Program-made: the position numbers and the translations under genes
Part shown: positions 1 through 64,000 of the stretch, piece by piece
How positions within the stretch are numbered: position 1 is the stretch's first letter
Layout of the letters: every line of letters starts with the position of its first letter
DNA from: Agrobacterium vitis
GTDB taxonomy: Bacteria; Pseudomonadota; Alphaproteobacteria; Rhizobiales; Rhizobiaceae
Direction: 5' to 3'
Assembly: GCF_014926405.1 (NCBI RefSeq)
Contig: NZ_JACXXJ020000003.1
Coordinates: 62,001-126,000 of the forward strand
Length of the DNA stretch: 64,000 nucleotides
Notes under the pieces: generated by a model
Told to the model about the DNA's origin: nothing
The model's input: the letters and a program-made list of their open reading frames with translations, nothing else
The model's database searches: none

Positions 1-363
1 CCAATAGCTATGGAGGTCGGCGGTGACGATGCGCAGAATGGCGTCGCATTCTCCGGTGGTCAGGTAGCATTCCATGACTTCCGGTAGGCGCCTGACAGCT
101 TCTGCAAATTGGAGGGTGACTTGTGCATCCTGCGTTTTGAACCAGACGCGGGCAAACACCGTCAGGCCTGCACCCACTTTGGTCGGATCAAGAACGGCCA
201 CGTAGCGATCAATGATACCCGCCTCTTCCAAAAGCCGAACGCGGCGCAGACACGGCGAAGGAGACAGCCCCACCTCTTTCGCCAGGTCGATATTGGAAAT
301 GCGTCCATCGCGTTGAAGTACCTTAAGGATCCGCCGATCAATCTCGTCAAAAGTGAATGACAC
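1..363 (-). CDS. Lrp/AsnC-family transcriptional regulator, 3' end outside window
   Basis: The minus-strand frame begins at a GTG (363-361) preceded by AGGAG seven bases upstream, and runs off the left edge, so about 121 codons are visible. The protein opens with an FDEIDRRILKVLQRDGRIS-type stretch followed by a helix-turn-helix (DLAKEVGLSPSPCLRRVRLLE), the classic N-terminal domain of Lrp/AsnC feast/famine regulators. The visible remainder fits the start of the ligand-binding RAM domain. Such proteins sense amino acids as octamers and often control a divergent neighbour. argG lies divergently 128 bases away, so control of argG or self-control is the obvious inference. The family call is firm; ligand and target are not known. 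Confidence 0.85.
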   Translation of the reverse strand, partial: MSFTFDEIDRRILKVLQRDGRISNIDLAKEVGLSPSPCLRRVRLLEEAGIIDRYVAVLDPTKVGAGLTVFARVWFKTQDAQVTLQFAEAVRRLPEVMECYLTTGECDAILRIVTADLHSYW

Positions 364-491
364 AATATAGCTCCTGATTATTAATTCACGGCATAATATG
401 CCAGAATACCCAGTATTCGTGAACTCTTCGCAATCCCATTGCGTGTGGATTGGCCTATCGTTTCGCCATATTCCATGTGGAGGCGAAGGTG

Positions 492-1739
492 ATGACGAAA
501 AAGATCGAGAAGATCGTGCTGTCCTACTCGGGAGGTCTGGACACCTCCATTATTCTCAAGTGGCTTCAGGACACGTATCGTTGCGAGGTGGTTACCTTCA
601 CGGCGGATCTTGGCCAGGGCGAGGAGCTGGAACCCGTGCGTGAAAAGGCTCAGAGGCTAGGCGTCAAAGATATCCGTATTGTCGACGTTCGTGAGGAATT
701 CGTTCGTGATTTCGTCTTTCCGATGTTTCGGGCCAATACGCTCTATGAGGGGCAATATCTGCTTGGTTCTTCTATAGCGCGACCGCTGATCGCCAAGCAT
801 CTGGTCAGCATAGCCAGAGAGGTTGGCGCCGACACCATCGCCCATGGTGCCACCGGCAAGGGCAATGATCAGGTGCGCTTCGAACTGGCGGCCAATGCGC
901 TCGATCCATCGATTAAAATCATCGCTCCCTGGCGCGAATGGGAGACCCAATCGCGCACGCAGTTGATCGAGTATGCCGAAAGGCATCAGATCGCTATTCC
1001 GAAGGACAAGCGCGGAGAAGCTCCTTTTTCCACTGATGCGAACCTCCTGCATACCTCGACGGAAGGAAAGATTTTGGAGGATCCGTCGGAGATCGCACCT
1101 GCCTATGTCTATCAGCGAACCGTCGACCCTTTGAATGCGCCGAACGAACCGGAGACCGTTGTTATAGGCTTTGAGGAAGGCGATGCAGTTTCCGTGAATG
1201 GCATCACCCTGACGCCTGCTGCACTACTGACAGAACTCAACAGGCGGGGCGGCAATCATGGGATTGGAAGGGTCGATCTGGTTGAGAACCGGTTCGTCGG
1301 GATGAAATCTCGTGGGGTCTATGAGACGCCCGGCGGCACGATCTTGCTCGCCGCTCATCGCGGGATTGAATCGATCACACTCGATCGCGCTGCGGCTCAT
1401 CTGAAGGACGAGCTCATGCCACGCTACGCCGCGCTGATCTATAACGGCTTCTGGTTTTCCCCGGAGCGGGATATGCTGCAGGCCTTGATCGATCAAAGCC
1501 AAACCTATGTCAGCGGCGAGGTGACGCTCAGGCTCTATAAGGGCTCAGCAAACTTGGTAGCCCGCACCTCGGCCGGATCGCTCTATTCTATGGATCTCGT
1601 TACCTTCGAAGAGGGTTCGGGTACATACGACCATCATGATGCCGAAGGCTTCATCAAGCTCAACGGTCTGCGTCTGAAAAGCTGGGCTGCCCGCAACGGA
1701 AAAGCGCGGCCGGGCCTCGGCGGATCAGAGATTATGTAG
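492..1739 (+). CDS. argG: Argininosuccinate synthase
   Basis: Joins citrulline and aspartate using ATP to give argininosuccinate, the penultimate step of arginine synthesis, in the cytoplasm. The 415-residue product has the N-type ATP pyrophosphatase loop (SYSGGLDTS, near residues 11-19) and the [14 protein letters not shown] segment. Length and alignment match alphaproteobacterial ArgG (about 400-410 residues), with a slightly extended tail. The start at 492 (ATGACGAAAAAG) is chosen over an in-frame ATG at 450 because family members begin just before the first beta strand and purine-rich GGAGGCGAAGG lies directly upstream. Rhizobia normally carry an essential argG on the main chromosome, so this may be a second copy. 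Its stop lies only 27 bases from tnpR, at the broken end of a transposon. Confidence 0.95.
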
Positions 1740-1766
1740 GGTTTCTGCTCTGGTGCTGCTCAAGCC

Positions 1767-2381
1767 CTAGGCCAAGCCGAGGACGCGTTTTCCGTAATCT
1801 CTGAGTTCGCCCTTGGGACCGACATACCGGTATAGGGTGACGCGCTCGATGCCGAGTTCCTTGCACAGATCAGAAACGGGTGTGTCGCGTTGCGCCATCG
1901 CGGCCTGCGCGAGACGCACTTGCGCTTTGGTGAGGGCGAACTTGCGACCGCCTTTCCTGCCTCGTGCTCTCGCGGCGGCCAGCCCTGCCATGGTTCGCTC
2001 GCGGATCAGGTCCCGTTCGAACTCGGCCAAGGTGGCGAAAATACCGAATACCATGCGGCCGGATGCGGTGGTGGTGTCGATCTGAGCGCCCTTTCCGGTC
2101 AGAACACGCAGGCCGATCTTTCGTTCTGACAGATCCTTTACGGTGTTGACGAGATGGGCAAGCGACCGCCCAAGGCGATCAAGCTTCCAGACCACGAGTA
2201 TATCGCCGGCGCGCAGGGATTTGAGACAGCCGGCCAGCCCCGGCCGATCATCCCGACTACCGGACGCGCGATCCTCATAGATGTTGTCCTGTTCGACGCC
2301 GGCGGCCCGTAGATCGTCGTGCTGCAGGTCGAGGGACTGCGAGCCATCGGCTTTAGAGACGCGGGCATATCCTATCAGCAT
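1767..2381 (-). CDS. tnpR: Tn3-type serine resolvase/invertase
   Basis: Site-specific recombinase of 204 residues that resolves transposition cointegrates at res and usually represses its own and tnpA promoters. The N-terminal catalytic domain starts MLIGYARVSKAD with the nucleophilic serine at residue 9, followed by VWKLDRLGRS and the EFERDLIRERT helix. A C-terminal helix-turn-helix (LCKELGIERVTLYRYV) binds DNA. The start at 2381 is chosen over a 23-residue upstream extension because family members begin one or two residues before IGYARVS. It is divergent from tnpA with res between. Its 3' side lacks the expected transposon inverted repeat. Confidence 0.93.
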   Translation of the reverse strand: MLIGYARVSKADGSQSLDLQHDDLRAAGVEQDNIYEDRASGSRDDRPGLAGCLKSLRAGDILVVWKLDRLGRSLAHLVNTVKDLSERKIGLRVLTGKGAQIDTTTASGRMVFGIFATLAEFERDLIRERTMAGLAAARARGRKGGRKFALTKAQVRLAQAAMAQRDTPVSDLCKELGIERVTLYRYVGPKGELRDYGKRVLGLA

Positions 2382-2506
2382 GTATCTTAAACGTTGGTTT
2401 GAGGCAGTATATCGGACGCGAATGTTTTGCTGGCTAGAATTGTATCTCAACCAGCTTCATAAACAAAGTATCTTAAACATGATCAAATTTTGAAAAAGGA
2501 ACATAA
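2382..2506. promoter_or_regulatory. Putative res site and divergent tnpR/tnpA promoters
   Basis: This AT-rich spacer holds repeated TATCTTAAAC boxes at 2383-2392 and 2470-2479 and a related TATCTCAACC near 2442, several arranged as imperfect inverted pairs. This matches the expected multi-subsite res of Tn3 elements, where TnpR both recombines and represses. Subsite borders cannot be fixed by eye. Confidence 0.55.
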
Positions 2507-5392
2507 ATGCCGCGTCGCGTCACTCTCACGGATCGGCAAAGGGATGCGCTGTTGCGCCTGCCGACCTCGCAAGCGGATTTGCTGAAGCACTATACTCTTA
2601 GCGATGAGGATCTCGGCCACATCAGGCAACGCCGGCGCGCTCACAACAGATTCGGCTTCGCCCTGCAACTGTGCGTCCTACGATATCCCGGCCGGGCGTT
2701 GGCTCCGGGTGAACTGATACCGGCAGAGGTCATTGATTTTATCGGAGCACAACTCGGTCTCCATGCCGATGATCTTGTCGAATATGCTACACGTGAGGAG
2801 ACGCGGCACGAGCATCTTTCCGAACTGCGGGTGCTCTATGGATTCCGCACCTTCTCCGGACGTGGTGCGCGTGATCTGAAGGAATGGTTGTTCCGCGAAG
2901 CCGAGATCGCTTTATCGAACGAGGATGTTGCCATTCGCTTCGTGACCGAATGCCGTCGCACGCGCACAGTTCTTCCCGCGACATCGACGATCGAGCGGCT
3001 ATGCGCAATGGCTCTGGTCGATGCTGAACGACAGATTGAGACAAGAATTGCCAGTCGCTTGTCGCAAGAAACTAGGACGCCATTATTAGCGTTGCTCGAA
3101 GATACCGTTGACGACCGGGTAAATCGGTTCGTCTGGTTGCGGCAATTCGAGCCAGGCTCGAACTCATCGTCTGCCAACCGGCTGCTCGACCGGATAGAAT
3201 ATCTGCAACGCGTCGTTCTTCCCGATGATTTGCTGGCCGGTGTCCCAGCCCATCGCGTGACACGTCTGCGTCGGCAAGGCGAACGATATTATGCTGACGG
3301 CATGCGCGATCTTCCGGAGGACAGGCGGCTTGCAATTCTGGCCGTCTGCGCGTCGGAATGGCAGGCAATGCTTGCCGACGCCGTGGTCGAAACCCACGAC
3401 CGGATCGTCGGCAGGCTCTACCGGGCGTCGGAACAGATTTGCCAGGCGAAGATCGCCGACGAAGCAAACGCAGTGCGCGACACCCTGAAATCTTTCGCCG
3501 AAATCGGTGGAGCCTTGGTCGATGCACAGGATGATGGCCAGCCGCTGGACGATGTTATCGCGAGCGGATCAGGCTGGGACGGCTTCAAAACCCTTGTCGC
3601 GATGGCAACCAGGCTTACCGCCACCATGGCGGACGATCCCCTCAACCATGTGCTGGACGGCTATCACCGCTTTCGCCGTTACTCTCCTCGCATGCTGCGC
3701 CTGCTCGATATACGAGCTGCGCCAATCGCGTTGCCGCTTCTGGAGGCGGTAACGGCCCTGAGCACCGGTTTGCACAATGCCTCGCATACAGCCTTTCTGC
3801 GGCCGAGCTCGAAATGGCATCGGCATCTTCGTGCCCAGGCGGCTGGCGATGCTCGCCTCTGGGAGATTGCGGTGCTGTTCCATCTGCGTGACGCGTTCCG
3901 CTCCGGAGATATCTGGCTGGCCAGATCCCGGCGCTATGGCGATCTGAAACATGCACTAGTGCCGGTGCAGACGCTGGCCGAAAGCGGCCGCCTGGCTGTG
4001 CCATTGCGGCCGGAGGAATGGCTGGCGGACCGGCAAGCCCGGCTCGAAATACGGCTACGCGAGCTTGGTCGCGCCACTCGCGCGGGCACAATTCCCGGTG
4101 GGTCCATCCAAAACGGCGTCCTGCATATCGAGAAGCTAGAAGCCGCCGCGCCGTCTGGTGCCGAGGATATGGTTCTCGATCTCTACAAGCAGGTCCCGTC
4201 TACGCGGATTACCGACATCCTGCTTGAGGTGGATGCTGCAACCGGTTTGTGCGAAGCCTTCACCCATCTGCGCACGGGAGCGCCCTGCGCCGATCGGATC
4301 GGACTGATGAACGTCATCCTCGCGGAGGGGATCAATCTAGGCCTTCGGAAGATGGCAGATGCTACTAATACCCACACCTTCTGGGAATTGATCCGCATTG
4401 GGCGGTGGCATGTCGAGGGCGAGGCCTATGACCGGGCGCTGGCCATAGTGGTCGAGGCGCAGGCGGCGCTACCTATGGCTCAATTCTGGGGCGCGGGTAT
4501 CTCGGCATCAAGCGACGGGCAATTCTTCGCAGCAACTGAGCAAGGCGAGGCCATGAACCTGGTCAACGCGAAATACGGCAATACGCCGGGCCTGAAGGCT
4601 TACACCCACGTCTCCGATCAATACGCACCGTTCGCGACCCAGATGATCCCCGCGACGGCAAGCGAAGCGCCCTATATTCTTGACGGCCTGCTCATGAATG
4701 ATGCTGGCCGTCATATCCGCGAGCAGTTCGCTGACACGGGAGGCTTCACCGATCACGTTTTTGCCGCGTGCGCCATTCTCGGCTATCGGTTCGCTCCTCG
4801 TATCCGGGACCTGCCGTCCAAGCGCCTCTATGCATTCAATCCATCGGCAGCGCCGGCGCACCTGCGGGCCTTGATCGGTGGAAAGATCAATCAGGCCATG
4901 ATTGAGCGAAACTGGCCAGACATCCTGCGTATCGCCGCCACCATTGCAGCCGGAAGCGTTGCGCCCAGTCAGATATTGCGGAAACTTGCCTCCTATCCAC
5001 GGCAGAACGAACTGGCTACAGCCTTGCGGGAAGTAGGCCGCGTTGAGCGGACCCTGTTCATGATCGACTGGATTCTGGATGCCGATCTGCAACGCCGCGC
5101 ACAGATCGGCCTCAACAAGGGCGAGGCGCATCACGCGCTGAAACGGGCTATCAGCTTTCATCGGCGAGGCGAAATCCGCGATCGTTCGGCGGAAGGGCAG
5201 CACTACCGTATCGCGGGCATGAACCTGCTCGCCGCCATCATCATCTTCTGGAACACCATGAAGCTCGGCGAAGTCGTCGCCAACCAGAAACGAGCCGGAA
5301 AGGCGTTATCACCCGATCTACTGGCCCATGTCTCGCCACTCGGTTGGGAACACATCAATCTCACCGGAGAATATCGTTGGCCAAAGCCTTAG
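2507..5392 (+). CDS. tnpA: Tn3-family transposase
   Basis: A DDE transposase of 961 residues, normal for the family, catalysing replicative transposition between terminal inverted repeats. The N-terminal half carries the usual DUF4158-like DNA-binding region. The catalytic acidic residues fit D670 (SSDGQFF), D743 (FADTGGFTD) and E873 (NKGEA). The family-typical ending HINLTGEYRW is present. The frame is intact, so the protein may be active in trans although the element has lost its left end. The 3' end of the gene runs into the right inverted repeat, as in Tn5393. An A-rich, AGGA-containing sequence lies just before the ATG. Confidence 0.95.
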   Translation: MPRRVTLTDRQRDALLRLPTSQADLLKHYTLSDEDLGHIRQRRRAHNRFGFALQLCVLRYPGRALAPGELIPAEVIDFIGAQLGLHADDLVEYATREETRHEHLSELRVLYGFRTFSGRGARDLKEWLFREAEIALSNEDVAIRFVTECRRTRTVLPATSTIERLCAMALVDAERQIETRIASRLSQETRTPLLALLEDTVDDRVNRFVWLRQFEPGSNSSSANRLLDRIEYLQRVVLPDDLLAGVPAHRVTRLRRQGERYYADGMRDLPEDRRLAILAVCASEWQAMLADAVVETHDRIVGRLYRASEQICQAKIADEANAVRDTLKSFAEIGGALVDAQDDGQPLDDVIASGSGWDGFKTLVAMATRLTATMADDPLNHVLDGYHRFRRYSPRMLRLLDIRAAPIALPLLEAVTALSTGLHNASHTAFLRPSSKWHRHLRAQAAGDARLWEIAVLFHLRDAFRSGDIWLARSRRYGDLKHALVPVQTLAESGRLAVPLRPEEWLADRQARLEIRLRELGRATRAGTIPGGSIQNGVLHIEKLEAAAPSGAEDMVLDLYKQVPSTRITDILLEVDAATGLCEAFTHLRTGAPCADRIGLMNVILAEGINLGLRKMADATNTHTFWELIRIGRWHVEGEAYDRALAIVVEAQAALPMAQFWGAGISASSDGQFFAATEQGEAMNLVNAKYGNTPGLKAYTHVSDQYAPFATQMIPATASEAPYILDGLLMNDAGRHIREQFADTGGFTDHVFAACAILGYRFAPRIRDLPSKRLYAFNPSAAPAHLRALIGGKINQAMIERNWPDILRIAATIAAGSVAPSQILRKLASYPRQNELATALREVGRVERTLFMIDWILDADLQRRAQIGLNKGEAHHALKRAISFHRRGEIRDRSAEGQHYRIAGMNLLAAIIIFWNTMKLGEVVANQKRAGKALSPDLLAHVSPLGWEHINLTGEYRWPKP

Positions 5393-5425
5393 CGTAGGAT
5401 TCCGCCCCGTCCCGCAAACGACCCC
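5345..5425 (+). repeat. Right terminal inverted repeat of the Tn3 element
   Basis: Read inward from 5425 on the minus strand it starts GGGGTCGTTTGCGGGA and continues into the tnpA 3' end. From memory, Tn5393 repeats are about 81 bp and reach into tnpA; the inner border given here rests on that. The outer border at the CCCC ending at 5425 coincides with the break in the IS30-type gene. No left partner was found. Confidence 0.6.
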
Positions 5426-5652
5426 AGCTTGGCCCGCCGTTCGCAAGCCATGTCATGCGCCGTGACGCAGTAATAGCCATTGAGGTCCGGGACCACCTCA
5501 TCGATAAACGTATTCCGCTTGATTTCACGAAAGATCGTCGAGCGATGGCGACCGAGTGTCTCGGCGATCATCTCAATACTCTGGCCCGCCATACGCCAGC
5601 GAGCGATCTTACGGCGTTCGTCCAAGTCGATATGGGAGTAGGTGCGTTTCAT
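5426..5652 (-). pseudogene. IS30-family transposase, N-terminal fragment
   Basis: The minus-strand frame starts at 5652 and gives about 75 residues of an IS30 N-terminal region: YSHIDLDERRKIARWRMAG, then a helix-turn-helix (IEMIAETLGRHRSTIFREI). IS30 transposases are about 320-380 residues, so the catalytic DDE domain is absent. The last codons before the stop at 5389 come from the Tn3 inverted repeat, which shows that the Tn3 element truncated it. The missing half is not at the other end of the Tn3 element, so DNA was lost there. The 135 bp to its right (5653-5788) probably include the outer IS end; nothing else is seen there. Confidence 0.8.
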
Positions 5653-5788
5653 TGCAGCTTCCTTGCAAACGATAAACCTTTGTTATCTATTGCAAGTCGC
5701 ACTTCATCCTTGAACCCACCCCCTCTACATACAAGAGTTAGATAATCAGCATTATGGAACTAATTGAATATTATCATGCGAAATGCAA

Positions 5789-6526
5789 TCAAATTTGCAT
5801 TGTAACAAGAAGCGGCAGATGATCTGAGGCCCGCCGTGCCAAAGGTGTATCGATAACCCGTGCTTCAAGGATATTTAATCCACCTGATATTAGAACATGG
5901 TCCAACCGCAGGAATGGAAAGCGAGATGGAAATGTCGGCTTCGACCGACTGAGGCTTTCGGACTTGAGGTTAGCTTTCGTGGCATCGGCCAATCTTGCCG
6001 TCAGGAGTTTGAAAGCTTTTGAATTCGAGACAGCATTCAAGTCGGCTGCGACCACAATGGGAGCATCTGCCGCCAGCAAGGGTCCGAGCCATTCCACGCC
6101 CAAAAGCGCCCTTGCCTGCTCTGCTCGCTCACCCGCCCGCAAGCCGAAATGTGTCACGCAGACGTTAACAGCAATTTGTCCAATCGATACCTCCACCAAT
6201 AGCGCGCCCCTTTGCTCACCGCGTGATGGCAACATGCCCTGCTGGACGATCCGGGTCGGAAACCTGGTCAACAGTGCATCGCCATATCGTTCCTCAGCAA
6301 CATTCAAGGCGGAATGAAAATGTGATTGCATGGTGAGATAGCCTGCGATCACGTCGGCTTGATCAATTCCTGAGGTTCGGTTTCGTCCGACATCCACTTC
6401 CTGAAGGCAGACAATATCTGCTTCGGTGGCTGCGATCACTTCGGCAATTCTGGCTGGATCAAGTCTTCTGTCTGTGCCGATACAGCTATGAATATTATAG
6501 GTAAGGAGACGAAATATGGAGCTCAT
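5789..6526 (-). CDS. Endonuclease/exonuclease/phosphatase-fold protein (YbhP-like)
   Basis: The 245-residue protein has the fold of metal-dependent phosphodiesterases such as DNase I, inositol phosphatases and YbhP. Visible motifs are LTYNIHSCIG (N), CLQEVDVG (metal-binding Glu), a GDALLTRFP segment, VVAADLNA (catalytic D-x-N) and the terminal ASDHLPLL (catalytic Asp-His). The start at 6526 (MSSIFRLLTYNIH) is preferred because the fold begins immediately after it; the extra 31 codons upstream overlap the divergent gene. Substrate is unknown. In E. coli ybhP sits with clsB and ybhN; here a YbhN-like gene starts 64 bp away divergently and a phospholipase-D-family gene follows that, which suggests a role in lipid or phosphodiester metabolism. 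Confidence 0.85.
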   Translation of the reverse strand: MSSIFRLLTYNIHSCIGTDRRLDPARIAEVIAATEADIVCLQEVDVGRNRTSGIDQADVIAGYLTMQSHFHSALNVAEERYGDALLTRFPTRIVQQGMLPSRGEQRGALLVEVSIGQIAVNVCVTHFGLRAGERAEQARALLGVEWLGPLLAADAPIVVAADLNAVSNSKAFKLLTARLADATKANLKSESLSRSKPTFPSRFPFLRLDHVLISGGLNILEARVIDTPLARRASDHLPLLVTMQI

Positions 6527-6590
6527 TTTCAGGGAACACCTTAGGCGGGAAATCGTTCCCTGTACGAAGAGCAACCTCGGAACGGATTTG

Positions 6591-7544
6591 ATGCAAAAGA
6601 AGATTTTGTTGAATGGCATTTTCCTTGCTGCGACAGCAATAGCCCTCTGGCTGAGCTACCGGGCGCTGAGCAAATTCTCCCTCAACGATATCGAAATGTC
6701 ATTGTCTGCTATCCCTTGGACAGGTTTCGCTCTGTCATTATTTTTTTGTGCCGTCTCCTACCTTTGTCTGACTGGCTTCGACTATCTTGGCATCCTCTAT
6801 GCTGGTTCTCGTTTGTCCTGGCGAAAAGCCGCGGTCGCGTCTTTTGTCAGCCTCTCTATCGGACATAATGTCGGCTTGGCGGCGCTGTCCAGCGGTGCGG
6901 TCCGCTATCGGTATTATCGGCGCTGGGGCCTAAAAAACGAGGAAGTCGCCAAAATCATTCTCTTTTGCGGCGCAACCGTCGGAATCGGCTTGATAGGATT
7001 GGCTGGCATTTGCCTTGCCCTGTTTCCGCAGAGTGCGGCCAAGCTCGGCGGCATGGGGAGTTTCGCTGCTCGGCTGATTGGATTTGCCTGTCTGGCTGCA
7101 ATTGGCATCTATCTCGTGGCCTCAGCCTGGCTGCGCGGTGAAATACGAATATACAAATGGCGCTTCTCACTGCCAACCCTGCCTATCGCCCTTGCCCAGG
7201 TTGCTGTTGGCATCGCCAATTTCACTGCCGTCGCCGCTTGTCTCTTTTGGTTGGCAAGATCGTCCGCAGGTTTTTTTGAAACGACAACCGCCTATGTCAT
7301 GGCTAACCTCTCGGCGCTGGTTGCCCATGTTCCTGGTGGACTTGGCGTCATGGAAGCGACGATCTCATTCATCATGGGCAAAGACGCATCGATCGGCGCG
7401 CTCATTGCATTTCGCGTTGTGTATTTTTTCATTCCGCTGGCAATCGGCATCCCGGTCTTTGCCATCAGTGAATGGTATTATTCGCGCCTCGAACGCCGGA
7501 ATAATTCCTCGTCAAATGAGACGGTGAAAGCAGCAACTCTTTGA
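6591..7544 (+). CDS. YbhN-type integral membrane protein (UPF0104/LPG synthase TM region)
   Basis: A 317-residue polytopic inner-membrane protein with roughly seven to eight hydrophobic segments. It resembles YbhN and the flippase part of MprF. Recognisable family traits are the SIGHNVG...SGAVRYRYYRRWGL block near residue 90 and AHVPGGLGVMEA near residue 260. E. coli YbhN was more recently linked to phospholipid transport with other AsmA/Yeb-type factors; that function is not shown here. ATG at 6591 is chosen over 6516 because it begins the first membrane helix and avoids overlapping the divergent neighbour. A strong hairpin follows the stop by about 50 bp. Confidence 0.85.
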   Translation: MQKKILLNGIFLAATAIALWLSYRALSKFSLNDIEMSLSAIPWTGFALSLFFCAVSYLCLTGFDYLGILYAGSRLSWRKAAVASFVSLSIGHNVGLAALSSGAVRYRYYRRWGLKNEEVAKIILFCGATVGIGLIGLAGICLALFPQSAAKLGGMGSFAARLIGFACLAAIGIYLVASAWLRGEIRIYKWRFSLPTLPIALAQVAVGIANFTAVAACLFWLARSSAGFFETTTAYVMANLSALVAHVPGGLGVMEATISFIMGKDASIGALIAFRVVYFFIPLAIGIPVFAISEWYYSRLERRNNSSSNETVKAATL

Positions 7545-7593
7545 CGATGTCATAGGCTGCATTCATAAGAATACTAAGCCTCGCCATAGAAAA

Positions 7594-7623
7594 AGCTCTT
7601 GTGATTTACCAATCACAAGAGCT
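7594..7623 (-). terminator. Rho-independent terminator between convergent genes
   Basis: A perfect 13-bp inverted repeat (AGCTCTTGTGATT, four-base loop, complement). On the minus strand it is followed by TTTTT, so it ends the phospholipase-D-family transcript. The stem may also stop transcripts from the left. Confidence 0.9.
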
Positions 7624-7647
7624 CTCAGTGGGGTTTAAAAATATAAT

Positions 7648-9201
7648 TTAACTGTTGTTGGCAGAGATCCGCTGCTGTTGTCCATCGGCCTGGCTCAGTC
7701 CTGCCTTCGACATCGCCATGCGTCGGATTTTCTTGAGCATCGAAAATGGAATAGAAACCAACTGCAACGGCCACCAAGGTGCTTTTGGGTCCACAAGGCC
7801 CGTAGCAAAATGCAAACCTGTCTTGCCGTTCTCGTCACCGACAGGAAAAGATCGCAGCCCACGCAATCCAACGTTCACTCGATCCAAGGCGCGCACCAAT
7901 GATCCGGCTTCTTGATGGGCTTTTGCCAATTCAGTGCTCGGCAGACCAAGATGCTCACCAAGCAGACCATTTCGCATGTCGGCCAGGATCTGCCGTTCTT
8001 TGTCGCTATGCATTTCGATGGCGACGTCAAGTTCCGTATCAAGACCCACCGATCTCTGATTTAGGTTCGACGACCCGACGCGAATGAAAACATCATCAAC
8101 GATAATCAACTTGGCATGGACCAGGACTTCCTCGCACTTAGTATCGCGGCTCTCATCTGGGACAACTGGATAGAAAGCACGAAACCGACCAAATCGATCA
8201 GCTTGTCTAAGCTTGCGGATCATTCGGTCTCGATTTTCCCCCAGTACTTTTCTCTCTAGAAATCCATGCGAATTCAGCGTCGAAATCAATACGACCTCAG
8301 GACCATCCGGCTCACTCAATCGAGAAGCCAAAAGATCGGCTACATCTTTCGATGCAAAATATTGACTTTCTATATAGATAAGCTTCTCTGCCCGCGACAG
8401 GCAGTCAAGGGTCAGTTGTAACGTCTCACGAACGGATGTGCTTCTGCGAATTGCCGGTTCGGTCCGCGCAAAAGCGATGTCACAATTGCTAAATACATAG
8501 CGTGCAGCCGGCGGAAAAGAATGAGAATAGCAGCGTGGACGCACAAGATCCTCACCTGTCGCCTGCCACCACCGACGCCTGGCGATTTCAGCCGCTACTT
8601 CGGCCGCTTCACCATCAACTGCCATTTGCACATCGTGAACCGGCTCATAGCGTTCGCCTTTTGGCGTGCAGCGTAAAGGTTGATCGGCCCGGTGCTCGGG
8701 CGTATCCCAGCGCTTGGCTGTCAGATCGATGCCGCCAATAAACGCCAGCGCATCGTCGATAACCACCATTTTCTGATGATGAGAACCTCGAACGGCATGC
8801 CGCGTATCAAGCCGCAAGTCGATCCTTGGATGCGACTTCAGTTCGTTGTTCCCGAGGATGCGCAGGGATTTTCCAGAATAGATTGGACCCATCGCCCAGA
8901 CAAGAATGTGAATGGAGAGACGGCTATTGTTTTCGACAAGCGAAATAAGGAACTCACCTAATGTGGGTGAAGCTTGATCTTCCGGTATAAGCTGGATGTC
9001 AGGGTTAAAGTCCCAACCGATGATGAATATCTGCTCCTGAGCGCGAGATAGAGAATCCGCAAGTGCGCGAAAATATTGCGCACCATCAATCAAAAATCCC
9101 GCCTTCGATGCAACACCGGTCTTCCAGGCATTATAGCCCACTCTGATCACCTGATCCGATCCAATGCGGTGATGGCTGCTGGCCTTCTCGAAACCCTGCA
9201 T
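7648..9201 (-). CDS. Phospholipase D/cardiolipin synthase-family protein
   Basis: The 517-residue protein has two HKD half-sites: HHQKMVVIDD near residue 140 and HAKLIIVDD near residue 365. These form the single active site of the PLD superfamily, including ClsB (YbhO) and phospholipases. It lacks the N-terminal membrane helices of ClsA-type cardiolipin synthases. The region between the half-sites is long, and an additional SQYFASKDVADLL segment typical of bacterial PLDs is present. The pairing with YbhP-like and YbhN-like genes favours a phosphatidyl-transfer role over secreted phospholipase activity, and no signal peptide is seen. The start has GGGA about ten bases upstream. Confidence 0.85.
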   Translation of the reverse strand: MQGFEKASSHHRIGSDQVIRVGYNAWKTGVASKAGFLIDGAQYFRALADSLSRAQEQIFIIGWDFNPDIQLIPEDQASPTLGEFLISLVENNSRLSIHILVWAMGPIYSGKSLRILGNNELKSHPRIDLRLDTRHAVRGSHHQKMVVIDDALAFIGGIDLTAKRWDTPEHRADQPLRCTPKGERYEPVHDVQMAVDGEAAEVAAEIARRRWWQATGEDLVRPRCYSHSFPPAARYVFSNCDIAFARTEPAIRRSTSVRETLQLTLDCLSRAEKLIYIESQYFASKDVADLLASRLSEPDGPEVVLISTLNSHGFLERKVLGENRDRMIRKLRQADRFGRFRAFYPVVPDESRDTKCEEVLVHAKLIIVDDVFIRVGSSNLNQRSVGLDTELDVAIEMHSDKERQILADMRNGLLGEHLGLPSTELAKAHQEAGSLVRALDRVNVGLRGLRSFPVGDENGKTGLHFATGLVDPKAPWWPLQLVSIPFSMLKKIRRMAMSKAGLSQADGQQQRISANNS

Positions 9202-9483
9202 ATTTCTGTATCCCAGCCGGATGATCGCGTACCCGAATTACGCTTCACTTGCCTGCTGCATAGTTACGGCCGTTGTCACGGTCGGAGTTGTCTACTTACG
9301 CTTCAGGACCATAAGGGTTCGCGTCATAGACAAACGCATTGCAGTGACATTTGTTCCGCCTCAATGCGCCGAAATTCCAAGCTCAGTGGAGCGAGCAGGG
9401 GAAACCTAAACTTCAAAAGGCTGCGACGGAAAGAAAGCCTCTGTCGCATCACCCCATTCAGATTTTCCCGACGTCACCCAGCT

Positions 9484-10701
9484 TTAAGATTTGCTACGCG
9501 GTAGGTTTTTCTCGAGCGCTTGCAGCATAGGATAAACGCTGAACTGCCCTTGCTCTGCCTTATCGGTCAATGTCCGAAGATAACCGCCTGCGGAACGAAT
9601 TGCTTCGGCGCGTTCAAGCATGACCGAAACGGTAATTGCGGCGGCCTGTTCACCCATTGCTTGTTTTGCCTTCAACCATGCATCAGGGGAGATGCCCAAC
9701 ATCGTCCTAACAGTGTCAGCCGCCCTGATCAAATCGCTCCATTCAGAAATCCCATCTTTGGCGTAATCGTTGATTTGTGGGCAAAGCGTTTTCAACCTTT
9801 TCAGGCTTACAGCCAATCTGCGTTGGTCGAGAGGAGATGAAACCGGCTCCGCTGTTGTATGATCTTTGCCGTTTTTATCAAATTGTAGTTCTGATTTTGA
9901 ATTCTGTTGATGACGCTCATTTTGGCGATCATTGCCGCTCATTTCTTCTTCAGACAGGCTTGAAAGGTAATCATTTTCCACCTTTGACAACAGTGCGCGC
10001 AGCTCCTGCGCGAAAATTTGCATGTCGCTGCTGAATTTCATTCTTGTGCGCGTTTTGCAAAAAGACTGATAGCAAAGCAAATAGCTTTCCCAATCCCCTG
10101 CTCGTCCTTCTTCAAGGGCGAGTGTGATTATTTTGGAAATATCCCGGGATAGAACAGTGACCTCCCCTCGCAAGGCGCGGAACTGCTTGGCTTCCGCACG
10201 GGCGCTTTCGGCCGCACTGTAAATTTCTTCTGCTTTCAGCACAAACGGCGCTAGATCGAAGCCGAATGCATCCTCAACTTCGCCAGTTTCATCTCTCCGG
10301 CAATAGCGCTTGCCATTGGCACTATCACGCCGAAAGATCATGCCTGCATCGACAAGGCAAGCCAGGTGCCTGCGTATGGTCGCTGGCGCCATTCCTCTTG
10401 CACGAAAAGCCAATTCCCGGTTGGATGGAAAGACGATAACAGGCTCCCGGCCATCCAGCTCGCGCTCGGTGGTGAAGCTTACAAGCGCTTCAAGCAAGCA
10501 AATTGTCCGGTCACCCAGACCATAAACAGCACGCGCTTCGGTTAACGCGCGAAGCAATTGCCATTTGTCAGCGCGACCAGAAGAATTTGCGCCTTCGCTT
10601 TGCCGCAGAGCAGCTTGGCGTTCGCCAATGCGTGCTTGTCGCGCTAGGACGCGACCAGACACCCGTCCGCCGCCAAAGGGCGTTGTTGCAGCTCGTTCCA
10701 T
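9484..10701 (-). CDS. repC: RepABC replication initiator RepC
   Basis: RepC (405 residues) is the only protein needed to fire the origin of repABC replicons and acts largely in cis. The N-terminal winged-helix part contains the family-typical KWQLLRALTEA and VFPSNRELAFRARGMAPATIRRHL stretches (about residues 45-135). The C-terminal domain includes WSDLIRAADTVRTMLGISPDAW and the end region GGYLRTLTDKAEQGQFSVYPML. A low-complexity Q/N/K-rich linker (about 255-295) separates them and coincides with AT-rich DNA. Start ATG at 10701 has AGGGGAC upstream. Unusually, it is 950 bp from repB, whereas repABC operons normally have 100-200 bp here. Confidence 0.95.
   Translation of the reverse strand: MERAATTPFGGGRVSGRVLARQARIGERQAALRQSEGANSSGRADKWQLLRALTEARAVYGLGDRTICLLEALVSFTTERELDGREPVIVFPSNRELAFRARGMAPATIRRHLACLVDAGMIFRRDSANGKRYCRRDETGEVEDAFGFDLAPFVLKAEEIYSAAESARAEAKQFRALRGEVTVLSRDISKIITLALEEGRAGDWESYLLCYQSFCKTRTRMKFSSDMQIFAQELRALLSKVENDYLSSLSEEEMSGNDRQNERHQQNSKSELQFDKNGKDHTTAEPVSSPLDQRRLAVSLKRLKTLCPQINDYAKDGISEWSDLIRAADTVRTMLGISPDAWLKAKQAMGEQAAAITVSVMLERAEAIRSAGGYLRTLTDKAEQGQFSVYPMLQALEKNLPRSKS
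9853..9935. other. Possible origin: AT-rich patch inside repC
   Basis: In studied repABC replicons oriV lies within the repC coding sequence at an AT-rich segment. This stretch is the clearest AT-rich patch in this repC and encodes the low-complexity linker. No iterons were recognised within it, so the assignment rests on family knowledge. Confidence 0.3.
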
Positions 10702-10887
10702 AATGTCGCGTCCCCTCTACAAGGAGACAAGCAGGCCCAAATGACAAACACTGAAACTCAATCAACCCAACAGGACGGGTTAACGATCACCGAAATAGGA
10801 TGGACTGAAGACCCTTCACTCTTTCGGCAATCCATCAATCGACTGCGCAATTTCTGACTTAAGACACAAGACCAAGAGAATATTTCG

Positions 10888-10928
10888 CAGCAGATTGAAG
10901 TGATACGGCATCCTATTGATAAAACGCA
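10888..10928 (+). repeat. Degenerate spacer repeat R1
   Basis: Starts GCAGCAGAT and ends GATAAAACGCA. It aligns with R2 exactly 300 bp to the right over both ends with a few gaps and substitutions; the flanks on the left also align partly. Confidence 0.5.
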
Positions 10929-11118
10929 GGGATCCCGTCCGCACACGAATTCGTTGCTTGGTATCTCAAGGATCCAAGACAATTGAACTCACCACAGTAT
11001 CGACAACCAACTGGTCGCATAAGCGAAATTGACCGTTTCCTGCGCTATAAAGCGAGATTTAAGACCAATCTTATCTCTTATAGAAACCACAGGTTTCCCA
11101 CCTGAAATCCGAGGAGTT

Positions 11119-11149
11119 CAGCATATTATGCAACGGTCGATCTAACGCA
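11119..11149 (+). repeat. Degenerate spacer repeat R3
   Basis: Begins CAGCATATTATGC and ends GATCTAACGCA. It resembles the right half of R2 (CAGCATCTTATACGC ... GATAAAACGCA) and is the weakest of the four copies. Confidence 0.35.
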
Positions 11150-11187
11150 TAACTCCATAAATCGAACCAGACTTACGGAGAAATTGC

Positions 11188-11236
11188 GCAGCAGATCTAA
11201 AGATTACAGCATCTTATACGCATTTGATAAAACGCA
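11188..11236 (+). repeat. Degenerate spacer repeat R2
   Basis: Starts GCAGCAGAT, contains CAGCATCTTATACGCATT and ends GATAAAACGCA. It is the fullest copy of the repeat and the reference for R1, R3 and R4. Confidence 0.5.
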
Positions 11237-11384
11237 CGACGCCGTAAGCACCGCCACATTGTGGTCGATACTGTTCCATCATTTTGTCTAAGCACCATTA
11301 TGGCCTGACGCTGCTACCAGCGCCGTAAAATCAAGACGCAAAAAGATACATCATGACCCACGAATATGAGGTCATGTCTTGACT

Positions 11385-11462
11385 TTTGGGGCCAGAAGTG
11401 ATTCTCTTGAATTGCTACATAGAAGAGGGCTTCCGAAATGGTGACGTTTTGGGGCCTTTTTT
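11385..11462 (+). ncRNA. Candidate repABC antisense RNA (ctRNA)
   Basis: repABC operons encode a short countertranscribed RNA between repB and repC, opposite to the operon, that represses repC expression and causes incompatibility. On the plus strand here TTGACT (11379-11384) could be a -35 box, and a rho-independent terminator ends at 11462, giving an RNA under 80 nt. The -10 box is poor and the 5' end is uncertain. Strand, position after repB and terminator all fit the family model. Confidence 0.6.
11428..11462 (+). terminator. Terminator of the antisense RNA
   Basis: GGCTTCCGAAA pairs, with G-U pairs and one bulged C, to TTTTGGGGCC around the loop TGGTGACG, followed by six T residues on the plus strand. 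No plus-strand gene ends here, which supports an independent small transcript. Confidence 0.7.
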
Positions 11463-11499
11463 CTTGTCTCGTATTGCTTCCTTCTCGTTGCACTTTACG

Positions 11500-11523
11500 G
11501 CGTCTTGCGTTCGATAAAACACA
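11500..11523 (+). repeat. Degenerate spacer repeat R4
   Basis: GCGTCTTGCGTTC followed by GATAAAACACA, matching the right half of R2 with a short internal deletion. It lies about 290 bp right of R2, close to the R1-R2 spacing. Confidence 0.4.
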
Positions 11524-11651
11524 ACGCGCCATAACCCGTTGTAACCTCTGCATAGTGTCCTCTTAAAATCCCTTGGGATTTAAGGGCCATGCAGCATTGC
11601 TGCAAAAACGCAGGTCTAAAGCATCCAGCAAAAGCCGGATGCAAACCCATT

Positions 11652-12734
11652 CTAGTCGTGTTCGCCGTCCAAATAGGCGGCATAAGCCGCCGCCAGACGC
11701 GTTTCGAACTGATCGACAAACCCCGGATTGGCCTCCGCCAGAAATTCAATCTTTACCCGCCGCCCTTGCCGTCCAATACGGGCGAAGACACGGCCATCTG
11801 GCCCCCTGATGTCCTCAGGTTCTGGGCGCTCCACGGGAGCCTTACCGGACAGCGTATCGAATAGTTTTTGAAACCGCTCATCTGTGGCTGCGATCCGAAA
11901 TCCGTCTGTAGACACCAATCCAGCCGCTTTCACCTGCCCCTGCTCGCTCGAAAGCAATTGGCCAAGTGCCATCCATCTCTCGCGACCCGCCTTCGGAGCT
12001 GGTCCAACGGCACGAGCAAAGCGCTCTGGTACGCTTTCCGCGACCTGAATAAGCCGCGACAACTCGCTTTTTTGCACCGAAAGCGCTTCACCGATGACTT
12101 TTCTATCAAAACCACGATCGGCCAACGCCTTGGCAAACAAGGCACGCTCAATGAAGGTGAGATTGCGTCGCTCGGCATTTTCCTTGCCTTGCGCCAGCAC
12201 AAGCTCGTCGTCGCTCAAGGGCCGGATAAGCGCCTTGACCGCGATACCGAGGCGCTTGGCAGCACTTAAGCGACGGTGACCATAGGCAACTTGATAGCGG
12301 TCATCATTAAGAGGATGACGCCGCACGAGGATCGGAACCTGCTGGCCACTCTCGCGCATACTGGAAACCAGCGCGATGAAATCGGGATCGTCTCGTTCCT
12401 CATCACTCAGACGATCTGAAACGAAGGACGCATCGATCTTATCCGTAGCAAGCGAAATGACCCTTTCGCCCTCGTCAATCGCCTGGCGCAACGCACGCGC
12501 TTCCTCCGCCTCTCTGGTGATGGAGGACAACGTCAATCCCATTGCCTTTATCGCCCCGGAGGCTGCGCGCGCCACGGGCGCTGCGGGGGGCTGTTCTTCA
12601 ACAGTGTCTGCGCTACGCGGTTCGCCGGACGTCGTTGGTTGCGAAACAGAGGGTTCCGCAGTCTCTGAACTTGCCCCCGATCCTGGATCGGAAAACAGCG
12701 CGCGCAACTCGCTTTTTCGGTTTTTTCCAATCAT
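11652..12734 (-). CDS. repB: RepABC partition protein RepB (ParB family)
   Basis: The 360-residue centromere-binding protein partners RepA in segregating the replicon. A Ser/Pro/Thr-rich N-terminal tail is followed by the ParB/Spo0J nuclease-like core (DPDFIALVSSMRESGQQVPILVRRHP and YQVAYGHRRLSAAKRLG, about residues 105-160). Next comes an HTH block (IGEALSVQKSELSRLIQVAE) and the C-terminal dimerisation region. The start at 12734 is chosen because its ATG overlaps the repA TGA (ATGA), a translationally coupled arrangement typical of repABC, and GGGGA lies eight bases upstream. A parS match to the usual repABC consensus was not found with confidence in the spacers. Confidence 0.95.
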   Translation of the reverse strand: MIGKNRKSELRALFSDPGSGASSETAEPSVSQPTTSGEPRSADTVEEQPPAAPVARAASGAIKAMGLTLSSITREAEEARALRQAIDEGERVISLATDKIDASFVSDRLSDEERDDPDFIALVSSMRESGQQVPILVRRHPLNDDRYQVAYGHRRLSAAKRLGIAVKALIRPLSDDELVLAQGKENAERRNLTFIERALFAKALADRGFDRKVIGEALSVQKSELSRLIQVAESVPERFARAVGPAPKAGRERWMALGQLLSSEQGQVKAAGLVSTDGFRIAATDERFQKLFDTLSGKAPVERPEPEDIRGPDGRVFARIGRQGRRVKIEFLAEANPGFVDQFETRLAAAYAAYLDGEHD

Positions 12735-13987
12735 TCTTTGCGTCCCCACGCCGTGTGGATCAACTGTTCGATTTCGGCATTTACCGATTCCAGCGCTTCA
12801 ATCGCCCGGTCGTAAGTACCGCGACTGAAATTCTCGCGCCCGACTTCGTAAAGCGTCTGTTTGGTCAATCCGGCATCGGAAATCGCCGTGGATTTGACCA
12901 TCGGAGAGGTCAACACTCGTTCCCCGAACAGCGACCGCAGAAAACCGACAATTTGCGCCTGAGGGCCATCATTCGGCTCAAACCGGGTCACAAGATAGCG
13001 CAGAAAGTCGAAATTCAGCGTGCCGCCCGCTTCACGCACGACCCCGAGAAGATCCGATGTCATGAACAGGAACTGGCTCATGGACGCCACATCCAGCATT
13101 TGCGGATGTACGGTGACAATCACCGATGTCGATGCACAAAGCGCCGACAATGTCAGATACCCAAGCTGCGGCGGGCAATCGATGACCACGACATCATAAT
13201 CATCCGCCACGCTGTGCAAGGCATTCTGGACACGGGCGAAAAACAGGCTCTTGGCATCGCCCGTCTTTCGCTCCGCCAAAGCACGCGGCGTCACATGCTC
13301 AAATTCCTGCAATTCCAGATTGCCGGGCAGCAAATCGAGATTGTGAAAATAGGTCTTGCGGATGATCTCCCGCAACGGCCTGACTTCATCGTCGTAGCGA
13401 ATGGCGCCATAAATCGTGTCATTGCCGACCAGATCGAGTTCCGGCTGATAGCCGAACAAAGCCGACAGTGATGCCTGCGGATCGAGATCGACCGCTAGAA
13501 CCCGGTGCCCGGTCATGGCCAGATATTGCGCCAGATGGACGGCCGAGGTGGTTTTACCGGAGCCACCCTTGAAATTTGTCACGGAAATGATCTGCAAATG
13601 CTCGCCACGTTCGGCATCACGCCATTTCACATAGGAACGGGCCTTGGAAACATTGCCTTTTATCATCGCCTGTTCCGCCAGGTAATGGCGCAGAGCGTCA
13701 ATATCAGAGAGCGAATAGTAACGGCGCCCCCCTGCCCCAACGACTGGCGCAGGGCCTTCACCGGCAAGCGACAATTGCCGCAAATAGCCGTCCGAGACTC
13801 CTACGAGACGTGCCGCCTCCCCAGATGTGAAAGTCCGCAGGGTTTTGCGCGACGATGGCGCAAACAACCGCTCCCGCATGGCCTTCAGCTGGGCTGAAAG
13901 GGCGCGCGCGTCTTCGGCAATGGTCTCATCGGCGGGGCGCAAATTCGTCTCCTGTTGTTCAGTCGCCGTGCTGGACGCAACCGCCAT
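12731..13987 (-). CDS. repA: RepABC partition ATPase RepA (ParA family)
   Basis: A Walker-type ATPase of 418 residues that segregates the replicon with RepB and represses the operon. An N-terminal helix-turn-helix (FTSGEAARLVGVSDGYLRQL, about residues 55-75) is followed by the deviant Walker A box NFKGGSGKTTS (about 137-147), the Walker B-like DVVVIDCPPQLG and the VDLDPQASLS segment. Start at 13987 (MAVASS) is preferred to an ATG two codons earlier because GGGAG then lies at normal spacing. It is first gene of repABC. The 293 bp upstream contain an operator-like palindrome at 14020-14034. Confidence 0.95.
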   Translation of the reverse strand: MAVASSTATEQQETNLRPADETIAEDARALSAQLKAMRERLFAPSSRKTLRTFTSGEAARLVGVSDGYLRQLSLAGEGPAPVVGAGGRRYYSLSDIDALRHYLAEQAMIKGNVSKARSYVKWRDAERGEHLQIISVTNFKGGSGKTTSAVHLAQYLAMTGHRVLAVDLDPQASLSALFGYQPELDLVGNDTIYGAIRYDDEVRPLREIIRKTYFHNLDLLPGNLELQEFEHVTPRALAERKTGDAKSLFFARVQNALHSVADDYDVVVIDCPPQLGYLTLSALCASTSVIVTVHPQMLDVASMSQFLFMTSDLLGVVREAGGTLNFDFLRYLVTRFEPNDGPQAQIVGFLRSLFGERVLTSPMVKSTAISDAGLTKQTLYEVGRENFSRGTYDRAIEALESVNAEIEQLIHTAWGRKE

Positions 13988-14019
13988 GATCATTCTCCCG
14001 ATAAAGCGCCTGACTTAGC

Positions 14020-14034
14020 GTCGAACGGTTCGAC
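14020..14034. promoter_or_regulatory. Candidate RepA/RepB operator
   Basis: Perfect inverted repeat GTCGAAC-G-GTTCGAC, 33 bp upstream of the repA start. repABC operons are autorepressed by RepA with RepB at a palindrome in this position. Its size and location fit; binding is inferred. Confidence 0.5.
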
Positions 14035-14280
14035 CATTCCACGCTTGCATCCGCCTAAACTTTCGTCACCGCGCAAACTGACTGATTCTCTTCCGGAATG
14101 ATATACGCACCAGCGGAAAATTAACAGCATACACAGCTTGTTACGGCAACAAAAGACATATCGAACGTTTCATCGTAAATGTGCCGCATGCAGCGAGTCG
14201 CGTCAAGTCAGCCCCAGAAGCTGAAGAAAAGCTGGGCTAATCAAAGTACTCAGAGATTAAAATTATTTTTTATCAGTTAT

Positions 14281-15036
14281 TTAGGTCAACGATTTCGCGC
14301 CATGCGGGAGTGAGATACCATCCACGGCGTTTTCCTTCAGGTCGACACCTGAGAGTTTCAACCGTAAGGCCTCCTTCACCAGCCAGGAAATCTTTTCCGC
14401 CGCCGATTCATAAGACAATCCGTCGTCATGAATATTGGAAATGCAGTTGCGCTCACTATCGCGCCGTCCTTTACGCGGCCCAAACGTAATATACGCGCCA
14501 AGACTATCAGGAACGCTAAGACCCGGCCGCTCTCCAATCAGAACGATAGCAACTTGCGCGCCGAAGGCCGCCGCGGCTTCATCACCGAAAGCGACACGCG
14601 CCTGCTTTCCAAGGACGACCGGGGCGACTGAAAACCCTCCGAGCCGGCGCACCGTGGCCTCATAGACCGATGCGGCATGGCGCTCCACTGCGGCAGCAGA
14701 AAGGCCATCCGCGATGATGAAGGCAATTTCGTAGGTCTTGCCCGGTGCCGGAAGGTCATGGCTATCCGGCATACGTCCAAGGTCGGGGCGCGTCAGATAT
14801 GTCGCCCGATCTTTTGCCAAGGAATGAACCAGAACAGTTTTAACGGGTGCCAGCGCTGTCGCCAGTTTCTCGAAATCCACTTCTCCGTGGACGGCATCGC
14901 GCGCCCTGGCATGGGCCAGTTGAAACTCCAGAACGGCCTGTGTTGGCATCGCATCGCCTGCACGGCCAAGGCCTATGCGCGCCCGAGTGGCGCTGCGAAA
15001 CCTTGCAAACGGGTCGAAATCGACGGAATTGCTCAT
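14281..15036 (-). CDS. eutC: Ethanolamine ammonia-lyase small subunit
   Basis: The 251-residue small subunit of the adenosylcobalamin-dependent enzyme that splits ethanolamine into acetaldehyde and ammonia. Family-typical stretches are LARARDAVHGEVDF-like N-terminal residues, FIIADGLSAAAVERHA, VLIGERPGLSVPDSLGAYITFGP and ERNCISNIHDDGLSYESAA near the end, where the cobalamin contacts lie. The start overlaps the eutB stop by four bases (ATGA), so the subunits are translationally coupled. No reactivase (eutA), ethanolamine permease, aldehyde dehydrogenase or microcompartment shell gene occurs nearby; partners must be elsewhere. Confidence 0.95.
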   Translation of the reverse strand: MSNSVDFDPFARFRSATRARIGLGRAGDAMPTQAVLEFQLAHARARDAVHGEVDFEKLATALAPVKTVLVHSLAKDRATYLTRPDLGRMPDSHDLPAPGKTYEIAFIIADGLSAAAVERHAASVYEATVRRLGGFSVAPVVLGKQARVAFGDEAAAAFGAQVAIVLIGERPGLSVPDSLGAYITFGPRKGRRDSERNCISNIHDDGLSYESAAEKISWLVKEALRLKLSGVDLKENAVDGISLPHGAKSLT

Positions 15037-16430
15037 GCCGATGCCTTGTAAGATAGAAGGTTACGAGAAAAAGCATTGGATTGGGGCAATGGCGCCAGTC
15101 GACCGGATCGATCAATCATCCCCATCCGCTTCAGCCAGGCTTCGAACTCCGGCGCGGGCGGACGGTTGAACTGGTGACGAAGACCGACAATATCATGATA
15201 GGACAGGCTTTGATAATTGAGCATGACATCGTCTGCACCCGGCACGGCAATCAGGAAGTTCACGCCCGCTACGGTCAGGAGCACCATCAGGTTGTCCATG
15301 TCATCCTGATCAGCTTCGGCATGGTTGGTATAGCAGACATCGACGCCCATCGGCACGCCGAGCAATTTGCCGCAGAAATGATCTTCAAGACCGGCGCGAA
15401 TAATCTGCTTGGCATCATAAAGATATTCCGGCCCAATGAAGCCGACAACTGTATTGACCAGCAGCGGCTTGACCTCCCGCGCCACGGCATAAGCCCGAAC
15501 CTCCAACGTCTGTTCATCGACGCCGTGATGGGCATCAGCCGACAACGCGCTGCCCTGCCCGGTCTCCAGATACATGACATTGTCACCAACGGTGCCACGT
15601 TTCAACGACAGCGCGGCCTCGCGCCCCTCACGTAAAACCGCGAGATCGACGCCAAAACCCTTGTTAGCAGCCTGCGTCCCCGCCACCGATTGAAAGACGA
15701 GATCGAGCGGGGCGCCTGCCTCGATCGCCTGGATCGAGGTTGTTACATGGGTCAGGACACAGGACTGCGTCGGTATTTCGAAGCGGTCTCTGAGTTTGTC
15801 GAACAGATGCATCAACCTTGTACAGGCTTCGAGATTATCACTGGCCGGATTGATGCCGATCACCGCATCACCAACACCATAGAGCAGACCATCCAAGGTT
15901 GAGCCAGCCACCCCCTCCGGATCGTCGGTCGGATGGTTGGGCTGCAACCGACTGGAAAGCCGGCCCGAAAGCCCGATTGTCGAGCGAAATGCGGTGATAA
16001 CACTGCATTTCGCCGCAACCGTGATCAGATCGTGATTACGCATCAGCTTGGAAACAGCCGCTACCATTTCCGGTGTCAGTCCGGGGGCAAGCGCTGCCAG
16101 AACTTCGCTTGTTGCCTCATAAGACAGCAGCCAGTCACGAAATTGACCAACGGTCATATGGGAGACAGGCGCAAACGCTGCGACGTCATGGCTATCGATG
16201 ATCAACCGGGTAACCTCGTCGATCTCATAGGGAATCAGCATATCCTGAAGAAAAGTCTTCAAGGGAAGATCGGCAAGCACATAGCGGGCCGCGACCCGGC
16301 GCTCATTGCTGCTTGCGGCAATCCCGGCCAATTGATCCCCGGACTTCGGTGGGGAAGCACAGGCCATCAGACTTTTCAGATCGTCAAATACATGGCGTTG
16401 CCGCCCAAGGATGATCGAATAAGATGCCAT
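15033..16430 (-). CDS. eutB: Ethanolamine ammonia-lyase large subunit
   Basis: The 465-residue catalytic subunit, a TIM barrel that binds ethanolamine and the adenosyl group of coenzyme B12. Diagnostic segments include SGRLSSRLQPNHPTDDP, GVGDAVIGINPASDN, CVLTHVTT, FQSVAGTQ, YLETGQGSALSADAHHG, VNTVVGFIGPEYLYDAKQI and CYTNHAEADQDDMDNLM. Length matches E. coli EutB (453). The start at 16430 (MASYSIILGRQ) has AGGAG seven bases upstream; an in-frame extension to 16487 lacks family similarity. It is transcribed with eutC. The preceding gene is an unrelated AttH-like lipocalin 150 bp away on the same strand. Confidence 0.96.
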   Translation of the reverse strand: MASYSIILGRQRHVFDDLKSLMACASPPKSGDQLAGIAASSNERRVAARYVLADLPLKTFLQDMLIPYEIDEVTRLIIDSHDVAAFAPVSHMTVGQFRDWLLSYEATSEVLAALAPGLTPEMVAAVSKLMRNHDLITVAAKCSVITAFRSTIGLSGRLSSRLQPNHPTDDPEGVAGSTLDGLLYGVGDAVIGINPASDNLEACTRLMHLFDKLRDRFEIPTQSCVLTHVTTSIQAIEAGAPLDLVFQSVAGTQAANKGFGVDLAVLREGREAALSLKRGTVGDNVMYLETGQGSALSADAHHGVDEQTLEVRAYAVAREVKPLLVNTVVGFIGPEYLYDAKQIIRAGLEDHFCGKLLGVPMGVDVCYTNHAEADQDDMDNLMVLLTVAGVNFLIAVPGADDVMLNYQSLSYHDIVGLRHQFNRPPAPEFEAWLKRMGMIDRSGRLAPLPQSNAFSRNLLSYKASA

Positions 16431-16580
16431 CACCGTTCTCCTTGCCAGACGGAGCGTGCAAATGCTCGATACGCCTGCCCATGCCAATCCGACCCCATGA
16501 TTATCATGGGCCGGTCGTACGACCTACTGTAAATACCAGAAAGCAAAGCGCATGCCATATGACCAGAAGACCGTTTGGGT

Positions 16581-17660
16581 TCAATATCCGGTCATTTCAA
16601 GATAACCGGTACCAGCATGGCTGCCCGAAAAGCGGATCGGGCCTTCCCAATAGGGAAACGCCAGTGGCATCCAGCTTTGCGCGTTTACGGGCGTGGTGCG
16701 GATCGACATGGCTTTTTCGGGCAGTTCCAGTTGCCACTCCACTGGCATGGTGCGACCCGCAACCTGCGTTTGTTTTACCACCGTCAGCTTGAGCGCACCG
16801 GGGCGCATTGGCTCCGGCACACCCTGTGGCGTGATCCAGGTGGAGACGGTATAATCGTCACCCTTGCCACGCAGATGATAACCCATCAGTTTTGCGCCGT
16901 CATCGAAGTGGAGGGAGAACCAATCCCAGCCTTTCTGGTCGGCGGAAAGAGGCTGCGAAGACCATTCCCGATCCAGCCAAGCCTTGCCCGTCACAGGGAC
17001 AGGGCCGTCAGGCAGGTTCAAGATACCGTTCACCTCATAAAAGGGCTGGGAATAATAATAGCTCGCCTGCCCTTCCGCTGATTTCACAGAGTAGCCATGA
17101 TCTCCCTGCGCCACCAGAGGACCTGTGGCCTGCAGGGCGAGATCGTAGGAAAAATCGGCGCCCTTGGCCTTCATGGTCAAGGAGGACAGGGCATCGCCAG
17201 TGTTTACGGTCTGTGGTCTTGTCGTGAGCGACCAATCATCGATCCAGGCGGAAAACGGCCCAAGCGCCACGCCCGCCTGACCTATTCCTCCACGCGCAAA
17301 CTTTTCCGTAGCGTAATGATGGTCCTTCGTTGTCAAGGCCGCATGGCCCATCCAGATTTGTGGACTGTTCCAGCCCTCCGCCTCGCCCGGTTTCAATGCT
17401 GAACGAAACAGCGTCCATTGGACTCCGTAATCACGCCCATCCGGCCCGGTCAGATTGGCTGTCACATACCACCACTCGATCCGGTAATTCTGGTGCGGGC
17501 CATGATCCATTGGAAACGCAAGCGGTTGGCCTGGCTGCGGCAAGGCGAAACCATCGCCAGCCTTCGCACCAAGACCGGCAAAGCCCTGGGCGAAAACCGG
17601 ATTACCGCCAAGCAGCAGCGCCAGAACGAAAATCATGAACCGACGAATGTTAGCGTTCAT
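16581..17660 (-). CDS. AttH/CrtC-type lipocalin-fold exported protein
   Basis: A 359-residue protein with an N-terminal signal peptide (hydrophobic FMIFVLALLLGG, cleavage after VFAQ or nearby) and the AttH/CrtC double lipocalin-like fold. Typical motifs are FPMDHGPHQNYRIEWWYVTANL (first part, about residues 50-70), WMGHAAL, and TGKAWLDREWSSQPL...GWDWFSLHF in the middle. In Agrobacterium attH follows genes for an ABC ATPase and FtsX-like permeases (attEFG), named for mutants affected in plant attachment. The same order is found here, so export of a lipophilic ligand by the neighbours with this protein as periplasmic carrier is a reasonable inference. The start at 17660 overlaps the permease stop by 11 bases. 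Confidence 0.85.
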   Translation of the reverse strand: MNANIRRFMIFVLALLLGGNPVFAQGFAGLGAKAGDGFALPQPGQPLAFPMDHGPHQNYRIEWWYVTANLTGPDGRDYGVQWTLFRSALKPGEAEGWNSPQIWMGHAALTTKDHHYATEKFARGGIGQAGVALGPFSAWIDDWSLTTRPQTVNTGDALSSLTMKAKGADFSYDLALQATGPLVAQGDHGYSVKSAEGQASYYYSQPFYEVNGILNLPDGPVPVTGKAWLDREWSSQPLSADQKGWDWFSLHFDDGAKLMGYHLRGKGDDYTVSTWITPQGVPEPMRPGALKLTVVKQTQVAGRTMPVEWQLELPEKAMSIRTTPVNAQSWMPLAFPYWEGPIRFSGSHAGTGYLEMTGY

Positions 17661-20058
17661 TGGCAAAGACTTTCAATAAATCCGATGGCTTCAATCGGGC
17701 AATACCAGCAAGTGGGATCAGTGCCGAGAGCAGCGAGGCCAACAGTGCAAACCCTCCCAACCATAGCCACTGGACTGGAAACACATGCATTGGCAAGCGC
17801 CAACCAAAGGCCTCGACATTGACCACAGCCAACAAAACCCAGGCCAGTCCAAGTCCCACAGGCAGCGCGGCAACGAGTGTAAAGCCTGCGAGGATAAGAG
17901 TACGGGCAAGTTCCAACCCGGTTATCGCGCGACGGGTCAGACCCATTGCCCAGACCGGAGCGATCTGGGGCAGCCTCATGCCTGACAGTGTCATGAGGCT
18001 GGCAAACATCGCAAGCCCCGCGACCCCCAGCGTCAACACATTGAGAGCGGCTGTAACGGCGAAGGTCTTTTCGAAAATCGCCAGTGATCGCGCCTTGATC
18101 ACCGCCTGATCCACGACGTTGTCGGGCGGCAAGCCGAATTCAGTCATTAAAGCCTCACGCAGGGCGCTGGTCTGTTCTGGCCGTATCCGCAGCCCGAACC
18201 GCAACCGCGAAAGATCGGAAAAACGGCTGACCAATTCCGATTGAGCGACGATCACATCCTCATTGGGATTGCCATAATCGGAATAGACACCGAGAATACG
18301 GGGCTTCCAGCCACCGGGCAGCGTGATCTCATCACCCACCGCCAAGCCCTCGCGGCGCATCATCTGTTCATTGATCAAGGCCCCTTCACCTAGGGCTAAC
18401 CTGTCCCAGACATCCGGCGTGGCGGCAAGCATCGGCCAGTGATCGCGGTAGGTCGCATCATCGACCACGCCATGAATGACAACTGTCTTGCTGCCGACCT
18501 CTCCTTGCGTATTCCAGATCGGCAGCACAGCCTTCACCCGAGGGGCAAGCCAGGCCTGCAAACGCTCGGTCTCGCCATCGTTGCGCGCCGTCACGTAAAG
18601 CTCAGCGGCCAGTCTTTGATCGAGCCAGCCGACAAAGGTCAGACGAAAGCTGGACACCATGGTTCCAACCCCGACATTTGCCGATAACGCCAGAAGAAGC
18701 GCCATCAAAGCTAGGGAAAGGCTGGGCAATTGCTGGCGGGTATCGGCCCAGAACCATTGCCAAACCGGTCGTTTTGCCAGCACCTGCATTAACCGAAGGA
18801 CAGGCACCAGAATGACTGGCAGGGCCAGAGCCGAGGCCAGTAAAAGCGCTCCCAGTGTAGCAAAACCAGCCACCAAGCCATTGCCGAATTTCATCAAGAT
18901 CAGCGTCACCGCAAATAGCACGGCGGACGCCAGCGCCTGGAGAAACCAGGCACGCTCCGATGCGATGGCCCAGGCGCGGGGTTGGGCCGGGGCCAGCAAG
19001 GGCATGCGCCAGACCTGCCAGAGGCTTTGCCCGGCGGACGCCAGCGTGCCGACCACGGCAATACCGATGCCTGTCGCCCACCATTGGGGCCGAAAAGCCA
19101 GCGTGCCAGGAACATCGGCGCCGTAAAGGCCCCTTAGTGTCAGTGCCACATCCGGCAGCAAGGCAGAGGCTACGACATAGCCAAGCGCCACGCCCGCGAC
19201 GCCCGCAGCCAATGCAAAGACCAGCAGTTCCAGGAAAAGCAGGAGCATGAGTGCGCTGGCCGAGAGACCGAGAGATCGAAGTGTGCGAAAGGTGGGCCGT
19301 CTCTGTTCGAAAGCCAGCCGCACCGCGGCATAGACGATGAACAGTCCGACCACGAAAGACAGCAGTCCGAAGGCCGTCAGGTTGAGATGAAAACTGTCCG
19401 TTAATCGTGCAAGATCCCCTTCGCCATCAGGGGATTTCAAGCGCAGCTCAGGCGCCAATACCGCCAGTTGCTGTTGCGAAATCGGCTGTTCCGGCGAGAC
19501 GATCAACCGGGTCAACCCATCGCGTTTTGCCAGCAAGGCTTGCGCCCTGCCGATATCGGTAAACCCGGTTGCAAAAGGAATATCCTTGACGATATCAAGG
19601 GGCGGCAGCGATTGCCCTTGGAGGGCATCTGCGGTCGCTTGCGAAACCGCGATCTGCCCCGGTGGAAGCAGGAAACGATTGATATTGCCATCGCCGCGCA
19701 AATCGACTGGCTGGGCGACCGACGGGATCGTTAGGGGATCTATGCCGATCAACCGCAGGCGAAACGTGCCAAGTCGCATCTCTCCTTCAAGAACCGGGGA
19801 AACCAGCAGCCCCGCCCGCCGCAGCGCGACATAGGTCGAGATGGGGATGGGCCTGCCATCCTTGCTTTGGATATCCGACAGGCGATTTTGCCCAAGCATC
19901 GCGGCCGCCCGCGCATAAGAGGCCCGCGCCTCCGCATTGATCGCCTGCACCCCCGACCAAAGTGCTGTCGCCAGCGACAAACCGAGGAGCAGCATGGCCA
20001 ATTGAAGCGGCTTGCGCCGCCAATGCGACAGCAAAGCCAGAAAAGCCGTGCGCAGCAT
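17650..20058 (-). CDS. ABC transporter FtsX/MacB-type permease, two-unit fusion
   Basis: An 802-residue inner-membrane protein with an N-terminal helix (LQLAMLLLGLSLATALWSG), a large periplasmic domain, three helices near residues 230-330, a central helical pair, a second periplasmic domain (about 480-660) and three C-terminal helices, ending LKPSDLLKVFANE. This is two FtsX-like halves in one chain, as in YbbP/LolCE-like proteins. In the att cluster of Agrobacterium the halves are given as separate genes attF and attG. It probably extracts a lipid or lipoprotein from the membrane with the ATPase encoded upstream. Its ATG overlaps the ATPase TGA by one base (TGATG). Confidence 0.88.
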   Translation of the reverse strand: MLRTAFLALLSHWRRKPLQLAMLLLGLSLATALWSGVQAINAEARASYARAAAMLGQNRLSDIQSKDGRPIPISTYVALRRAGLLVSPVLEGEMRLGTFRLRLIGIDPLTIPSVAQPVDLRGDGNINRFLLPPGQIAVSQATADALQGQSLPPLDIVKDIPFATGFTDIGRAQALLAKRDGLTRLIVSPEQPISQQQLAVLAPELRLKSPDGEGDLARLTDSFHLNLTAFGLLSFVVGLFIVYAAVRLAFEQRRPTFRTLRSLGLSASALMLLLFLELLVFALAAGVAGVALGYVVASALLPDVALTLRGLYGADVPGTLAFRPQWWATGIGIAVVGTLASAGQSLWQVWRMPLLAPAQPRAWAIASERAWFLQALASAVLFAVTLILMKFGNGLVAGFATLGALLLASALALPVILVPVLRLMQVLAKRPVWQWFWADTRQQLPSLSLALMALLLALSANVGVGTMVSSFRLTFVGWLDQRLAAELYVTARNDGETERLQAWLAPRVKAVLPIWNTQGEVGSKTVVIHGVVDDATYRDHWPMLAATPDVWDRLALGEGALINEQMMRREGLAVGDEITLPGGWKPRILGVYSDYGNPNEDVIVAQSELVSRFSDLSRLRFGLRIRPEQTSALREALMTEFGLPPDNVVDQAVIKARSLAIFEKTFAVTAALNVLTLGVAGLAMFASLMTLSGMRLPQIAPVWAMGLTRRAITGLELARTLILAGFTLVAALPVGLGLAWVLLAVVNVEAFGWRLPMHVFPVQWLWLGGFALLASLLSALIPLAGIARLKPSDLLKVFANER

Positions 20059-20714
20059 CAGGCCACCCGCCCGGCACGCAAATGCAGGTTTTCATCCAGC
20101 ATGACAGCCAACCGAGGGGAATGTGTCACCATCAACAGGGCTGCCCCCGTCTCCCGTACCAGGGATAGCATCAAGGCCATAACCGCATTGCCTGTCTCTT
20201 CATCAAGATTGCCCGTCGGCTCATCGGCCAGAACCAGTTTTGGCCGGACAGCAAGTGTCCGACCGATGGCGACACGCTGTTGCTGGCCGCCGGAGAGTTG
20301 CTCGGGATAGCGCGTCAGAAGCGCAGAAAGCCCCAAACGTTCCGTCAATTCCGTCTGCCATCGGCCATCGTAACGCTCACCCAGCCGAGCATGAAAGGCC
20401 AGGTTGGCTCGTACATCCAGCGAAGGGATCAGGTTGAACTGCTGAAAAATCAACCCGACTGTGCCACGCCGCAACCGGGCGCGACCTTTATCATCGAGCG
20501 CATCGATATCTTCCCCATCCACGCAAAGCTTCCCGGCATCGGCGCTGTCCAGCCCGCCCGCCAGATGAAGCAATGTACTTTTTCCGCTGCCGGATTCCCC
20601 AGTCAATGCCATGGTTCGCCCTGCGGCCAGGGTCAGGCTGACACCTTTGAGAACCTCCAAAGGACCTTCCGATGTGCGGTATGTTTTTTTTACTGCATCC
20701 AGTACCAGCACCAT
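20058..20714 (-). CDS. ABC transporter ATPase, LolD/MacB type
   Basis: A 218-residue nucleotide-binding subunit. Walker A is GESGSGKST (about residues 38-46), the signature LSGGQQQRVAIGR (about 140-152) and Walker B LVLADEPTGNLDEETG (about 160-175); the ADEPTGNLD form is characteristic of the LolD/MacB/FtsE subfamily that drives FtsX-fold permeases. It is the first gene of the three-gene Att-like operon, with the permease coupled at its stop. Substrate is not indicated by the sequence. Confidence 0.93.
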   Translation of the reverse strand: MVLVLDAVKKTYRTSEGPLEVLKGVSLTLAAGRTMALTGESGSGKSTLLHLAGGLDSADAGKLCVDGEDIDALDDKGRARLRRGTVGLIFQQFNLIPSLDVRANLAFHARLGERYDGRWQTELTERLGLSALLTRYPEQLSGGQQQRVAIGRTLAVRPKLVLADEPTGNLDEETGNAVMALMLSLVRETGAALLMVTHSPRLAVMLDENLHLRAGRVA

Positions 20715-20778
20715 CAGCTTATCCAGTCGTTTGCATGCTCATCAACGCGAAACCATAATCCGTCTGGCGGATATGGCG

Positions 20779-21327
20779 CTAGAGGACAGCAGGAAAAGGC
20801 TTGCTTAGAAATTTAGACCCCGCCAAACCAAAGCGCCAGGGGTGATCGACCGCTTTGGTAATGCCAATGCGAGGACCGATCACCACGCTTGGACAGATTT
20901 TGGCAGGCTCAAGCTGAAATGGTGGCAAGGCGAGAGGCAAGCCATTGTGTTGAACGGTGATGCCCAAAGCCTGGGCCAGACGGCCCGGCCCGGCGCATAG
21001 AAAACGTGGCGCCACGTTGCCACGCCGCGCTTGCATGACATCCAAGCCGTGGCTTGGCGCGAGCGCCCGGATCAAAACCGCACTGCCGGGCCGGCAAACG
21101 ATATTCAAGCACCAGTGGATGCCGTAGGAACGGTAGACATAGACATGTCCGGCTGGACCAAACATCGAATTATTGCGCGGTGTGAGTCCTCGAAAGCTAT
21201 GGGATGCCGGATCATCGCGTTCATAGGCCTCGGTTTCGACGATCATGCCGCCGACACCGTCCACGAAAAGCTCAGCGCCGATAAGGTCGCGGGCAATATC
21301 GACAGCACTGCTGTTGAACTCAATCAT
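20779..21327 (-). CDS. 3-methyladenine DNA glycosylase, AAG/MPG family
   Basis: Excises alkylated purines to start base excision repair. The 182-residue protein matches the single-domain AAG fold: [36 protein letters not shown] with the catalytic Glu in VETEAY (about residue 32), the [25 protein letters not shown] lesion-pocket segment, and [13 protein letters not shown]. It is somewhat shorter than many bacterial members (about 190-210). It stands alone on the minus strand between the Att-like ATPase and a PilZ gene; no damage-response operator was recognised. Confidence 0.92.
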
Positions 21328-21374
21328 GGCCTGCTATCGAATTTTTCCACCTGTGGGACGCTGTTGAATGCCGG

Positions 21375-21623
21375 TCAGGCGAATTCCACGCCGATTTCCG
21401 TTATCTTCCGCCACCGGACGACACAATGGACCTTGCGCCCGCCATCCATCAGTAAATCGAATTCATCGGGAACATTGACAAAATTATCTCCAGCCAGCTT
21501 CGCGCCACCGGACGAAATATTCTTGACGGTGCAGCTAAAGGTCGAAAACCCGTTTTTCAAGATTATGCGCGCCGCTTGTAAGGTTCGGACACGATGATCT
21601 CTACGCTTATTCTCCATTTCCAA
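21375..21623 (-). CDS. Single-domain PilZ protein
   Basis: An 82-residue protein that is essentially one PilZ domain. The c-di-GMP-binding signature is visible: RRDHR (RxxxR type) near residue 7 and NISSGGAKL (D/N-x-S-x-x-G) near residue 35. Binding of c-di-GMP is therefore expected. Rhizobial stand-alone PilZ proteins are numerous and their partners are mostly unknown. A GAF-GGDEF-EAL protein is encoded 7 kb away but no operon links them. Confidence 0.85.
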   Translation of the reverse strand: MEMENKRRDHRVRTLQAARIILKNGFSTFSCTVKNISSGGAKLAGDNFVNVPDEFDLLMDGGRKVHCVVRWRKITEIGVEFA

Positions 21624-21711
21624 CCCCCGCCGATCCCAGACCTAGACCATCCAGCAGTTATTACAATTTCATATAATTCCGATCACATCTGACCGGTTTA
21701 GCAAGACTTTA

Positions 21712-22650
21712 TTATCTCAGCAAAGTCGTAAATATTTCATCCATCTGCATAGCCATTGCTTTTGGGCTGACTTGATCCAGAAAATGATCCATTGCGCGGC
21801 GGGCGCGCAGCCAATCATTTTTACCATGGGTGCTTCGCGCCCGTTGCAAAACCTCGATAATCTCGTCCTCCCCTTCTCCTTGGACGAGATAGGGATAATC
21901 CTCACCCAGAAATGCAAGGGCATCGTCCTGAGCCGCATTCACCAGCACATTTGCACCACAGGCCGCCGCGATCACACCCTTGGTAAAGGGTTTATAACAC
22001 CTCGCCAACGTCTCCGTCTGGGGCGCGCGAATGCAGTAATGCAAACTATAGTCACCCATACGCGCGATGATCTGGCGCATGGAATCGCTGAAAGCCGCGT
22101 CATGAAAATCGACTGATTTTTCAATTTGAGGCGTCCTGACGGTATTCTTCAGAAAGCCGAAATAACCGGCGCGATAATCGGTACGGCGCTGGTTGCCCAT
22201 GGCGTAGATGCGTTCATCGGCACCATGCAGCAGCAGTCCAACCTGCCCTTTTGCACCAGGCGTGTTTGTCAGTCTGGCGTGCATCGCATCACGCGCCATA
22301 TGTGAACTGGCGAGATGCATATCGACATGATTGAAAACCATCTTATCCAGGGGCGTATCGACATAGTCAAAACATATGCCCCGGCTTCGGCCATGCAGAA
22401 TTTCCAGCGCCGATGCGCCAATGGAAAGCGCCGCACGCTTGGTAAACACATAAATCGCATCTTTAGGCTGAAGGCTAGCCCATAGCATTTGCAATCCAGG
22501 TATTCGCTTGTTCGGCAGGGCCGCCATTTCAAACCGGTATTTGTCGCCGAGATAGGGCCTCGTCAACCTGGACAGTTGAAATGACCGCATGGTCGTACTG
22601 CCGAATTTAACCGAGGACCGACGATAGACGAACCTCACTGGATAGAGCAT
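21712..22650 (-). CDS. Unrecognised protein, possibly glycosyltransferase-like
   Basis: I do not recognise this 312-residue protein with certainty. It lacks a signal peptide and membrane helices. The layout suggests a GT-B-like fold: an N-terminal half with YVFTKRAALSIGASALEILHGRSRGICFDYVD, then VDMHLASSHMARDAM and a LLLHGAD turn, and a C-terminal part with RCYKPFTKGVIAAACGANVLVNAAQDDALAFLGEDYPYLV, which reads like the nucleotide-sugar-binding end of glycosyltransferases. The ATG at 22650 follows an in-frame GTG at 22668; neither has a clear ribosome site. It has its own unit between PilZ and GntR genes. Confidence 0.6.
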   Translation of the reverse strand: MLYPVRFVYRRSSVKFGSTTMRSFQLSRLTRPYLGDKYRFEMAALPNKRIPGLQMLWASLQPKDAIYVFTKRAALSIGASALEILHGRSRGICFDYVDTPLDKMVFNHVDMHLASSHMARDAMHARLTNTPGAKGQVGLLLHGADERIYAMGNQRRTDYRAGYFGFLKNTVRTPQIEKSVDFHDAAFSDSMRQIIARMGDYSLHYCIRAPQTETLARCYKPFTKGVIAAACGANVLVNAAQDDALAFLGEDYPYLVQGEGEDEIIEVLQRARSTHGKNDWLRARRAMDHFLDQVSPKAMAMQMDEIFTTLLR

Positions 22651-22829
22651 TTCAAAAACCCGCCGCACTATTTTGATCTGTCAGGCGGTGGAATCGCTGC
22701 CCAGGACAGACTATTCTCTCCAATACCAAATTCAAGATCTACGATCTCGCATCCTTGCCTGACTAGCACCTGAAACATTAAACGCTGACTTGAGCCTGAC
22801 AACTCGACCATAAAAAGGCCAAAAGGGCG

Positions 22830-23540
22830 CTAAAGTCCCAAGGCGTCCTTCAATGCCAAACCTTCCCGCACCCGCAAATCCAGATCCGCTTCGATATGAT
22901 CAATGTGATGCAGCATCAGCGCACTTGCATGCTTGGCATCCCGCCGCACAAGAGCCTCAAGTATCTGTTCATGCTCATTATGACCGCAACTGGAAACGCC
23001 AGATCCACCATAAAGGGCGATGACCAACGATGATCGGGCCACCAGTTCATCCATGAATTTTTGCAGGATGGCATTGCCGGCAACTTTGGCCAGCATCAGA
23101 TGGAAATCGCCCGAGGCCTTTATTTCGGCGCGCCTCGCCGCAGGCCCGCGCTGGTGCAGATGGCGTTGTTCATCTTCCAACTGGGCACGAAAAGCAACCA
23201 GATCGTCCTCCGTCAGCCGCTCGACAGCTGCCAGAACAATACCAGGTTCGATCATTCGGCGGCAGGCGAACACCTGCACTGCTTCTTCGGGGCTCGGATT
23301 GGATACAAAAGCACCCCTATTTCGTTCCGTCTTTATCAACCCTTCGAATGCAAGCATTTGCAGAGCACTGCGCACAACGGTGCGACTGACATCGAACAGA
23401 AGGCCCACTTCCGCCTCGGAAAGCTTGGTTCCGGGCGTTAAACGCCGGTCGATAATCGCATTTCGTAGGGATTCGCGGATGGTGAACGCACGGTCTTCCA
23501 AATTTGAATCGTGAAAACTGATTTTTTCGTCAAGCTTCAT
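22830..23540 (-). CDS. GntR-family regulator, FadR/FCD subfamily
   Basis: The 236-residue protein has an N-terminal winged helix (IRESLRNAIIDRRLTPGTKLSEAEVGLLFDVSRTVVRSALQMLAFEGLIKTERNRGAFV, about residues 15-75) and an all-helical FCD ligand domain with the metal-binding His pattern (DFHLMLAKVAGN, HNEHEQILEAL, HHIDHIE). It is divergent from an ABC transporter plus racemase operon, which it probably represses until a substrate appears. The start at 23540 (MKLDEK) has GGTGA upstream; a TTG 15 codons earlier is possible. Confidence 0.9.
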   Translation of the reverse strand: MKLDEKISFHDSNLEDRAFTIRESLRNAIIDRRLTPGTKLSEAEVGLLFDVSRTVVRSALQMLAFEGLIKTERNRGAFVSNPSPEEAVQVFACRRMIEPGIVLAAVERLTEDDLVAFRAQLEDEQRHLHQRGPAARRAEIKASGDFHLMLAKVAGNAILQKFMDELVARSSLVIALYGGSGVSSCGHNEHEQILEALVRRDAKHASALMLHHIDHIEADLDLRVREGLALKDALGL

Positions 23541-23565
23541 AGCGTCACCCGTGCTGATGCCTGCC

Positions 23566-23635
23566 TTTGTACATTGAACTGACAAACTCGGAAAGTCACT
23601 GATTGCTGACAGGCAAAAAATCTATTGCGTACAAT
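23566..23635. promoter_or_regulatory. Candidate GntR operator pair
   Basis: TTTGTAC at 23566-23572 and its near inverse GTACAAT at 23629-23635 lie about 60 bp apart in the divergent control region. FCD regulators often bind short GT-N-AC palindromes. The match is short and could be chance. The rest of 23541-23805 shows no further structure. Confidence 0.3.
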
Positions 23636-23805
23636 TTGACCAATTAATGCAAACAATCGCACGATTTTTGCGCAACAGTGATGACGACCCGAAAAATTCC
23701 ATGGGTATTCAGTGGAAGCCGACAGGATTTTCTAGGTTTTCCAAAGGCCACAAGCATCTGGCACGTAAGATGCATGTAAAGCAGCGGTCATCAAGGGATC
23801 GCAGC

Positions 23806-24894
23806 ATGAAACAAGCCGCCGCCATCGATATTGCCGCCGTTACCAAGGTTTACGGCCATACGACAGCCGTCCACAGCATCAGCCTGAAAATTCCAGCTGG
23901 CACCTATTGCTGCCTACTCGGCCCTTCCGGTTGCGGCAAGACATCGACGTTACGGATGATTGCCGGACACGAGACCGTCACGACAGGTGATATCCTGCTG
24001 GGCAACACCAACATCACCGATCTCGCGCCCGCCGCGCGCGGCACAGCGATGATGTTCCAGTCCTACGCGTTGTTTCCTCATCTCGACCTCACCGAAAATG
24101 TCGCCTTCAGCCTGAAAATGAAGGGTATCGACAAAGCCACCCGCAGCGCCAAGGCGATGGAGATGCTGCAATTGATGCAACTGGAGGCCTATGCGGACCG
24201 GCGCCCCGCCCAGCTTTCCGGCGGACAGCAGCAGCGTGTGGCGCTGGCACGCGCGTTGATTACCGATCCGGAAGCGCTTCTTCTGGACGAGCCTTTGTCA
24301 GCACTCGATCCATTTTTGAAAATCCGCATGCGAGCCGAGTTGAAGAAACTCCAGACCTCGCTCGGCATCACCTTCGTGCATGTGACCCATAGCCAGGAAG
24401 AGGCCATGGCGCTCGCCGACCTGATCGTTATCATGAACGATGGCCGCATCGAACAGGCTGCCGATCCCCGCACCGTATTCGAGCGCCCGGCCTCAGCATT
24501 CGTCGCTCGTTTCATGGGCGATCACAATGTCATTTCAGGCCGAGTCACGAGCGTTTCCGATGAGATCGCGATGATATCAGTCGCAGGCGGGGCGGATTTC
24601 GCAGCTTCCGGCAAAGCCGCCATCGGCGAACCCGCCGACATAGCGGTGCGCACTGACCATGTGCGGATTGGCCAGAGCCAGGTCCCGGGCCTCGGATTCA
24701 CCGGCTCTGTCACCAATGTCGAATATCGAGGTTCCACCGTGAAGCTGATGCTGAGCGGTGCGGGCATCGAAGACTTTACCGCCATCCTGACCGATGCCGC
24801 CTTCCACGCACATCCGGTCAAGGTAGGCGAAGCCATTGCCGTTTGCTGGGAGGCCGATGACGCCATCGTTCTCGGCAAACCGGCGCTGAAATAA
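23806..24894 (+). CDS. ABC transporter ATPase, PotA/spermidine type
   Basis: A 362-residue import ATPase. Walker A is GPSGCGKTS (about residues 40-48), the signature LSGGQQQRVALAR and Walker B LLLDEPLSALD follow, and a C-terminal TOBE domain (from about residue 240, starting near VISGRVTSVSDEIAM) is present as in PotA/MalK. The start at 23806 (MKQAAAID) has AAGGGA upstream; an open extension to 23647 has no family similarity. First gene of an operon with a Tat-exported binding protein, two permeases and a racemase. Confidence 0.93.
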   Translation: MKQAAAIDIAAVTKVYGHTTAVHSISLKIPAGTYCCLLGPSGCGKTSTLRMIAGHETVTTGDILLGNTNITDLAPAARGTAMMFQSYALFPHLDLTENVAFSLKMKGIDKATRSAKAMEMLQLMQLEAYADRRPAQLSGGQQQRVALARALITDPEALLLDEPLSALDPFLKIRMRAELKKLQTSLGITFVHVTHSQEEAMALADLIVIMNDGRIEQAADPRTVFERPASAFVARFMGDHNVISGRVTSVSDEIAMISVAGGADFAASGKAAIGEPADIAVRTDHVRIGQSQVPGLGFTGSVTNVEYRGSTVKLMLSGAGIEDFTAILTDAAFHAHPVKVGEAIAVCWEADDAIVLGKPALK

Positions 24895-24921
24895 TCAACC
24901 AATAACCAGAGGAGAACTTCC

Positions 24922-26211
24922 ATGACTGATACCAAAAAGCCAAAATCCGGCGTGACCCGCCGTTCGATTTTGAAGACGGGGGCCGCCGCAGCGGGTCTTG
25001 CCGCCGGTTCCGGCGCCATCACTGGCTTTCCGACCATCTGGGCGCAGACCAAGATCACCCTTCGTCAATTTGGCACCGGCGTTTCAAACATCAATGCCAT
25101 CGCCGAAAAGTGCAAGGCCGACCTCGGCATCACCCTGGAAATGACGGCGACGGATTCTGACGCCGCCGCCCAGCGCGCCGTGACCCAGCCGAACTCCTAT
25201 GACATTGCCGATGTCGAATACTGGATCGCCAAGAAAGTCTTCCCATCAGGCGTCTTGCAGCCGATGGAAGTCAAGAAGCTCAAATATTACGACAAGATCG
25301 TACCGCTGTTCATCAACGGCAAACTGAAGCCGGAAAGCGTCATTGCCCAGGGCACAGCGCCACACACCGTCGGCTTCGTCGAAAAGCCCGGCGCGAAAAC
25401 CTTCGCCAAGGCTCCGACCGAATGGATGACGATGGTGCCGACCATCTACAATGCCGACACGCTCGGCATTCGCCCAGACCTCGTTGGCCGCGACATCACC
25501 AGCTGGGCCGATATCATGGACCCCGCTTTCAAGGGCAAGACGTCGATCCTCAACATTCCATCGATCGGAATAATGGATGCCGCGATGATCATGGAAGCCA
25601 TGGGCAATATCAAATATGCCGACAAGGGCAACATGACCAAGGCCGAGATCGACAAGACCATCGATTTCCTGATCAAGGCCAAGCAGAGCGGCCAGTTCCG
25701 CGCCTTCTGGAAGAGCTTCGATGAAAGCGTCAACCTGATGGCTTCGGGCGAAGTCGTCATCCAATCCATGTGGTCGCCAGCCGTTGCCGCTGTCCGCTCC
25801 AAGGGCATCGCCTGCAAATATCAACCGCTGAAGGAAGGCTACCGCGCCTGGGGCGGCGGGCTGGGTCTTGCGGCGCATCTGAAAGGCGCGCAGCTCGATG
25901 CGGCCTATGAATACATCAATTGGTACACGTCCGGCTGGGTCGGCGGCTACCTGAACCGCCAGGGCTATTATTCGGCCTGCATGGAAACCGCCAAGAACTT
26001 CATGTCCGCGGATGAATGGGGTTACTGGATCGAAGGCAAGCCAGCCCAGGGCGACATCATGTCTCCTGAAGGCAAGGTGATGGAAAAGGCCGGTGCCGTA
26101 CGCGACGGCGGCTCCTTCGAAGAGCGCATGGGCAAGGTTGCCTGCTGGAATTCCGTCATGGACGAGGACCGTTACATGGTTCGACGCTGGAACGAGTTCA
26201 TCGCCGCCTGA
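24922..26211 (+). CDS. Periplasmic solute-binding protein, PotD-like, Tat-exported
   Basis: A 429-residue binding protein with a twin-arginine leader (VTRRSILKTGAAAAGLAAG, residues 11-29) and likely cleavage after TIWAQ. The mature part has the PotD/family-1 layout, with VPTIYNADTLGIRPD, TSWADIMDPAFKGKTSI and a Trp/Tyr-rich C-terminal region (YINWYTSGWVGGYLNRQGYYSA). PotD relatives bind polyamines or other small amines; the linked hydantoin-racemase gene suggests instead a cyclic amide or amino-acid derivative. A strong UUCG hairpin follows the stop and probably gives higher expression of this gene than of the permeases. Confidence 0.9.
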   Translation: MTDTKKPKSGVTRRSILKTGAAAAGLAAGSGAITGFPTIWAQTKITLRQFGTGVSNINAIAEKCKADLGITLEMTATDSDAAAQRAVTQPNSYDIADVEYWIAKKVFPSGVLQPMEVKKLKYYDKIVPLFINGKLKPESVIAQGTAPHTVGFVEKPGAKTFAKAPTEWMTMVPTIYNADTLGIRPDLVGRDITSWADIMDPAFKGKTSILNIPSIGIMDAAMIMEAMGNIKYADKGNMTKAEIDKTIDFLIKAKQSGQFRAFWKSFDESVNLMASGEVVIQSMWSPAVAAVRSKGIACKYQPLKEGYRAWGGGLGLAAHLKGAQLDAAYEYINWYTSGWVGGYLNRQGYYSACMETAKNFMSADEWGYWIEGKPAQGDIMSPEGKVMEKAGAVRDGGSFEERMGKVACWNSVMDEDRYMVRRWNEFIAA

Positions 26212-26228
26212 TCATATCCATAGAAACC

Positions 26229-26256
26229 ATGTCTTCCCCGTTCGCGGGGAAGACAT
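26229..26256 (+). other. Intercistronic hairpin with TTCG tetraloop
   Basis: ATGTCTTCCCCG and its exact complement flank a TTCG loop, a 12-bp perfect stem between the binding-protein stop (26211) and the permease start (26290). No T-run follows, so it is more likely a 3' mRNA-stabilising element than a terminator. Confidence 0.8.
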
Positions 26257-26289
26257 ACGGCAGCCCCAAAGACGACAGGGAGACGAGCG

Positions 26290-27195
26290 ATGGCAACAGT
26301 GCGGTTTATAGGCGTCGGCAAGCCAAAGCCAAGGCGCGAAATCCGCGTGCCTGCCTGGCTGACAGCCTATCTTCAAGCAGCCCCCCTGGCGCTTATCCTC
26401 GGCGGCTTCCTACTGTTGCCAATCCTGATGATCGTCATTGTCAGCTTTTGGGATTATGACTTCGCCCAGATGTATCCCGGTTTTGTCACCTTCAATTATG
26501 CGGAAACGCTTGGTTCCTGGGTCACCTGGAAAACCTATCTGAACACGCTGAAATTCGCCGCTATTGTCTGGCTCCTGACGCTGTTCATCGGTTTTTGGGT
26601 CGCCTATTTTCTCGCCTTCCACATCCGTAGCGCCGCCATGCAGAGCGTGCTTTTCCTGATCTGCACCGTGCCGTTCCTGACCTCGAACATCATCCGGATG
26701 ATTTCCTGGATTCCGGTTCTGGGCCGCAATGGATTGGTCAACCAGGCGCTGGTCGGGACCGGCATCATTCCCCAGCCGCTGGAGTGGCTACTTTATTCAG
26801 ACTTTGCCGTGGTGCTGGCCATGGTACATCTCTACACCCTGTTCATGGTCACGCCGATCTTCAATACGCTGATGCGGATCGACAAGGCGCTGGTGGAAGC
26901 CGCAAGGGACGCAGGTGCTTCGAGCCTGCAAATCCTCACCAATGTCATTCTGCCGCTGGCCAAGCCCGGCATGGCTATCGGCACGATTTTCGTCGTCACC
27001 CTGACCATGGCCGATTTTTCGACGGTGCAAGTGATGTCCGGCGGCCAGAGCGCCTCGGTAGCGCTGATCATGAAGAACCAGATGTCGCTGCTGCAATATC
27101 CAGCCGCCGCCGCCAATGCCGTGGTGCTGCTGATCCTCGTCCTGCTGATGGTCGCGGGGATCTTGCGCATCGTCGATATCCGCAAGGAGCTGTAA
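26290..27195 (+). CDS. ABC transporter permease, PotB type
   Basis: A 301-residue inner-membrane subunit with about six helices; the first follows a short cytoplasmic tail (PLALILGGFLLLPILMIVIV, from about residue 33). The cytoplasmic EAA loop is LVEAARDAGASSLQILTNVILPLAKPG (about residues 201-227), which docks to the ATPase. It precedes the second permease by three bases and forms the import channel with it. Spermidine/putrescine-class by sequence; actual substrate unknown. Confidence 0.92.
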   Translation: MATVRFIGVGKPKPRREIRVPAWLTAYLQAAPLALILGGFLLLPILMIVIVSFWDYDFAQMYPGFVTFNYAETLGSWVTWKTYLNTLKFAAIVWLLTLFIGFWVAYFLAFHIRSAAMQSVLFLICTVPFLTSNIIRMISWIPVLGRNGLVNQALVGTGIIPQPLEWLLYSDFAVVLAMVHLYTLFMVTPIFNTLMRIDKALVEAARDAGASSLQILTNVILPLAKPGMAIGTIFVVTLTMADFSTVQVMSGGQSASVALIMKNQMSLLQYPAAAANAVVLLILVLLMVAGILRIVDIRKEL

Positions 27196-27198
27196 GCC

Positions 27199-28017
27199 AT
27201 GATCAGGGAAAAACGCAGCCGCGAATTCTATCTGCTCGCTATATTCTTTGCGCTCTTCGTGCTGTTTCTCTATGGGCCGCTCTCGGCGATCCTCATCCTG
27301 TCGTTCCAGGGAGAAAATGGTGGCCTGACCTTTCCGCTCAATGGTGTCTCGCTGCATTGGTTCGCCAATCTATTCGAAACCCAGGCCGTCGGCGATTTTG
27401 GCGGCGCCATCAAACGTTCGATCACACTCGGGTTGATGGTGATGGCGGTCACCGTACTGGTGTCGCTGCTGGCGGGCCTGGCGTTTCGCCGCAAATTCCA
27501 TGGCGCAACAGTGCTGTTCTATCTGGCCGTTGCCAGCCTGGTCGTGCCGTCGATCATCATTTCGCTCGGCATCGGAGTCGTCTTCCAGCAATTGGGCTTC
27601 CAGCCAAGCTGGTACAGTTCCGCCTTCGGCGCGCATTTGACCTGGACCCTGCCCTTTGGTGTGTTGATCATGTTCGCTGTCTTCAACCGCTTTTCACCCG
27701 CCTATGAAGAGGCGGCCCGCGACCTTGGCGCATCCTCATGGCAAACGTTTCGCTACGTTTTACTGCCGATGATCGCGCCCAGCCTGATTGGTGTTGGCCT
27801 GTTTGGCTTTTCGCTCTCCTATGACGAATTCGCCCGAACGCTGATGACGTCAGGCAGCTTCAACACCCTGCCACTGGAAATCTACGGCATGACGACCAAT
27901 GTCACCACACCGGTTCTCTATGCGCTGGGTACGGTGACGACGGTGTTTTCCTTTCTGGTCATTGCCCTGACGATTTTCCTCATTCGCCGGGTCAGCCGGC
28001 CTCGTGGCCATGCCTGA
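27199..28017 (+). CDS. ABC transporter permease, PotC type
   Basis: A 272-residue second permease with six predicted helices, starting FYLLAIFFALFVLFLYGPLSAILILSF. The EAA loop reads YEEAARDLGASSWQTFRYVLLPMIAPS (about residues 171-197). It pairs with the preceding permease and the PotA-like ATPase. A racemase-family gene begins 25 bases after its stop, in the same transcription unit. Confidence 0.92.
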   Translation: MIREKRSREFYLLAIFFALFVLFLYGPLSAILILSFQGENGGLTFPLNGVSLHWFANLFETQAVGDFGGAIKRSITLGLMVMAVTVLVSLLAGLAFRRKFHGATVLFYLAVASLVVPSIIISLGIGVVFQQLGFQPSWYSSAFGAHLTWTLPFGVLIMFAVFNRFSPAYEEAARDLGASSWQTFRYVLLPMIAPSLIGVGLFGFSLSYDEFARTLMTSGSFNTLPLEIYGMTTNVTTPVLYALGTVTTVFSFLVIALTIFLIRRVSRPRGHA

Positions 28018-28042
28018 GTGGGCAACCCTCGATCGGATTTTC

Positions 28043-28819
28043 ATGCGCATTCTGCTTATCAATCCCAATACAACCGCAAGCATGACAGCGACCGCTGCGG
28101 ACGCGGCCCGCCGCGTTGCCCATGCAGGAACCGAAATCCTGCCACGCACCTCGCAAATGGGCCCTGTCTCCATCGAAGGCTATTATGACGAGGCGCTGGC
28201 TGTTCCTGGCCTGCTGATGGAACTCGCCGACGGGGAAAAACAGGGCGCGGATGCCGCAATTATCGCTTGTTTCGATGACACTGGCCTTGATGCCGCCCGT
28301 GCATTGGCCGGTATTCCCGTCATCGGTATTTGCGAGGCAGCGATTGCGACGGTCAGCTTCATTGCCCGGAAGTTCAGTGTGGTAACGACAATGGAGCGGT
28401 CTCGGTTGCCCATCGAACACCTCGTTCGCCGTTATGGCGCATCTGACCGCTGCAAGGTGCGCGCCGCCGATATTCCGGTTCTCTCGCTGGAAGATCCATC
28501 CTCGAACGCACGGGAGCGGCTGCGGGCGGAGATTGCCAGAGCGCTGGCGCAAGACGGCGCGGAAGCCATCATTCTTGGATGTGCCGGGATGGCCGATCTG
28601 ACGGAAGCCCTGAGCGAGGAATTCGGAGTCCCGGTCATTGATGGCGTAGCGTGCGCCGTCAAGCAGGCGGAGACCCTGGTTTCCCTCGGACTGCGAACGG
28701 TTAAAAACAATGCCTATGCCACGCCCGTCAACAAGCCCTATCTCGGTTTGCTTAAAGCGTTCGAGCCGGCTGTTTTATTGGCAGACAAAGCTGCCGAGAA
28801 TCAGCAGATAGGTCATTGA
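28043..28819 (+). CDS. Asp/Glu/hydantoin racemase-family enzyme
   Basis: A 258-residue cofactor-independent racemase-fold protein starting MRILLINPNTTASMT, with the two catalytic cysteines at residue 76 (IIACFDDTG) and residue 180 (ILGCAGM), as in hydantoin and allantoin racemases. ATG at 28043 is preferred over an in-frame start inside the permease gene because the fold begins there. Last gene of the transporter operon, so it may epimerise the imported compound. Its last 68 bases overlap, tail to tail, the 3' end of the GGDEF-EAL gene. No hydantoinase or carbamoylase is nearby. Confidence 0.88.
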   Translation: MRILLINPNTTASMTATAADAARRVAHAGTEILPRTSQMGPVSIEGYYDEALAVPGLLMELADGEKQGADAAIIACFDDTGLDAARALAGIPVIGICEAAIATVSFIARKFSVVTTMERSRLPIEHLVRRYGASDRCKVRAADIPVLSLEDPSSNARERLRAEIARALAQDGAEAIILGCAGMADLTEALSEEFGVPVIDGVACAVKQAETLVSLGLRTVKNNAYATPVNKPYLGLLKAFEPAVLLADKAAENQQIGH

Positions 28820-30641
28820 AAAAGCGTGCATTTAAAGAGCTGCGCAATACCGATGGAAGTTGGTCCAGAGACTTGCGGCGCAACATGGCTGCCGCCTCCT
28901 TGCGATCCACCGCCTTGGAGAAGAGATAGCCCTGCCCCTCCTCGCATCCCAGCCGCAAAAGCAAATCACGCTGCTCCTGTGTTTCGATACCCTCCGCGAT
29001 GACACGGAAATTCAAACGGTCGGAAATCGACAATAGCCCGCCGACGATGACCGATGCTGGCTCTTCCTCAAGCAACCGGGCAATGAAAGAGCGATCGATT
29101 TTGATGATATCGAGCGGAACGGTCAGAAGATGCGTCAAGGACGCAAAACCGGTGCCAAAATCGTCGAGAGCCACAAGCATGCCCGCCTGACGCAATTGCT
29201 TGATCTGGTCCACCACATTGCGCTCGCGATTCCCCAGATAAATCGACTCCGTCAATTCAACGACAATGCGATCTACCCCAACACCAACCTTGTCCATTGC
29301 GCCGACTATCCGCTCGGTCAGGGAGCCGTCCAGAAAATCGCCCGCCGATACGTTCAAACCGATACGTCCGAATTCAAGTCCGCTGTCCAGCCAATCGCGA
29401 GCATCCCGCGCCACATTTTCCAACACACAAGCCGTCAGTGCCCGGGCCAGATGAACGTCGCTGGTCGCTTCATGAAAATGCGAGGCGGAAATGATATCGC
29501 CGTTACGGCTGGCAAGCCGACTAAGAGCCTCAAACCCGACAACAGAACCGGAGGCAAGATCAACGACGGGCTGATAATAGGTCTCGATCCGCTGTTCCCG
29601 CAATGCTTCGCTCACTTGCTGGAAAGAGCGAAACCGCCGGGCTATTTTCGAAACTGAGCCGACCGAATATTCAACAAACTGACCGCGACAGCGTTCCTTG
29701 GCTTCATAAAGCGCGAAATCAGCATTCTGGCGAACATCGTCAACGCTCTGCCCCTCACGCGCGACCGCGCCGCCTATGGTTCCGGCTGGATAAACCGTCT
29801 GGCCGGCGCAAATGCAAGGCTCTTTCAGCACGGCCAGAACATGAGCCGCATGGTAGCCGAGATCCACACAATCAACCCCGCGGACGATCAGGGCAAACTC
29901 GTCCCCGCCGAGCCGGAATGCGGTGTCGCAATCGGTCATCGCTTTCAACCGCAAGCCAACGGTGCGGATCAGATCATCGCCAGCCTGGTGCCCAAATGTA
30001 TCATTCACCTGCTTGAGATTATCGAGATCCACCAGCAGCAATCCCCATGGATTGCGTCCCACGTCTTCATTCATCACCGCTTCATTGAAGCCCGTGCGAT
30101 TTGGCAATCCCGTCAGCACATCGGTATAAGCAAGCCGTCTGCGCTCTTTCAGCCGCAACTCGCGCTCCAAGCCGATGGCGCAAAGATGCACACAGGCGGA
30201 AACAATGCCTTCCTCGATTTCGCTCGGACCGCGTTTTTGGCGGAAATAGAAGGCAAACGTACCCAATACCCGGCCATCGGAAATAATCGGCGTTGACCAG
30301 CACGCCAGAAAACCCAGTGGTAAAGCAAGGCCCTTGAACTCAGCCCAGAACGGATCGTTCTCAATGTCGGTCACCAGGACGGGACGACCACGAAAGGCCG
30401 CCGTGCCGCAAGAGCCGACACCTTCGCCGCAAGCCAAGCCGTTGATCGCCTGGGAATAATGCTCGGGAATGGAAGGGCCGGCAAGATGCTGAAGGCGCCC
30501 CGTATCGTCCAATGTCAAAACAGAACAGACAATATCATTAATAAGCGCCTCAACAGACCAGCAGAGGAAATCAACGGTCTCTGCCAAGGGGTCGCCTCTG
30601 GCGATCTTTTCCAAGATCCTGTTTTGCAGCTTGATCAACAT
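28752..30641 (-). CDS. GAF-GGDEF-EAL cyclic-di-GMP signalling protein
   Basis: A 629-residue cytoplasmic protein. An N-terminal GAF domain (about residues 15-160, CGEGVGSCGTAAFRGRPVLVTDI) senses a small ligand. A GGDEF diguanylate-cyclase domain has its active motif intact at 245-249 (RLGGDEFAL), but the inhibitory RxxD site five residues upstream is absent (TDCD). An EAL phosphodiesterase domain starts at residue 371 and retains LNVSAGDF, VELTESIYL, DDFGTGFASL and IKIDRSFI, so it is probably active. Net direction of c-di-GMP turnover cannot be told. Monocistronic, converging with the racemase gene. Confidence 0.95.
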   Translation of the reverse strand: MLIKLQNRILEKIARGDPLAETVDFLCWSVEALINDIVCSVLTLDDTGRLQHLAGPSIPEHYSQAINGLACGEGVGSCGTAAFRGRPVLVTDIENDPFWAEFKGLALPLGFLACWSTPIISDGRVLGTFAFYFRQKRGPSEIEEGIVSACVHLCAIGLERELRLKERRRLAYTDVLTGLPNRTGFNEAVMNEDVGRNPWGLLLVDLDNLKQVNDTFGHQAGDDLIRTVGLRLKAMTDCDTAFRLGGDEFALIVRGVDCVDLGYHAAHVLAVLKEPCICAGQTVYPAGTIGGAVAREGQSVDDVRQNADFALYEAKERCRGQFVEYSVGSVSKIARRFRSFQQVSEALREQRIETYYQPVVDLASGSVVGFEALSRLASRNGDIISASHFHEATSDVHLARALTACVLENVARDARDWLDSGLEFGRIGLNVSAGDFLDGSLTERIVGAMDKVGVGVDRIVVELTESIYLGNRERNVVDQIKQLRQAGMLVALDDFGTGFASLTHLLTVPLDIIKIDRSFIARLLEEEPASVIVGGLLSISDRLNFRVIAEGIETQEQRDLLLRLGCEEGQGYLFSKAVDRKEAAAMLRRKSLDQLPSVLRSSLNARFFNDLSADSRQLCLPIKQPARTL

Positions 30642-30888
30642 ATATCCCCATTCCCTTTCACTGACCTAGCTTAACCAATAGGAATTAAGGGGCAGTTACA
30701 AATATTCGAACCTTCTTTAATACATGATGTAGCGCAAAAAAGACGGCTGGAAAGCGCGGCTCCCGGCTCTGTTCTAACGATGATTTACAAATTGAAAAAA
30801 ATTCCGTTCGATTTTGCGGGCGGGAAGACGTGGCCTGCGCGGCAATCGTGGCTTGTCGTGACGGCAAATGCGTCCCCGCAAAAGGCCG

Positions 30889-30921
30889 TTCTGGACGGGC
30901 GCAAATAAAGCCCGCCCAGAA
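30889..30921. terminator. Possible terminator behind the fumarylacetoacetase-family gene
   Basis: TTCTGGACGGGC pairs with GCCCGCCCAGAA (one mismatch) around a nine-base loop, 14 bp past the stop at 30935. On the minus strand the downstream T-run is short, so strength is uncertain. The rest of 30642-30934 shows nothing recognisable. Confidence 0.5.
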
Positions 30922-30934
30922 AAAAGCTATAGGC

Positions 30935-31786
30935 TTAGAGCGCGCCGATCACCGGGTTGACCAGCAGGCCAACACCTGGAATATCCACTTCAAACACATC
31001 GCCCGCTTTCATGAACAAGGGCGGCTCGCGTCTCTCACCGACGCCACCAGGGGTTCCGGTGACGATCACATCGCCTGCCGACAAGGGTGTGAAGGCGGAT
31101 AGATAAGCAATTAGAGCCGGAATAGGGAAGATCAGGTCGGCCAACGTCGCCTGCTGAACGACCTGGCCGTTGAGGCGCCCCGTGATGGAAAGCTGCGTAT
31201 AGTCTTCCACCTCATCCGCTGTCACCAGAGCCGGACCGAAAGCACCGGTCGCTGGAAAATTCTTGCCAGGCGCAAATTGTGAACTATGGCGCTGCCAGTC
31301 GCGCACCGAACCGTCATGATAGCAGGAATAACCGGCAATATGCTGCATGGCATCTTCCTCAGTGATATTGCGTCCACCGCGCCCGATAACCACAGCAAGC
31401 TCGGCTTCGAAATCGAGGCAATCCGACTGGCTCGGCTTGATGATCGGCTGGCCATGGCCAATCTGGCTATCGGCAAAGCGAATGAAGACGGTTGGATGCC
31501 CAACTTCAGGCCGTTTGGTTTCTTCCCGATGGGCGACGTAATTGACGCCGATGCACAGGATCTTGCTGGGATCAGGAATGACCGGCAGGAGGGTAACATC
31601 GGAAAATGCCAGTTCCGGTTTGCGGTCACCGGCATAGTCGGCAGCGATTTCCAGGAGATCGTCCAGGATCGCCTGTTTTAGGGTCAGGCAATCATAGCTG
31701 AGACGACCGGTAAGATCGACGATGCCACCGCCGACCACCGCACCGAATCCAGCCCGGCCAAGTCGGGTAAAACTGACGAATTTCAT
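30935..31786 (-). CDS. Fumarylacetoacetate hydrolase-family protein
   Basis: A 283-residue FAH-fold enzyme; members hydrolyse or decarboxylate 2,4-diketo acids and related compounds with Mg2+. Visible signatures are CIGVNYVAHREETKR, metal ligands in FEAELAVVIGRGGRNI (E-x-E) and YSCYHDGSVRDWQR, the later NGQVVQQATLADLIFPIPALIAYLS, and VIVTGTPGGVG. ATG at 31786 has GGAG nine bases upstream. It lies 122 bp behind rhaK on the same strand and could be the last gene of the rha operon. In the non-phosphorylating rhamnose pathway an FAH-family hydrolase (LRA6) acts, but none of the other genes of that route is present, so the link is unproven. Confidence 0.88.
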   Translation of the reverse strand: MKFVSFTRLGRAGFGAVVGGGIVDLTGRLSYDCLTLKQAILDDLLEIAADYAGDRKPELAFSDVTLLPVIPDPSKILCIGVNYVAHREETKRPEVGHPTVFIRFADSQIGHGQPIIKPSQSDCLDFEAELAVVIGRGGRNITEEDAMQHIAGYSCYHDGSVRDWQRHSSQFAPGKNFPATGAFGPALVTADEVEDYTQLSITGRLNGQVVQQATLADLIFPIPALIAYLSAFTPLSAGDVIVTGTPGGVGERREPPLFMKAGDVFEVDIPGVGLLVNPVIGAL

Positions 31787-31908
31787 GAGGATGTCTCCGA
31801 TCTGCATGCTGAAATGACGATGCGGCAGGTCCTATCGGAACAAGCCACCACCACCGCATGTCTAGCAAGCCGGCAAACGCAAACCAAGCGGGTAAAATCG
31901 TCCGCACT

Positions 31909-33315
31909 TCACGTTGGCGTGGAGGCTTCAGGAAAGACGACGCCGCACCGATCCTGAAAATCCTGAAAATACTTTTTCAAATCAAGCTGATCCGGGCCGA
32001 CATGGATCTCACGCGGCATTGGCACTACCATTCCTGTCAACAGCGCCGCCCCTTCCGCGGTCCCCGTCGGTGTTCCACCTTCAGCCACCACAACCTCACG
32101 CCCGGTACATGCAGCAAGAGCGCGAAGGTAGAGACGGTTTTTGGCAAACGGCCCTTCGACGAGAACAGGGCCTATCGCGCCGATCAACGACAGCGACGAT
32201 GCCGTCATCATCGCCGCATAAAGGCTCGCTGCCGCATAGAGCTGTGCCGCACCTTCCGGCACCACCGTCCATCCACCGTTTCGGGTCGGATAAGGACCGG
32301 AGCCCTCGACTACGCTTGGCAGGCGCATGACATCACCACTGATCACCTGTTCTGCCGCCCGCTCGATCTCAACCTCATCCGGGGCCTCCAATCCCTGGAC
32401 GAGTATTTCGAATTCCCGTCCGCCCATATAGCGGCACGAGGGTACGGCATGGCCATGCGCATCGACATTGGCCAAGGTATCGCGAACCGGATCGAGATAC
32501 GCGACCGTGCTGCCGACAGCAAATCCGATGATCCAGGTGCCAGTAGAAACGACAGTGAAAGGTTTTTCACGTCGTAAGAGATGCGGCAGCAGCGACGCAT
32601 TGCTATCGTGAATGCCGCAATAGACCGGAACAGGACGTGAGAGACCTATCTGTTCGGCCAGTGATTGCTTGACCTCTCCCAAAGCATCAAAAGCCGACCG
32701 CAAGGGGGCGAGATATGGACCAAGCTCCAACCGCTCGACCAGGCTTGAATAACAACCCTGCTGTGGTCTCCATAAATCCGTATGGCATCCCAGCGAGGTC
32801 GCCTCATTCGCCGCCACGCCGGTCAGTCTGAAAGCCCAATACTGCGGATAGGTGACAATGGTCGCAACCCCGGTAAAAAGCTCGGGAAAGGCCGTTTTCT
32901 GGTAATGCAACTGGGCGCCGAGGTTGAGACCGCCTGGCAGGCGCGGTGAAAATGTTTCATCAAAACTCGGTCGCAAGGCATCATAGGCAAGACTAATCGC
33001 TTCGGGATAGCGGTATTCGTAATCCAGCACCGGCATTGCCAGTTCACCGTCACCGTCAAGCAAGGCAGCACTTGCGCCATGGGTGGTGATGGAAATTGCA
33101 TCGAAACCCGGTCCTGCGGCGAAGGTTTTCAAAGCATCCAGGATGAAGGACCACAGCTTGTCCGTATCGAAATGCGGATAAGGCCCCTCCCCGACAACTG
33201 TATTTGGCATACGCCGACAGCCAAGTTCCAAGCCCGTCGATGCCTGCAAGACGACGACCTTGGCATTGGTCTTGCCAATATCGATGACGGCGACGGTTTC
33301 GGATATACTGCTCAT
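31909..33315 (-). CDS. rhaK: L-rhamnose locus sugar kinase (FGGY family)
   Basis: A 468-residue FGGY carbohydrate kinase that phosphorylates the rhamnose-derived ketose (L-rhamnulose) in the phosphorylating pathway. The N-terminal ATPase-fold motif [15 protein letters not shown] (about residues 9-23), [13 protein letters not shown], the central [16 protein letters not shown] and [10 protein letters not shown], and the late [23 protein letters not shown] are visible. In Rhizobium leguminosarum RhaK is also needed for rhamnose uptake by the RhaSTPQ transporter (literature). Its ATG overlaps the rhaU stop by four bases. Confidence 0.93.
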
Positions 33316-33641
33316 GACATGTAAAATACCGGTACGAGATCGACAGCCACCGGCGACCCATCCGGATTGGTGGCCATGATATCACCCATATGCGCCCACC
33401 AGCGCTGCATGACCGGGTGCTCAGGCAGTGCGGCCATGTCATGGCTTTTGTGACGGGTCAGCAGGCCGAAGAGCGTGTTTGTTTCCCGGTCGAGATGGAT
33501 GGAATAATCACTGACCCCAGCCTCATGCAACAACGCCACCAGTTCGGGCCAGATTGCATCGTGCCTCTTTTTATATTCGGCCTCCATGCCTGGATGGAGC
33601 TGCATCTTGAAGGCATATTTTTCGGTCTCTGCCATGCTCAT
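33312..33641 (-). CDS. rhaU: L-rhamnose mutarotase
   Basis: A 109-residue protein of the RhaM/RhaU family that interconverts the anomers of L-rhamnose. Family motifs are [26 protein letters not shown] (with the active-site Tyr and His) and the terminal [21 protein letters not shown]. Start at 33641 is set by the ATGA overlap with the rhaQ stop. A much longer upstream open frame is the rhaQ coding region in another phase. Coupled to rhaK by another ATGA. Confidence 0.93.
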
Positions 33642-34651
33642 GTCCTCATATCCCGCATCCGTCGCGCCAGAATTGGCAGGGCGATGGTGATGATCAGCAA
33701 CAGGCCGATGAAGATTGACATGACAATGCCCGGCACATTCAGCAGCCCAAGCCCAAATGTCACCAGGCCCATGACGAAGGCTGCAATCACCACGCCGCCA
33801 ATCGTGCCAGCCCCACCGACAATCGATACGCCGCCCAGCACCACCATGGTGACGGCTTCCAATTCCCATCCCTGGGCAATGGATGGCCGTGTCGAACCTA
33901 GTCGGGACGTCAGGCAAACGGCAGCAATGCCGCTCATCAATCCGGTCAGCAAAAACAGGATGAATTTGACCCGGTCGACCGGAATGCCTGAAAATCTTGC
34001 CGCCAGCGGATTATTGCCGATCACATAGACCTGACGTCCGAAATTGGTGGCATGCAGCAGCACCGCAAACAGGGCAGCCAGCACAAGGAAGAGGACGAAT
34101 TCGAAGGAAAACACCCAGGCCACATAGCCCTGGCCGAAATAGGCGAAGCTTTCCGGATATTTTCCATAGGCCTGATCGCCAAGCACGATATAGGAAATGC
34201 CGCGAAACAGGCTCATCGTGCCGATGGTGACGACGATGGAAGGCAGTTTCAGCCCGGCCACCAACACACCATTGAAAACCCCGCATAAAAGTCCAACGCC
34301 GATACCGATCATCACCAGGCCAGGCGTGCCGACACCCAACTGGGCGGCGGCGCCCATGGCCGTCGAGGCCAGCGCAATGATTGCAGCGACCGAAAGATCG
34401 ATCTCACCGGCAATCACCAGCAATGCCATGGCAAAAGCGATCATCGCCTTTTCAGTGAAATTGAAGGTGGCGTCCGACAGGTTCCAGGCGTCCAAAAAAT
34501 AAGGGGAGGCCAGCGCGTTGGCGATGAAAATCGCGACTGCGACACCCAACAACAATACTTCCCAGCTGGCCAGCAGGCGGCGTATCGGGGTGCCTAGCTT
34601 GTCGGGAATGCGGCGCTTGGCCGGGGTTTGTTCAACAGGTGCCATTGTCAT
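33638..34651 (-). CDS. rhaQ: Rhamnose ABC transporter permease
   Basis: A 337-residue inner-membrane permease of the ribose/sugar (RbsC) class with about ten helices. Typical segments are [42 protein letters not shown] and [23 protein letters not shown]. Start at 34651 (MTMAPVEQT) is fixed by the four-base ATGA overlap with the rhaP stop; upstream open codons up to 35152 are rhaP read out of phase. Works with RhaP as a heterodimeric channel, with the double ATPase RhaT and binding protein RhaS. Confidence 0.93.
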
Positions 34652-35649
34652 GCCGTAACCTCCTGAACCGTACTGCCCGCGGCCCTGTCGCGCAGGATGA
34701 TCCGGCCCTTTCTGCGTTCGGCCCGGGCGTTGAACACCACGGCCAAAACAATCACCACACCCGATATTGCCATCTGGGCGAAGGGCGAAATGCCGATGAC
34801 AGGCAATGCATTCTTGATAACGCCCAGAAACAAAGCCCCCAGCACGGTGCCGGCGACCGAGCCAATGCCACCGGCGATCGAAATGCCGCCGATAACGCAA
34901 GCTGCCACGCTGTCCAATTCGAAACCGCTGGCAATATCCACATAGGCAACCGCGTAGCGCGACACCCAGAGATAGCCGCAGAGGCCAGCAAGTCCGCCTG
35001 ATAGCACGAAGGCCAGAAAACGTGTCCATCCGATATCGATTCCGGCATAAACGGCAGCCATCGCATTCCCCCCGGCCGCATAGGTGGCGCGGCCAAAGGT
35101 GGTGCGTCCCAGCACAACGGCCATGGCGATGACCACGATAACTGCTATCCATGCCAGAACCGGAAGCCCCATGATGACAATGCGCGGCAGGTTGAGGAAA
35201 TCTGGCGTCATCTGATGAGCGTTGACCCAGGCCCCGCCCGACAGCACGAAAGCCATGCCGCGATAAATCGTCAGCGTACCCAACGTCACGACGATGGGCG
35301 GGATTTGCAACAGCCAGACGAGATAGCCATTAATCGCGCCGAGGGCCGCCCCGATCAGCACGGCCATGCCAATCAGCAGCACCAGCGGCAGGCCCGGAAA
35401 ATTCGAATCCATCATCGCCACCGCCATGCCGGAAAAGGCCAGATTGGCCGCAACCGACAGATCGATCGATTTGGTGAGGATCACAGTCATCTGCGCCAGC
35501 GCCAGAATGATCAGGATCGACGTATCATTGAAGATCGTCGCCAGATTGCCAGGCGAGGCAAAACCGTCTGCCCGGGTGGCGAACCCAGCGATCAGCAGGA
35601 GGATAATGACACCCAATGCTATCTCGCGGTGTTTCAGCAGGCTTTTCAT
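34648..35649 (-). CDS. rhaP: Rhamnose ABC transporter permease
   Basis: A 333-residue RbsC-type permease paired with RhaQ. Visible family segments are LTKSIDLSVAANLAFSGMAVA, LLQIPPIVVTLGTLTIYRGMAF and ELDSVAACVIGGISIAGGIGSVAGT. ATG at 35649 is chosen over an in-frame TTG two codons earlier; GAGG lies eight bases upstream. The stop overlaps the rhaQ start, so the two channel subunits are made in step. Nine bases separate it from rhaT. Confidence 0.93.
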   Translation of the reverse strand: MKSLLKHREIALGVIILLLIAGFATRADGFASPGNLATIFNDTSILIILALAQMTVILTKSIDLSVAANLAFSGMAVAMMDSNFPGLPLVLLIGMAVLIGAALGAINGYLVWLLQIPPIVVTLGTLTIYRGMAFVLSGGAWVNAHQMTPDFLNLPRIVIMGLPVLAWIAVIVVIAMAVVLGRTTFGRATYAAGGNAMAAVYAGIDIGWTRFLAFVLSGGLAGLCGYLWVSRYAVAYVDIASGFELDSVAACVIGGISIAGGIGSVAGTVLGALFLGVIKNALPVIGISPFAQMAISGVVIVLAVVFNARAERRKGRIILRDRAAGSTVQEVTA

Positions 35650-35658
35650 TGTCAAACC

Positions 35659-37194
35659 TCACGCATTGCCGGTTGCCGCCCGCACCAGAACTTCCGGTGT
35701 CAGCGCCTCCCGCTCAAAAATTCCAGCCTGCAATCCCTCACGCATCACCATGACCCGGTCGGACATGCCGAGGATCTCCGGCAGTTCGGAGGAAATCATG
35801 ATGATTGACAGGCCCTCCGCCGCGAGTTCGGAGATAAAACCATGCACAGCGGCCTTGGAGCCGATATCGATCCCCTTGGTTGGCTCATCGAGAATGATGA
35901 CCTTCGGCTTGGTGGCCAGCCATTTGCCAATCACCACTTTCTGCTGATTGCCACCCGACAGCGTACCAACCGGCACGGACAGCGCCGCCGCCCGCAGGTC
36001 CAGCCGCTCGGCATAGTGGCGTGCCAGAGCCAACTCATTGACAACCTTAAGAAAGCCGCGGGCCGAAACACGCGCCAGCGATGGAAGCGACATATTCTGG
36101 TAAATCGGCATTTGCAGCGCCAACCCATGACGCCCGCGCTCTTCCGGCACATAGACGATGCCAGCGGCAATGGCGTCAGCGGGCGAGCGAATATCGAGCG
36201 CCCTGCCCTCCAGCGTCACCGTGCCTGAAGCCGGGTGAGTGATGCCAAACAGCGACTGGCATAACTCGGAACGCCCCGCCCCAATCAAGCCGTAAAAACC
36301 CAGGATTTCGCCCTTGCGCAAGTCGAAGGAAATGTCGCGAAATTCGGTATCATGACAATAGCGAGAAACGGAAAGCACCGCCGCGCCGATGGAAACGTCA
36401 ATCTTTGGAAAAGCATCATGCACATCCCGGCCAACCATCAGCCGAACGATCTCGTCCTGTGGTGTTGATTGCAGTCGCCCCGCACCGACCATTTTCCCAT
36501 CGCGGAATACCGCGTAATTTTCGGCGATTTCATAGACTTCATCAAACTTGTGACTGATGAACAGGATTGCCTTGCCATCCCGCTTCAGCCCTTCAACGAT
36601 GCGAAACAGATCATCGATTTCCTTACGTGACAGGGCAGCCGTCGGCTCGTCCATGATAACGATCCGCGCTTCAACCGAAAGTGCGCGCGCAATCGCCACC
36701 AGATGCCGCTGGGCAATGGAGAGATCCTTCAATTTAATGGTCGGATCGATCTTGCTTTCCAGCCGATCCATCAGCGCCCTGGCTTTGGTGTTGATGCCGT
36801 TCCAGTCGATGAAGCCGAAACGGGTTTTCGGCGCATGGCCGAGAAAGATGTTTTCCGCAACACTCAACTCATCAAACAGCACGGTTTCCTGATGGATGGC
36901 CGTCACGCCCGCATCGATGGCAGCCTGGGCATTGGCGAAGGTCACCGGCGAACCATCAATGACGATCTCCCCCTCATTGGGCCGGTAAATGCCCGTCAGG
37001 ATTTTGACCAGCGTCGATTTACCGGCGCCATTTTCGCCGATCAATGCCGTCACCTCGCCGGGATAAAGGGCGATATTCACGCTATCCAGCGCCTTCACAC
37101 CCGGAAAGATCTGCGAAATGCCGCGCATCTCCAGTATCGGTGCGCGATCACCGAGCGGTACTGCATCAAGCTTTGTGGTTTGGACACTCATCAT
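35659..37194 (-). CDS. rhaT: Rhamnose ABC transporter double ATPase
   Basis: A 511-residue RbsA-type protein with two nucleotide-binding domains. The first has Walker A GENGAGKST (about residues 52-60) and Walker B VIMDEPTAALS. The second, from about residue 260, has the degenerate loop GLIGAGRSEL in place of Walker A, with signature LSGGNQQKVVIGKWL and VIILDEPTKGIDIGS, the usual asymmetry of this class. Start at 37194 (ATGATG) is preferred over a GTG at 37203. This RhaT is the ATPase of the rhizobial system and is unrelated to the E. coli permease of that name. Confidence 0.93.
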   Translation of the reverse strand: MMSVQTTKLDAVPLGDRAPILEMRGISQIFPGVKALDSVNIALYPGEVTALIGENGAGKSTLVKILTGIYRPNEGEIVIDGSPVTFANAQAAIDAGVTAIHQETVLFDELSVAENIFLGHAPKTRFGFIDWNGINTKARALMDRLESKIDPTIKLKDLSIAQRHLVAIARALSVEARIVIMDEPTAALSRKEIDDLFRIVEGLKRDGKAILFISHKFDEVYEIAENYAVFRDGKMVGAGRLQSTPQDEIVRLMVGRDVHDAFPKIDVSIGAAVLSVSRYCHDTEFRDISFDLRKGEILGFYGLIGAGRSELCQSLFGITHPASGTVTLEGRALDIRSPADAIAAGIVYVPEERGRHGLALQMPIYQNMSLPSLARVSARGFLKVVNELALARHYAERLDLRAAALSVPVGTLSGGNQQKVVIGKWLATKPKVIILDEPTKGIDIGSKAAVHGFISELAAEGLSIIMISSELPEILGMSDRVMVMREGLQAGIFEREALTPEVLVRAATGNA

Positions 37195-37240
37195 CGATTG
37201 CACCAGATCAGGCCAAAAAGACCAGGAACGGATAAGGGTT

Positions 37241-37262
37241 CCCGGCGGCAGCTGCCGCCGGG
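37241..37262 (-). other. Intercistronic hairpin between rhaS and rhaT
   Basis: CCCGGCGGC and its exact complement flank an AGCT centre (self-complementary 22 bp overall), about 40 bp behind the rhaS stop. No T-run follows. Probably an mRNA-stabilising or attenuating structure that raises binding-protein levels over the membrane parts. Confidence 0.75.
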
Positions 37263-37300
37263 TTCAATTGCCTTAGACTTCAAGATAGAGGACTGCTGGA

Positions 37301-38296
37301 TCAGAAGATTTTTGAGAACTGATCGATATTCTTGGCATCGTAGACGAAGGGATCAGCCATCGCCGCTTCACCATTGTCGCCGATCTTGATCTTGCCCATT
37401 CTTCCAGCCAGAACCTCGCTGCCGGGCTTGCCGGTCGCGTCACCTTTCACCAGATGATAGGCAATCTGGGTGGCCGAATAGCCGAGATCAATAGGGTTCC
37501 AGATCGCGAATTCCTTGGTGGCACCGGACTTGATCGCGCCAGCCATTTCCGATGGCAGGCCAAGACCGGTCACATAGACCTGACCGATCTTGCCTGCGTC
37601 CTTGACCGCCTGCGCGGCAGCCAAGACGCCAACCGTGGTCGGAGCAACGATAACCTTCACATTCGGATGGGAGGTCAGGATACCATTGGCTTCACGGTAG
37701 CTCTTGTCGGCAAGGTCATCACCATAGACCGTGGTGGTGAGGTTGAGGCCGGGGAAATCCTTCAACTGTTTCTTCATCTCGGCAATCCAGATATTCTGGT
37801 TGGTCGAGGTGGTGGTGGCCGACAGGATGGCGAAATCGCCCTTGCCATCAGCCAGATGGTCGGCGGCCAGTTTCAGGCACATCTTGCCGATCAACTCGTT
37901 CGAAGACGGGTTGAGATGCATGATACGGCCAGCAGGCGCCACGCCGGAATCCCAGGAAATCACCTTGATGCCGCGCTGCGCAGCTTTCTTCAGGGCAGGA
38001 ACCACGGCATCCGGGTCATTGGCGGAAATGGCGATGGCATCGACGCCCTGGGCGATCAGGGAATTGATCACCTCGATCTGGCCTTCAGCCGTCGTTGTCG
38101 TCGGACCGGTATAAATGATCTTGACGCCACCCAGTTCCTTGGCTGCCTCTTCCGCGCCTTTATTGGCTGCCTCGAAGAAACCGTTGCCGAGCGATTTCAC
38201 CACGATAGCGATCTTCATGTCGGCGGCATGCGCCATGCCCGCCGTCGTGACGAAGGCAATCGCCGCCGCCCCGAACAATCGTCTTGAAATTTTCAT
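37301..38296 (-). CDS. rhaS: Rhamnose-binding periplasmic protein
   Basis: A 331-residue binding protein with a Sec signal peptide (RLFGAAAIAFVTTAGMAHA, cleavage about residue 24) and a type I periplasmic-binding fold: IAIVVKSLGNGFFEAANKGAEEA, GVDAIAISANDPDAVVPAL, ISWDSGVAP and VYVTGLGLPSEM. It delivers L-rhamnose to the RhaPQT importer. GGGAGG lies seven bases before the ATG. It follows rhaR by 54 bp and so belongs to the rhaRSTPQUK transcript, with a hairpin after it. Confidence 0.93.
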   Translation of the reverse strand: MKISRRLFGAAAIAFVTTAGMAHAADMKIAIVVKSLGNGFFEAANKGAEEAAKELGGVKIIYTGPTTTTAEGQIEVINSLIAQGVDAIAISANDPDAVVPALKKAAQRGIKVISWDSGVAPAGRIMHLNPSSNELIGKMCLKLAADHLADGKGDFAILSATTTSTNQNIWIAEMKKQLKDFPGLNLTTTVYGDDLADKSYREANGILTSHPNVKVIVAPTTVGVLAAAQAVKDAGKIGQVYVTGLGLPSEMAGAIKSGATKEFAIWNPIDLGYSATQIAYHLVKGDATGKPGSEVLAGRMGKIKIGDNGEAAMADPFVYDAKNIDQFSKIF

Positions 38297-38350
38297 GTCT
38301 TTATCCTCCCAGATGTTGAACCCGTTAGCCCCAACCGGCGTATCGCTTCC

Positions 38351-39163
38351 TCAAGCGACCGAAGGGGCGTCCTCCCTGTCGGCCGAGGTCGAAGCCCGGA
38401 CCGTCAAAAGCTTTATTCCAGCCGCCTCCACCATATGAGCTGCCTCTTCAGGCACGCCGTCATCGGTAATGATGGTTGATACGGCATCCAGCCCGCATAA
38501 AATCATGCTGGAACGCCGCGTGAATTTCGTCGAATCGACCATGACGATCAGTTCGTCGGCCTGGCGCATCAACCGTTGCTCGCTCTGGATCACCAGCGCA
38601 TCCGGCTCCATCACGCCCAGCGCGGAAATGCCCTGCGCACCGATGAACATCCGGCGTGCATAGAAATTGCGGATCGCATCATTCTCGAAAGGCGACAGGA
38701 TCAGGCTTTGATCCCGGTAGATCGCGCCGCCCGGCACATTGATCGTGCATTTCGAATGTTTGACCAGATGCTCGGCGATGGCAAAGGAATTGGTCATCAC
38801 CTGCAAGCGGCGCGCTGACATGAAATGCACCATCTGAAAGGTGGTGGTTCCACCATTGATGATGATCGAATCGCCTTCCTCGCAGAGTTCAACAGCGGCT
38901 CGCGCAATTGCGCGTTTCTTATCGATATTGACCGATTCCGACACCCTGAACGGTCGGGCCGCCAGATTGCCCTGCTGCGGAGGATGTACTGCTTCCGCCC
39001 CACCCCGCACCCGGCGTAATTTCCCCTGGACATGCAGGGATGCAATGTCGCGCCGGATGGTTGCTTCGGACGCATCCGTCAATTCGGCAATATCCTGCAC
39101 CGTCACCACAGGCTTTTCCTGTATGGCGCTGAGTATAATGCGATGGCGTTCGCGTTCGTGCAT
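38351..39163 (-). CDS. rhaR: DeoR-family regulator of rhamnose catabolism
   Basis: A 270-residue DeoR-type repressor. The N-terminal helix-turn-helix (ILSAIQEKPVVTVQDIAELTDASEATIRRDIASLHVQGKLRRVRGGA, about residues 8-55) is followed by the sugar-phosphate-sensing domain with GDSIIINGGTTT, MTNSFAIAEHL, FIGAQGIS and VDSTKF. The start at 39163 has AGGAGG eight bases upstream; the frame is open for 17 further codons. Rhizobial RhaR is described as a negative regulator of both rha transcripts. A perfect 19-bp inverted repeat in the divergent promoter region is the likely binding pair. Confidence 0.93.
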   Translation of the reverse strand: MHERERHRIILSAIQEKPVVTVQDIAELTDASEATIRRDIASLHVQGKLRRVRGGAEAVHPPQQGNLAARPFRVSESVNIDKKRAIARAAVELCEEGDSIIINGGTTTFQMVHFMSARRLQVMTNSFAIAEHLVKHSKCTINVPGGAIYRDQSLILSPFENDAIRNFYARRMFIGAQGISALGVMEPDALVIQSEQRLMRQADELIVMVDSTKFTRRSSMILCGLDAVSTIITDDGVPEEAAHMVEAAGIKLLTVRASTSADREDAPSVA

Positions 39164-39204
39164 GGGGTCCTCCTGAGCGAGTTTTAGGCTTAACAGATTG
39201 AACA

Positions 39205-39223
39205 TGTCAATCATAAACGATCA
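39205..39223. promoter_or_regulatory. RhaR operator, left arm, overlapping rhaR -35
   Basis: TGTCAATCATAAACGATCA, the exact reverse complement of 39259-39277. Its outer end is TTGACA on the minus strand, a consensus -35 for rhaR, with a possible -10 (CTAAAA) 17 bases on. Binding here would block the rhaR promoter. Confidence 0.8.
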
Positions 39224-39258
39224 AAATAGATTATATTGCAACGCACAATGAACATTTA

Positions 39259-39277
39259 TGATCGTTTATGATTGACA
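39259..39277. promoter_or_regulatory. RhaR operator, right arm, overlapping rhaD -35
   Basis: TGATCGTTTATGATTGACA, mirror of the left arm with centres 54 bp apart, about five helical turns. TTGACA at 39272-39277 is a consensus -35 for rhaD; a weak GATACC -10 follows at 18-bp spacing. The equal spacing and face suggest cooperative or looped repression. Confidence 0.8.
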
Positions 39278-39363
39278 CACGCGATAAATTTGCGCGATAC
39301 CCATAACAGGATGGAGCGTTCGCCGATATGGCGGGCCTTAAAATCACATTTGGGAGGACTTCC

Positions 39364-41475
39364 ATGACGGGCCAAACCGCAGCGGGCCAACCCCGCCTTC
39401 TCGACAATCGCTGGGATGATGTCTACGCCGAAACGCTGGATGAGGCAGGCAAGCTGCTCTATCGGTCCAATCTGCTTGGCGCCGACAAGCGCATTACCAA
39501 TTATGGTGGCGGCAACACCTCGGCCAAGGTCATGGAAACCGATCCGCTCACCGGCCAGACGGTCAAGGTTTTGTGGGTCAAAGGGTCCGGCGGCGATGTC
39601 GGCACCATCAAGCTCGACGGTTTCGCAACGCTCTACCAAGACAAGCTTGAGGCGCTGAAAGTTATATACCAAGGCGTTGACGATGAAGACCGCATGGTCG
39701 GCTTTCTCCCTCATTGCACATTCAACCTCAATCCGCGTGCGGCTTCCATCGATACGCCGTTGCATGGTTTCGTGCCATTTACCCATGTCGATCACATGCA
39801 TCCGGATGCGATCATCGCCATTGCCGCGTCGAAGAACTCCAGAGAGCTGACAAAAGTGATCTTTGGCGATGAGATCGGCTGGCTGCCCTGGCGGCGCCCC
39901 GGCTTTCAGCTTGGCCTCGATCTGGAAGCCTTCGTCAAGGCCAATCCGCAGGCCAAGGGCGTCGTGCTGGAAAGCCATGGCCTGTTCACCTGGGATAATG
40001 ACGCCAAGGCCTGCTACGAGCTGACGCTTGATATCATCAATAAAGCCATCCAGTGGTTTGCTCGGGAAACAGAAGGCAAGGTGATTTTTGGCGGCACGGC
40101 CAAGGAAAGCCTTCCTTCAGCCGAACGTCGCGCCATTGCCGCCAGGCTGATGCCGGAAATTCGCGGACGGATCGGCAAGGCGGAGCGCAAGCTTGGACAT
40201 TTCGACGATCAGGATGCAGTGCTGGAATTCGTCAATTCCAATCATCTCCAGCCACTCGGCGCGCTGGGAACCTCCTGCCCTGATCATTTCCTGCGCACCA
40301 AAATCCGGCCGCTGATCGTGGATTTCAATCCGAGCCAGCCGGATGTGGATGCCGTGCTTGCCGGTCTCGATTCCGCCCTTGAGGCTTATCGCGCTGATTA
40401 CCAGCGCTATTATGAGAGCTGCAAACACGACAATTCTCCGAAAATCCGTGATCCCAATCCGGTGATCTTCCTCATTCCGGGCGTCGGGATGCTGTCTTTC
40501 GCCAAGGACAAGGCAACGGCGCGGATCGCTGGTGAATTCTACGTCAATGCCATCAACGTCATGCGAGGCGCATCGACCGTCTCTGAATATCAGGGCCTGC
40601 CGGAGCAGGAAGCCTTCGATATCGAATATTGGCTGCTGGAAGAAGCAAAGCTGCAACGGATGCTCAAGCCGAAAAGCCTGGCCGGAAAGGTTGCTTTCGT
40701 CACCGGTGGCGCGGGCGGCATTGGCAGGGCTACGGCGGAGCGGCTAGTGGCTGAAGGAGCTTGCGTTGTGCTGGCCGACATTGACGCTGCCGCACTTTCT
40801 GAGACGACCGCTGATTTCACCAAACGCCATGGCGGTGATGCCATACGCTCAGTTCAACTGGACGTCACCCGCGAAGATGCCGTGATCAGCGCCTTTGCCG
40901 AGGCCAGTGTCGAATTCGGTGGGGTGGATATTCTGGTGTCGAATGCGGGCATTGCCTCGTCCGCCCCCGTCGAAGACACCACGCTTGCGATGTGGAACAA
41001 GAATATCGATATTCTCGCCACCGGTTACTTTCTAGTGTCACGGGAAGCCTTCCGACTATTCCGCAGGCAGGCATTGGGTGGCAATGTCGTGTTTGTCGCC
41101 TCGAAAAATGGTCTTGCCTCTTCCCCCAATGCCTCGGCCTATTGCACGGCCAAGGCAGCGGAAATTCATCTAGCGCGTTGCCTGGCGCTGGAAGGCGCCG
41201 ATGCCGGAATCCGCGTCAACACCGTCAATCCGGATGCCGTGCTTCGGGGTTCAAAAATTTGGAATGGCGAATGGCGAGAACAGCGCGCGGCATCCTCCAA
41301 GATCGAGGTGGACGATCTCGAGGAACATTATCGCAAGCGCTCGATGCTGAAGCTGAACGTATTTCCTGAAGATATTGCCGAAGCCATCTACTTCCTGGCT
41401 TCGGATGCGTCGGCAAAATCGACCGGCAATATCATCAATGTCGATGCGGGCAACGCCCAGAGTTTTACGCGCTAA
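39364..41475 (+). CDS. rhaD: Bifunctional rhamnulose-1-phosphate aldolase/lactaldehyde dehydrogenase
   Basis: A 703-residue fusion. The N-terminal class II aldolase domain (to about residue 430) carries GGGNTSAK, the metal-binding FTHVDHMHPDA and VLESHGLFTWDN. It splits rhamnulose 1-phosphate into dihydroxyacetone phosphate and lactaldehyde. The C-terminal short-chain dehydrogenase domain (from about residue 438) has the NAD loop TGGAGGIGRATAE, LVSNAGIA and catalytic Y-x-x-x-K in AYCTAKAAE, and would oxidise lactaldehyde. This fusion is the usual rhizobial form. GGGAGG precedes the ATG at 39364 by six bases. Divergent from rhaR, cotranscribed with rhaI. Confidence 0.94.
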   Translation: MTGQTAAGQPRLLDNRWDDVYAETLDEAGKLLYRSNLLGADKRITNYGGGNTSAKVMETDPLTGQTVKVLWVKGSGGDVGTIKLDGFATLYQDKLEALKVIYQGVDDEDRMVGFLPHCTFNLNPRAASIDTPLHGFVPFTHVDHMHPDAIIAIAASKNSRELTKVIFGDEIGWLPWRRPGFQLGLDLEAFVKANPQAKGVVLESHGLFTWDNDAKACYELTLDIINKAIQWFARETEGKVIFGGTAKESLPSAERRAIAARLMPEIRGRIGKAERKLGHFDDQDAVLEFVNSNHLQPLGALGTSCPDHFLRTKIRPLIVDFNPSQPDVDAVLAGLDSALEAYRADYQRYYESCKHDNSPKIRDPNPVIFLIPGVGMLSFAKDKATARIAGEFYVNAINVMRGASTVSEYQGLPEQEAFDIEYWLLEEAKLQRMLKPKSLAGKVAFVTGGAGGIGRATAERLVAEGACVVLADIDAAALSETTADFTKRHGGDAIRSVQLDVTREDAVISAFAEASVEFGGVDILVSNAGIASSAPVEDTTLAMWNKNIDILATGYFLVSREAFRLFRRQALGGNVVFVASKNGLASSPNASAYCTAKAAEIHLARCLALEGADAGIRVNTVNPDAVLRGSKIWNGEWREQRAASSKIEVDDLEEHYRKRSMLKLNVFPEDIAEAIYFLASDASAKSTGNIINVDAGNAQSFTR

Positions 41476-41513
41476 ACCTCTGGTAAAAGAGAATGCATCC
41501 TTGGGAGGAAAGC

Positions 41514-42806
41514 ATGACAGACCTGAACATCACTGCGGACGCAGTTGCCGCAGAAAATGACAAGCGGACAAATGCGCTGACATCGGACTATAGCGCGCTT
41601 GGCGAAAAGCTGGCGCGTAGCAATATCGACATCGACGCTATCACCAAATCCGTTTCCGAGTTTTTCGTCGCCGTGCCCTCCTGGGGGGTCGGCACCGGCG
41701 GCACACGCTTTGCCCGCTTTCCCGGACTAGGCGAACCGCGTCACATCTTCGACAAGCTCGATGATTGCGGCGTCATCCAGCAATTGACCCGCGCCACACC
41801 GAAAGTCTCGCTGCACATCCCCTGGGACAAGGCCGATCCGAAGGAATTGACAGCCAAGGCCGCAACTCTTGGCCTTGGCTTCGACGCCATGAACTCCAAC
41901 ACGTTTTCGGACGCCGCCGATCAGGTCCATTCCTACAAATACGGGTCGCTCAGCCATGTTGACGCCGCAACCCGTCAACAGGCCATCGAACACAATATTG
42001 AATGTATCGAGCTTGGCGATCAACTCGGCTCCAAAGCCCTGACCGTCTGGGTCGGTGACGGGTCCAACTTCCCCGGCCAGAGCAATTTTACCAAATCATT
42101 CGAGCGCTACCTCGCCTCGATGGCCGAGATCTACAAAAAGCTGCCGGATGATTGGCGGCTGTTTTCCGAACACAAGATGTATGAACCAGCCTTCTATTCC
42201 ACCATCGTTCAGGATTGGGGGACCAACTACCTGATTGCCCAGACGCTCGGGCCGAAAGCCCAGTGCCTGGTCGACCTTGGACATCACGCCCCCAATACCA
42301 ATATTGAAATGATCGTGGCGCGGCTAATCCAGTTCGGTAAACTCGGAGGATTCCACTTCAACGACTCGAAATATGGCGACGACGATCTGGACGCCGGTTC
42401 CATCGATCCTTACCGTTTATTTCTGGTTTTCAACGAGCTGGTGGATGCGCAGTATCGAGGCGTCGAAGGCTTTCACCCGGCCCATATGATCGACCAGTCG
42501 CATAATGTGACTGATCCGATTGAAAGCCTGATTGCCAGCGCCAACGAAATCCGCCGTGCATACGCCCAGGCATTGCTGGTGGACCACGCCGCTCTGGACG
42601 GCCATCAGAACGATAATGATGCGCTGATGGCAACCGAAACACTGAAGCGCGCCTATCGCACCGATGTGGAGCCGATCCTGGCAAAGGCCCGGCTCGACGC
42701 AGGCGGCGCAATCGACCCGGTCGCGGCTTATCGTGCCTCCGGTTACCGCGCCAAAGTTGCGGAAGAACGGCCAGCGGTCAAAGGAGGCTCTGGCGGCATC
42801 GTATAG
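41514..42806 (+). CDS. rhaI: L-rhamnose isomerase
   Basis: A 430-residue TIM-barrel sugar isomerase of the rhizobial/Bacillus RhaI type, converting L-rhamnose to L-rhamnulose with a divalent metal. Visible active-site regions are LHIPWDKADP, LGLGFDAMNSNTF, KALTVWVGDGSNFPGQ, WRLFSEHKMYEPAFYS (metal Glu/His), CLVDLGHHAPNTNIE and FHFNDSKYGDDDLDAGSIDPY. GGGAGG stands about seven bases before the ATG, 38 bp after the rhaD stop. It completes the isomerase-kinase-aldolase route. A DUF1003 gene follows on the same strand 105 bp on with no clear terminator between. Confidence 0.94.
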   Translation: MTDLNITADAVAAENDKRTNALTSDYSALGEKLARSNIDIDAITKSVSEFFVAVPSWGVGTGGTRFARFPGLGEPRHIFDKLDDCGVIQQLTRATPKVSLHIPWDKADPKELTAKAATLGLGFDAMNSNTFSDAADQVHSYKYGSLSHVDAATRQQAIEHNIECIELGDQLGSKALTVWVGDGSNFPGQSNFTKSFERYLASMAEIYKKLPDDWRLFSEHKMYEPAFYSTIVQDWGTNYLIAQTLGPKAQCLVDLGHHAPNTNIEMIVARLIQFGKLGGFHFNDSKYGDDDLDAGSIDPYRLFLVFNELVDAQYRGVEGFHPAHMIDQSHNVTDPIESLIASANEIRRAYAQALLVDHAALDGHQNDNDALMATETLKRAYRTDVEPILAKARLDAGGAIDPVAAYRASGYRAKVAEERPAVKGGSGGIV

Positions 42807-42911
42807 TTGCATGCTCACAAACGGTTCTTGGTTCCAGTGAGTTTTGAAGCTATGCATCAGGGGCCGGGGCGGCAATTTTGTCGCGCCCGGTCTTTTCTGT
42901 CGGAGCCCTGC

Positions 42912-43634
42912 GTGTCCAACATTTCTCCCGCGTCCAGCCATCAGTCGCATCAATGCTGCCTCTGTCATAAAACCGTTCCGCCAAGGCATTTGCATGCCGT
43001 CAACTCGATGCGATCTTCGTTGATAGAATTGATCGAGGCGCAATGCGGCCCGTTGGCCGCCGATGCCCGGATCTGCGACGACGACCTGTCAGCATTGCGT
43101 CGCCAGCGGGTCGAAAAACTGCTTCAGGAAGAACGCGGTGAGCTTTCGGACCTTGACCGACGCGTGATCGCCGATCTTGGCCGCGACGTTTCCACTGTTC
43201 AGACTGCGGCGGCGGAGATCGAACGGCCCACCCGGTTTGGCGATCGCGCCTCGGATGCTGTCGCCTCTTTTGGCGGTTCGTGGCGATTCATCATCATCTT
43301 TTCCATCATCCTCGTCACCTGGATGGCAATCAACTCCATCGGGCTATTTCTTCAGCCTTTTGACCCCTATCCCTACATCCTCCTGAATCTGCTACTGTCC
43401 TGTGTCGCCGCAATGCAGGCGCCAATCATCATGATGAGCCAGAAGCGCCAGGAAGAAAAGGATAGGCAGCGGGCGGAAAACGATTACATGATCAACTTGC
43501 GCGCCGAACTCGAAATCCGCCAATTGCATGAAAAGATCGACCATCAGATGGCCCATCAATGGGCGCGCTTGGCCGAATTGCAGCAGATACAGATCGACCT
43601 GCTCGAGGGACGGATTTCCAAAAAAGATATATGA
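42912..43634 (+). CDS. DUF1003 membrane protein
   Basis: A 240-residue protein of unknown function. An N-terminal segment has a cysteine motif (HQCCLCHK, about residues 12-19) that could bind zinc. A charged linker follows, then two close membrane helices (WRFIIIFSIILVTWMAINSIGLFL and YPYILLNLLLSCVAAMQAPIIMM, about 115-170). The C-terminal cytoplasmic coiled coil is QKRQEEKDRQRAENDYMINLRAELEI, typical of DUF1003. The GTG at 42912 is chosen because GGAG lies six bases upstream; an ATG at 42852 is also possible. It may be read from the rhaDI transcript. Confidence 0.8.
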   Translation: MSNISPASSHQSHQCCLCHKTVPPRHLHAVNSMRSSLIELIEAQCGPLAADARICDDDLSALRRQRVEKLLQEERGELSDLDRRVIADLGRDVSTVQTAAAEIERPTRFGDRASDAVASFGGSWRFIIIFSIILVTWMAINSIGLFLQPFDPYPYILLNLLLSCVAAMQAPIIMMSQKRQEEKDRQRAENDYMINLRAELEIRQLHEKIDHQMAHQWARLAELQQIQIDLLEGRISKKDI

Positions 43635-43700
43635 GATTCCATTTTATTAGATTTAATTAATATTAAGGTAAGAAACTGGTTCTACATTGTTTCTCACAGG

Positions 43701-43831
43701 GAATGGATCTTCCTCCGGCGTCCCCTCTGCCATTCTGAGATCCATTCGCCCAACCTGTGGCCGCCCGAAGAAGTCCCCTCGACTTCGGGAATTGCTTTAG
43801 CGCCGCGCCTCAAAACGCGGCGCTTTTTTTT
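43701..43831 (+). ncRNA. Candidate structured small RNA or 3' UTR RNA
   Basis: Three consecutive hairpins. Stem 1 is GAATGGATCT/AGATCCATTC (43701-43747), with a C-rich loop containing TCCTCC and TCCCCT. Stem 2 is CCCGAAG/CTTCGGG (43764-43789), with loop AAGTCCCCTCGA. Stem 3 is a strong terminator. The exposed pyrimidine loops resemble anti-Shine-Dalgarno loops of alphaproteobacterial regulatory RNAs. It could be an independent RNA or be released from the DUF1003 3' UTR. No promoter is obvious in the AT-rich DNA before it. Confidence 0.55.
43799..43831 (+). terminator. Strong rho-independent terminator
   Basis: AGCGCCGCG pairs perfectly with CGCGGCGCT around loop CCTCAAAA, followed by eight T residues on the plus strand. 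It ends the DUF1003 or small-RNA transcript. Confidence 0.95.
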
Positions 43832-43887
43832 GCCCAATTTTGTTGTTCCGCTATGGAATGGGGCGATAGATGACCGTATCAAAGTGC

Positions 43888-44148
43888 TCAGTCTTTCTGG
43901 TCAATCGGCTTAAACGTTTTCGGATCGAAATAAGCTTCGATTGCGTTGCCGCTGGAATCGACAGCGTGGGCCTCATAGCACCCGTCGCCGCTCCTGATGG
44001 AGCGAACATTCCAGCCCTCTCCTTCAAGCTTTCTCTGCAAACTCTCTCGGGGTTGCCATTCTTTCAGCGGCACCGCGCATTTTTCCCCAGCCAGAATCGG
44101 GCCTGCCAGAGCCAGAGTGATAGACAACGCAATCAGCACAATCTTCAT
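43888..44148 (-). CDS. Small exported PepSY-domain protein
   Basis: An 86-residue protein with a signal peptide (KIVLIALSITLALAGPILA, cleavage about residue 20). A single PepSY-like domain follows: LQRKLEGEGWNVRSIRSGDGCYEAHAVDSSGNAIEAYFDPKTFKPI. ATG at 44148 is used because the signal peptide begins there. Such genes commonly neighbour OmpR/PhoQ-like two-component pairs, as here, where the divergent response regulator starts 260 bp away. A role as periplasmic modulator of the sensor or a target of the regulator is inferred. Cysteines at about 24 and 57 may form a disulfide. Confidence 0.85.
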   Translation of the reverse strand: MKIVLIALSITLALAGPILAGEKCAVPLKEWQPRESLQRKLEGEGWNVRSIRSGDGCYEAHAVDSSGNAIEAYFDPKTFKPIDQKD

Positions 44149-44408
44149 ATCGACCCTTCTGTCTACCAACCCATCAACTGCTTCGGGGAACTGTCGCCGT
44201 ACGCAGACAACGAACGTAGAAAATGCCGTTTATCAACGCGACTGCCCTTTATCGTCGGTTGCGCTGACACCAAGCTGAAGATCCGCTGTGTGCAGCCTTC
44301 CAAGTTTTTTCTGAAATTTCGACCCGCTTAAGCTAGGTGTCATAAAGAACGTCAAAAGCTTTTTATTTCGGGCGTCTTGCGCCTCTGCCGTTCTGATCGG
44401 AGATATGC

Positions 44409-45071
44409 ATGCGGGTATTACTTGTAGAGGATGACGCTGTTCTGGGTCAGGCCATTCGCGATCATGTAGGGGCAGCCGGTCATGCTGTGGACTGGATGAA
44501 GGGGCTACAGGACGCTGAGGCCTGTACCAGAACCGTTGCCTATGGCCTGATCCTGCTTGACCTGCGTTTGCCTGACGGCAACGGCATCGACTTCCTGAAA
44601 CGGTTGCGCGACCATGGCGACGTGACCCCGATCATTATCCTCACCGCCCATGACCAGATCTCGGATCGGATCGAGGGCCTCAACTCTGGTGCTGACGATT
44701 ATCTGGTCAAGCCATTCAATCTCGATGAGTTGACGGCGCGCATATTGGCTGTCGCGCGCCGCTACGCCGCAAAGCCAAATCCAATCATTCGCATCGGCAC
44801 ATTGGAAATCAACCCCACCGAGCGGCGTATTGCCGATGGTGCCGAGGCCATTAGCCTCTCCAGCCGGGAATGGGCGGTACTTGATGCGCTTTTGGCAAGG
44901 CCCGGCGCTGTGGTCTCCAAATCCCGCATCGAGGAAGCCCTCTATGCATTCGGATCGGAAATCGAAAGCAATACGGTGGAAGTCTATGTCAGTCGGCTGC
45001 GCAAGAAAATTGGCAAGGATCGCTTGGTAACGGTCCGCGGCGTTGGCTACAGCATTGCGGGGGCGGCATGA
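44409..45071 (+). CDS. OmpR/PhoP-family response regulator
   Basis: A 220-residue two-component regulator. The receiver domain has the acidic pocket VEDD (residues 7-9), phosphoacceptor D51 (LILLDLRLPDG) and conserved K101 (LVKPF). A C-terminal winged helix (IGTLEINPTERRIADGAEAISLSSREWAVL ... SNTVEVYVSRLRKKIG) binds DNA. GGAG lies about seven bases before the ATG. The stop overlaps the sensor start (ATGA), so the pair is coupled. The divergent PepSY gene is the most likely target in the window. Confidence 0.95.
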   Translation: MRVLLVEDDAVLGQAIRDHVGAAGHAVDWMKGLQDAEACTRTVAYGLILLDLRLPDGNGIDFLKRLRDHGDVTPIIILTAHDQISDRIEGLNSGADDYLVKPFNLDELTARILAVARRYAAKPNPIIRIGTLEINPTERRIADGAEAISLSSREWAVLDALLARPGAVVSKSRIEEALYAFGSEIESNTVEVYVSRLRKKIGKDRLVTVRGVGYSIAGAA

Positions 45072-46390
45072 CCAAGCCGAGCATGACCCGGAAACTTCTC
45101 TTGTGGCTTTCCGGCGCGATTACCGTGCTTTGGCTGGTGGCGGCAAGCTGTGGCGCCATCGTCATGCAGGCTGAGTTTGGCGAGATTTTCGACAGCGCTC
45201 TGCAGGAGACCGGCGACAGGCTTTTGCCATTGGTCGTCGATGACATCATGCAGCGCGACCCGCTGAAAAGCCCCGTGCAAATCCTCAGCACTGTCGATCC
45301 CAATTCCGATGGATACCTTATCTATCAGGTGAGGGACGCAAGCGGTCGAGTGCTGATGCACTCCCATACCGAGGCAGCAGCCCCCCTGCCAGCGCCGCTG
45401 ACACCCGGTTTCTGGCAAAACGACAAATACCGGATCTATACGACCACAGCGGTCAGCGACACGATCATCGTTCAGGTGGCCGACTCGATGAAACATAGGC
45501 ATATCTCGGCTCTTGCGGCGGGTCTTGCCATGTTGCTGCCAGTGATTGCGCTCGTCCCACTCAGCGTTTTAGCCGCCTGGTTGATCATCCGCCGTTCGCT
45601 GCTTCCCGTCGAACAGTTTCGGCAGGAAATCAGCGGGAAGGACCACGGCAATCTGGTGGAAATCGACCTTAGCCCGCTGCCCAAGGAATTGCAGCCCATA
45701 GGACGTTCCGTCAATCTTCTGCTCACCCGATTACGGTCCGCTTTGGATGCCGAGCGCGAATTTACCGCAAACAGCGCCCACGAATTGCGCACCCCCATTG
45801 CCGGCGCTCTGGCGCAGACGCAATTGATGCTGTCCCAGTTGAAGGAGCCGGAAGCCCGCGCTAGGGCAAGTCAGGTTGAAACCTCGCTGCAAAAGCTTGC
45901 CAGCTTGGCGGAAAAACTGTTGCAATTGTCTCGTGCAGAAGCGGGCATCGGCTCAACCGGGCAGCCTGTCGATCTCGTACCCGTGCTCGATCTTGTCGTG
46001 GAGGATTTCCAGCGCGCCACAGGAAATGCCATTGTTTATCGCCGCCCGCCAACAGCAACCCTGCCACGCTCCGTCAGCGAAGATGCCTTTGCCATCGTCA
46101 TCCGTAACATGATCGAGAATGCTGTGCGACATGGAACACAGGGCGTGCCGGTTGAGGTGACGGTTGGCGAAGATGGCACGATCCGCGTCGTCAACGGTTC
46201 ACCGGTTTTGCCACCCGAGCAACTGGTGGCAATCCGAAAACGCTTCCAACGCGCCAATGCCACCACACCCGGATCGGGCCTCGGCTTGTCGATTATCGAG
46301 CGTTTGGCAGAGCAGATGAATGCCCGTTTTGATATCCTGTCGCCCGCCAGCGGGCGACAGGATGGATTTGAAGCCCGGATAAGGATTTAA
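45068..46390 (+). CDS. Membrane sensor histidine kinase
   Basis: A 440-residue PhoQ/QseC-like sensor. Helix 1 is residues 9-33 and helix 2 about 147-175, enclosing a roughly 110-residue periplasmic sensor domain rich in charged residues. Then come a HAMP-like linker (RRSLLPVEQFRQEI), the phosphoacceptor H238 in SAHELRTPIAGA, an N-box MIENAVRH and a G-box GSGLGLSIIERLA. The D-F-G part is weak (VNGSPVLPPEQL). Signal unknown. A 30-bp near-perfect palindrome lies inside the last codons. Confidence 0.94.
   Translation: MTKPSMTRKLLLWLSGAITVLWLVAASCGAIVMQAEFGEIFDSALQETGDRLLPLVVDDIMQRDPLKSPVQILSTVDPNSDGYLIYQVRDASGRVLMHSHTEAAAPLPAPLTPGFWQNDKYRIYTTTAVSDTIIVQVADSMKHRHISALAAGLAMLLPVIALVPLSVLAAWLIIRRSLLPVEQFRQEISGKDHGNLVEIDLSPLPKELQPIGRSVNLLLTRLRSALDAEREFTANSAHELRTPIAGALAQTQLMLSQLKEPEARARASQVETSLQKLASLAEKLLQLSRAEAGIGSTGQPVDLVPVLDLVVEDFQRATGNAIVYRRPPTATLPRSVSEDAFAIVIRNMIENAVRHGTQGVPVEVTVGEDGTIRVVNGSPVLPPEQLVAIRKRFQRANATTPGSGLGLSIIERLAEQMNARFDILSPASGRQDGFEARIRI
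46334..46363. repeat. 14-bp perfect inverted repeat in the 3' end of the kinase gene
   Basis: ATCCTGTCGCCCGC and its exact complement flank CA, within codons for DILSPASGRQD. A related TCCTGTCGCC recurs at about 46408-46417 in the start of the converging beta-glucosidase 3' end. No T-run follows, so it is not a classical terminator, although it may stop or stabilise the transcript. Confidence 0.7.
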
Positions 46391-46398
46391 GGCACCGA

Positions 46399-48870
46399 TT
46401 AGATCGTCCTGTCGCCAACAGCGCCAAGCCAGTCCTGCGGATTAGCTATGGTAATGGTGCTGCGGATGTCCTGGGCATGGGCACCGATTAGTAGCCGATA
46501 CTGACCCGCTACCGCCCGGAATGCCGCTGCATCGACATCGTAATAACTCAGGTCGCGGGGGTTGATTTCAAGGGTCACTTCGCCGCTTTCACCTGGCTCC
46601 AGGGCAATCTTGGCGAAGGCCCGCAACTCCTTCAATGGACGTTCAACGCCAGAGACAGGTGCTTGGACATAAAGCTGCACCACATCGGACCCCGCCCGTT
46701 TTCCGGTATTGGAGACCCTGACGGAGACTGTCACGCCGGATTCCGTCATTTCGGACGCGGAGGCCTTTGGCTCATCCCACTCAAAACTGGTATAGCCAAG
46801 CCCGAACCCGAAGGGGAAAAGCGGCTCGATGTTACGGCTGTCGTGATGACGGTAACCGACAAAGACCCCTTCCTCATAGCGCACATGGCCATCTTTGCCG
46901 GGATAGATCGACGGGTCATTTGTGATGGCGGAATTATCCGACAACTGCTTTGGAAACGTTTGCGGTAGACGCCCGCCCGGTTCCTGATCGCCAAACAGCA
47001 TATCGGCAACAGCATTGCCAAACTCCTGGCCGGGATACCAGACCTGAAGCACCGCCTTGACCTTTTCCAACCAAGGCATTTCAACCGGTCCACCGGTTTG
47101 CAGCACAACAATGCAATTCGGATTAACGGCGCTGACACGCTCGATCAATTCCTCCTGGCGGCCCGGCAGGCGCATATCGGGCAGATCGAGACCTTCCGTA
47201 TCCCATTGTCCCTCGCGCCCGACAAAGAGCAGCGCCACATCCGCGCCTCTTGCACATTCTACTGCTTCCATCATCGCGTCTTCACCGAGAATTCTTTCGA
47301 TGCCGAAGCGAATCGCGGTGATATGGATGCCGTATTCCTCTGGCGGTGGCGACAGGTATTCAACCTTGATTGCGTAACTACGGCCAGCCTTCATCTCCAC
47401 CGAGTGCCGAATTTCATCATTGGCGGTGCCGAAAAAATTCTCGCCGCGCTTCCAATCGGTATAGCCGTCAATGACAAGTTCTTCATCGACATATAGCTTC
47501 GCAAGGCCAGAATTGGTCATGCCCAGCAGATGCGGACCATCCTCCTGCGGCGTGAAGGTGCCGGTGAAACGCACTGAGAAATCCGTCAGAGACAGATCCG
47601 GCGAGGGCAGTTCGAACCAGAAAAACTCCCCTGTCTGCACCGCTTCCGTTGCAACAGGAGTACCCTTACAATTGATGCCCTTGAAATACTCGACAGTGAC
47701 CGGCTGCGAGAACAGCTTGACCAACCGGCTATTGCCGCAGGCCACACTGTGCTGCACATCAGCAGTGCCTTGCAAAGCCGCGCGAATGCCCTCCAGCGGG
47801 CTGATTGTATAATGTGCATTGATCTGGGCGCTGCCGCCGCCCATCACCCGGGCAACAGCCGCATTTGGCCCAATAACCGCGACACGCTTTAGGGAAGCTT
47901 TTTCCAACGGCAGGATGTTGTCATTCTTCAGAAGGACCGCACCTTCAGCGCCAATTTTGCGGATTAACGCCCGATCAGCGGGAAGATCTTCGGCATGTTC
48001 GGACAGGTCAGGCACGAATGAAAACGCCCCGACACGCTCCAGCAGAGTGAGAATGCGCCCCGCCGCTTCGCGTACCGTTTCCGGCCTGACTGCACCGGCT
48101 CGAACCGTTTGAACCAGCTTTTCACCACGATCACGAGTTGGGCCGGGCATTTCCAGATCAAGCCCGGCATTGATGGTGTCTGATGTGGAATGCGAGCCGA
48201 ACCAGTCGGACATGACAATGCCGTCAAAGCCCCATTGCTCGCGCAGCACATCCGTCAACAACCAGTTATGTTCGCTTGTATAGGTATCGTTCAGCCGGTT
48301 ATAGGAGGACATAACCGCCATAACACCCGCCTTTTTCACCGCCTGTTCGAAGGGCAGAAGATAGATTTCGCGCAAGGCGCGTTCATCGATATCCGAGGAC
48401 ATCGTCTGCCGTTCGATCTCGGATTCATTGCCGGCGAAATGCTTGATCGTGGCCGCCACACCCTGGCTCTGCACGCCTTTGATATAAGCAACAGCTAAAG
48501 CCGCCGTCAGCATCGGGTCTTCGGAATAGCATTCGAAATTGCGCCCGTTCAACCCGGACCGATGGATATTGACGGTTGGCGCGAGAAGGACGCTCGCACC
48601 CTTGCTCTTAACCTGTCCCGCCAAAGAGACACCCATCGCCTCGATAAGCGCCGGGTTCCAGGTGGCACCGAGCGCAATCGCCACGGGATAGCATGTCGCC
48701 TTGACGCCGCCAACCAGTGACCCGCCGCCGCGCGCGCCGTTTGGCCCGTCAGTCACCTTGATCTTTGGAATACCGAGCCGCTCCACCGGCACAGTGGTCC
48801 AGAAATCCGCACCTGATAGCACGGAAACCTGCTCCTCAAGGGTCATCTCATCAAGCAGATTGTCGATCAT
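46399..48870 (-). CDS. GH3 beta-glucosidase with PA14 domain, coniferin-glucosidase-like
   Basis: An 823-residue cytoplasmic (no signal peptide) glycoside hydrolase. The GH3 N-domain has DGPNGARGGG, KHFAGNESEIERQ and nucleophile D222 in VMSDWFGSHS. The GH3 C-domain is interrupted by a PA14 domain (about residues 390-545), and a fibronectin-III-like end follows. Order, length and local sequence match the Agrobacterium coniferin beta-glucosidase Cbg1 (about 818 residues), which releases coniferyl alcohol from plant glucosides. The start has AGGGAGGAG upstream. A TetR gene is divergent, with a TACC-N8-GGTA palindrome in the leader. Substrate is inferred from similarity. Confidence 0.93.
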   Translation of the reverse strand: MIDNLLDEMTLEEQVSVLSGADFWTTVPVERLGIPKIKVTDGPNGARGGGSLVGGVKATCYPVAIALGATWNPALIEAMGVSLAGQVKSKGASVLLAPTVNIHRSGLNGRNFECYSEDPMLTAALAVAYIKGVQSQGVAATIKHFAGNESEIERQTMSSDIDERALREIYLLPFEQAVKKAGVMAVMSSYNRLNDTYTSEHNWLLTDVLREQWGFDGIVMSDWFGSHSTSDTINAGLDLEMPGPTRDRGEKLVQTVRAGAVRPETVREAAGRILTLLERVGAFSFVPDLSEHAEDLPADRALIRKIGAEGAVLLKNDNILPLEKASLKRVAVIGPNAAVARVMGGGSAQINAHYTISPLEGIRAALQGTADVQHSVACGNSRLVKLFSQPVTVEYFKGINCKGTPVATEAVQTGEFFWFELPSPDLSLTDFSVRFTGTFTPQEDGPHLLGMTNSGLAKLYVDEELVIDGYTDWKRGENFFGTANDEIRHSVEMKAGRSYAIKVEYLSPPPEEYGIHITAIRFGIERILGEDAMMEAVECARGADVALLFVGREGQWDTEGLDLPDMRLPGRQEELIERVSAVNPNCIVVLQTGGPVEMPWLEKVKAVLQVWYPGQEFGNAVADMLFGDQEPGGRLPQTFPKQLSDNSAITNDPSIYPGKDGHVRYEEGVFVGYRHHDSRNIEPLFPFGFGLGYTSFEWDEPKASASEMTESGVTVSVRVSNTGKRAGSDVVQLYVQAPVSGVERPLKELRAFAKIALEPGESGEVTLEINPRDLSYYDVDAAAFRAVAGQYRLLIGAHAQDIRSTITIANPQDWLGAVGDRTI

Positions 48871-48892
48871 GTGATACTCCTCCCTATTTACC

Positions 48893-48908
48893 TACCAACT
48901 ACTCGGTA
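48893..48908. promoter_or_regulatory. Candidate TetR operator
   Basis: TACCAACTACTCGGTA is palindromic at six of eight base pairs and lies 22 bp upstream of the beta-glucosidase ATG, between it and the divergent TetR gene. Size and position fit a TetR-family operator; binding is inferred. Confidence 0.5.
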
Positions 48909-49099
48909 TTATTATTTCTCGCAAGAGATCCTGTCTGCCTTCACCCGGTTTTCGATTGAGCTCCAAAGGCGATCAGGTTCGGATTGAGCCATCACCCTTG
49001 GCCTCTTACGTTTTCGTTTGTCTTTTCAGAAAATTGGGTTCCACTTTTCCCAAGACAAGCTCTAAGGAGGGCATGCGATGCAACCTGAAAGTGAGATAA

Positions 49100-49759
49100 A
49101 TGGCAAGACAGGACATATCCGATGCAGGCCGCACTCCCGTCGATACGGTCGCAGGCCGCCGCCGGAATTCGGTGAAAGGGGCCGCGCGGCGAGAAGAAAT
49201 CCTGCAGGCTGCGCTCAACCGTTTTGCCAAGGATGGCTTTCAAAATGCTGCAATCGCAGACATTGCTGAGGATGTCGGCCTGTCTCTTCCTGGTCTTCTG
49301 CATTATTTTCCGACCAAGGTTGACCTTCTCCTGGCGATCCTGGAACGACGAGACAAAGAGACAGCGCCGGACTTAAACAAGAAAACCCCGCATTGGCGCG
49401 ATTTCCTCGGCCTATTGGTTGAGGTCACCAACCAAAACATGCAATCGGAGGGGGTTGTGCGGGCATTTTCGATCCTTAACGCCGAAAGCCTGCTTGCAGG
49501 GCACCCGGCCCAGGCGTGGTTTCACAAACGTAGCCTGCAACTGCGCCACAAACTGGCCAGCATCTTTGCAGAAGGCATTCTGAATCATGAGATCAAATCC
49601 GACATCGATCCCCAAGGGATCGCAACGGAAATTATCGGCCTGATGGACGGCTTGCAAATGCTCTGGCTGCGGCTGCCCGACAGTACAGATATGGGCGTCC
49701 TGTTTTCCGCTTATGTCGCGCGGCTGATCGCATCGATTGAGGTCGCTGAAAAGCCGTAA
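49100..49759 (+). CDS. TetR-family transcriptional regulator
   Basis: A 219-residue regulator with an N-terminal helix-turn-helix (RREEILQAALNRFAKDGFQNAAIADIAEDVGLSLPGLLHYFPTKVDLLLAIL, about residues 30-82) and a helical C-terminal ligand domain with TetR_C-like HPAQAWFHKRSLQLRHKLA. A basic tail of about 29 residues precedes the HTH. Divergent from the GH3 beta-glucosidase, so it probably represses that gene until the glucoside or aglycone is sensed. Confidence 0.92.
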   Translation: MARQDISDAGRTPVDTVAGRRRNSVKGAARREEILQAALNRFAKDGFQNAAIADIAEDVGLSLPGLLHYFPTKVDLLLAILERRDKETAPDLNKKTPHWRDFLGLLVEVTNQNMQSEGVVRAFSILNAESLLAGHPAQAWFHKRSLQLRHKLASIFAEGILNHEIKSDIDPQGIATEIIGLMDGLQMLWLRLPDSTDMGVLFSAYVARLIASIEVAEKP

Positions 49760-49918
49760 AATCGGAAGGTAAAGCTTTTCGGCAAAGCCGCAGTGTCGCT
49801 GGCGCATGCCTGCGCTCTCGACCTTTCCCCCCTGAGAGCCTATTTCTCATTTCGATTAGATGGAGGATTGCGGCGATAGCGCAGAGTCCACCATCCTCTA
49901 GGCGAAAGTTGGAAGACA

Positions 49919-50311
49919 ATGACTGAGATTGACGAGCCTCAGGGCGAATTGACATTACGCACACTTGCCATGCCAGCCGATACCAATCCCGCCGGAGATA
50001 TTTTTGGTGGCTGGGTTTTGGCACAGATGGACGCAGCCGCTGGCATCCGCTCTTCCGAGCGTGCGAAAGGCCGCACGGTCACAGCAGCGGTCAAAGAAGT
50101 CAGCTTCAAGCGGCCGGTCAAGGTCGGCGATACCGTGTGCATCTACACATCCATCAGCCACGTCGGTCGCACCTCCATGACACTCTATGTCGAATGCTGG
50201 GTCCGCAGGCAGTTTACGCAGGAGCGCCAAAAGGTCACCGACGCCCATTTCATCATGGTGGCGCTGGACGAAAAAGGCGCGCCGCGCCAGGTAGAACCGG
50301 AAGCTGTATAA
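49919..50311 (+). CDS. Acyl-CoA thioesterase, YciA/hotdog type
   Basis: A 130-residue hotdog-fold protein. Family motifs are LRTLAMPADTNPAGDIFGGWVLAQMDAAAGI (catalytic Asn/Asp region, about residues 14-44), TAAVKEVSFKRPVKVGDTVCIY and DAHFIMVALDEKG. It hydrolyses acyl-CoA thioesters and works as a multimer. GGAAG precedes the ATG. It converges with cutC, four bases apart, with no terminator between. No pathway link to neighbours is seen. Confidence 0.92.
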   Translation: MTEIDEPQGELTLRTLAMPADTNPAGDIFGGWVLAQMDAAAGIRSSERAKGRTVTAAVKEVSFKRPVKVGDTVCIYTSISHVGRTSMTLYVECWVRRQFTQERQKVTDAHFIMVALDEKGAPRQVEPEAV

Positions 50312-50315
50312 CCCA

Positions 50316-51071
50316 TCAGGGCAGAGTGCGGCAGTTTCCGATTGCCTCGGCAAGTCTGCGGACCACATCGCTGTCGGTTTGCATCTGCCCTGCCCTGGCA
50401 AAACCAAACTCGACCAGAACGGGATCAGCCTCAATCGGTACGCTGCAAGAGGCGTGAAACTCCCGCAGGCCTGCCTGCCAGAACGGCGCAATGCGATCAG
50501 GCCTCAACCCGCCACCGGGCATGATAATGATCCTGCCATCTGCGGCCTTTGAAAGCGATTTCAGTCGATCGAAACCGGCGACGACGGATTGCGCGCCACC
50601 GGACGTGAGAATTCGGCCAAATCCGAGCGCAATCGCCTGCTCCAGCGCTTCATCAAAGTCCGGCACGAGATCGAAAGCCCGGTGCAATGTCATGGCCAGG
50701 CAAGAAGCTGCCGCCGTAAGTTTGCCAAGCACCTCGAGGTCCAGCCGTCCATCAGGCAGAGACGCCCCAAGCACGACACCGGATAACCCTGCCTGCCGCG
50801 CGGCTTTGATATCCGCCACCATGACGGCGACCTCATCGGTTGAGAACACGAAACTGCCTGCCCGTGGCCGGATCATCGCAAAAACCGGAATGGGCGCCTG
50901 AGCGGCGCGCTGCATCAAACCTGATGTCGGCGTCAGCCCCCCGCAGTCAAGGGCAGCGCAAAGCTCGATCCGGTCTGCGCCACCGGAAATTGCCGCCTCC
51001 AGCCCCGCAACGGAATCGACGCAGACTTCCAGCAAACCGCTATCGTTCTTTTCTGGTTCACGTTCTGCCAT
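50316..51071 (-). CDS. cutC: CutC-family protein
   Basis: A 251-residue TIM-barrel protein of the CutC family, named for copper homeostasis though that role is disputed. Conserved stretches are LEVCVDSVAGLEAAISGGADRIELC (about residues 14-38), GGLTPTSGLM, MIRPRAGSFVFS, TLHRAFD and ILTSGGAQS, plus IMPGGGLR. CutC genes often sit in amino-sugar loci with hexosaminidases, as here, so a metabolic role is as likely as copper handling. It is the last gene of the seven-gene leftward set beginning at ridA. Confidence 0.9.
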   Translation of the reverse strand: MAEREPEKNDSGLLEVCVDSVAGLEAAISGGADRIELCAALDCGGLTPTSGLMQRAAQAPIPVFAMIRPRAGSFVFSTDEVAVMVADIKAARQAGLSGVVLGASLPDGRLDLEVLGKLTAAASCLAMTLHRAFDLVPDFDEALEQAIALGFGRILTSGGAQSVVAGFDRLKSLSKAADGRIIIMPGGGLRPDRIAPFWQAGLREFHASCSVPIEADPVLVEFGFARAGQMQTDSDVVRRLAEAIGNCRTLP

Positions 51072-51095
51072 GATGGTCTCTTCTCTGTATTCCGG

Positions 51096-52304
51096 TCATT
51101 GAGCGCCCCTGAAGGACCGTGGCTTTTCCAGCATTAGCAACAGCAAAATACCGCAAAAGCCAGCCAGGGCACCTAGCATTGCCGTGCCTGAATAATTGCT
51201 GACCCCGGTGCCGAATGCAAAGAGCAGCGAGTTCAATCCACCGCTCAAGAAGATATTCACCGCAATGAGCGAGCTACCAAGACCAGCGCGGTCGGCAATC
51301 AGGTTTTGCAGATAGGTAATCGGCACGCTGATGATCGCCGCCGCCCCGAAACCGGCAATGCCTGAGAGCAGATAGACATGTTCTGGCCGCGAGGCGAGTC
51401 CGAGGCCCAGCAGATAGACGCAATAGATCAGCGAACCGGCAACAAGCGTCGCCACACTGGAGGTTTTGCGCTCCACCCAGCCCCAGAACAGAATGAAGAC
51501 GATTTCCAGAAAGGCGACGATACCGACGATAATACCGACATCGCCGGTCGTGCCATGTGCTGGCCCGGTCATGACAAGGGGCAGCACGACGCCGTTCATT
51601 TGCAGCATGGCGGTGATCAGCGCGATGGCGCCAAGCCGCAACAATAATCCTGGCGAAGCGATTTTCGACAAGGATGAAAAAAACGCCAGACTTGCGGAGG
51701 GTTCGGCCCGTGCCTCCGCCTTCGGCAACCAGACCAGAAACAGCAAGAAGCAGGCGAGTCCGCCAAGGCTGGCAAACAAAAAGGCAGGCAACATGCTTTT
51801 CTGACCTGCCAGAAAGAAACCGACCAGGCCGGGTACCAAGACCCAGGAGGCCGAGATAATTGCCCGCACCCCGGAATTGACTGCAATCAACTCACGAACC
51901 GGCATATCCTTTGATGCGGCCCGCACATTGGCAAATATCAGCGAATTCAACGCATTATAAACCGGCAGCAACACCAGCGCCGAGGCGACGAAAATGATCT
52001 GGTTCGGTTCGAGAAACACCACCCCATAACCGACCACGCCAAACAAGCTGACGATCACCATGGGCATGCGGAAATGCCCAAGCCTATCCGCCAATATCCC
52101 CACGGCAACGCTGGCGGCGACATTGACGCAGGACGCGATGAAAATCAGCAGCGAGTAATGTGCATTGCTCAATCCCAACTCGTGTATGCCGATGATCGAC
52201 ATATAGGGAGCCGTGGTCGCACCGGACAAGCCGAAGAAGAAAATCGCAATCGCGCTAATCCGGATACCCGGATTGGCGGCGATTATGGAGAGGACTGGCG
52301 GCAT
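51096..52304 (-). CDS. MFS transporter, sugar-efflux (Set)-like
   Basis: A major-facilitator protein of about 402 residues with twelve predicted helices. Features include the SGATTAPYMSIIGIHELGLSNAHYSL segment after helix 1, the motif-A-like loop GILADRLGHFRMP between helices 2 and 3, and a central cytoplasmic loop near WLPKAEARAEP. It resembles SetA-type sugar transporters. Direction and substrate are unknown; its place beside a hexosaminidase and CutC suggests a sugar or amino sugar. The start is uncertain: 52304 (MPPVLS) precedes the first helix, a GTG at 52355 is also open, and neither has a good ribosome site. Confidence 0.82.
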   Translation of the reverse strand: MPPVLSIIAANPGIRISAIAIFFFGLSGATTAPYMSIIGIHELGLSNAHYSLLIFIASCVNVAASVAVGILADRLGHFRMPMVIVSLFGVVGYGVVFLEPNQIIFVASALVLLPVYNALNSLIFANVRAASKDMPVRELIAVNSGVRAIISASWVLVPGLVGFFLAGQKSMLPAFLFASLGGLACFLLFLVWLPKAEARAEPSASLAFFSSLSKIASPGLLLRLGAIALITAMLQMNGVVLPLVMTGPAHGTTGDVGIIVGIVAFLEIVFILFWGWVERKTSSVATLVAGSLIYCVYLLGLGLASRPEHVYLLSGIAGFGAAAIISVPITYLQNLIADRAGLGSSLIAVNIFLSGGLNSLLFAFGTGVSNYSGTAMLGALAGFCGILLLLMLEKPRSFRGAQ

Positions 52305-52413
52305 GAACGCGCTATCTTTGTAAAAACAAGCTGCCGCTGGCTTCACCGGCGGCACCTTTGAGGAATGAGATCGCTTATCTCTCGTTTAAAGTTTGCCTGG
52401 GGGTCTGACGGAT

Positions 52414-53880
52414 TCAATATGAACCTGAACGATTATCGCTACCCGTCCACCGTGCTGAGGTCACCGCTTGCGGCTGGTAGTCGAAATCCTTGACGAAGGG
52501 ATAGATCGGTTGTTTGCGGCGCTTGCTCGGCAAGGCTTCGATATCCTGGTTGATGACCCCATCGGTCAGCGCCATCAGGTTCGGATTGGAAATTGGCTGA
52601 AGCTCGGGAGAAAGATAGCCCGACTTTACCACCAGCAACCGCACCGTTTTCGGATCAATGCCATGCCGGGTGAAATCGGCGAGATTGTGGTAGGGCCTGC
52701 GCTTACTGGCGAGAATAAGGGTAATACCACCAATTTTGACGATGGCCTGGCGCTCCGTCGCCACACCCGGATCATCCAGTCGAAGCACCTCGCAATCAAC
52801 CTCAACCGACGGGCTTGCCGGATCGAGTGATCCACCGACCTTCAGCGCCAATTTCGCCCCCACGCCCGCAGAAAAACAGGCATCGACGGCGGGCTTGTCG
52901 GTCATCCCGCCAATCACCGCCCCGTCGAAATCGCGGGCAATCAATGCCGCCAGGACATCGGCGCGGTCGCCAACTCCACCGCCGGTGGGGTTGTCGCCCG
53001 AGTCAGCGAGAATAATTGGCCGGGTCCGGGTCGTTTCGGCTATGTCGAGTATATCATTCAGTGCCCCCGTCACCGGACCGAACCGGAAGGCTTGGCGCGC
53101 CTCCCAGTAAGATCGGGCAATCTCTTCAGCCACCTTTTGCGCCTCGCTTCGATCCACACCAGTAACCACAGCACAGGCAGTGGCGCGGGGCTCGTCGGCC
53201 CAGACATAACCAACCATCAGATTAGTATCCCATATGCCTGAGCGCTGATCGTGCTTCGGCAATTGCGAATAAAGGCTTTTGGCTGGCTCGTCTTCAGTAG
53301 AGGTTCGTTCTCCGGGAAGAAGAACCGGCACAGGCGCCCAGGCGACACCGGGCGTCTCGCCAGTCCGCAGCGCCTTTACCAACATGTCCCAGGCCCGGAC
53401 CATGGTTTCGCGCACATCGATATGCGGCGCGGTCCGGTAACCGGCGAAAATATCCAGCTGATCGATGATTTTCTGAGTAACATTGCCATGCAGATCGTAA
53501 CTTGCCGCAACCGTGCAATCCGGTCCAACCACCGCGCGGGCAGCCGAAATCCAGTCACCCTCGGCATCGTCCATGCCCTCGACATTCATGGCGCCATGCA
53601 TGGCGAGATAGAGCCCGTCCAGCGGCAGAACGGCCTGTAACCGTTCCAGGAACTCGGCCTTGAAAGTCTCATAAGTCTGGCGCGAAACTGGGCCGCCCGG
53701 GACGGCGCGGGCATGTAGCAAGGGAAAAGCTTTGAACCCATCCGCGCCAAGAAAGCTGAAATAATCGGCACCTAAGAGATCGTCACCGCGCAGCACGCGA
53801 AAATCCTCGATCTGCATCAAAACCGGCGATGACGTACTGCATTCCGTGTGAATGCCACCAACGGCAATTCGAAGTTCCAT
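52414..53880 (-). CDS. M81-family metallopeptidase (MlrC-like), copy 1
   Basis: A 488-residue MlrC/DUF1485 protein. Its relative MlrC hydrolyses the linearised microcystin fragments in Sphingomonas; natural substrates of most members are unknown. Conserved zinc-site regions are LAMHGAMNVEGMDDAEGD (about residues 92-109) and ASYDLHGNVT (about 125-134). DSGDNPTGGGVGDRADVL is the strongest family signature (about 296-313), and YLSPELQPISN lies in the C-terminal domain. A second member is encoded at 58.5-60.0 kb in the same cluster. AAGGAAA precedes the ATG; 11 bp separate it from the GH20 gene. Confidence 0.9.
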   Translation of the reverse strand: MELRIAVGGIHTECSTSSPVLMQIEDFRVLRGDDLLGADYFSFLGADGFKAFPLLHARAVPGGPVSRQTYETFKAEFLERLQAVLPLDGLYLAMHGAMNVEGMDDAEGDWISAARAVVGPDCTVAASYDLHGNVTQKIIDQLDIFAGYRTAPHIDVRETMVRAWDMLVKALRTGETPGVAWAPVPVLLPGERTSTEDEPAKSLYSQLPKHDQRSGIWDTNLMVGYVWADEPRATACAVVTGVDRSEAQKVAEEIARSYWEARQAFRFGPVTGALNDILDIAETTRTRPIILADSGDNPTGGGVGDRADVLAALIARDFDGAVIGGMTDKPAVDACFSAGVGAKLALKVGGSLDPASPSVEVDCEVLRLDDPGVATERQAIVKIGGITLILASKRRPYHNLADFTRHGIDPKTVRLLVVKSGYLSPELQPISNPNLMALTDGVINQDIEALPSKRRKQPIYPFVKDFDYQPQAVTSARWTGSDNRSGSY

Positions 53881-53891
53881 GTCCGATTTCC

Positions 53892-55811
53892 TTAAAAACG
53901 TGGCATCAGCGGTGCGAGAGCTGCAAACCGCAGCCAGTTCTTCTGATCCCTAGGGGTCCAGGCGGCCTCGGCAACAGCCGGCAGGCGCGGAAAGACCAGG
54001 TGGTTGAAGTAATCCCGGTTCAGGAAATGCTCCGACCAGATACAGGCCTGCACACCACACATCCTCGGCTTTAATTCCTCAGGAAATTCCGCGACGGCTT
54101 CATAGGTATAGGTATGGTGCGGCGGCACGGTGCCGGCCCAGCTGGCGCCCGGCTCCTGCCACGCCTCGTCCTGCACCATGTCGAGATAATAGGCCTGTCC
54201 GGGCGTCATCACCACATCATAGCCCTGCCGCGCCAGATCCAGCCCAACCTCCGGCTTCTGCCAGGCCATCAGGAGCGTTCCCTGCGGATCGACACCGCCA
54301 CCGTGGGATACTTCGTCCCAACCGGCCAGTTTCTTGCCGCGGTCTTTCAACATCTGCTGAATGCGCTTCATGAAACGGCTTTGCAGCCCGAATGTGCCGT
54401 CAATGCCCTCCTGCTCCATCAGCTTTTTTGCCAATGGCGAGGCCATCCAGGTATTGGCCGCAACCTCATCACCACCGACATGCACGAGATCGGATGGAAA
54501 GAGAGTGGCCATCTCATCCAAGACCTTGCCGAGAAACACATAAGTCTGCTCAATGGCAGGGTTGAGCGCGTTATTCGGATAGCCTTGGACGGAGCGGTAG
54601 CTGTCAGGCGCTTCCTGGCCATCGACCAGTTCAGGCAAGGCCGTCAAGATCGCGGTGCTATGACCGGGAATATCGATCTCAGGCACGACCTCGACATACA
54701 GCAAGGCGGCGTGGGCGACGATGTGGCCAACATCCTCCTGGGTGTAAAAGCCGCCGACCGGCTCCGCGCCATTGCCAAGCTGCGGCAACATCGGCTCATC
54801 CGGGCCACGCAGCACACCAACTGTCGTGAGTTGCGGATAGGCCTTGATTTCCAACCGCCAAGCCTCGTCATCGGTCAGATGCCAGTGGAAAATATTCAGC
54901 TTCGTCCAGGCCATAATATCGATCAGCCGCAGCACGTCCTGCGTGGGATAAAATTGCCGGGACACATCCAGATGGCAGCCGCGCCAGCCATAACGCGGCG
55001 CATCCTTGATCTGGCCGGATACCGGAAACCTAAACTGCGCGGGGTCATGTCTTGCGCCATGCAGCATTTGCGCCAAGGCCGTCAGTCCATATTGCCGTCC
55101 CGCCTCATCGCCAAAGGACAGCGTAATCTCCTCGGCAAAATCGAGCCAATAGGCAGATGCGCCGAGCGCTGGATCATGGGCGAGTTTCAAGGCTTTGCCC
55201 TGATCGACCGGTGCCAGCGAAAAAGGAACATGGCCAACCGCAAACAGCCGCCGATAAAGCGCATTGACCCGCTCAATCGCCTGTAAGCCGGAAAGATCCG
55301 TACACTTGGCGGGATAGATCGCCACCGGAAAGCCATCGCCCGCCGCAAGGTTCGCCTCGACGGGCCAGGGCAGCAACGAAAAAGGCCTGCTGACCTCCCC
55401 CTTCGGCAACAGAACAGGGGCAGGCTTGCTCACCCGGCCTAGCAGCATCAGATCATCGACGGAGACGACGACATGACGTCCATCGGCAAGAGTCAAATAA
55501 GCTGATTTCGCACCATCCGTGCGATGGCGAGCGGGCCGCCAGAGGCCCTGAACCGTAAACCGCCAGCACCCTCCTGGCGCCAAAACCAGGCCTTCCGGTG
55601 GTGCAAACTGGTGAAAATTGGCGTTGCGCCGCAGGAAAACTGCGTTGTCGCAGACCGGGCCGTCCTTTACCCGCGTCAAGGCCGTATAGGCAAGCTTGAA
55701 ACCGCTGACGGGCTCGGACGATAAGTTGTAGAGGGTGAAGACGAAACCACCGCCGTCATCGCCCTCGATAGGATGCCAAGCATTGTCCAGACGAAAAGCG
55801 ACTTCAGTCAT
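53892..55811 (-). CDS. GH20 beta-N-acetylhexosaminidase
   Basis: A 639-residue enzyme that removes terminal GlcNAc or GalNAc. An N-terminal immunoglobulin-like/CHB part (1-145) precedes the GH20b alpha-beta domain and the TIM barrel, from about residue 270 (YGWRGCHLDVSRQFYP, LNIFHWHLTDDEAWRLEI). The catalytic pair is D448-E449 in VHVGGDEVAAN; W-rich substrate loops follow (LAGWDEVSHGG). No signal peptide, so it acts on imported oligosaccharides. The start at 55811 has AAGGGGAA upstream. It is between an M81 peptidase and an SDR gene in the leftward set. Confidence 0.94.
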   Translation of the reverse strand: MTEVAFRLDNAWHPIEGDDGGGFVFTLYNLSSEPVSGFKLAYTALTRVKDGPVCDNAVFLRRNANFHQFAPPEGLVLAPGGCWRFTVQGLWRPARHRTDGAKSAYLTLADGRHVVVSVDDLMLLGRVSKPAPVLLPKGEVSRPFSLLPWPVEANLAAGDGFPVAIYPAKCTDLSGLQAIERVNALYRRLFAVGHVPFSLAPVDQGKALKLAHDPALGASAYWLDFAEEITLSFGDEAGRQYGLTALAQMLHGARHDPAQFRFPVSGQIKDAPRYGWRGCHLDVSRQFYPTQDVLRLIDIMAWTKLNIFHWHLTDDEAWRLEIKAYPQLTTVGVLRGPDEPMLPQLGNGAEPVGGFYTQEDVGHIVAHAALLYVEVVPEIDIPGHSTAILTALPELVDGQEAPDSYRSVQGYPNNALNPAIEQTYVFLGKVLDEMATLFPSDLVHVGGDEVAANTWMASPLAKKLMEQEGIDGTFGLQSRFMKRIQQMLKDRGKKLAGWDEVSHGGGVDPQGTLLMAWQKPEVGLDLARQGYDVVMTPGQAYYLDMVQDEAWQEPGASWAGTVPPHHTYTYEAVAEFPEELKPRMCGVQACIWSEHFLNRDYFNHLVFPRLPAVAEAAWTPRDQKNWLRFAALAPLMPRF

Positions 55812-55845
55812 GACGGTTCCCCTTGAGGTCTGAATGGATGGAGGA

Positions 55846-56623
55846 TCAATAATGCTCGGACTGTGAAAATGTCCGGGCAAGTTCACTTTGGCCTGCCGTC
55901 AACCCACAATCGACGGGAAGGCAGACGCCGGTAATGGCATCAGCCTGATCGCCAGCCAGAAAAAAACACCGCATTTGCAACATCCTGCGCCGTGGCGATC
56001 CGTTGCAAGGCATACCAACGCTTGGCCTCTTCGAACACGGCAGGATTGGCAGCGGCGCGCGCTTCCCAGGCCTGGGTGCGCACCGTGCCGGGCGCCACCG
56101 CATTGGCACGAATGCCGAATTTCCCATACTCCACCGCGATCAATCGGGTCAGATGGATCAGACCAGCCTTCGCCGCGCTATAGGCTGGATGGCCGAACAC
56201 GGCCATCCCGTTGACCGAGGCAATGTTGATGACCGCGCCTTGTGATTGTTTCAGTTGATTTTCCAAAGCCCTGAAGGTCAGGAATGCGGCTTCCAGATTG
56301 AGCGTATTATCCTGGCGCCAGATGGCAGCATCGGTATCGTGCAGACTGACGGCCCTCGCGGCCCCGGCATTGTTGACGAGGGTCCTGGTAACCCCAAACT
56401 CCTGCACCGCAGATGCCAGAGCATTGATGCTGGCCTCGTCGGTGACGTCACAGACTAGCGGCAGGAAGTTTTCCGTACTGCCGAGGGTTTTCGCAGCCGC
56501 ATTCACCGCGGTCTCATCAATATCGGCCAGCACCACCACATCGTGGCTTGCGGCCAGACGGCCGGCAATTGCCCGCCCGATATCACCGGCGGCACCTGTT
56601 ACCACGGCCACGGATTTCGCCAT
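55846..56623 (-). pseudogene. SDR-family oxidoreductase with a frameshift at a T7 run
   Basis: Short-chain dehydrogenase with the NAD(P) loop TGAAGDIGRAIAGRL, NNAGAA, and catalytic S and Y-x-x-x-K in NIASVNGMAVFGHPAYSAAKAG. The frame ends at 55940 after AVFFSGWRSG. Removing one base from the seven-T run (A7 at 55960-55966 on the plus strand) restores the normal SDR ending FFLAGDQADAITGVCLPVDCGL and a stop at 55846, giving about 258 residues. The break is therefore one inserted base: a real mutation, phase-variable slippage or a sequencing error. The truncated product would lack only the last C-terminal strand and tail. The ATG is one base past the RpiR stop. Confidence 0.88.
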
Positions 56624-56624
56624 C

Positions 56625-57488
56625 CTAGTCTCCCAGAATCTGACGGTCGTCGCCATCGCGATGTTCGACCAATTGTTGTTTGATGTGGCGCAGCGTCACC
56701 ATGGAAAGCTTGCGATTGCGATAGGCAACCAGACTGGCGATAACATCGACCATGGCCAGATAGGCAAAGCGGGTCGAAGTCGGACGAAAGATATTATCGC
56801 CCTCCGGCAGATCGATACCAACAACCAGCTCGGCAGCCTTGGCGACAGCGCTGTCACTCTGGGTCAGGGCAATCGTGGTAATGCCATTATCACGAGCCAA
56901 CTCGAAACAGCGTGCCAGTTCCAGATTGCGGCCAGAGAAGGATGATCCGACAATGATATCATTGCTGCGCGCCGCCGCCGTCAGCATCAACTGCATATGG
57001 TGATCGGTGCAAGCCGTAACCCGTGACCCCAGCCGAAACAGCCGGTTTTGCAATTCCGAAGCGATCATCGATGAATTGCCGCCAGACCCGAATGCATAGA
57101 TCATTTCGGCGCGGGAAATCCGGTCCGCGACCTTTTCGATCATTGTTGAATCCAGCGAGCGATGCATCATGAAAAGCGCGTTCTGCGCCTTGGTGATGAC
57201 GTCCTCGGCAACATCCTGTGGCTCGGTGCTTTTCGCTTCCGGGTTCAGGTAACGCACGCCGACATAGGCAGTCTTGGCCAGATTGACCTTGAAATCCGAA
57301 AAGCTCTGGCATCCAAGCCTGCGGCAAAAACGGGTCACCGTCGGCGGCGACACTTGCGCCCGCTCCGCCAGCTCGATGATCGATGCGCCGACGGCAAAAT
57401 CCAGCTCGCTCAGGAGAATGTCGGCAATCCGCTGTTCGGAAGGCGAAAATTGCGCGCGATCTTCCTGTATGGTGGCAAAGATATCCAT
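56625..57488 (-). CDS. RpiR-family regulator with SIS domain
   Basis: A 287-residue regulator. The N-terminal HTH_6 domain (FSPSEQRIADILLSELDFAVGASIIELAERAQVSPPTVTRFCRRLGCQSFSDFK, about residues 14-70) binds DNA. The SIS domain (about 115-245, with IYAFGSGGNSSMIASELQNRL and VGSSFSGRN) binds a phosphosugar; members such as MurR and NagR-like proteins sense amino-sugar phosphates. GAGGG stands before the ATG. Placed behind ridA and before the SDR and GH20 genes, it probably controls the divergent catabolic cluster through the ATTTTCAT palindrome at 57964-57984. Confidence 0.92.
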   Translation of the reverse strand: MDIFATIQEDRAQFSPSEQRIADILLSELDFAVGASIIELAERAQVSPPTVTRFCRRLGCQSFSDFKVNLAKTAYVGVRYLNPEAKSTEPQDVAEDVITKAQNALFMMHRSLDSTMIEKVADRISRAEMIYAFGSGGNSSMIASELQNRLFRLGSRVTACTDHHMQLMLTAAARSNDIIVGSSFSGRNLELARCFELARDNGITTIALTQSDSAVAKAAELVVGIDLPEGDNIFRPTSTRFAYLAMVDVIASLVAYRNRKLSMVTLRHIKQQLVEHRDGDDRQILGD

Positions 57489-57507
57489 AAGCCCTCACAA
57501 ACCAACC

Positions 57508-57894
57508 TTATTTGGTCGCCTTATAGGCTATGCAGTCGATCTCGACCTTGCAATCGACCATCATTGAGGCCTGCACGCAGGCGCGGGCTGGCGGATGTTC
57601 GCCGAAATAGCCCTGATAGATCTTGTTGAAGCTCCAGAAATCACGGGGATCATCAATCCAGACACCGCAGCGCACGATATGCTCCACGCCGTAGCCAGCC
57701 TCATGTAAAATGGCGATCAGGTTGCCAATCGCCTTATGGCTCTGCTCGACAATGCCACCCTGGATGATCTCGCCGTCCTCCATCGCCACCTGGCCGGAGA
57801 CATGCAGCCAGCCATCGGCTTCAACTGCTCTGGCAAACGGCAGTTTCTGCCCGCCGGCACCTGCTTTTTCCGCGCCATACCGCTTGATCGTCAT
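57508..57894 (-). CDS. RidA/YjgF-family deaminase
   Basis: A 128-residue RidA-fold protein. Members hydrolyse reactive enamine/imine intermediates such as 2-aminoacrylate released by PLP enzymes. The key arginine is present at R104 (PPARACVQ) and E118 in the KVEIDCIA strand, so imine deaminase activity is plausible. ATG at 57894 has GAGG about seven bases upstream; 13 further open codons lie upstream. First gene of the leftward set. The divergent set encodes a D-serine dehydratase-like enzyme, exactly the type that produces RidA substrates. Confidence 0.9.
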   Translation of the reverse strand: MTIKRYGAEKAGAGGQKLPFARAVEADGWLHVSGQVAMEDGEIIQGGIVEQSHKAIGNLIAILHEAGYGVEHIVRCGVWIDDPRDFWSFNKIYQGYFGEHPPARACVQASMMVDCKVEIDCIAYKATK

Positions 57895-57963
57895 CTCGAC
57901 CTCATGCAAATTATTTTCGTGATCAATTGACAATTCATCATAGAAAACCGATTTTGCCTAGAG

Positions 57964-57984
57964 ATTTTCATAGAAGATGAAAAT
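57964..57984. promoter_or_regulatory. Candidate RpiR operator in the divergent promoter
   Basis: ATTTTCAT-AGAAG-ATGAAAAT, an 8-bp perfect inverted repeat 23 bp upstream of the NTF2-like start, between the leftward and rightward catabolic units. A partial copy (TCATAGAAAA) lies near 57937. It would suit the cluster's RpiR regulator; binding is inferred. Confidence 0.55.
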
Positions 57985-58006
57985 AATTTAGACAAAGGTG
58001 GCTGAG

Positions 58007-58498
58007 ATGCGCGATCCCTTCAAAAACCCCTTCCCGGAAACCGATACTGCGCGCCAAGCAATCTGGGAGATGCTGGTGCCCCGCGACATCGATGCTTTTC
58101 TGGCCGCAGACTGGTCGATGGTGGAAGGTGATTTCGTCGAGGACGGCTTCATCGGCATCAACGGCAATCGCGATCCCAATCCGAATCATTGGCGTCTGAC
58201 TTTCCCGAATCTCGCGGCCTATCGCGACGAGTGGCTGCGTCAGGCCAAGGATTTTGCCGGTCAGAGCCATGGTGAAGATCCGCGCACGGCGATTTTCTTT
58301 ACCACCACGCTGGAAGAAATCGAAATCGAAGGCGAGACGGCTTTGGTGCGCAAGAAATTCGACGGCGGCATCAAAAAAGCCGATGGCGGTTTCGACACCA
58401 TGCGGTGGCAAACGCTCTATTATTGCCGCCTGCACGAAGGCCGGTGGAAAATTTCAGGCTTTACCGGTTATTTGCCCAACCCGATGGGCGTAGTCTGA
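58007..58498 (+). CDS. NTF2-like (SnoaL-fold) protein of unknown function
   Basis: A 163-residue protein whose layout suits the NTF2/SnoaL cone fold: a helix near RQAIWEMLVPRDIDAFLAADWSMVEGDF at the start, then strands such as IFFTTTLEEIEIEGETALVRKKF and TLYYCRLHEGRWKISGFTGYL. I know no assigned function. Related small proteins accompany M81 and PLP enzymes in rhizobial clusters, by my recollection only. ATG at 58007 has AAAGG eight bases upstream; a GTG three codons earlier is possible. First gene of the rightward set. Confidence 0.7.
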   Translation: MRDPFKNPFPETDTARQAIWEMLVPRDIDAFLAADWSMVEGDFVEDGFIGINGNRDPNPNHWRLTFPNLAAYRDEWLRQAKDFAGQSHGEDPRTAIFFTTTLEEIEIEGETALVRKKFDGGIKKADGGFDTMRWQTLYYCRLHEGRWKISGFTGYLPNPMGVV

Positions 58499-58537
58499 GA
58501 AATATTCGTTCCATCAACCGTGATTGGAGGCCACTCC

Positions 58538-60019
58538 GTGCGCATTTTTACAGCCGCCTTTGCAACGGAAACCAACACGTTCTCGCCGATCTGCATCGAC
58601 CGGCGCGCTTTCGAGGCTTCCCTTTACGCGCCACCTGGGCAGCACCCGGCAACTCCGACCCTCTGCACCGCGCCAATCACCGTTGGCCGGGAGGTATGCA
58701 GGGAAAAAGGCTGGGTGCTGATTGAAGGCACCGCGACCTGGGCCGATCCGGCCGGGCTCGTCAATCGGCAGACCTATGAGAGCCTGCGCGACGAAATCCT
58801 CGATCAGTTGACGGCAGCACTTCCCGTCAATGCCGTCGTACTCGGCCTGCACGGCGCCATGGTGGCGGATGGCTATCTCGACCCGGAAGGTGATTTCCTG
58901 AGCCGCATTCGCGCCATTATCGGCCCGGATGTGCTGCTTGCCGCAGAACTGGACCCGCATAGCCATCTGACAGCAAAGCGGGTTGAGGCGGCGGATGTGT
59001 TCGTTGTCTTCAAGGAATTTCCCCATACCGATTTTGTTGACCGCGCCCATGATCTCTGGCGGATCGTCGTCGACACACTGGAAGGCCGCATCACCCCCGT
59101 CATGTCGGTCTTTGACTGCCGGATGATCGATGTCTTTCCCACCTCGCGCCAGCCAATGCGCGCTTTTGTGGACAAAATGATGCAGATCGAACAGGACGAT
59201 CCCGATGTCCTGTCGCTCTCGGTTATTCACGGCTTCATGGCCGGAGACGTGCCGGAAATGGGTACGAAAACCATCGCCATCACCAATAGCAAGGTGGAAA
59301 AAGGCCAGATGCTGGCCCGCACCCTTGGTCTTGAACTGTTCGAAAAACGCGGCACGTTCATGATGCCGCAGATTGATGAAAAACAGGCCGTGGCCGAGGC
59401 GCTCGCAAATCCGGCCGGGCCTGTCGTGATTGCCGACATGTGGGACAATCCCGGCGGCGGTACGGCTGGCGATGCGACTGTCCTGCTTGAGGAACTTCTC
59501 GCGCGGAGTGCAACCAATACAGCGGTCGGGATGATCTGGGACCCGATTGCCGTGCAGATCTGCATGGCGGCTGGCGAAGGGGCGGAAATCCAGCTGCGCT
59601 TTGGTGCGAAATCCGCGCCAGGAACCGGCAATCCTGTCGATGGCTTGGTAAAGGTGGTGAAGGTCGTACCCAATGCCGAAATGCAGTTTGGCGAAAGTGT
59701 CGCGCCGTTTGGCGACGCCGCTCATATCCACCTAGACGGTATCGATATCGTGCTGAGTTCCGTTCGGGTGCAAAGCTACGACCCTTCGCTGTTTACAGTG
59801 CTGGGTATCGATCCCACGTCCAAACATATCCTTGCGATCAAATCCACCAATCATTTCTATGCGGCTTTTTCGAAGATCGCCTCTGACATCCTTTACTGTT
59901 CAGCGGGATCGCCTTATCCCAATAATCCGGCTACCAACCCTTATCGGCGGGTTCGCCGCGACATCTGGCCGATCAGCGCCGATCCTTTCAACCTTGTCCA
60001 GGACACGGAGACTGCCTGA
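58538..60019 (+). CDS. M81-family metallopeptidase (MlrC-like), copy 2
   Basis: A 493-residue MlrC/DUF1485 protein, paralogous to the copy at 52.4 kb. Family regions are GLHGAMVADGYLDPEGD (about residues 103-119), AAELDPHSHLT (about 135-145), FKEFPHTD, ADMWDNPGGGTAGDATVL (about 302-319) and IKSTNHFYAAF near the end. It has a canonical PHSH/HTD pattern where copy 1 has LHGN/APHID, so the two may differ in substrate. GTG start at 58538 has GGAGG eight bases upstream and begins directly with VRIFTAAFATETNT, as in relatives. The next gene starts one base after its stop. Confidence 0.9.
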   Translation: MRIFTAAFATETNTFSPICIDRRAFEASLYAPPGQHPATPTLCTAPITVGREVCREKGWVLIEGTATWADPAGLVNRQTYESLRDEILDQLTAALPVNAVVLGLHGAMVADGYLDPEGDFLSRIRAIIGPDVLLAAELDPHSHLTAKRVEAADVFVVFKEFPHTDFVDRAHDLWRIVVDTLEGRITPVMSVFDCRMIDVFPTSRQPMRAFVDKMMQIEQDDPDVLSLSVIHGFMAGDVPEMGTKTIAITNSKVEKGQMLARTLGLELFEKRGTFMMPQIDEKQAVAEALANPAGPVVIADMWDNPGGGTAGDATVLLEELLARSATNTAVGMIWDPIAVQICMAAGEGAEIQLRFGAKSAPGTGNPVDGLVKVVKVVPNAEMQFGESVAPFGDAAHIHLDGIDIVLSSVRVQSYDPSLFTVLGIDPTSKHILAIKSTNHFYAAFSKIASDILYCSAGSPYPNNPATNPYRRVRRDIWPISADPFNLVQDTETA

Positions 60020-60020
60020 G

Positions 60021-61121
60021 ATGGACCGCCCAATTGACATTCCTGGTCCAAAACCCGGCGATCCAGTTCTCTCGCTGTCAACACCGCTGCCGTTAATCGA
60101 CGAGGATCGGCTTGCTGCCAATATCGCCCGGGTGCAATCCTATATGGATGTCCACGGCTTAGCCTTTCGCCCGCATATCAAGACCCACAAGATTCCACCC
60201 CTCGCCCGCCAGCAGCAGGAGGCCGGTGCGACCGGCATCAATTGCCAGAAAATTACCGAGGCGGAGGTGTTTGCCGGTGCCGGGTTCGAGGACATATTGA
60301 TTACTTTCAATATACTCGGCCCTGAAAAGCTCGTGAGGCTCGCCGCTCTGAATGAGCAGATATCCGGCCTGAAGGTGGTAGCCGACAGCATCGTTACCGT
60401 GGAAGGCCTTTCAAACTATTTTGCAGATCGCAAACCTTTGACCGTATTGGTGGAATGCGACACCGGGGGAGGACGCTGCGGGGTGCAGACACCAGCAGAC
60501 GCCGTTGGCCTGGCGCAAGCGATTTCCGCCAGCAAAGGCCTACGGTTCGGTGGGGTGATGACCTATCCCAAGGCCCACACAGAGCAGGCAGTCGAAAGCT
60601 TTTTTGCCCAAACCCTTGCAAGCCTTGCGTCCCTCAACATTGCCTGTCCGATTGTGTCAAATGGCGGAACGCCTAGCTTGTTTTCCGCCCATCTTGTGCC
60701 ATCAGCCACCGAGCATCGCGCTGGAACCTATATCTATAGCGACCGGAGCATGGCGAAGGCTGGACACGGCACGCTTGAAGATTGCGCCATGCATATTCTC
60801 GCCACGGTCGTCTCGCGCCCGACACCGGATCGTGCCATTCTGGATGCTGGCTCTAAAGCGCTGACATCCGACCTGCTCGGCTTTAGCGACTACGGCCTAA
60901 TCGTTGACTATCCGGATGCTGTCATCACCGGCCTGTCCGAAGAACACGGCACCGTCGATCTATCGAAGATTACCGGCAGACGGCCCGAGATCGGCGAAAA
61001 AGTGCGGATCATTCCCAACCACACCTGCGTCGTATCAAACCTGTTCCACATCATGACGTTTCACCGGGATGGTGTGGTCACGCGGGTGGAACAAGTGGCG
61101 GCGCGCGGCCTGGTTTGGTAG
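60021..61121 (+). CDS. D-serine dehydratase-like/D-threonine aldolase-family PLP enzyme
   Basis: A 366-residue fold-type III PLP enzyme. The PLP-lysine region is FRPHIKTHKIP (about residues 49-59); NGGTPSLF and GTYIYSD bind the phosphate. The C-terminal metal site reads IIPNHTCVVSNLF: an H-x-C pair as in eukaryotic-type D-serine dehydratases, whereas D-threonine aldolases have H-x-D (from memory). This favours dehydration of a D-3-hydroxy amino acid to an enamine. ATG at 60021 follows the M81 stop by one base, so they are coupled. It converges with the ABC ATPase gene, 18 bp apart. Confidence 0.88.
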   Translation: MDRPIDIPGPKPGDPVLSLSTPLPLIDEDRLAANIARVQSYMDVHGLAFRPHIKTHKIPPLARQQQEAGATGINCQKITEAEVFAGAGFEDILITFNILGPEKLVRLAALNEQISGLKVVADSIVTVEGLSNYFADRKPLTVLVECDTGGGRCGVQTPADAVGLAQAISASKGLRFGGVMTYPKAHTEQAVESFFAQTLASLASLNIACPIVSNGGTPSLFSAHLVPSATEHRAGTYIYSDRSMAKAGHGTLEDCAMHILATVVSRPTPDRAILDAGSKALTSDLLGFSDYGLIVDYPDAVITGLSEEHGTVDLSKITGRRPEIGEKVRIIPNHTCVVSNLFHIMTFHRDGVVTRVEQVAARGLVW

Positions 61122-61139
61122 CCGCGTTTCCGCCTATTC

Positions 61140-62273
61140 TTAATCCTGAACCGCCTTCAACGCATCCGGCAGCGTTTCCGCCTGCCAGTTGATATGGCGT
61201 TCCAGCGCCTCACCATCAGCGTCGAACAGATGGCAATCACTAGCCTTGATCGTCGTTGTCATGGGCTGGTCTGGCTGAACGGGTGCAGAGCCGGGGAAGA
61301 CCGCACAATAAGGTTCACCATTCGCCAGAGACGCATAGGCGATTGTGCTGGCACCGAGCCGCTCAACGACACTGGGTGTCACAGTGATGGAAAAATCACC
61401 TTTGCCGAGCGCCAGATGTTCTGGGCGAATGCCAAGGGTCAGCTCCTGACCCAGCATATCGGGACGTCCGGTAACAGGAACCGTCACCATCCGGCCTTCA
61501 TAGGCAACGGTAACTCCGTTGGGTCCAACGCCCTTGCAGGAAACCGGCACGAAATTCATCTTCGGATTGCCGATAAAACCGGCAACAAACAGGTTTTGCG
61601 GTTTGTGGTAAAGCTCCAGCGGTGCCCCTACCTGGGCAATATGACCACCATGCAACACGACGATTCGGTCAGCCATGGTCATCGCTTCGATCTGGTCGTG
61701 GGTGACGTAGATCATCGTTGCCTTCAACTGCCGGTGCAGCCGGGTCAGTTCGATGCGCATATCGGCACGTAAGGCGGCGTCGAGGTTGGAAAGCGGTTCA
61801 TCGAACAGGAAAATCTTCGGCTCGCGCACGATGGCCCGGCCAATCGCCACCCGCTGCCGCTGTCCGCCGGAAAGCTGACCCGGTTTCTGTTGCAAGCGCT
61901 GGTCTAGCTGCAAAACCTTAGCCACTGCGTCGATCTTTTCACGGATATGCGCTTCGGGCATTTTCTCGACCCGCAACGGAAAAGCGATATTTTCAAACAC
62001 CGTCATGTGCGGATAGAGCGCATAGGACTGGAACACCATGGCAATGCCGCGCTCAACCGGCGGCAGCGCATTGACCCGAGCTCCATCGATGACGATATCG
62101 CCGCTGGTCGTATCGTCCAGTCCGGCGATCATCCGAAGCAGCGTGGACTTGCCACAGCCGGATGGGCCGACGAAGACCATGAATTCGCCGTCCTTGATGT
62201 CGAGCGAGACGCCCTTGATGACATCGAAATGGCCAAAGGATTTGACGACTTTGTTGAGATAAAGCTGGCCCAC
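61140..62273 (-). CDS. Sugar ABC transporter ATPase, UgpC/MalK type
   Basis: A 377-residue CUT1-class ATPase. Walker A GPSGCGKST (about residues 36-44), Q-loop MVFQSYALYPHMTVF, signature LSGGQRQRVAIGRAI, Walker B IFLFDEPLSNLD and the C-terminal TOBE/MalK domain (LTLGIRPEHLALG) are present. GTG at 62273 (VGQLYLNKVVKSFG) begins the family homology and has GGAG about ten bases upstream; open codons to 62327 look non-coding. Third visible gene of a leftward transporter operon (permease, binding protein, ATPase). Confidence 0.92.
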   Translation of the reverse strand: MGQLYLNKVVKSFGHFDVIKGVSLDIKDGEFMVFVGPSGCGKSTLLRMIAGLDDTTSGDIVIDGARVNALPPVERGIAMVFQSYALYPHMTVFENIAFPLRVEKMPEAHIREKIDAVAKVLQLDQRLQQKPGQLSGGQRQRVAIGRAIVREPKIFLFDEPLSNLDAALRADMRIELTRLHRQLKATMIYVTHDQIEAMTMADRIVVLHGGHIAQVGAPLELYHKPQNLFVAGFIGNPKMNFVPVSCKGVGPNGVTVAYEGRMVTVPVTGRPDMLGQELTLGIRPEHLALGKGDFSITVTPSVVERLGASTIAYASLANGEPYCAVFPGSAPVQPDQPMTTTIKASDCHLFDADGEALERHINWQAETLPDALKAVQD

Positions 62274-62329
62274 CGCGCTGCGTCTCCATACCAACCGGTG
62301 GCCAAACGGCGACCGGCGAAATTCCAAAC

Positions 62330-62365
62330 AAAAACCGGCTGCGAACCCGTATGATCCGCAGCCGG
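62330..62365 (-). terminator. Hairpin with T-run between binding-protein and ATPase genes
   Basis: CCGGCTGCG (62335-62343) pairs perfectly with CGCAGCCGG (62357-62365), and on the minus strand TTTTT follows. It sits just behind the binding-protein stop at 62377 and ahead of the ATPase start. It probably terminates most transcripts, giving excess binding protein, and lets some read through. Confidence 0.8.
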
Positions 62366-62376
62366 AGCCCCGATGT

Positions 62377-63600
62377 TTACTTGTACTGGTCGATAGCAGC
62401 CGACGCCTTCTTCAAGGCCTCAGCAGGCTCGGCCTTACCCGTGACGACAGACTGGACCATTTCGATCATCACATTCTGGAAACCCTTGTAATCCTTGAAC
62501 AAAGGCTCAGGACCACCGAAGGCGATACCATCAATGAACGGCTTCCAGTAAGGCTTATCCTTGATCAACTGCTCAACCTTAGCGGAAGGACGAAGCGGCG
62601 TCAGGCCGGAATCGGTCGTCAGTTCGTATTCTTCCTGCGGTTCTGGCGAGGTAATGTATTTGGCAAATTCCGTTGCCTTGTCCTCGACACCGGACCCCTT
62701 GAAGATCGCCAGGCTATCGGTGATCAACAGCGTGCCGGGACCCTTGGCCGAAGGACCAAGCGGCAACGTGGTAACACCCCAGTGGATATCGGTCTTCAGC
62801 AGGCGATAGGCCGCACCCGTGCTATTCTGGATCATCCCGGCCTTGCCGTCGAGAAAGATGGCCCGGATTTCATTCTGCTCGTAGGCAGTTGCCCCTTCAA
62901 CCGAATAGGGAGCAATGTCCTTATAGGCCTGAAGCGCAGCCAGCACTTCTGGGCTGTCCATGACGATCTTGCCGTCCTTGTCCATCACCTGACCGTTATT
63001 GGTGTAAACCCAGTGCATGAACTGGTGCATGGTGTTGTCGAAGGTCTTGGCAGGCATGCCGTAACCGGCAATACCGGTCTTTTCCTTGATCTGCTTGGCA
63101 AAGGCAATTTCTTCAGCCCAGGTCTTTGGTGGGGTTTCCGGATCAAGACCGGCCTTCTTGAACAGGTCCTTGTTCCAGAACAGCGCCTTGGTGGAGAAGG
63201 CAATCGGCACGCCCCACTGCGTATCGTCGAAAGTTACGGTATCGACGATGTTCGGATAATAGCTCTTCTTTTCGGCATCCGTCATCGGCACCTTGACGAT
63301 CAGGTCGTTCTCGGCGAACTCCTTCAACGTGCGCGAACCGACATAGGCCATGGCGACAGGCGTCCCGGCGGCAGCCAAGGTGGTTGCCTTATCCTGGCAC
63401 TGTTCCCAGCCGACCACTTCCGGCGCAATCTTCCAGCCCGGATTTTTGCCTTCCCAGACCTTGATATATTTCTCATGGATCGGGTCGATCTTGTCGCCAC
63501 AATAGATCCAGCTGATTTCCTTATCCGCCGCAAAACTCGACAGAGCCGAGCTTGCCAGCAGCGCCAGCGCGCCCGCCATGATGGTCAAAGTGTTTTTCAT
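62377..63600 (-). CDS. Sugar ABC transporter solute-binding protein (MalE/UgpB-like)
   Basis: A 407-residue family-1 binding protein with a Sec signal peptide (TLTIMAGALALLASSALSSFA, cleavage about residue 25). Mature features include GWEQCQDKATTLAAAGTPVAMAYVGS, VPIAFSTKALFWNKDLFKKAGLDPETPPKTW and NSTGAAYRLLKTDIHWGV. Two cysteines early in the mature chain (about 34 and 68) could form a disulfide. CUT1 systems import oligosaccharides, glycerol phosphates or amino sugars. The neighbouring GH20 and RpiR genes hint at an amino-sugar oligomer. A hairpin follows the stop. Confidence 0.92.
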   Translation of the reverse strand: MKNTLTIMAGALALLASSALSSFAADKEISWIYCGDKIDPIHEKYIKVWEGKNPGWKIAPEVVGWEQCQDKATTLAAAGTPVAMAYVGSRTLKEFAENDLIVKVPMTDAEKKSYYPNIVDTVTFDDTQWGVPIAFSTKALFWNKDLFKKAGLDPETPPKTWAEEIAFAKQIKEKTGIAGYGMPAKTFDNTMHQFMHWVYTNNGQVMDKDGKIVMDSPEVLAALQAYKDIAPYSVEGATAYEQNEIRAIFLDGKAGMIQNSTGAAYRLLKTDIHWGVTTLPLGPSAKGPGTLLITDSLAIFKGSGVEDKATEFAKYITSPEPQEEYELTTDSGLTPLRPSAKVEQLIKDKPYWKPFIDGIAFGGPEPLFKDYKGFQNVMIEMVQSVVTGKAEPAEALKKASAAIDQYK

Positions 63601-63656
63601 CGATGGTTCCCCTTTGTTGACATTAAACGTGTCTTGGTTGTTTCGAAACCGGCTGC

Positions 63657-64000
63657 CTACTTGACTGCACCCGCCGTCAGGCCACTGACCAGATAGCGTT
63701 GCAGGAAGAAGATCATGATCATCGCCGGCGCAATACCGACGAAGCTTGCGGCCATAAGCTCGTTCCAGATCACTTCCTGACGACCGAAATAGGCAAACAG
63801 GCCAATCGGCAACGGCATGTATTCCGTCTTCGAGTTGAAGGTCAGCGCGAAGATGAAATGCTGCGCATAGGCGGTAATGAAGGTGGTGATGCCGACAACG
63901 GCAATACCCGGCATGGCAAGCGGCAGAACCACGCGCCGGAACGTATAGAAATAGCTGGCGCCATCCACATAAGCCGCTTCCTCAAGCTCCCGTGGAATCC
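63657..64000 (-). CDS. Sugar ABC transporter permease (MalG-like), 5' end outside window
   Basis: The last 114 codons of a CUT1 inner-membrane permease. The EAA loop begins at the window edge (ELEEAAYVDGASYFYTFRRVVLPLAMPG); helices follow (IAVVGITTFITAYAQHFIFAL, SFVGIAPAMIMIFFLQRYLVSG), and the chain ends LTAGAVK as MalG-type proteins do. The gene continues beyond base 64000. The second permease and any regulator are outside the window. The 56-bp gap to the binding-protein gene agrees with a single operon. Confidence 0.92.
   Translation of the reverse strand, partial: IPRELEEAAYVDGASYFYTFRRVVLPLAMPGIAVVGITTFITAYAQHFIFALTFNSKTEYMPLPIGLFAYFGRQEVIWNELMAASFVGIAPAMIMIFFLQRYLVSGLTAGAVK

Follow-up and report, generated by a model that had tools for sequence, protein, structure and literature searches.

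The ong pathway and the island in the window

Oxidative chitin utilisation in Pseudoalteromonas prydzensis has been assigned to the ong gene cluster, as described in PMC9537276. There experimental activities are reported for OngB, OngC and a KDG kinase, OngD is found to be essential, and OngC is described to deaminate D-serine and D-threonine as well. The pathway leads from an N-acetyl-aldonate via the aldonate to KDG. Clusters are recognised there by at least four co-located ong homologues (E < 1e-5, > 30% identity), and the catabolism of oxidised amino sugars is placed mostly in marine Gammaproteobacteria. For glucosamine another route has been described (Price et al. 2022, PMC9007349). The ong pathway is the closest known system to the island characterised here, which lies at the end of a 64-kb stretch of Agrobacterium vitis DNA (the window).

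All gene families named in a preliminary description of the island were recovered as families in the ORF list and by Pfam (Table 1). The gene for the NTF2-like protein is an addition to that description. This protein gave no Pfam or NCBIfam match, and certain of its database relatives carry a SnoaL-like name. The CutC protein scored below the cut-off of the NCBIfam CutC equivalog model, and the regulator reached 186.3 bits with the HexR subfamily model, under the cut-off of 296. By eye no signal peptide was evident in the GH20 protein. For the SDR a PDB search returned no telling relative; its gene measures 777 bp in six annotated relatives, compared to the broken frame in the window. The PDB relatives of the binding protein are sugar-binding proteins of ABC importers. 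In the contig the importer operon extends past the window end with a second permease and a Gfo/Idh/MocA protein (Gfo); next come genes for GntR, a SIS protein of NagB-II-like type, NagA and a NagK-like protein.

Table 1. Features of the island in the window (n/17, number of the 17 compared core loci that carry the gene).
Feature	Position	Strand	Basis and remarks
CutC family protein, accessory	50316..51071	-	Pfam CutC, 237.5 bits; 5/17
MFS transporter, accessory	51096..52355	-	Pfam MFS_1, 58.5 bits; 15/17
MlrC-1, second-clade M81	52414..53880	-	Pfam DUF1485 and MlrC_C; 12/17
GH20 beta-N-acetylhexosaminidase	53892..55811	-	Pfam Glyco_hydro_20, 374.9 bits; HVGGDE motif; 11/17
SDR dehydrogenase	55940..56656	-	7-T run (about 55960-55966) in which the reading frame breaks
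RpiR/HexR-like regulator	56625..57488	-	HTH_6 and SIS
RidA imine/enamine deaminase	57508..57894	-	Pfam Ribonuc_L-PSP; ORF opens at 57933, ATG at 57894
Divergent control region	57895..58006	.	operator-like boxes at 57905-57921 (+) and 57976-57992 (-)
NTF2/SnoaL-like protein	about 57998/58007..58498	+	between divergent region and MlrC-2; 17/17
MlrC-2, M81	58538..60019	+	Pfam; ORF opens at 58520; proposed N-acetyl-aldonate deacetylase
Fold-III PLP enzyme	60021..61121	+	Pfam Ala_racemase_N and D-ser_dehydrat; proposed glucosaminate dehydratase
CUT1 ABC ATPase	61140..62327	-	ORF; relatives annotated ugpC; 16/17
ABC sugar-binding protein	62377..63600	-	ORF; signal peptide (by eye)
ABC permease 1	63657..64000	-	truncated by the window end

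As ong reference we used, in place of the P. prydzensis sequences, the cluster of Pseudoalteromonas CF6-2, which was recognised from its product names and the order of its genes. RidA is 58.6% identical to OngD, the regulator 36.5% to OngR, and the GH20 protein 31.8% to OngA over 336 aa. With these three homologues, where four are needed, the locus is not an ong member by the published criterion, yet it would work like one. Both systems comprise an RpiR regulator (a repressor in ong), RidA, GH20, a fold-III PLP enzyme with an H-x-C site and an amide hydrolase, and may share the logic of the pathway. They differ in the amide hydrolase (OngB in ong, M81 in the window), the PLP enzyme (OngC or a protein of another clade) and the transporter (SSS or CUT1). 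The window locus adds SDR, Gfo and the NTF2-like protein; no KDG kinase was seen within it. OngB was absent from all 17 core loci and was not found in the host genome at E <= 1e-60, where 3 of 21 first-look candidates were scored; LPMO_10 (PF03067) was not found in the host genome either. A locus of Pseudoalteromonas NC201 that had been considered as an ong cluster was discarded, its Pfam neighbours being NUDIX and other unrelated families.

Control region and conservation

An operator-like motif was derived from 17 divergent regions and then used for scanning. Within the window the two sites of the divergent region scored 26.2 and 20.9 while the next best site reached 10.1, such that these two sites are more than chance. 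A weaker copy was found upstream of the importer operon, and of 15 loci scanned, 14 have the motif ahead of Gfo. A motif shared between the divergent region and the importer operon suggests a single regulon. Control by RpiR through one divergent control point, as originally proposed, is in this respect likely for its shared RpiR part; the importer, however, forms a separate minus-strand operon that starts outside the divergent region.

For the synteny, which was observed directly, we compared 17 loci that had been picked for the core (SDR, RpiR and RidA on one side, NTF2-like protein and MlrC-2 on the other), such that the presence of the core in 17/17 is by choice. Sixteen of them have importer genes close to the core, and the 17th stops at the record end. 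The PLP gene was present in 14 loci and absent from three. MlrC-1 travels with GH20, and both are missing from about a third of the loci. In addition, ten genomes of the family with a PLP orthologue of at least 65% were checked. Six (L042-L047) carry the core and three (L048-L050) the PLP gene alone (66-70%). The tenth, L051, has PLP (65%), RpiR (58%), MlrC-2 (55%) and RidA (46%) in a different gene order; L048-L051 were kept outside the 17-locus table. Of the 368 plasmid records that megablast matched to the island (13.3 kb), not one covers 80% of it in one place; the best single-place coverage among the matches listed was 65%. S. meliloti 1021 has the part from RpiR through the ATPase, and in R. 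leguminosarum WSM1325 the core is accompanied by PLP. That SMb21151, a described sugar-amine uptake gene, encodes the ATPase in the S. meliloti locus was rejected, since only gene numbering had hinted at it; when its place according to a second paper was checked in strain 2011, none of the reference proteins matched there.

These data bear on whether the island consists of two unrelated adjoining units, one block for the import of amino sugars and one for amino acids. In agreement with such a division the accessory genes vary across the 17 loci, PLP and importer are 2.5-4.9 kb apart with other genes between them in three Rhizobium plasmids, and the importer is preceded by a weaker motif than the one in the divergent region. 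As importer and core lie close together in loci that were picked by their core, and as Gfo has the motif ahead of it, we consider two units very improbable. Separate conservation of the left and right halves, named at the outset as what would speak against a single system, applies to the accessories GH20, MlrC-1, MFS and CutC and not to core and importer. The view of one catabolic unit with an amino-sugar substrate has thus far held in the light of the context.

The M81 proteins and the PLP enzyme

Both MlrC-1 and MlrC-2 score above the Pfam gathering score for PF07364 and PF07171 (M81). They share 26.9% identity, with MlrC-1 on a separate branch of the tree. MlrC-2 is 38.7% identical to the microcystinase MlrC (7YLQ). 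Among the catalytic residues, the MlrC zinc ligands E39, D167, H169 and H191 are kept in 75 of 75 members of the MlrC-2 clade and in both window proteins; H133 and D332 are likewise shared with MlrC. PMC9982164 lists ten substrate residues of MlrC in its abstract and names E70 as the general base. Almost all of the 75 clade members have other residues at eight of these ten positions (W59, F67, E70, F96, Q468 and R492 in 75, S485 in 74 and S392 in 73), whereas N41 and D341 are kept in all. The E70 position is occupied by Leu in the clade, and therefore the catalytic detail must differ from that of MlrC. The NCBIfam MlrC model (NF041767, cut-off 999 bits) gave 152 bits for MlrC-1 and 375 bits for MlrC-2.

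A detoxification of microcystin-like compounds, as the name MlrC would imply, could draw on the identity to MlrC, the kept zinc ligands and N41 and D341. Given the replaced residues, the model score and the sugar-type neighbourhood, which differs from that of MlrC, we consider it extremely improbable. Judged from the sequences the island is probably no microcystin system, and the microcystin-like substrate suggested earlier was dropped on account of the replaced residues.

The second substrate suggested earlier was muropeptide-like. From a muropeptide or MurNAc derivative GH20 would free GlcNAc, MlrC-1 and MlrC-2 would cut lactyl or peptide amides, and the PLP enzyme would take the D-amino acid. 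The presence of GH20 together with two amidases would suit this scheme, as would the MurQ and ROK genes that adjoin the importer in Qingshengfaniella. MurQ was seen in just this one annotated locus, though, Pfam revealed no further peptidase or muropeptide-type racemase among ten island proteins, and the core stays where GH20 and MlrC-1 are absent. We therefore regard a muropeptide substrate as highly unlikely; nothing demands it, while MlrC-1 is still compatible with it.

The assignment of the PLP enzyme to fold III with an H-x-C metal site was borne out by its Pfam domains and the motif PNHTC. Its PDB relatives include D-threonine aldolase and 3-hydroxyaspartate dehydratase, and its best NCBIfam model is BhcC (NF045642), at 187.7 bits well under the cut-off of 690. 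BhcC, D-threonine aldolase and D-threo-3-hydroxyaspartate dehydratase likewise belong to the PLP enzymes of fold III and act on D-beta-hydroxy amino acids. In the tree, which lacks BhcC itself, the window enzyme falls into a separate clade of 58 rows. D-threonine aldolase (4V15) has H-x-D at the metal site in contrast to the dehydratase-type H-x-C of the window enzyme, which fits a predicted dehydratase. At 24.1% identity to OngC of CF6-2 and outside the OngC clade, the enzyme was rejected as an OngC orthologue. A D-amino-acid-like step catalysed by the PLP enzyme with RidA, as first put forward, agrees with the context so far.

M81 in ong loci and the proposed pathway

Three Rheinheimera genomes and two gammaproteobacterial MAGs (L216, L222, L232, L233 and L235) carry OngC-OngR-OngD-OngIT-OngA with an MlrC-2 relative (54-56% identity) in the place of OngB. 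Compared to CF6-2 the identities are 43-46% for OngC, 47-50% for OngR, 72-76% for OngD, 51-55% for OngIT and 36-39% for OngA, such that all five genes exceed 30% in each of the five loci, which thus count as ong clusters by the published rule of at least four homologues. OngB was not found in the five genomes at E <= 1e-10. LPMO_10 is present in four of the five and in none of 11 further M81 genomes tested. Like the locus in the window, these loci combine an MlrC-2-type M81 with RpiR and RidA in a putative pathway for sugar acids. Unlike the window they have an OngC-type PLP enzyme, an SSS transporter and, adjoining in L216, a TonB receptor; their GH20 shows by eye an N-terminal signal-like stretch. 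L216, L233 and L235 encode their OngA-like protein as a fusion with a gluconolactonase domain.

A wider survey covered 80 fetched M81 loci, of which 75 were annotated, with labels from blastp to single references; five were lost as the ORF caller missed M81. Within 9 kb of M81 we found PLP or OngC in 51, RpiR in 65, RidA in 39 and OngB in none of the 75 loci; the other 24 had no PLP or OngC gene within this distance. Rhodobacterales loci have the arrangement RpiR | TRAP - M81 - PLP with RidA and a sugar kinase. A sugar kinase was near M81 in 11 of 35 TRAP loci. In the five loci of ong type no kinase turned up close to M81. Some M81 relatives neighbour peptide-type importers or binding proteins. 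An OngB-like gene lies 5.6 kb from M81 in one genome (G493; 47% and 47%) and adjacent to it in another (G256; 43% and 32%). M81-clade and OngB proteins of at least 50% did not co-occur in any of 398 genomes. Since only about 1.2 co-occurrences are expected, this is no evidence of mutual exclusion, and the argument was abandoned for too few genomes.

We consider it likely that the island encodes, in analogy to ong and under the control of RpiR, a pathway for amino-sugar acids in N-acetylated form, in which each enzymatic step is a predicted one. The CUT1 importer would take up an amino sugar or a short, perhaps oxidised, chito-oligosaccharide, which GH20 would cleave in the cytoplasm. The GlcNAc part may pass to the neighbouring NagK/NagA/NagB-II-type genes. 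The acid part would be GlcNAc1A, which CUT1 loci possibly make inside the cell via SDR and/or Gfo. As a zinc amidohydrolase, MlrC-2 would take the acetyl group off an N-acetyl-aldonate, for example GlcNAc1A. From the D-2-amino-3-hydroxy acid that results (D-glucosaminate) the PLP enzyme would remove water, and RidA would help to hydrolyse the enamine/imine so formed to KDG and ammonia. KDG would then reach a KDG kinase encoded elsewhere. Which hexosamine is involved is likewise inferred, as is what SDR, Gfo, the NTF2-like protein and MlrC-1 do in the pathway. Glucosaminate, being a D-beta-hydroxy amino acid and a sugar acid, explains the amino-sugar and the D-amino-acid parts without a peptide.

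Alternatively, the island may degrade D-beta-hydroxy amino acids (D-serine, D-threonine, D-3-hydroxyaspartate) in N-acyl or peptidyl form instead of a sugar acid, with M81 as D-aminoacyl amidase and GH20 and CUT1 acting on a glycosylated form. The PDB relatives of the PLP enzyme, its sub-cut-off match to BhcC, the peptide-type binding proteins in some M81 loci and the activity of OngC on D-serine and D-threonine (PMC9537276) point in this direction. With a carbohydrate-type ABC importer, a HexR-like RpiR, sugar kinases in the TRAP loci and M81 within sugar-acid ong clusters, we nevertheless regard it as unlikely. For the amino-sugar acid pathway itself, points on the negative side are the low identity of PLP to OngC, its absence from three core loci and the OngB-like genes near M81 in two genomes. 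The failure to find LPMO_10 in the host and in the 11 further M81 genomes, the 24 M81 loci with no PLP or OngC inside 9 kb, the PLP orthologues that occur apart from the core (L048-L050), the lack of a kinase close to M81 in the ong-type loci, the peptide-type importers beside some M81 relatives and the Leu at the E70 position are further such points.

A broader proposal is possible though rather doubtful: the MlrC-2 clade would comprise carbohydrate de-N-acetylases from a Pfam family other than that of OngB. With CUT1 loci like that of the window, LPMO-less rhizobia would make the acid themselves and use a non-phosphorylative GlcNAc route (oxidation of imported GlcNAc by SDR and/or Gfo, deacetylation by M81, dehydration by PLP, KDG), and TRAP loci would import the acid ready-made and need no SDR. 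A carbohydrate de-N-acetylase from family M81 would be a new finding. In our literature search, judged by listings and by word searches in a few papers, we found no paper on this gene combination and none linking M81 to amino-sugar acids; a word search of the main texts of two ong papers gave no mention of M81, MlrC or Rheinheimera. The island is conserved in soil and plant-associated bacteria, while the known marine deacetylase for the task is a different enzyme, OngB. If the proposal is true, a large number of proteins whose annotation as "microcystinase-like M81 peptidases" is one by name alone would gain a physiological function and be reclassed from peptidases to carbohydrate de-N-acetylases, and the catabolism of oxidised amino sugars would extend to rhizobia, roseobacters and others.

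In favour of the amino-sugar acid pathway, the PLP gene directly precedes a PfkB kinase in one genome, the best NCBIfam model of which is KDG kinase at a score under the cut-off. With the sugar kinase found in the Paracoccus locus, a protein encoded in the host genome shares 51% identity.

Layout and conservation of the locus

The genes of interest are arranged around a divergent region, in the window (bases 62001-126000 of contig 3; genome 6.4 Mb) and just beyond its end. Judged from the named relatives of the locus, the genome is assigned to the Rhizobiaceae. Leftward from this region follow RidA, RpiR, SDR, GH20, MlrC-1, MFS and CutC, and rightward an NTF2-like gene, MlrC-2 and the gene of the fold-III PLP enzyme (PLP), a single base separating the PLP ATG from the MlrC-2 stop. 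Both MlrC-1 and MlrC-2 are M81/MlrC-type proteins. Facing the rightward genes, the CUT1 importer operon on the minus strand comprises Gfo/Idh/MocA (Gfo), permease 2, permease 1, the binding protein and the ATPase. For the block that adjoins it, the SIS protein had NagB-II as best match and the ROK protein is GlcNAc-kinase-like; among SIS, NagA and ROK only NagA passed its NCBIfam cut-off (TIGR00221). Relatives of the GntR, SIS and NagA of this block are present in a further locus, L043, too. The SDR gene is 777 bp long in six annotated relatives; the frame break in the window is either a genuine frameshift or an artefact of sequencing through the homopolymer. The NTF2-like protein was most similar (96%) to an entry from a record named Agrobacterium vitis; in some distant loci its gene adjoins the PLP gene.

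Coordinates of features in the window, its genome and related loci
Feature	Location	Strand	Remarks
SDR	window 55940-56656	-	reading frame disrupted in 7-T run at about 55960-55966
NTF2/SnoaL-like protein	window 58007-58498	+	without Pfam match; in the 17 core loci
GntR - NagB-II-type SIS - NagA - NagK-like ROK block	L004:4952-8928	+	just past window end, adjoining importer
Second PLP paralogue (58%), own genome	G000:C3:1299796-1300875 (L052)		with RidA, ABC importer and nitrilase-superfamily CN_hydrolase (PF00795)
OngA-like GH20 fused to SMP-30/gluconolactonase domain (PF08450)	L216:11490-14717	-	also in L233 and L235
Three M81-type ORFs and OngC-like enzyme (36%)	L152:7677-13744 (G496)		amid peptide-type-looking binding proteins (by eye)
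Amino-acid ABC - RidA - IclR opposite PLP relative (about 50%)	L072:8409-13053 (S. medicae)
Gfo - CutC - ROK - MurQ run	L073:17264-21186 (Qingshengfaniella)		beside importer

The preliminary description had taken the two MlrC-type genes, PLP, RidA, GH20, SDR, MFS, CutC, the CUT1 importer and RpiR for one catabolic island, to be given up if its halves were conserved separately. We compared the window locus with 16 others: S. meliloti (L071), Qingshengfaniella (L073), 6 from plasmid records and 8 from further genomes. Because all 17 were selected for holding the core (SDR, RpiR and RidA diverging from NTF2-like and MlrC-2), the presence of the five core genes in 17/17 reflects only the recurrence of their order across genera. 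The ABC importer genes were found in 16 of the 17 loci, the remaining one (Peteryoungia) stopping at the record end, Gfo and MFS in 15 each, PLP in 14, MlrC-1 in 12 (at least 57% identity), GH20 in 11 (at least 50%), CutC in 5, and NagA and SIS in 2. GH20 and MlrC-1 were concordant in 16/17 loci, L047 having MlrC-1 without GH20; three Rhizobium plasmids carry a 40% identical GH20 at greater distance from the core. Ten genomes of the family hold a PLP orthologue (at least 65%), and those among them without the core were left out of the 17-locus comparison: six have the core, three have PLP alone (L048-L050) and one (L051) has a related set in different order. From the counts and the left-out genomes it follows that core and importer are one unit wherever the core exists, that GH20/MlrC-1 is an optional module and that the PLP gene can stand elsewhere, away from the core. 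The single island holds for core and importer but not for the accessory genes GH20, MlrC-1, MFS and CutC.

M81 proteins in the place of OngB

In the oxidised-chitin (ong) pathway described in PMC9537276, the GH20 enzyme OngA releases the N-acetyl-aldonate GlcNAc1A, from which OngB removes the acetyl group. The fold-III PLP enzyme OngC produces KDG, the RidA protein OngD is essential, KdgK provides the phosphorylation step and the RpiR protein OngR is the repressor; the complete pathway is described there for Gammaproteobacteria only, one Achromobacter excepted. Reference clusters from Pseudoalteromonas CF6-2, shioyasakiensis and a Klebsiella plasmid were recognised from gene order and product names. 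Compared to CF6-2, the window proteins showed identities of 58.6% (RidA), 36.5% (RpiR), 31.8% over 336 aa (GH20) and 24.1% (PLP). Classing the window locus itself as an ong cluster was rejected, as it falls short of the authors' four-gene criterion (PMC9537276). OngB was found in 0/17 core loci.

Scanning a one-genome-per-species collection with the MlrC-2 alignment confirmed at least 575 loci, of which the best 80 were examined. Five of these 80 read OngC / OngR - OngD - OngIT - M81 / OngA (Rheinheimera pacifica, R. sp. A13L, R. aquimaris and two gammaproteobacterial MAGs), with M81 proteins 54-56% identical to MlrC-2. A search for OngB (E<=1e-10) found none in these five genomes, the two MAGs being perhaps incomplete. 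Since OngC, OngR, OngD, OngIT and OngA surround M81 and OngB was not found, M81 occupies the place that requires a GlcNAc1A deacetylase and is, judged from gene context, the predicted stand-in for OngB. Against such a replacement count two genomes in which OngB-like and M81 genes occur together, 5.6 kb apart in G493 and adjoining in G256. Among four other genomes in the same search three had OngB-like proteins (best matches 46% in L184, 45% in L211 and 26% in L210), which may be D-aminoacylases. LPMO_10 was found in 4/5 ong-type M81 genomes and in 0/11 of the other M81 genomes tested. The GH20-gluconolactonase fusions fit C1-oxidised (lactone) chitin products; a TonB receptor adjoins the OngA-like gene in L216. 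None of the five ong-type loci showed a kinase in the vicinity of M81.

The zinc ligands of MlrC are E39, D167, H169 and H191, one passage giving H196 (PMC9982164). These four residues as well as H133, D332, F260 and K464 are retained in 75/75 members of the MlrC-2 clade. Among the ten substrate residues named in the abstract of PMC9982164, W59, F67, E70, F96, Q468 and R492 are replaced in 75/75, S485 in 74/75 and S392 in 73/75 members, while N41 and D341 are retained in all 75. A tree of 42 rows, a selected portion of the M81 set, splits MlrC-1 from MlrC-2; MlrC, whose branch is long, attaches loosely to the MlrC-2 side. The PLP tree puts the window enzyme in a clade of 58 rows (98/96) that excludes the OngC rows; the latter form one side of a 100/100 branch. 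The H-x-C metal motif is present in 67/70 PLP rows, with none by pattern in L217 and L227; D-threonine aldolase 4V15 has H-x-D instead.

Operator-like boxes

The divergent region spans 100-119 bases in the 17 loci and contains two facing boxes, TGCAAATTATTTTC and GAAAA(G/T)AATTT, which are exact in 16/17 regions and variant in Qingshengfaniella. A matrix derived from the boxes detected a related site upstream of Gfo in 14/15 loci (TGAAATTYATTTTCA, its complement, or CGTAATTTATTTTC), where a fraction of 0 to 0.015 of 200 mononucleotide shuffles attained the score. It missed upstream of Gfo in Qingshengfaniella, where this fraction was 0.195. Over the 64-kb window the divergent boxes scored 26.2 and 20.9, against 10.1 for the next site; in L004, a 20-kb locus that takes in DNA just past the window end, the sole two sites above 9 (13.1 and 12.6) both lie before Gfo. 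The importer does not share the divergent control point as initially proposed, being a facing operon with its own related sites, which score below the divergent-region boxes. RpiR is the putative binder of the boxes. Its best NCBIfam match, below cut-off, was HexR. HexR responds to KDPG, an effector that would suit a KDG pathway.

M81 in other contexts

Within the best 80 of at least 575 loci, 75 had an M81 call. Their importers were TRAP (35), CUT1 (20), SSS (5) and other or none recognised (15). Within 9 kb of M81 we found PLP or OngC in 51, RpiR in 65, RidA in 39 and OngB in 0 of the 75 loci. A window-like SDR is near M81 in 17/20 CUT1, 1/35 TRAP, 0/5 SSS and 1/15 other loci, and a sugar kinase in 0/20, 11/35, 0/5 and 3/15, respectively; as the rows are related, this is a pattern rather than a test. 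Since acids are the usual cargo of TRAP and SSS carriers and neutral sugars that of CUT1 importers, SDR or Gfo is suggested as intracellular maker of the acid: in CUT1 loci SDR, or Gfo, would oxidise the imported sugar inside the cell. What speaks against the sugar-acid idea is that binding proteins of peptide type adjoin M81 in L211 and, judged by eye, in L152; L152 perhaps represents M81 in a different context of D-amino-acid type.

In one genome (G475) the parts are split into RpiR / TRAP - M81 at one site and RidA with an ABC block / PLP - KDG-kinase-like at another. The window's own genome encodes a protein 51% identical to the kinase of the Paracoccus locus, and the CN_hydrolase beside its second PLP paralogue may be another instance of an exchanged amide hydrolase under the same pathway logic. 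In the S. medicae locus a sugar ABC - SIS - PfkB block adjoins the RidA/PLP set, making it a possible direct glucosaminate locus. The recurrence of CutC near amino-sugar genes hints at a non-copper role for the Qingshengfaniella CutC.
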